A stretch of 14,804 bases of DNA from Candidatus Adiutrix sp. (lineage in GTDB: Bacteria > Desulfobacterota > Desulfarculia > Adiutricales > Adiutricaceae): the NCBI GenBank assembly GCA_031273445.1, contig JAISRV010000073.1, forward strand, positions 1 to 14,804, written 5' to 3'. The translations under genes were made by a program, and so were the position numbers. How positions within the stretch are numbered: position 1 is the first letter of the stretch; the number at the start of each line of letters is the position of its first letter. Below are positions 1-14,804 of this stretch, one piece after another. The notes beneath the pieces are model-generated. The model was not told the origin of the DNA. It saw only the letters and a list, made by a program, of their open reading frames with translations, and did no database searches.

Positions 1-3
1 CGT

Positions 4-29
4 CGGGCAAAAATCGCGCTTTTTGCCCG
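4..29. promoter_or_regulatory. Palindromic leader element upstream of tetR (copy 1)
   Basis: A 10-bp inverted repeat (CGGGCAAAAA / TTTTTGCCCG) flanks the six-base centre TCGCGC and ends 58 bp before the tetR start codon. A related element lies before ptb at 5813-5844. The homology runs past the dyad (GGCTACGRTCA) toward an AT-rich block just before the ribosome binding site. The arms differ between copies by compensating changes (GGGC/GCCC here, AAGC/GCTT there). It could be an operator for the adjacent TetR protein, an RNA hairpin in the leader, or a dispersed repeat. The sequence alone does not decide. Confidence 0.5.
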
Positions 30-87
30 GCTACGGTCAGCCACGCCAAGCTCAACAGGCGAATATATTTAAAAGAAGGAGCGCCTT

Positions 88-768
88 ATGCCCGATGAAA
101 TAAAAAAACGCGCCCGGGAGATACTGGAAACGGCGACTGAACTTTTCGCCCGCCACGGCTTCAGCGGCGTCTCCGTGAGAGACATCTGCTCCAGGCTTGA
201 TCTCAACTGTTCCACCATTTCCTATTATTTCGGCGGCAAAAAGGGGCTTTATAAGGGCGTTCTCAAGGCCCAGTTCGAGGCCTACGAAAACGCGCTCGAC
301 GCCATCATCGCTCGAGATCCCAACCCGCGTGACGAACTTTTGGCCATCATCGACGCCTCAGGCGCGATACATGCCCTTTGTCCGCACCTGTCGCTCATCA
401 CTTCGCGCGAAAGCTGCAACCCCAGCCAGGAATATATCCAGGCTTTGAGCGAACACGAGGCCAAATACCAGGGCGGCCACCTGGCCGCCCTCATTCGGGC
501 CGGGCAGAGGCAGGGCTATTTCAACCAGAGGCTGAACCCGATCTATCTTTCCCGCATTCTCAGCATGATCCTGAACAGCCAAATTATAGCCCGGGCCACC
601 TGCGGCTTTCTGCACCCGGAAGTGCGCTTTTCCGACGCCGATTATTACGACACGGTCCGGGCCGTCATTTTCGACGGCATTCTGGCGTCTTCTTCGGAAG
701 ATACGGCCGCTTGGCGCGCCTCCGGGAATCAGGCGCGCACCCGGCGGACCTCCAAAGGTCTGTCCTAA
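88..768 (+). CDS. TetR/AcrR-family transcriptional regulator
   Basis: The product is 226 residues, a normal TetR-family length. The N-terminal DNA-binding domain is clear: helix 1 at about residues 5-23 (ILETATELFARHG), then a helix-turn-helix at about 28-47 (VSVRDICSRLDLN...STISYYFGGKKGLY), with the family's typical YYFxxKxxLY end. The C-terminal ligand/dimer domain (about 60-205) is not diagnostic of a ligand. The last 20 or so residues are polar and basic and look disordered. AAGGAG at 76-81 lies six bases before the ATG, which supports this start. It is the first gene of a same-strand run with the dehydrogenase, iorAB, buk and ptb, so it probably controls that run and perhaps itself through the palindrome at 4-29. 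The ligand may be an acyl-CoA or amino-acid-derived compound, but that is only inferred from context. Confidence 0.9.
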   Translation: MPDEIKKRAREILETATELFARHGFSGVSVRDICSRLDLNCSTISYYFGGKKGLYKGVLKAQFEAYENALDAIIARDPNPRDELLAIIDASGAIHALCPHLSLITSRESCNPSQEYIQALSEHEAKYQGGHLAALIRAGQRQGYFNQRLNPIYLSRILSMILNSQIIARATCGFLHPEVRFSDADYYDTVRAVIFDGILASSSEDTAAWRASGNQARTRRTSKGLS

Positions 769-815
769 GCGGAATTAGACGGCCAGGCAACCAGATTCAA
801 TTTTCATCTTCAGGC

Positions 816-835
816 GCCGCCGCTATTGAGGCGGC
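816..835 (+). other. Small GC hairpin in the tetR-dehydrogenase spacer
   Basis: GCCGCC (816-821) pairs with GGCGGC (830-835) around an eight-base loop, inside the 91-bp gap between tetR and the dehydrogenase gene. No T-tract follows, so it is not a convincing terminator. It may be an RNA processing or stability element, or chance in GC-rich DNA. No promoter was recognised in this gap. Confidence 0.25.
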
Positions 836-859
836 CGGCCGGCGAAAAGGAACAGCATC

Positions 860-2230
860 ATGAAGAACAGCGTTTTCGATTTAATGAGGGCTGAAGATCT
901 GACGAATATGAAGATTCAGTATGACTGGCGCACAGGGGCGTCTTCGCTCTATTCAGCGCACGAATGGGAGAAGGACATCGACTGGACCAGGTACAACGCC
1001 CTGTTCACCGCCTGGCACATCCTGACGCCCAAGGCCAGGTATTATGACGACCAGGCCACCCGCGCCATGTTCGCCGAACATGGCCTGACCCCCTACCTGG
1101 AAGAGATTATCGCCCTTATGGCCAAAGGCCGCAACCTGATGGAGGATTTCTATTACTGGGAGAAAGAGGACATCCGTTTCGTCAACAACATCCACAGTCT
1201 GCGCCGGGGCCTGAACAACCGTCACGACTGCGTGACTATGGGGGCCATGCGCCGCCATGTGCGCGAAGAGGACGAAATAGAGATGCTGATCGACGGCATG
1301 AACCTCGGCCGAGCCATGTCCTTCAAAAATTTTGCGGGCGAACTGCCGATGGGCGGCGCGAAGATCACCGTTCAGCAGGATGAGCTGGACATCAAAAACA
1401 TCGCCAACCTGGGCTTTTTGGCCTACGCCATGGACCGCACCGCCGACTCTCCCGGCCCGGACATGCGTTTTCCGGTGGAGATGGTCGACCCCATGAACGA
1501 CCTTTTCACCTTGAAGTTCAGCGGCAATCTGCACGGTCCCCTTGGCCCCTCCGGCGTCCCCACCGCCTGGGGCAGCTTTCTGGCCTCCAATGAAGCGGCC
1601 CGCTTCCTCTACGGAACCCCCAGCTGGGCGGGCAAGAAGGTCGCGGTCATGGGTCTGGGCGCGGTCGGCCGGCCTCTGGCCGGACATTACGCCGAAGTCG
1701 ATGGACTTGAACTGACCGTGGCCGACATCGATCAGGAGGTCGCCGAAAAGTTCCTCCATGAATATCCGGGCAAAAAGATCAAAGTCGTCGGCGCCGACCA
1801 GATTCTCTATGAAGACGTCGATCTGCTGGCCCCGGCGGCCGTCGGCGGCATACTCTCGCCGGAAAACCTCGGCCGGCTGAAATGCAAAGCCGTCATCGGC
1901 CCCGGCAACAACCAGATCAAGGCCTCTTCCGCCGATGAGGAAATAGCCTTCGCCAAAAAGCTCGCCGAACGCGGCATCCTCTTCCAGGTCGAATGGTGGC
2001 ACAATGTGGCCGGCGTCATGTGCGCCTATGAGGAATACAGTCTCCAGGAAAAAGCCAGTCTTGAAGCGCTGATGAAGAAAGTCGAGCGCATCTGCGGCGG
2101 CAACACGCGCACGAACCTTGAAGAGGCGAAAAAAGCGGGACTAACTCCGACCGAACGTTGCTATAAGGCGGCTTCTGAGGCCATCTACGACGCCGCGCCG
2201 GCCTGGAAATCCATGTCGCGCGATATTTAA
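860..2230 (+). CDS. Glu/Leu/Phe/Val dehydrogenase-family amino-acid dehydrogenase
   Basis: This 456-residue protein belongs to the ELFV amino-acid dehydrogenase superfamily, which reversibly deaminates an L-amino acid to a 2-oxoacid and ammonium. In the N-terminal catalytic domain K156 and K168 (in PMGGAK) are 12 residues apart, matching the two active-site lysines of leucine dehydrogenase (K68/K80). The Rossmann domain has GLGAVG at 265-270, and D289 near the end of the second strand suggests NAD rather than NADP. The usual D-V-G/N-T catalytic segment is not obvious: the region after GPD (199-201) reads MRFPVEMVDPMND, so the catalytic aspartate may be D210 or lie elsewhere. The protein is longer than classical leucine dehydrogenases (about 365 residues), with an extended N-terminus. 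AAAAGGA at 845-851 supports the start. Placement before iorAB suggests it feeds 2-oxoacids to the oxidoreductase. Substrate unknown; leucine, valine, phenylalanine or glutamate types are all possible. Confidence 0.82.
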   Translation: MKNSVFDLMRAEDLTNMKIQYDWRTGASSLYSAHEWEKDIDWTRYNALFTAWHILTPKARYYDDQATRAMFAEHGLTPYLEEIIALMAKGRNLMEDFYYWEKEDIRFVNNIHSLRRGLNNRHDCVTMGAMRRHVREEDEIEMLIDGMNLGRAMSFKNFAGELPMGGAKITVQQDELDIKNIANLGFLAYAMDRTADSPGPDMRFPVEMVDPMNDLFTLKFSGNLHGPLGPSGVPTAWGSFLASNEAARFLYGTPSWAGKKVAVMGLGAVGRPLAGHYAEVDGLELTVADIDQEVAEKFLHEYPGKKIKVVGADQILYEDVDLLAPAAVGGILSPENLGRLKCKAVIGPGNNQIKASSADEEIAFAKKLAERGILFQVEWWHNVAGVMCAYEEYSLQEKASLEALMKKVERICGGNTRTNLEEAKKAGLTPTERCYKAASEAIYDAAPAWKSMSRDI

Positions 2231-2256
2231 AATTTTTGCCATGGAGGAGGATGTTT

Positions 2257-4020
2257 ATGAATAAAGTCATGATGAGCGGCGACGAAGCCGTCGCCCGCGG
2301 CGCGTTGGAGGCCGGCTGCCTGGTGGCCGCGGCCTATCCCGGCACGCCCAGCACTGAGATTCTTGAGAATATGGCTCAGTATAAGGAGATCAATTCCCGC
2401 TGGGCCTCCAACGAAAAAGTGGCGATGGAAATCGCCGGCGGAGCTTCCATAGGCGGGGTGCGGGCGCTGGCGGCCATGAAGCATGTGGGTTTGAACGTGG
2501 CCGCCGATCCTCTTCTGACCATGGCCTATATCGGCGCGCTCGGCGGCCTGGTGGTCGTCAGCGCCGACGATCCCGGCTGCCACAGTTCCCAGAACGAGCA
2601 GGACAACCGCCTCTACGCGCCCCTGGGCAAGCTTTTGATGCTGGAGCCTTCAGATAGCCAGGAGTGCCTGGATTTCACCAGGCTGGCCTTTGAATTGAGC
2701 GAGCGTTTCGACATTGTGGCGCTTATGCGCCTGACCACCCGCGTCTGCCACTCCAAGGGGCTGGTCGCGCTTTCCGAGCGCGTGGAGGTCCCGCCCAAGC
2801 CCTACGTGCGCAACTGCGCCAAAAACGCCATGCTCCCGGCGCCCGCCCGCCTGCGCCACATAGAAGTGGAAAAACAACTGGCGGCCATTGAGGAATACGC
2901 CAACCACTGCGCGATCAACCGTATTGAGTGGGGGCAGTCGAAAAACGTCGGCGTCGTCGCCAGCGGCGTCTCCTATCTCCACGCCCGGGAAGTTTTCGGC
3001 GACTCCGTCTCCTATCTGAAGCTGGGCCTGACCAACCCCCTGCCGCACAGGCTCATCGGAACATTTTGCCGCAGCGTCGACCATATCTACGTCATCGAAG
3101 AAAACGAGCCCTATCTGGAGACGGCGGTCAAGGCCCTCGGCTTCGACTGCCGCGGGAAAGACCTCCTGCCCGTCTGCGGCGAACTGGACGCCGGCATCGT
3201 CCGCCGCGCCTTCCTGCCCGATCCCGGCCCGGTTTTGTACAAATCCGACTTGGTCGTGCCCCCGCGGCCGCCCGTTCTGTGCGCCGGCTGCCCGCACCGC
3301 GGCTTCTTCCACCAGCTCGGGAAGAAGAAAAAAGAAGTCGTGGCCTGCGGCGACATCGGCTGTTATGCCCTCGGCATCCAGGCCCCGCTGGAAGCCGTCG
3401 ACACGGGCGTCTGCATGGGCGGCGGTTTTTCGGTGGCCATCGGCATGGAAGCGGCTTTGAAGGCGGCCGGGGACGCCCGTAAAGTCTTCGGCATGGTCGG
3501 CGATTCCACCTTCTTTCACTCGGGCATGACCGGCCTGGCCGACGCCGTCCACGCGCAATCCAATATCTGCCTTTGCGTTCTGGACAACAGCATCACCGCC
3601 ATGACCGGCCATCAGGAAAACCCGGGCACCCAATTGGACTTGATGGGCAACCCCGCCTCGCCCCTGGACATCATCAGCATCATCAAAGGCCTGGGCGTGC
3701 CGGAAAACCGCATAACCATAATTGATCCCCTGAATCTGGAACAGACGAGCGCGGCCATCGACCAGGCCATCGGGGCCGAAGGCCTTTCCATTATCGTCGC
3801 CAAGCGCCCCTGCGTTCTGATCAAGGAAGTGCGCCGGAGCCTTGAAGGCAAAAAGTGCCGGGTCGACGCGGAAGCCTGCAAGAAATGCAAACAGTGCCTG
3901 AAGGTCGGCTGCCCGGCCGTCAGTTTCCGGGACAATCATTCCCATATTGACCAGGATGCCTGCGTCGGCTGCGAATACTGCCTTCAGGTCTGTAAGTTCG
4001 ACGCCATCGCTAGGGCCTAA
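2257..4020 (+). CDS. iorA: Indolepyruvate ferredoxin oxidoreductase, alpha subunit
   Basis: IorA is the catalytic subunit of the thiamine-diphosphate and iron-sulfur enzyme that oxidatively decarboxylates aryl pyruvates (indolepyruvate, phenylpyruvate and relatives) to arylacetyl-CoA, reducing ferredoxin. The 587-residue product has the family order. An N-terminal pyrimidine-binding domain carries YPGTPSTEI at 27-35. A central domain has LCAGCPHR at 341-348. The TPP-binding stretch runs from GDS at 415-417 to DN at 443-444. The C-terminal 2[4Fe-4S] ferredoxin domain has C541/C544/C547/C552-P and C569/C572/C575/C579. I chose ATG 2257 because GGAGG at 2246-2250 sits six bases upstream; ATG 2251 directly abuts that site and TTG 2236 has none. 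iorB follows after 12 bp, and the pair is almost certainly co-translated. Confidence 0.95.
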   Translation: MNKVMMSGDEAVARGALEAGCLVAAAYPGTPSTEILENMAQYKEINSRWASNEKVAMEIAGGASIGGVRALAAMKHVGLNVAADPLLTMAYIGALGGLVVVSADDPGCHSSQNEQDNRLYAPLGKLLMLEPSDSQECLDFTRLAFELSERFDIVALMRLTTRVCHSKGLVALSERVEVPPKPYVRNCAKNAMLPAPARLRHIEVEKQLAAIEEYANHCAINRIEWGQSKNVGVVASGVSYLHAREVFGDSVSYLKLGLTNPLPHRLIGTFCRSVDHIYVIEENEPYLETAVKALGFDCRGKDLLPVCGELDAGIVRRAFLPDPGPVLYKSDLVVPPRPPVLCAGCPHRGFFHQLGKKKKEVVACGDIGCYALGIQAPLEAVDTGVCMGGGFSVAIGMEAALKAAGDARKVFGMVGDSTFFHSGMTGLADAVHAQSNICLCVLDNSITAMTGHQENPGTQLDLMGNPASPLDIISIIKGLGVPENRITIIDPLNLEQTSAAIDQAIGAEGLSIIVAKRPCVLIKEVRRSLEGKKCRVDAEACKKCKQCLKVGCPAVSFRDNHSHIDQDACVGCEYCLQVCKFDAIARA

Positions 4021-4032
4021 AGGAGGCCAATT

Positions 4033-4602
4033 ATGACGACAAAAAGCATTTTATTAGTCGGCGTCGGCGGACAGGGGGCCATCCTGACCTCCAAAATTCT
4101 CGCGGCCGGGCTCATCAGCGAAGGTTTTGACGTAAAAATGAGCGAAATTCACGGCATGAGCCAACGCGGCGGCACGGTCGCCACCCAGGTGAAATACGGC
4201 GAGAAGGTTTTTGCCCCCAATATCGGGCTGGGCGAAGCCGATTTCATCGTCTCCTTCGAAAAGAGCGAAGCGCTGCGCGCGCTGCCGTACCTGAAGTCCG
4301 GCGGCGCCCTGGTCACCGACGACCACGAGATATATTCCATGCCCGTCGCCAGCGGCGTCGCCGAATATCCGGCCGGCATCATTGAGGAGCTTAAAAGGCT
4401 GGCGGAAAACGTGCTGGTCGTCCCGGCCGGCCGAATCGCCTCCGGCCTCGGCAACGTCAAAGTGCAGAACATCGTCCTCCTGGGCGCCTTGGTCAAGGCC
4501 ATGAAGCTCGACCAGGCCGACTGGCCGGCGCTGGTGGCCCGGTATGTGCCGCCCAAAGTAAAAGACCTCAACCTTAAAGCCTTCGAGGCCGGCCGGGCCT
4601 GA
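4033..4602 (+). CDS. iorB: Indolepyruvate ferredoxin oxidoreductase, beta subunit
   Basis: The 189-residue product is the gamma-domain type subunit that completes the IOR heterodimer and contributes to CoA binding. Family marks are GVGGQG at 10-15 and SEIHGMSQRGG at 37-47, both characteristic of IorB and the related 2-oxoacid oxidoreductase gamma domain. The length is that of a stand-alone IorB, without the extra C-terminal domain found in some longer homologues. AGGAGG at 4021-4026 is six bases before the ATG. The gene lies 12 bp after iorA. Its last codons (FEAGRA) are partly repeated in the intergenic DNA just downstream. Confidence 0.94.
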   Translation: MTTKSILLVGVGGQGAILTSKILAAGLISEGFDVKMSEIHGMSQRGGTVATQVKYGEKVFAPNIGLGEADFIVSFEKSEALRALPYLKSGGALVTDDHEIYSMPVASGVAEYPAGIIEELKRLAENVLVVPAGRIASGLGNVKVQNIVLLGALVKAMKLDQADWPALVARYVPPKVKDLNLKAFEAGRA

Positions 4603-4661
4603 ATCGCCTTATCCGAAGTCCCGGCCCGCGCCGCCTGAATTAAAAACCTTCGAGGCCGGCC
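4580..4661 (+). repeat. Direct repeat spanning the iorB 3' end
   Basis: The 15-mer CCTTCGAGGCCGGCC occurs at 4580-4594, inside the last iorB codons, and again at 4647-4661 in the gap before buk, 67 bp apart. Each copy is preceded by TTAAA and followed by GG-rich sequence. The spacer looks like a degraded duplicate of the iorB tail. It is small and may have no function. Confidence 0.5.
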
Positions 4662-4686
4662 TGGCGGGCGCAGCTAAGGAGCTCCC

Positions 4687-5775
4687 ATGACCTATAAAAT
4701 ACTGGCCATAAACCCCGGCTCGACCAGCACCAAAATCGCCGTCTATGAAGACGAAAAGCCGCTGTTCGTCGAAAGCCTCGAACACGGCCGCGAGTCCCTG
4801 GCGCCCTTTAAAGAGATCATCGACCAATATGAACTGAGACGCGACATGGTTCTGGCGACCCTGAAGGAACATGGCCTTGATCCGCGCGGCCTGGCCGCCG
4901 TGGTCGGGCGCGGGGGCCTCCTGCCGCCGGTTGCGGCGGGCGCCTATGAAGTCAATGCGGCCATGATCGACCAGCTGCGGCATCGCCCGGTGGTCGAACA
5001 CGCCTCCAATCTGGGCGCCCTCATTGCTGACGAAATCGCCAAAATCGCCGGGGTCAGGGCCTATATCTACGATTCCGTGACTGTCGACGAAATGATTCCC
5101 CTGGTCAAAATCACGGGCCTGCCCTCCATGCGCCGCATCGGCATGGGCCATAATCTCAATATGCGCGCTTCGGCCATACGCTACGCCAAAGAGAGGAACA
5201 AGCGGTACGCGGAGCTGACGCTCATCGTCGCCCATCTTGGCGGCGGCTCGACCCTGAGTCTCCACCATCAGGGCCGGATGATAGACATGATCTCCGATGA
5301 TGAGGGCCCTTTTTCGCCGGAACGCGCCGGGGGCCTACCCTGTTTCCAGCTTGTCGACCTGATGAGCGAAATAGGCGGCGACAAAAAAAGGGCCATGAAG
5401 ATTCTGCGCTCGCAGGGCGGTCTTCTGGCTCACCTGGGCACCACCGACGCCCGCGCGGTCGAAGCCATGATCGACGGCGGCGATGAACGCGCCGCTCTGG
5501 TTTATGAGGCCATGGCCCTGAACATCGCCAAAAACGCGGCCAAACTTGCCGTGGTGGTCAACGGCCGGGTCGACGCCGTCGTTCTGACCGGCGGCCTGGT
5601 CTATTCCAAACGCCTGAGCGCCTGGATCACCGAGCGGATCAGTTTCATCGCCCCGGTCGTATTGATGCCCGGCGAAAATGAAATGGACTCCTTGGCCGGC
5701 GGCGTTCTGCGGGTTCTACGCGGCGAGGAGACGGCTAAAACATATGTCGGCTCGAGGTCTGAGCCGGCCGTTTGA
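4687..5775 (+). CDS. buk: Butyrate kinase (short-chain or branched-chain fatty-acid kinase)
   Basis: Butyrate kinase transfers phosphate from an acyl phosphate to ADP, giving ATP and the free acid; it belongs to the ASKHA fold with acetate kinase. The 362-residue length fits Buk rather than acetate kinase (about 400). Visible family features are the N-terminal phosphate loop NPGSTSTKIAVYED (9-22), HNLNMRASA at 155-163, the glycine-rich VAHLGGGSTLS (181-191), DDEGPFSPERAGGLP (204-218) and the C-terminal LTGGLVYSKR (300-309). AAGGAG at 4676-4681 is five bases before the ATG. The usual order in clostridia is ptb-buk; here buk comes first and ptb follows after 117 bp that hold a palindromic element. 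Beside iorAB the physiological substrate could be an aryl- or branched-chain acyl phosphate rather than butyryl phosphate. That is inferred from context. Confidence 0.93.
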   Translation: MTYKILAINPGSTSTKIAVYEDEKPLFVESLEHGRESLAPFKEIIDQYELRRDMVLATLKEHGLDPRGLAAVVGRGGLLPPVAAGAYEVNAAMIDQLRHRPVVEHASNLGALIADEIAKIAGVRAYIYDSVTVDEMIPLVKITGLPSMRRIGMGHNLNMRASAIRYAKERNKRYAELTLIVAHLGGGSTLSLHHQGRMIDMISDDEGPFSPERAGGLPCFQLVDLMSEIGGDKKRAMKILRSQGGLLAHLGTTDARAVEAMIDGGDERAALVYEAMALNIAKNAAKLAVVVNGRVDAVVLTGGLVYSKRLSAWITERISFIAPVVLMPGENEMDSLAGGVLRVLRGEETAKTYVGSRSEPAV

Positions 5776-5812
5776 TTCGGAGCGACTGACCCCAGAGGCC
5801 GACCAAGTCAAA

Positions 5813-5844
5813 AGCCAAGCAAAAATCGCACTTTTTGCTTGGCT
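5813..5844. promoter_or_regulatory. Palindromic leader element upstream of ptb (copy 2)
   Basis: A perfect 13-bp inverted repeat, AGCCAAGCAAAAA (5813-5825) and TTTTTGCTTGGCT (5832-5844), surrounds the six-base centre TCGCAC. It is 48 bp before the ptb start and matches the element at 4-29 in core, downstream GGCTACGRTCA and leader layout. Its T-run is inside the stem next to the loop rather than after the stem, so it does not look like an intrinsic terminator. It may be a second TetR operator, an RNA leader hairpin or a dispersed repeat. Confidence 0.55.
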
Positions 5845-5892
5845 ACGATCAAGCCCGTCAAGCCGACGCAACACAATATTAAAGGATTCGTC

Positions 5893-6795
5893 ATGTTGTT
5901 TTATAAAAATTGGGATGAAGTCATAAAAAGCGTTAAAACGCTCCCAGTCGCGCGGAAGGTCGTGGTGGCCGCGGCCGAGGACGAACATGCCCTTGAGGCG
6001 GTGCATGAAGTGGTCCGCGACGGCTTGGCGGAGCCGATTCTGGTCGGCGGCCGCGCCGGCGTCGAGGCCGTCTGCGCCCGGCTCGGCCTTGAGGTCGCCC
6101 CCGGCAATATCTATGACGAGCCCGAGCCGGAGGCGGCCGCGCGCCTGGCCGTGGCCCTGGTGCGGGAAGGCCGGGGCGATTTTCTGATGAAGGGCGCTCT
6201 TGAAACCAGCCAGCTTCTGAAGGCGGTGGTCAATAAGGAAACCGGCCTGGGTCTGGGCAAACTGATGAGCCACGCGGCCTATCTGGAGATTCCCCGCTAT
6301 CATAAAATGCTCGTCATAACCGACGGCGGCATGGTTCCTTATCCGAGCCTGGAACAGAAAAAGGAAATACTGGAACATGCCGTCGGCATGCTGCGGACCC
6401 TGGGCTATGACCAGCCGAAAGTCGCCGTTCTGGCCGGCCTGGAAAAGGTCAACCCCAAAATGAAGGAAACCGTCGAGGCCGGCGCTCTAAAGGAGATGAA
6501 CCAAAGGGGCGAGATCACCGGCTGCCTCGTCGAGGGCCCGATTTCCATGGACCTGGCGCTGACTGCCGAGAAAGCCGCTCTCAAAAAATACGAAAGCCCC
6601 GTGGCCGGCGAGGCCGACATCCTCCTCGCGCCCGATCTCTGCCTCGGCAACTGCGTCTCCAAGGCGCTGATCGAAATGGCCGGAGCCCGCATGGCCGGAC
6701 TCGTCATGGGCGCGCGCTGCCCCATCGTCGTCACCTCCCGGGCTTCCTCAGCCGAAGAAAAATATCTATCCCTGGTCTTGGCCGCCGCCCACTAG
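5893..6795 (+). CDS. ptb: Phosphate butyryltransferase (phosphotransbutyrylase)
   Basis: Ptb exchanges CoA for inorganic phosphate on an acyl-CoA, making the acyl phosphate used by Buk. The 300-residue product is the standard Ptb length. Family segments visible are DFLMKGALET (96-105), LLKAVVNKETGL (108-119), DGGMVPYPSL (144-153), EGPISMDLAL (214-223), GEADILLAPDLCLGN (239-253) and VMGARCPIVVTSRAS (271-285). ATG 5893 is chosen because AAAGGA at 5881-5886 lies six bases upstream and the protein then begins like other Ptb proteins (FYKNWDEV). A longer reading from TTG 5839 would begin inside the palindrome. It probably forms a functional pair with buk. The 117-bp gap and its palindrome leave open a separate promoter or regulatory step for ptb. 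Confidence 0.93.
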   Translation: MLFYKNWDEVIKSVKTLPVARKVVVAAAEDEHALEAVHEVVRDGLAEPILVGGRAGVEAVCARLGLEVAPGNIYDEPEPEAAARLAVALVREGRGDFLMKGALETSQLLKAVVNKETGLGLGKLMSHAAYLEIPRYHKMLVITDGGMVPYPSLEQKKEILEHAVGMLRTLGYDQPKVAVLAGLEKVNPKMKETVEAGALKEMNQRGEITGCLVEGPISMDLALTAEKAALKKYESPVAGEADILLAPDLCLGNCVSKALIEMAGARMAGLVMGARCPIVVTSRASSAEEKYLSLVLAAAH

Positions 6796-6967
6796 AGCTC
6801 CGCCCGCCGTTGCGACACAGCCAATTGCAACAGCAAACATTCAGGCGCTTATGCTGCGGATTTGAATCCTTTGATGACGATTATTACGTTTATGTCAGGC
6901 ATGTTAAAAAAGTGGGCCGCGGCAGTGGTTAGGCGCGGGACCGGAAGCGTTCTTAAGCCGCCCGGCG

Positions 6968-7007
6968 CCGCCGGCCGCCGCTCGCTCCGCTCAAGGGCGG
7001 CCGGCGG
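6968..7007. other. Strong GC stem-loop between ptb and glnK
   Basis: CCGCCGGCCGCC (6968-6979) pairs perfectly with GGCGGCCGGCGG (6996-7007) around a 16-base loop, about 170 bp after ptb. There is no T-tract on either side. It could slow 3' exonucleases on the ptb transcript or be a REP-like element. The rest of 6796-7097 shows no credible gene. Confidence 0.5.
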
Positions 7008-7052
7008 AGGTCAGTTAGGCTGTCGGAACTGTGTTCCGGGCCCCGCGCCCAA

Positions 7053-7082
7053 CTTGCGGAGGCCTTTAACGGCCTCCGCAAG
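7053..7082. terminator. Candidate terminator hairpin between convergent ptb and glnK
   Basis: CTTGCGGAGGCC (7053-7064) pairs perfectly with GGCCTCCGCAAG (7071-7082) around the loop TTTAAC. It lies 15 bp beyond the glnK stop codon on the minus strand. The flanking T-run is short on both strands (CTTT on plus, TT on minus), so it is a weaker than classical intrinsic terminator. Its place between converging genes makes a termination or 3'-end role likely. Confidence 0.5.
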
Positions 7083-7097
7083 CTTTATGGCCGCCTT

Positions 7098-7424
7098 TTA
7101 CAAGGCTTCTCCGGTTCTGATGCGCAGGCCTTTGGCCACATCCACGACGAAGACGACCCCGTCGCCGGCATTCCCGCTGCGTGCGCCTTCACAGATGGCT
7201 TCAATGGCTTCATCCACCCGGCTTTCGTTTATGCCTATTTCGATGCGCAGTTTTTTTAGAAGATTTACCTCAGTTTGAATGCCGCGGTAAACTTCGGTAT
7301 AGCCCTTTTGCTGGCCCGCGCCAAGCACGTTGGTGATGGACATGGAGAAAATGTCGCGGGCGAAGAGCTTGCACTTGATGTTTTGCAGGGCTTCCGGCCG
7401 CACATAGGCGATGATGAGTTTCAT
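7098..7424 (-). CDS. glnK: P-II family nitrogen regulatory protein (GlnK/GlnB-like)
   Basis: This is a 108-residue trimeric PII signal protein that senses ATP/ADP and 2-oxoglutarate and usually plugs Amt. The T-loop is residues 37-54 (GQQKGYTEVYRGIQTEVN). The B-loop region GARSGNAGDGVVFV (80-93) and the RIRTGE C-loop (101-106) are intact. By alignment without gaps to E. coli GlnB, position 51, the uridylylated tyrosine, is threonine here and position 49 is isoleucine. Y46 remains, so control by GlnD uridylylation at the usual site is not expected. AAGGAG (complement of 7430-7435) supports the start. It is the second gene after amt, 28 bp apart, the reverse of the common glnK-amt order. GlnB-type and GlnK-type names cannot be separated firmly; amt linkage favours GlnK. 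Confidence 0.92.
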   Translation of the reverse strand: MKLIIAYVRPEALQNIKCKLFARDIFSMSITNVLGAGQQKGYTEVYRGIQTEVNLLKKLRIEIGINESRVDEAIEAICEGARSGNAGDGVVFVVDVAKGLRIRTGEAL

Positions 7425-7452
7425 TGCGTCTCCTTTTTTATTTCAATAAATG

Positions 7453-8826
7453 CTATGAGTTGGTGAAGAACTGGAAGCCGTGGTAGGCTTCGGCGCCGTG
7501 TTCGGTCAGGTCCAGGCCCTTTATTTCTTCTTCAGGGCTGACGCGCACTCCGATCGTGGCTTTGACTATTTTAAAGACGACCAGCCCGCCCAGGAAGGCC
7601 CAGGCGCCGACGACCAGAGCCCCCAGTATCTGGACGCCCAGAAGCCCCAAGCCTCCGCCGTAGAAAAGGCCCACGGCGTCGGAGCCGAAACCGGGCGCGG
7701 CGAAGAGGCCGACCATAAGGGTGCCGAAAAAGCCGCAAACCCCATGCACCGAGACCGCGCCAACCGGGTCGTCAACCTTGAGAACCTGGTCGATGAACAG
7801 GACCGAAAAAACCACCAGAACGCCGGAACCTAAGCCGATGATGACCGCGCCCACGGGGGCCACGTCGTAACAGCCGGCGGTGATGCCGACCAGGCCGGCC
7901 AGAACTCCGTTGAAGCTCATGGAGGGGTCGGGCTTGCCGGTCTTCAGCCAGACGGTGATCAGAGCGCCCAGAAAGCCCGCGCAGGCGGCCAAGTTGGTGT
8001 TGACGGCGATGAAGCCCAGCGTGCCGTCGGCCGTGGTGGTGGAGCCGCAGTTGAAGCCGAACCAGGCGAACCAGAGGATAAAAACGCCGAGGGCGGCTTG
8101 GGGCAGGTTGTGCCCGGCGATGGCCACGGCCCGGCCGTCAAGGCTGTATTTGCCGATTCTGGGCCCGACGACGATGGCCCCGGCCAGGGCCACCCAACCG
8201 CCCACGGAATGAACCACGGTCGAGCCGGCGAAATCGACGAAGCCCATTTCCTCTATCCAGCCCTGGCTCAAGCCGTTGAGCCCGTTCCAGACCCAGTGGC
8301 CGCTGATCGGGTAGACGAAGGCGGAAATCAGCAGGCTGGTGAAAAGATAGGCCTTGAACTTGGTGCGGCCGGCAATGGCGCCGGAGACTATGGTGGACGC
8401 CGTGCCGCAGAAGACGCATTGAAAGAACCAGAAGGTGTAAGTCCACTGCCCGGCCTCGGTGGACGGGTCGGCCCCGGAGAGACCGAAACCGGAGGAGCCG
8501 AACAGGCCGCCTATGGAATCGCCGAACATCAGGGCGAAACCCACCGCCAGAAAAGTCAGCGAGCCGACGGCGAAGTCGACGTAGTTTTTCATAAGAATGT
8601 TGGCCGCGTTTTTAGCCCGGCTCAGGCCGCATTCCACCAAGGTGAAGCCGGGCTGCATAAACATCACCAGTATGGCGCCGACCATGGTCCACATAGTGTT
8701 GCCCGCGCTTTGCGACACAAAAGCCCCGGCCGGATCGTCGGCCATGATTTCCGGGGGCGCCGCCAGACTCCCCAGCGCCGCCAGAATCGCTCCCGCCGCG
8801 GCCCAGCCCATCGTTTTTGTTTTCAT
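7453..8826 (-). CDS. amt: Ammonium transporter (Amt/MEP/Rh family)
   Basis: The 457-residue product is an inner-membrane trimeric ammonium channel with about 11 transmembrane helices. It begins with a hydrophobic leader (residues about 6-29) that may be a cleaved signal, as in E. coli AmtB. The pore residues are in place: twin histidines H206 (VVHSVGG) and H361 (VSVHGVCG), the aspartate D198 before the first histidine, and an aromatic-rich S1-side segment HWVWNG at 177-182. The C-terminal tail (EEEIKGLDLTEHGAEAY, about 432-448) has the conserved regulatory GLDLTEHGAEAY motif that contacts PII. GGAGGA (complement of 8831-8836) precedes the ATG. It is followed by glnK and preceded by a sigma-54-like promoter, so nitrogen-limited expression is likely. 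Confidence 0.96.
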   Translation of the reverse strand: MKTKTMGWAAAGAILAALGSLAAPPEIMADDPAGAFVSQSAGNTMWTMVGAILVMFMQPGFTLVECGLSRAKNAANILMKNYVDFAVGSLTFLAVGFALMFGDSIGGLFGSSGFGLSGADPSTEAGQWTYTFWFFQCVFCGTASTIVSGAIAGRTKFKAYLFTSLLISAFVYPISGHWVWNGLNGLSQGWIEEMGFVDFAGSTVVHSVGGWVALAGAIVVGPRIGKYSLDGRAVAIAGHNLPQAALGVFILWFAWFGFNCGSTTTADGTLGFIAVNTNLAACAGFLGALITVWLKTGKPDPSMSFNGVLAGLVGITAGCYDVAPVGAVIIGLGSGVLVVFSVLFIDQVLKVDDPVGAVSVHGVCGFFGTLMVGLFAAPGFGSDAVGLFYGGGLGLLGVQILGALVVGAWAFLGGLVVFKIVKATIGVRVSPEEEIKGLDLTEHGAEAYHGFQFFTNS

Positions 8827-8883
8827 CGGATCCTCCAGGTAAAAAATTTGTGGCCCTCAGGCCTTAAGTACGAAAGAAAACCC

Positions 8884-8902
8884 TAAGCACAGCCCATGCC
8901 AA
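8884..8902 (-). promoter_or_regulatory. Sigma-54-type promoter for amt-glnK
   Basis: Read on the minus strand the site is TTGGCATGGGCTGTGCTTA. The invariant GG (8900-8899) and GC (8888-8887) are separated by exactly ten bases, as in the -24/-12 consensus TGGCAYG-N4-TTGC; the only core mismatch is GTGC for TTGC. Transcription would begin near 8875, leaving a leader of about 50 bases before the amt ATG. Sigma-54 control of amt is common under nitrogen limitation. I did not find a clear NtrC enhancer site. Confidence 0.65.
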
Positions 8903-9110
8903 TTTAAATTTTAATTATTCCACAAATATAGCGGACATAATAAGCTCAGGGCATTCCAATCGGTGGTTTTCCCGCCATAATTCCCACCAACAGGTAGAAA
9001 TCAGGGCAAAGCCGCGGCTGGGAAAATAATGTTGACGTGGCGGTAGCGTTTGTGGTATTTGCTTAGATTGCGGCTTGGCCTGTAAGCCGGCGTCGTCTAT
9101 TCTCGCCGAG

Positions 9111-9135
9111 ACTGCGGAGAGGATGCGGAGCATCC
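9111..9135. repeat. Small palindromic repeat, copy 1
   Basis: The sequence is ACTGCGG, AGA, then GGATGCGGAGCATCC. The last 15 bases form a perfect 6-bp inverted repeat (GGATGC/GCATCC) with loop GGA. It matches 9201-9225 at 22 of 25 positions and lies exactly 90 bp from it. Confidence 0.65.
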
Positions 9136-9200
9136 TGGGGTTTCGCCACGGCAATGCGCCGTCTGTCCCGGCATATTAAAGAAACATGGGCCTAGCCGTC

Positions 9201-9225
9201 ACTGCGGCTCGGATGCGGAGCATCC
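9201..9225. repeat. Small palindromic repeat, copy 2
   Basis: ACTGCGG, CTC, then GGATGCGGAGCATCC. Here the flanking C and G extend the stem to 7 bp (9210-9226). It is immediately followed by another stem-loop before the substrate-binding protein gene. Confidence 0.65.
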
Positions 9226-9252
9226 GGGCTCCAGGGCTTTGTCCTGGCCCCC
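9226..9252 (+). other. Stem-loop just upstream of the liv substrate-binding protein gene
   Basis: CCAGG (9231-9235) pairs with CCTGG (9243-9247) around a seven-base loop. GGG (9226-9228) and CCC (9250-9252) can extend it across a small internal loop. It sits about 20 bases before the start codon, next to the ribosome binding region, so an effect on translation or readthrough is possible. This is inferred only from base pairing. Confidence 0.35.
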
Positions 9253-9272
9253 ATGGGGAGGAGAGGTGGATC

Positions 9273-10418
9273 ATGAAGAAGCTCGTCGTTTTTGGATTTC
9301 TTTTGGGCCTGATTGCGGTTGGGCCCGCTGTTTTCGCCGCCGAGGCTTTCGCCGCCGACAAGGCCCCCTTTAAAATCGGGGTCATGGCCCCGGTGACCGG
9401 TTCGTGGGCCTCTGAAGGCCAGGATATGGTCAACATCGTCAAACTTCTGGCCGAAGAGGTCAATAACAGCGGCGGGGCCGGCGGCCGCCAGATAATCATT
9501 GAAGTGGGCGACGACGGCGGCGACCCCAGAACCGCCGCTCTGGCCGCCCAGCGCCTGATCTCCGCCGGAGTGACGGCCGTCGTCGGCACCTACGGCTCGG
9601 CCGTCACCGAGGCCGCCCAGGACATCTACGCCGACGACGGCGTGCTGCAAATCGCCACCGGCTCCACCTCCATTCGCCTGACCGAAAAGAATCTGCCCCT
9701 CTTTTTCCGCACCTGCCCGCGCGACGACGAACAGGGCCGGGTTCTGGCCGACCATGTGCAAAGGCTGGGCTTCAAGACGGCGGCTCTGGTGCACGACAAT
9801 TCCTCCTACGCCAAGGGCCTGGCCGAGGAAGTCAAGGCCATTTTGGATCAAGCCGGCCTCCAGATCCCCTTTTATGACGCCATCACCCCCGGCGACCGCG
9901 ACTACACCGCCACCCTGACTAAAATCAAGACCGTGAATCCGGACATCATCATCTTCACCGGCTATTACCCGGAGGCCGGCATGCTGTTGCGCCAGAAGAA
10001 GGAAATGGCCTGGGACGTGCCTCTGATCGGCGGCGACGCCACCAACAATCTGGCCCTGACGGACATTGCCGGCAAAGAGGCGGCGGCCGGTTTTTACTTC
10101 ATCAGCCCCCCCGGCCCCGGCGACCTGACCGACGAGATGAGCCTGAATTTTCTGGCCGAGTATCGCCGGCGCTTCAACACTCTGCCTTCCTCGGTCTGGT
10201 CGATCATGGCCGGCGACGCCTTCAAGGTTCTGGCGCGGGCCGCGGCCGACCTTGAAGAGCCCACCGCCGAAAATATCGCCGCCTATCTGCACGGCGATTT
10301 GAAAGACTTCGTCGGCTTCACCGGCCCCATCGCCTTTGATCAGAAAGGCGACCGGGAGGGCGACGTCTACCGGCTCTATCAGGTCGATCAGAACGGCGTC
10401 TTCATTCTGGCGCCCTAA
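9273..10418 (+). CDS. Branched-chain amino-acid ABC transporter, periplasmic substrate-binding protein
   Basis: The 381-residue product is a type-I periplasmic binding protein of the LivJ/LivK family, which captures branched-chain or related amino acids and delivers them to LivHMGF. Residues 1-27 form a signal peptide (KK, hydrophobic core, cleavage likely near AFA-ADK). The mature protein begins with the family's FKIGVMAPVTGSWASEGQ (33-50), then NNSGGAGGRQIIIEVGDDG (64-82) and VVGTYGSAVTEAAQ (103-116), where the substrate amino-acid backbone is usually held. ATG 9273 is preceded by AGGTGGA at 9264-9270. An upstream in-frame extension to 9186 would run through a repeat and a hairpin and lack a signal peptide at its start. 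livH follows after 5 bp. The actual substrate cannot be read from sequence; aromatic amino acids or other ligands remain possible. Confidence 0.92.
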   Translation: MKKLVVFGFLLGLIAVGPAVFAAEAFAADKAPFKIGVMAPVTGSWASEGQDMVNIVKLLAEEVNNSGGAGGRQIIIEVGDDGGDPRTAALAAQRLISAGVTAVVGTYGSAVTEAAQDIYADDGVLQIATGSTSIRLTEKNLPLFFRTCPRDDEQGRVLADHVQRLGFKTAALVHDNSSYAKGLAEEVKAILDQAGLQIPFYDAITPGDRDYTATLTKIKTVNPDIIIFTGYYPEAGMLLRQKKEMAWDVPLIGGDATNNLALTDIAGKEAAAGFYFISPPGPGDLTDEMSLNFLAEYRRRFNTLPSSVWSIMAGDAFKVLARAAADLEEPTAENIAAYLHGDLKDFVGFTGPIAFDQKGDREGDVYRLYQVDQNGVFILAP

Positions 10419-10423
10419 CCCTG

Positions 10424-11329
10424 ATGGAATTTTTCATCCAACAACTGATCAACGGCCTGGCGGTGGGCGGCATTTACGCCCTCATCGCCCTGGGCTACAC
10501 CATGGTCTACGGGGTGCTGAAGCTCATCAACTTCGCCCATGGCGACCTTTTCACCCTGGGCGCCTATCTGGGCTTCACCTTTCTGGTCTCCTGCGGGCTG
10601 ACCGGGGCCGTCGGCGTGGGGCCGGCCGTTGTGATCTGCGTCATTCTGGTCATGGGCTTTTCGGCCCTGGCCGGGCATATTTTGGAAAGGGCCGCCTATA
10701 GGCCGTTGCGTAAAAGCGGGCGGCTGTCGGCCGTGGTCTCGGCCCTGGGGGCCAGCATTTTTCTGCAAAACGCCGTCATGCTGATCTGGGGCGCCAAGGG
10801 CTTGGCCTACCCGGCGGACCTGTTGCCCCGCGTGGTCGTTTCCATCGCCGGCCAGCCGGTTCCCCTGATCAGGGTGGTGGTTTTCGTCTCCAGCCTGGCG
10901 GTCATGGTCGGCCTCTATCTGTTCATCAACCGCACCCGCATGGGCATGGCCATCCGGGCTTCGGCCATTGATCAGGGCGCGGCCAAACTGATGGGCATCG
11001 ACGTACGGCGCGTCATCGCCGTCGTTTTTATGATCGGCCCGGCCCTCGGCGGCCTGGCCGGGGTCATGGTCGGGGCCTGCTACGGCCAGATCACTTTCAC
11101 CATGGGCCAGCTTTACGGCCTGAAAGCCTTCACCGCGGCCATTATCGGCGGCATCGGCAACATCCCGGGGGCCATGCTGGGCGGGATTCTGCTGGGGGTC
11201 GTCGAAGCCTTCGGCGCGGCTTACATCTCCGTGGCCTGGAAAGACGCCATCGCTTTTTTCGTCCTTATCCTGATTCTGGTGATTCGCCCCACGGGCATAC
11301 TGCCGGAACGCGTGGCGGAAAAACTGTAA
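10424..11329 (+). CDS. livH: Branched-chain amino-acid ABC transporter permease LivH
   Basis: The 301-residue protein is a multi-pass inner-membrane permease, one half of the LIV importer channel. It starts with the hallmark QQLINGLAVGGIYALIALG (6-24) followed by MVYGVLKLINFAHGD, standard for LivH, and ends with a transmembrane helix and the IRPTGILPERV tail. The coupling region with INRTRMGMAIRASAIDQGAAKLMGID contacts the ATPases. It begins 5 bp after the binding-protein stop and its TAA overlaps the livM ATG (TAATG at 11327-11331), so coupled translation is likely. Confidence 0.95.
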   Translation: MEFFIQQLINGLAVGGIYALIALGYTMVYGVLKLINFAHGDLFTLGAYLGFTFLVSCGLTGAVGVGPAVVICVILVMGFSALAGHILERAAYRPLRKSGRLSAVVSALGASIFLQNAVMLIWGAKGLAYPADLLPRVVVSIAGQPVPLIRVVVFVSSLAVMVGLYLFINRTRMGMAIRASAIDQGAAKLMGIDVRRVIAVVFMIGPALGGLAGVMVGACYGQITFTMGQLYGLKAFTAAIIGGIGNIPGAMLGGILLGVVEAFGAAYISVAWKDAIAFFVLILILVIRPTGILPERVAEKL

Positions 11330-12317
11330 TGACCCAGACCAGCCTCCGGGCTAAAATGAGAAAGTCAGCAAAAACGCCGAGCTTCCGGCTACTGATCCAG
11401 GCTGTTTTAGCGGCGCTCTTTTTCTGCGCGCCTCTGTTCGGGGCGGGCCCCTATTGGCTGGGGGTGTTGAACCAGGTCGGGCTTTACGCTCTTCTGGCCC
11501 TGTCGCTGAACATCATTCTGGGCCACGCCGGCATGTTCCATATGGGCCATGCGGCTTTTTTCGCGGTGGGGGCCTATGTCACGGCCATCCTCAATACCGT
11601 TTACGACTGGCCCGTGCTGGTCACGCTGCCGGCGGCCGGCCTGGCGGCCGGCCTTTTCGCCCTTTTGGCGGCCGCGCCCATAATTCATCTGCGGGGCGAC
11701 TACCTTTTAGTGGTGACCATCGGCATCGTGGAAATCGTGCGCATCGCTCTGGTCAACGACATCTTCGGCCTGACCGGAGGGGCCAACGGCATCGTGGGCA
11801 TTGATCGGCCGGTTTTTTTCGGCCTCAGATTGACCAGGCCCTGGCAGTTTTTCTATCTTATCTGGGGTTTCACCGCCGTCTCCCTGGTTTTGTTCCACTG
11901 GTTGGAAAACTCCCGTTTCGGGCGGGCCCTGAACTTCATCGCGAAGACCCTGTGGCCGCCGAAGGCGTCGGGGTCGACGCCGCCCGCTACAAGCTCATGG
12001 CCTTCGTCATCGGGGCGGTCTGGGCCGGCTTCGCGGGCACTTTCTACGCCAGCCAGATGCGCACCATTTCTCCTGGTTCCTTCAATTTCTGGGAATCGGT
12101 GGTGCTGTTCACCATCGTCATTTTGGGCGGCAGCGGCAACCAGAAAGGGGTTCTCCTGGGCGCCTTTCTGGTGGTCGGCCTGCCGGAGCTTTTTCGCGGC
12201 CTCCAGGACAGCCGCCTGTTGTTTTTCGGCGCGGCCCTGGTGCTGATGATGATTTTTCGCCCCCAGGGGCTTCTGCCGCCCAAAGGGCGCGTCTACCGCC
12301 TGCCTTTCAAGACATGA
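11329..12317 (+). pseudogene. livM: Branched-chain amino-acid ABC transporter permease LivM, frameshifted
   Basis: The gene starts at ATG 11329, overlapping the livH stop, and reads as LivM up to codon 204 (ATC at 11938-11940; LNLSLNIILGHAG-like and GDYLLVVTIGIVEIVR-like regions are clear). It then leaves frame: the frame-1 reading continues with 101 non-homologous residues to a stop at 12244-12246. In the -1 frame the expected LivM sequence resumes at once (REDPVAAEGVGVDAARYK) and runs to the TGA at 12315-12317. Restoring one C (ATC-CGC-GAA for ATC-GCGAA) would give a 329-residue protein of normal length. No slippery heptamer is present, so programmed frameshifting is unlikely. Either the gene is truly broken, losing its C-terminal helices, or one base is missing from the sequence. 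If read intact, its stop overlaps the first ATG of the repeat that precedes livG. Confidence 0.85.
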
Positions 12318-12540
12318 TGCTGTTATCCTTAAATAATCTGACCAAGAGCTTCGGCGGTTTGGCGGCTGTGGCGGGAGTTTTTAAGCCAGGCTCATGATGC
12401 TGTTATCCTTAAATAATCTGACCAAGAGCTTCGGCGGTTTGGCGGCTGTGGCGGGAGTTTTTAAGCCAGGCTCATGATACTGTTATCCTTAAATAATCTG
12501 ACCAAGAGCTTCGGCGGTTTGGTGGCTGTGGCGGGAGTTT
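12314..12540 (+). repeat. 80-bp tandem repeat of the livG start region (two full units plus partial third)
   Basis: Units 12314-12393 and 12394-12473 are identical. The third, 12474-12540, is the real start of livG and matches over 67 bp with two differences (12479 A for G, 12523 T for C). Each full unit opens with ATG ATG CTG TTA and carries the first 22 or so livG codons. It then ends in a 13-bp tail (TTAAGCCAGGCTC) that is absent from livG. Because 80 is not a multiple of three, each unit gives a 27-residue mini-ORF whose TGA overlaps the next ATG (ATGA). The same overlap joins livM to unit 1 and unit 2 to livG. Confidence 0.9.
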
Positions 12541-13235
12541 CTTTTGAAGTCGAACGGGGCGACGTGGTCGGGCTCATCGGCCCCAACGGCGCGGGCAAAA
12601 CCACTGTTTTCAACCTCATCACCGGGGCCAGCCGGCCTGACGACGGCCACATTTTTTTCGACGGCCACGGTCTGGAAGGCTTAAAGCCCCATCGCATCGT
12701 CTACCTGGGTCTGGCCCGCACCTTCCAGACCATTCGCCTCTTTCCCAAATTATCGGTGTTGGAAAACGTTCTGTCCGGAAGCCATTGCCGGATGAAGTCG
12801 AGTTTTGTGGCCTCGCTGCTGCGCTTGCCGGCCCAGCGGCGGGAAGAGAAAGAGGCCTTGGCCTCGGCCATGCGGGAACTGGATTTCGTCGGCTTGACCG
12901 ACTTCTGGCGGGCTGAAGCCGGGAGCCTGTCTTACGGCGATCAAAGGCGGCTGGAAATCGCCCGGGCCCTGGCCACCGAGCCGAAGCTCATCGTCCTTGA
13001 CGAACCGGCCGGCGGCATGAACGACCAGGAAACTTTGGAGCTGCGCGGCCTCATCGCCCGCATCAAAGCCCGGGACATCACCATAATTCTTATTGAACAC
13101 GATATGGGCTTCGTCATGAAGGTTTGCAATAAAATCGTGGTCATGGAAAACGGAACCGTGATCGCCCGGGGCCGGCCCGAGGAGATTCAAAAAAACCCCA
13201 AGGTCATCGAGGCCTATCTGGGTGTGGATGATTGA
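12474..13235 (+). CDS. livG: Branched-chain amino-acid ABC transporter ATP-binding protein LivG
   Basis: LivG is one of two cytoplasmic ATPases powering the importer. The 253-residue product has Walker A GPNGAGKT (36-43), Q-loop Q85 in ARTFQTIRLF, signature LSYGDQ (152-157), Walker B LIVLDEP (172-178) and switch histidine H209. The signature has GDQ where GQQ is frequent in LivG. ATG 12474 is the third ATG-ATR start in a tandem repeat; the two earlier copies cannot produce the full protein because their frames close after 27 codons. The best upstream ribosome site is weak (AGG at 12468-12470). Initiation may therefore rely on termination of the preceding mini-ORF at the ATGA overlap. livF follows 9 bp after the stop. 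Confidence 0.95.
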   Translation: MILLSLNNLTKSFGGLVAVAGVSFEVERGDVVGLIGPNGAGKTTVFNLITGASRPDDGHIFFDGHGLEGLKPHRIVYLGLARTFQTIRLFPKLSVLENVLSGSHCRMKSSFVASLLRLPAQRREEKEALASAMRELDFVGLTDFWRAEAGSLSYGDQRRLEIARALATEPKLIVLDEPAGGMNDQETLELRGLIARIKARDITIILIEHDMGFVMKVCNKIVVMENGTVIARGRPEEIQKNPKVIEAYLGVDD

Positions 13236-13244
13236 GGCGCGGCC

Positions 13245-13958
13245 ATGCTGGAGCTCAGGAACCTGAAGGTGAAATACGGGCCGGTGGAGGCCCTGCACGG
13301 GCTGAACCTGACTGTGAACGAAGGCGAACTGGTGACCATTCTGGGGGCCAACGGGGCCGGCAAGAGCACCACCCTGATGGCCGTCAGCGGTTTGGCGGCG
13401 GTTTCCGAGGGTGAGATACGCTTCAACGGCCGGCGCATCGACACCCTGCGCAGCCACCAGATCGTGGGCCTGGGCATCACCCAGGCGCCGGAAGGCCGCC
13501 GGGTCTTCGGCCCTTTGACAGTGGCCGAAAATCTGGCCCTGGGGGCCTTTTCCAAAAATGACCGCTTGGCTATGGCCAAACGCCTGGCCTGGGTCTATGA
13601 CCTCTTTCCCCGTCTTTTCGAGCGCCAGGCCCAGATGGCCGGAACCCTCTCCGGCGGCGAGCAACAGATGCTGGCCATAGGCCGAGCCCTGATGGCCGAA
13701 CCCAGGCTGCTTTTGCTGGATGAACCCAGCCTGGGCTTGGCCCCCCTCCTGGTCAAATCCATTTTTCACACCGTCAGGGCCATTAACCAGGCCGGGGTGA
13801 CCGTCATACTGGTGGAGCAAAACGCCCGGGCCGCCCTGAAACTGGCCGACCGGGCTTACGTAATGGAAGTCGGCCGCTTGGTCATGGAAGGCCCCGCGGC
13901 CGACCTCCTGCACAACCCCCAAGTGCAAAACACCTACCTGGGCGGCCTGAGCTCGTGA
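13245..13958 (+). CDS. livF: Branched-chain amino-acid ABC transporter ATP-binding protein LivF
   Basis: The 237-residue product is the second ATPase of the LIV importer. Motifs are Walker A GANGAGKS (34-41), Q-loop in ITQAPEGRRVFGPLTV (78-93, the LivF-specific form), signature LSGGEQ (135-140), Walker B LLLLDEP (155-161) and LVEQN (189-193), where glutamine replaces the switch histidine as is normal for LivF. GAGG at 13234-13237 lies seven bases before the ATG and overlaps the livG stop. This is the last gene of the operon. The 90 bp after it show no strong intrinsic terminator, only a short GACTGA/TCAGTC pairing near the stop. Confidence 0.95.
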   Translation: MLELRNLKVKYGPVEALHGLNLTVNEGELVTILGANGAGKSTTLMAVSGLAAVSEGEIRFNGRRIDTLRSHQIVGLGITQAPEGRRVFGPLTVAENLALGAFSKNDRLAMAKRLAWVYDLFPRLFERQAQMAGTLSGGEQQMLAIGRALMAEPRLLLLDEPSLGLAPLLVKSIFHTVRAINQAGVTVILVEQNARAALKLADRAYVMEVGRLVMEGPAADLLHNPQVQNTYLGGLSS

Positions 13959-14041
13959 CTGACGCGCTCAGCCTCAGTCGCCCTTTCCTCCGCCCAAGAC
14001 CCCGCCCCGGCTGACCCGCAATCAACCGTCGCCCAGAGGCC

Positions 14042-14066
14042 CCTACGGTCAGGATGCGGAGCATCC
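14042..14066. repeat. Small palindromic repeat, copy 3, overlapping the TRAP gene 3' end
   Basis: CCTACGGTCA followed by GGATGCGGAGCATCC (14052-14066), identical over the 15-bp palindrome to the two copies before the liv operon. On the minus strand the palindrome encodes the last residues of the TRAP protein (GCSAS), and the stop codon lies at 14049-14051 in the repeat flank. The flank CTACGGTCAG is also found at 31-40 beside the tetR leader palindrome. Confidence 0.65.
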
Positions 14067-14804
14067 GACGGCCGCGCGGCCCAAGCGCCGGCGTTGGGCG
14101 TAGGCGACCAGGGCCAGCAATAGGAGGCCGGGGCTGCTGAACATCCATTTGGCCGGGCGCGGCGCCGGGGTTTCGAGGCCCAGCACTTCGGTGGGGTCGT
14201 CCATATTTACGCCCAGCTTTTCCAGGCGGCTGTTGACGGCCACGTCGTCTATCATCAGACGCGGGCCGGAACCTCCGGCGCGGCCCTCCCAGGCCAGCCG
14301 GACGCCGGCGCTGGCCAGACGCTCTTCGGCGCTTTGTCCCGTCCAGGGCAAAACGACCACCTGGTCTTTGACGCGGCCGTCGCCAAAAGTGGTGAGGAGA
14401 TGCAGGCGCATGGCCTGACCAGGTTCAAGGGCGGCGACGGCCGCCTCTGTCCGGGCCGGGGGCTGTTCCTGGTAGGGGTGGAAGAGGAGGTCGTGGGGAA
14501 TGTCCGGGCGGAAGAGGAAGATCATGGCCGCCAGCAGCAGCAGCGTTTCATGCCGGCGGTTGCGGATGAACATGAAGCGCTGGGTGGCGCTGGCGAAGGC
14601 CATGCAGGCCAAGCCGGCGGTCAGGAGCACCCAGAGGAAATGCCAGACGCCCTGGAGGCCGATGAGCAGAATTTCTTGGTTATATAGAAAAACGAAGGGC
14701 AATACCGCCGTGCGCAGTTCGTAAATGAAGCCCTGCACCCCGGTTTTGAAGGGGTCGCCGCCGGAGATGCCCGAGGCGGCGAAGGCGGCCAGGGCCACCG
14801 GCGG
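14049..14804 (-). CDS. TRAP transporter fused permease, C-terminal part (cut by window edge)
   Basis: The reading frame is open through the right edge, so only the last 251 or so residues are seen. They begin with PPVALAAFAASGISGGDP, a segment typical of the large (12-TM, DctM-like) TRAP permease domain. Next come membrane helices including FVFLYNQEILLIG and a pair around WHFLWVLLTAGLACMAFA. A soluble stretch (DGRVKDQVVVLPW, GPRLMIDDVAVNSRLEKLG) resembles the DUF3394 tail of 4TM/12TM fused TRAP permeases. A final helix (SPGLLLLALVAYA) and a basic tail close the protein. Such proteins import organic acids or other solutes with a TAXI-type binding protein, not visible here. A start at the GTG 14798 is an artefact of the edge. 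The last five residues come from a dispersed repeat, so the end may have been altered by it. Confidence 0.85.
   Translation of the reverse strand, partial: PPVALAAFAASGISGGDPFKTGVQGFIYELRTAVLPFVFLYNQEILLIGLQGVWHFLWVLLTAGLACMAFASATQRFMFIRNRRHETLLLLAAMIFLFRPDIPHDLLFHPYQEQPPARTEAAVAALEPGQAMRLHLLTTFGDGRVKDQVVVLPWTGQSAEERLASAGVRLAWEGRAGGSGPRLMIDDVAVNSRLEKLGVNMDDPTEVLGLETPAPRPAKWMFSSPGLLLLALVAYAQRRRLGRAAVGCSAS

Follow-up and report, generated by a model that had tools for sequence, protein, structure and literature searches.

A three-unit tandem array at the livM–livG junction of a Candidatus Adiutrix genome, probably a recent and neutral duplication of overlapping gene ends

Introduction

Short tandem duplications that arise by slippage or unequal exchange consist of near-identical copies, two or three in number and tens to hundreds of base pairs long. 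The array described here, which lies at the junction of livM and livG, resembles such duplications in its near-identical copies, its absence from relatives, and the drift between its copies. It differs from them in that it spans a gene overlap in a phase that preserves the stop/start joins.

The locus also resembles gene pairs translated by termination-reinitiation, as these are described in two reports (PMC6728339 and PMC10666635), in carrying ATGA at each join and in encoding subunits of one transporter; moreover, its livM–livG overlap is ancestral in the genus. Unlike those pairs, it has two mini-ORFs between the genes and an upstream gene that is frame-broken as assembled. PMC10666635 reports that the final 15 nt of the upstream gene sufficed in one tested Escherichia coli pair and that, in native pairs, reinitiation was nearly or fully lost across gaps of about 22 nt in Haloferax or about 38 nt in E. 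coli, whereas other studies cited there found that coupling persisted over gaps of 73 nt and 150–850 nt. A literature search covering titles and the openings of abstracts found, among the papers listed, no report of a tandem gene-junction repeat acting on reinitiation.

Organization of the livM–livG junction

The window, the whole stretch of 14,804 nucleotides analyzed here, is one entire contig of a draft genome that comprises 439 contigs and is 71.67% complete. Candidatus Adiutrix MAGs and Deltaproteobacteria bacterium Smac51, which we take to come from termite guts, are the closest named relatives of this genome. As in a Liv ABC transporter operon, the genes are arranged in the order binding protein, livH, livM, livG, and livF, and all six scanned pieces had a Liv model as their top NCBIfam match. 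The locus differs from such an operon in that all scores were under the curated cut-offs (297.6 versus 362 for LivG) and livM is split. Full-length open frames, best matched in NCBIfam by Liv models, encode LivG, LivH, LivF, and the binding protein. livG (12474–13235, forward strand) encodes the 253-residue ATPase of a branched-chain amino acid ABC transporter, and its first 67 nt are similar to the repeated unit.

At the junction of livM and livG, an 80-bp unit was present three times head to tail (12313–12552, forward strand). This array had the highest TRF score (442) of the seven rows in the window. Copies 1 and 2 (12313–12392 and 12393–12472, respectively) are 100% identical, each consisting, in the register that the repeat finder assigned, of 67 nt resembling the livG start and a 13-nt tail (12381–12393 and 12461–12473, respectively). 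Copy 3 (12473–12552) is the true livG start; it is 88% identical to the other copies over 80 bp and matches them up to 12540. Counted from the ATG, the 67 nt at 12314–12380 and 12394–12460 match 12474–12540 in livG apart from one difference in each of two codons: codon 2 is ATG instead of ATA and codon 17 is GCG instead of GTG, so that Met stands for Ile and Ala for Val, respectively.

Because the duplicated segment carries ATGA and its length of 80 bp leaves a remainder of 2 when divided by 3, each copy contains a mini-ORF that ends on the next start. Mini-ORF 1 (12314–12397, forward strand) and mini-ORF 2 (12394–12477, forward strand) each encode 27 residues with the same translation, MMLLSLNNLTKSFGGLAAVAGVFKPGS followed by a stop, and their stop codons overlap the ATG of copy 2 and the ATG of livG, respectively. 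The 4-nt overlap ATGA was thus found at all three joins, namely those between the downstream frame of livM and mini-ORF 1, between the two mini-ORFs, and between mini-ORF 2 and livG. At the two later joins the upstream frame, that of mini-ORF 1 or 2, reaches the overlap; the frame that starts at the livM start codon falls short of the first. The earlier note on this DNA had described two exact 80-bp copies ahead of the real livG start, an out-of-phase unit yielding 27-residue LivG-like peptides that stop on the next ATG, and two substitutions common to both copies (Met for Ile and Ala for Val), and the repeat analysis and codon positions given above bore out this description.

Frame break in livM and reliability of the assembly

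The permease gene livM (11329–12317, forward strand) was found to be one base short near 11,940 in comparison with all five of the genus relatives compared. As assembled, the frame that begins at its start codon stops at 12246, 67 nt upstream of mini-ORF 1, and the downstream frame ends at 12317, forming ATGA with mini-ORF 1. We take this break to be either a sequence error or the mark of a pseudogene. The earlier sequence-only reading had not included it.

Frame breaks were surveyed with 357 ORFs from a relative's sample, which gave 90 query-contig pairs, 19 of them usable. Two of the 19 were broken, livM included, a proportion that does not represent a genome rate because the relative's sample contained one stretch chosen to contain the liv region. 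Another gene, at L107:2017–3953 (G000:C35), also showed a changed frame, with about 30 nt between its matched parts, when compared with an open frame of 666 residues in the genus member G003.

Errors of a fragmented draft in the copy number of the array, in livM, or in both are an unlikely explanation. The large number of contigs, the incompleteness of the genome, and the one further frame break among the 19 usable pairs favor it, and so does the fact that the matches listed included no near-identical LivM or LivG of another assembly, so that nothing confirms the sequence. Neither the best 120 of 3477 matches to a relative's LivM nor the best 120 of 7834 matches to LivG included another assembly of the species; a search with the downstream half of livM, in which length limits excluded full-length LivM, likewise gave none among the matches listed. 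The closest LivM proteins among the matches listed (P0121 and P0122) matched the downstream half at 94% identity and the upstream half at about 86%, and the closest other LivG among the best 120 of 7834 was 91% identical. On the other hand, copies that differ from livG at two sites and an exact tail confined, in the genome as assembled, to the array are not what one would expect a plain misjoin to produce, and an assembler using words longer than the longest exact repeat (86 bp) would resolve the array. The contig names of several relatives contain k119.

Comparison with related loci

A LivG match at an E-value of 1e-60 was obtained in 58 of 60 genomes including this one (57 of the 59 others). 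The junctions of the 29 best-scoring loci from other genomes (L010–L038), all of the same family, were oriented by strand and compared. An upstream copy of the livG start was present in none of the 29 (threshold, 42 of 61 positions identical; best value, 33). Tandem copies in related species, as would be expected of a variable-number tandem repeat switch, were likewise found at none of these loci. The four-base ATGA overlap between the livM stop and the livG ATG was found in all five genus relatives that have the operon, and the spacing of the two genes was variable elsewhere in the family. These comparisons indicate that the overlap is ancestral and that the array is new.

Residue 17 of LivG was Val at all 29 related loci, and residue 2 was Ile in all five genus relatives. 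At the Val site, 60 LivG proteins, the one studied here among them, included one with Thr and one with Ala; one further protein was without its N-terminus. The changed residues therefore belong to copies 1 and 2, with livG retaining the conserved ones.

One member of the genus (G001, 91% complete) had no livG match at an E-value of 1e-60, and the other five genus members searched had one. This genome also gave no DNA match to the livM–livG junction or to the livM stretch; its liv operon may have been lost or may be missing from the assembly.

The absence of liv matches in G001, together with the one-base break of livM relative to five of five relatives, is in line with decay of the operon, in which livM would be a real pseudogene and selection on livG translation would be relaxed, so that the array persists. 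We regard such decay as possible but rather doubtful, since the break could be a sequencing error and the other four liv genes are full-length open frames best matched by Liv models. It would be compatible with neutral duplication.

Origin of the tail and mode of duplication

The exact 13-nt tail was found only within the array in the genome as assembled (71.67% complete), in agreement with the earlier statement that it occurs neither in livG nor at the livM end. With up to one mismatch, a 15-nt form was likewise confined to the array in this genome; with one mismatch, it occurred at five places in four other genus members. The reversed 15-nt form, used as a control, gave one match in this genome and one in G003. 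A 16-nt form with up to two mismatches was found in the two array copies and at one other site. Copying of the tail from elsewhere in the genome was rejected, as the near-exact searches gave the array and, at up to two mismatches, that one site.

The similarity of the tail to livM ends was not significant: a fraction of 0.157 of shuffled tails scored as well against the genome's own livM end, and fractions of 0.349 to 0.980 did so against the livM ends of five genus relatives. Since the livM end would be its natural source and no further exact instance of it turned up in this genome as searched, the tail may be an older livM end, an inference given that the similarity is not significant. The livM end before copy 1 differs from the tail, which counts against this origin because a simple duplication should have left the tail there; this origin therefore requires that livM later underwent a small in-frame change.

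To see how common arrays of this kind are, 68 pieces of this genome with 423,094 bases in total (60 of the 439 contigs, the window, and seven query-matching pieces) were analyzed with TRF. Twelve arrays with a period of at least 40 were found, the livM–livG array included, and six of them had periods of 71–84. The periods divided by 3 left remainders of 2, 1, and 0 in five, three, and four arrays, respectively. In G003, 19 TRF rows with a period of at least 40, several of them overlapping, were obtained from twenty stretches (400 kb). Tandem arrays of this sort are common in this genome. One of them, at L073:12819–13156 (G000:C30), is a 169-bp tandem duplication that lies out of frame over an apparent gene start; it has a truncated upstream copy of the N-terminus and no ATGA chain to its gene. 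When this region was compared with seven genomes of the genus, matches were found in this genome and G003 only, and the match in G003 spanned 13090–13400, covering the gene and the final part of the second unit.

We consider it probable that the livM–livG array is a recent tandem duplication across the overlap of the two genes, probably neutral, in which the stop/start joins are incidental. An ancestral overlap together with the absence of the array from 29 related loci points to recent duplication of a junction that already overlapped. In the first step, the livM end (probably) and the first 67 nt of livG would have been duplicated in tandem by slippage or unequal exchange, recently in this lineage. 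The copy would then have drifted, with Ile changing to Met and Val to Ala, and the drifted copy and its tail would have been duplicated once more. Two identical units followed by a slightly different third fit two such rounds. The suggestion made earlier that an older, diverged duplicate was recopied more recently held up, as the two copies are identical and share two changes while the ancestral residues persist in livG. Such a duplication would produce a series of linked stop/start joins with about one chance in three.

For livG expression, the array is probably either neutral or mildly harmful, without an evolved role. This reading draws on how common such arrays are and on the absence of this one from relatives, two substitutions being too few for a selection test; the neutral alternative that had been offered beforehand fits best. 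Counting against neutral duplication, both mini-ORFs are still open and the ATGA joins are intact, recent though the array is.

Translational coupling through the mini-ORFs

The earlier note had proposed that ribosomes pass from livM through the two mini-ORFs to livG and so tune LivG relative to the permeases. This proposal found no support, given the ancestral overlap, the absence of the array from all 29 related loci, the lack of a sign of selection, and the early end of the livM frame. In a translational divider of this kind, reinitiation at mini-ORF 1, mini-ORF 2, and livG would lose a share of ribosomes at each step, and the number of units would set the ratio of LivG to permease. All three joins are ATGA, the unit includes the 13-nt tail and the join, and, according to PMC10666635, such overlaps support termination-reinitiation in E. 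coli and Haloferax; coupling reported there across 73 nt and 150–850 nt means that the 67-nt gap after livM need not be fatal. Nevertheless, we judge this arrangement improbable. The livM frame is broken and ends 67 nt short of the chain; unless the break is a sequence error, the supply of ribosomes from livM to the chain would probably be poor. In the native pairs tested in the same paper, coupling was nearly abolished by gaps of about 20–38 nt. The array is restricted to this genome among the loci compared, and both changes in the copies hit amino acids conserved among livG relatives. That copy number serves as a quickly adjustable control of the subunit ratio, with each duplicated junction lowering the reinitiating flow into livG, is more improbable still.

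Under neutral duplication, the mini-ORFs could, in principle, still relay translation to livG if ribosomes behave as in E. coli and Haloferax, and such serial reinitiation would most likely lower LivG. The locus is a natural example in which a duplicated overlapping junction by itself yields a chain of stop/start joins, and it could be used as a ready test of serial reinitiation; it does not show that the bacterium uses such a chain. It also cautions that a neat translational device may be the by-product of a short duplication beside a possibly damaged gene.

RNA and regulatory signals

Short ORFs that contain several codons for Leu and Val, placed ahead of a gene for a branched-chain amino acid transporter, would suit leader peptides that regulate livG by attenuation. 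The residues of the mini-ORFs are, on the contrary, those of the LivG N-terminus. RNA folding was predicted to be weaker than in shuffled versions (z = +1.94; stability equalled or exceeded in 198 of 200 shuffles), and no match at Rfam gathering thresholds was found in the window. In the scanned region 12200–12600, there was no terminator-like site inside the array; the sole such site, at 12226–12246, lies upstream of it, with 0.7 expected in shuffled sequences. Regulation by leader peptides is hardly credible on these grounds, and an attenuator or structured RNA was rejected because no alternative terminator or RNA structure was found between the mini-ORFs and livG.

A weak sigma-70-like match (9 of 12 positions) was observed at 12309–12337, at the start of copy 1 only, with 0.1 expected in shuffles of 12200–12600.
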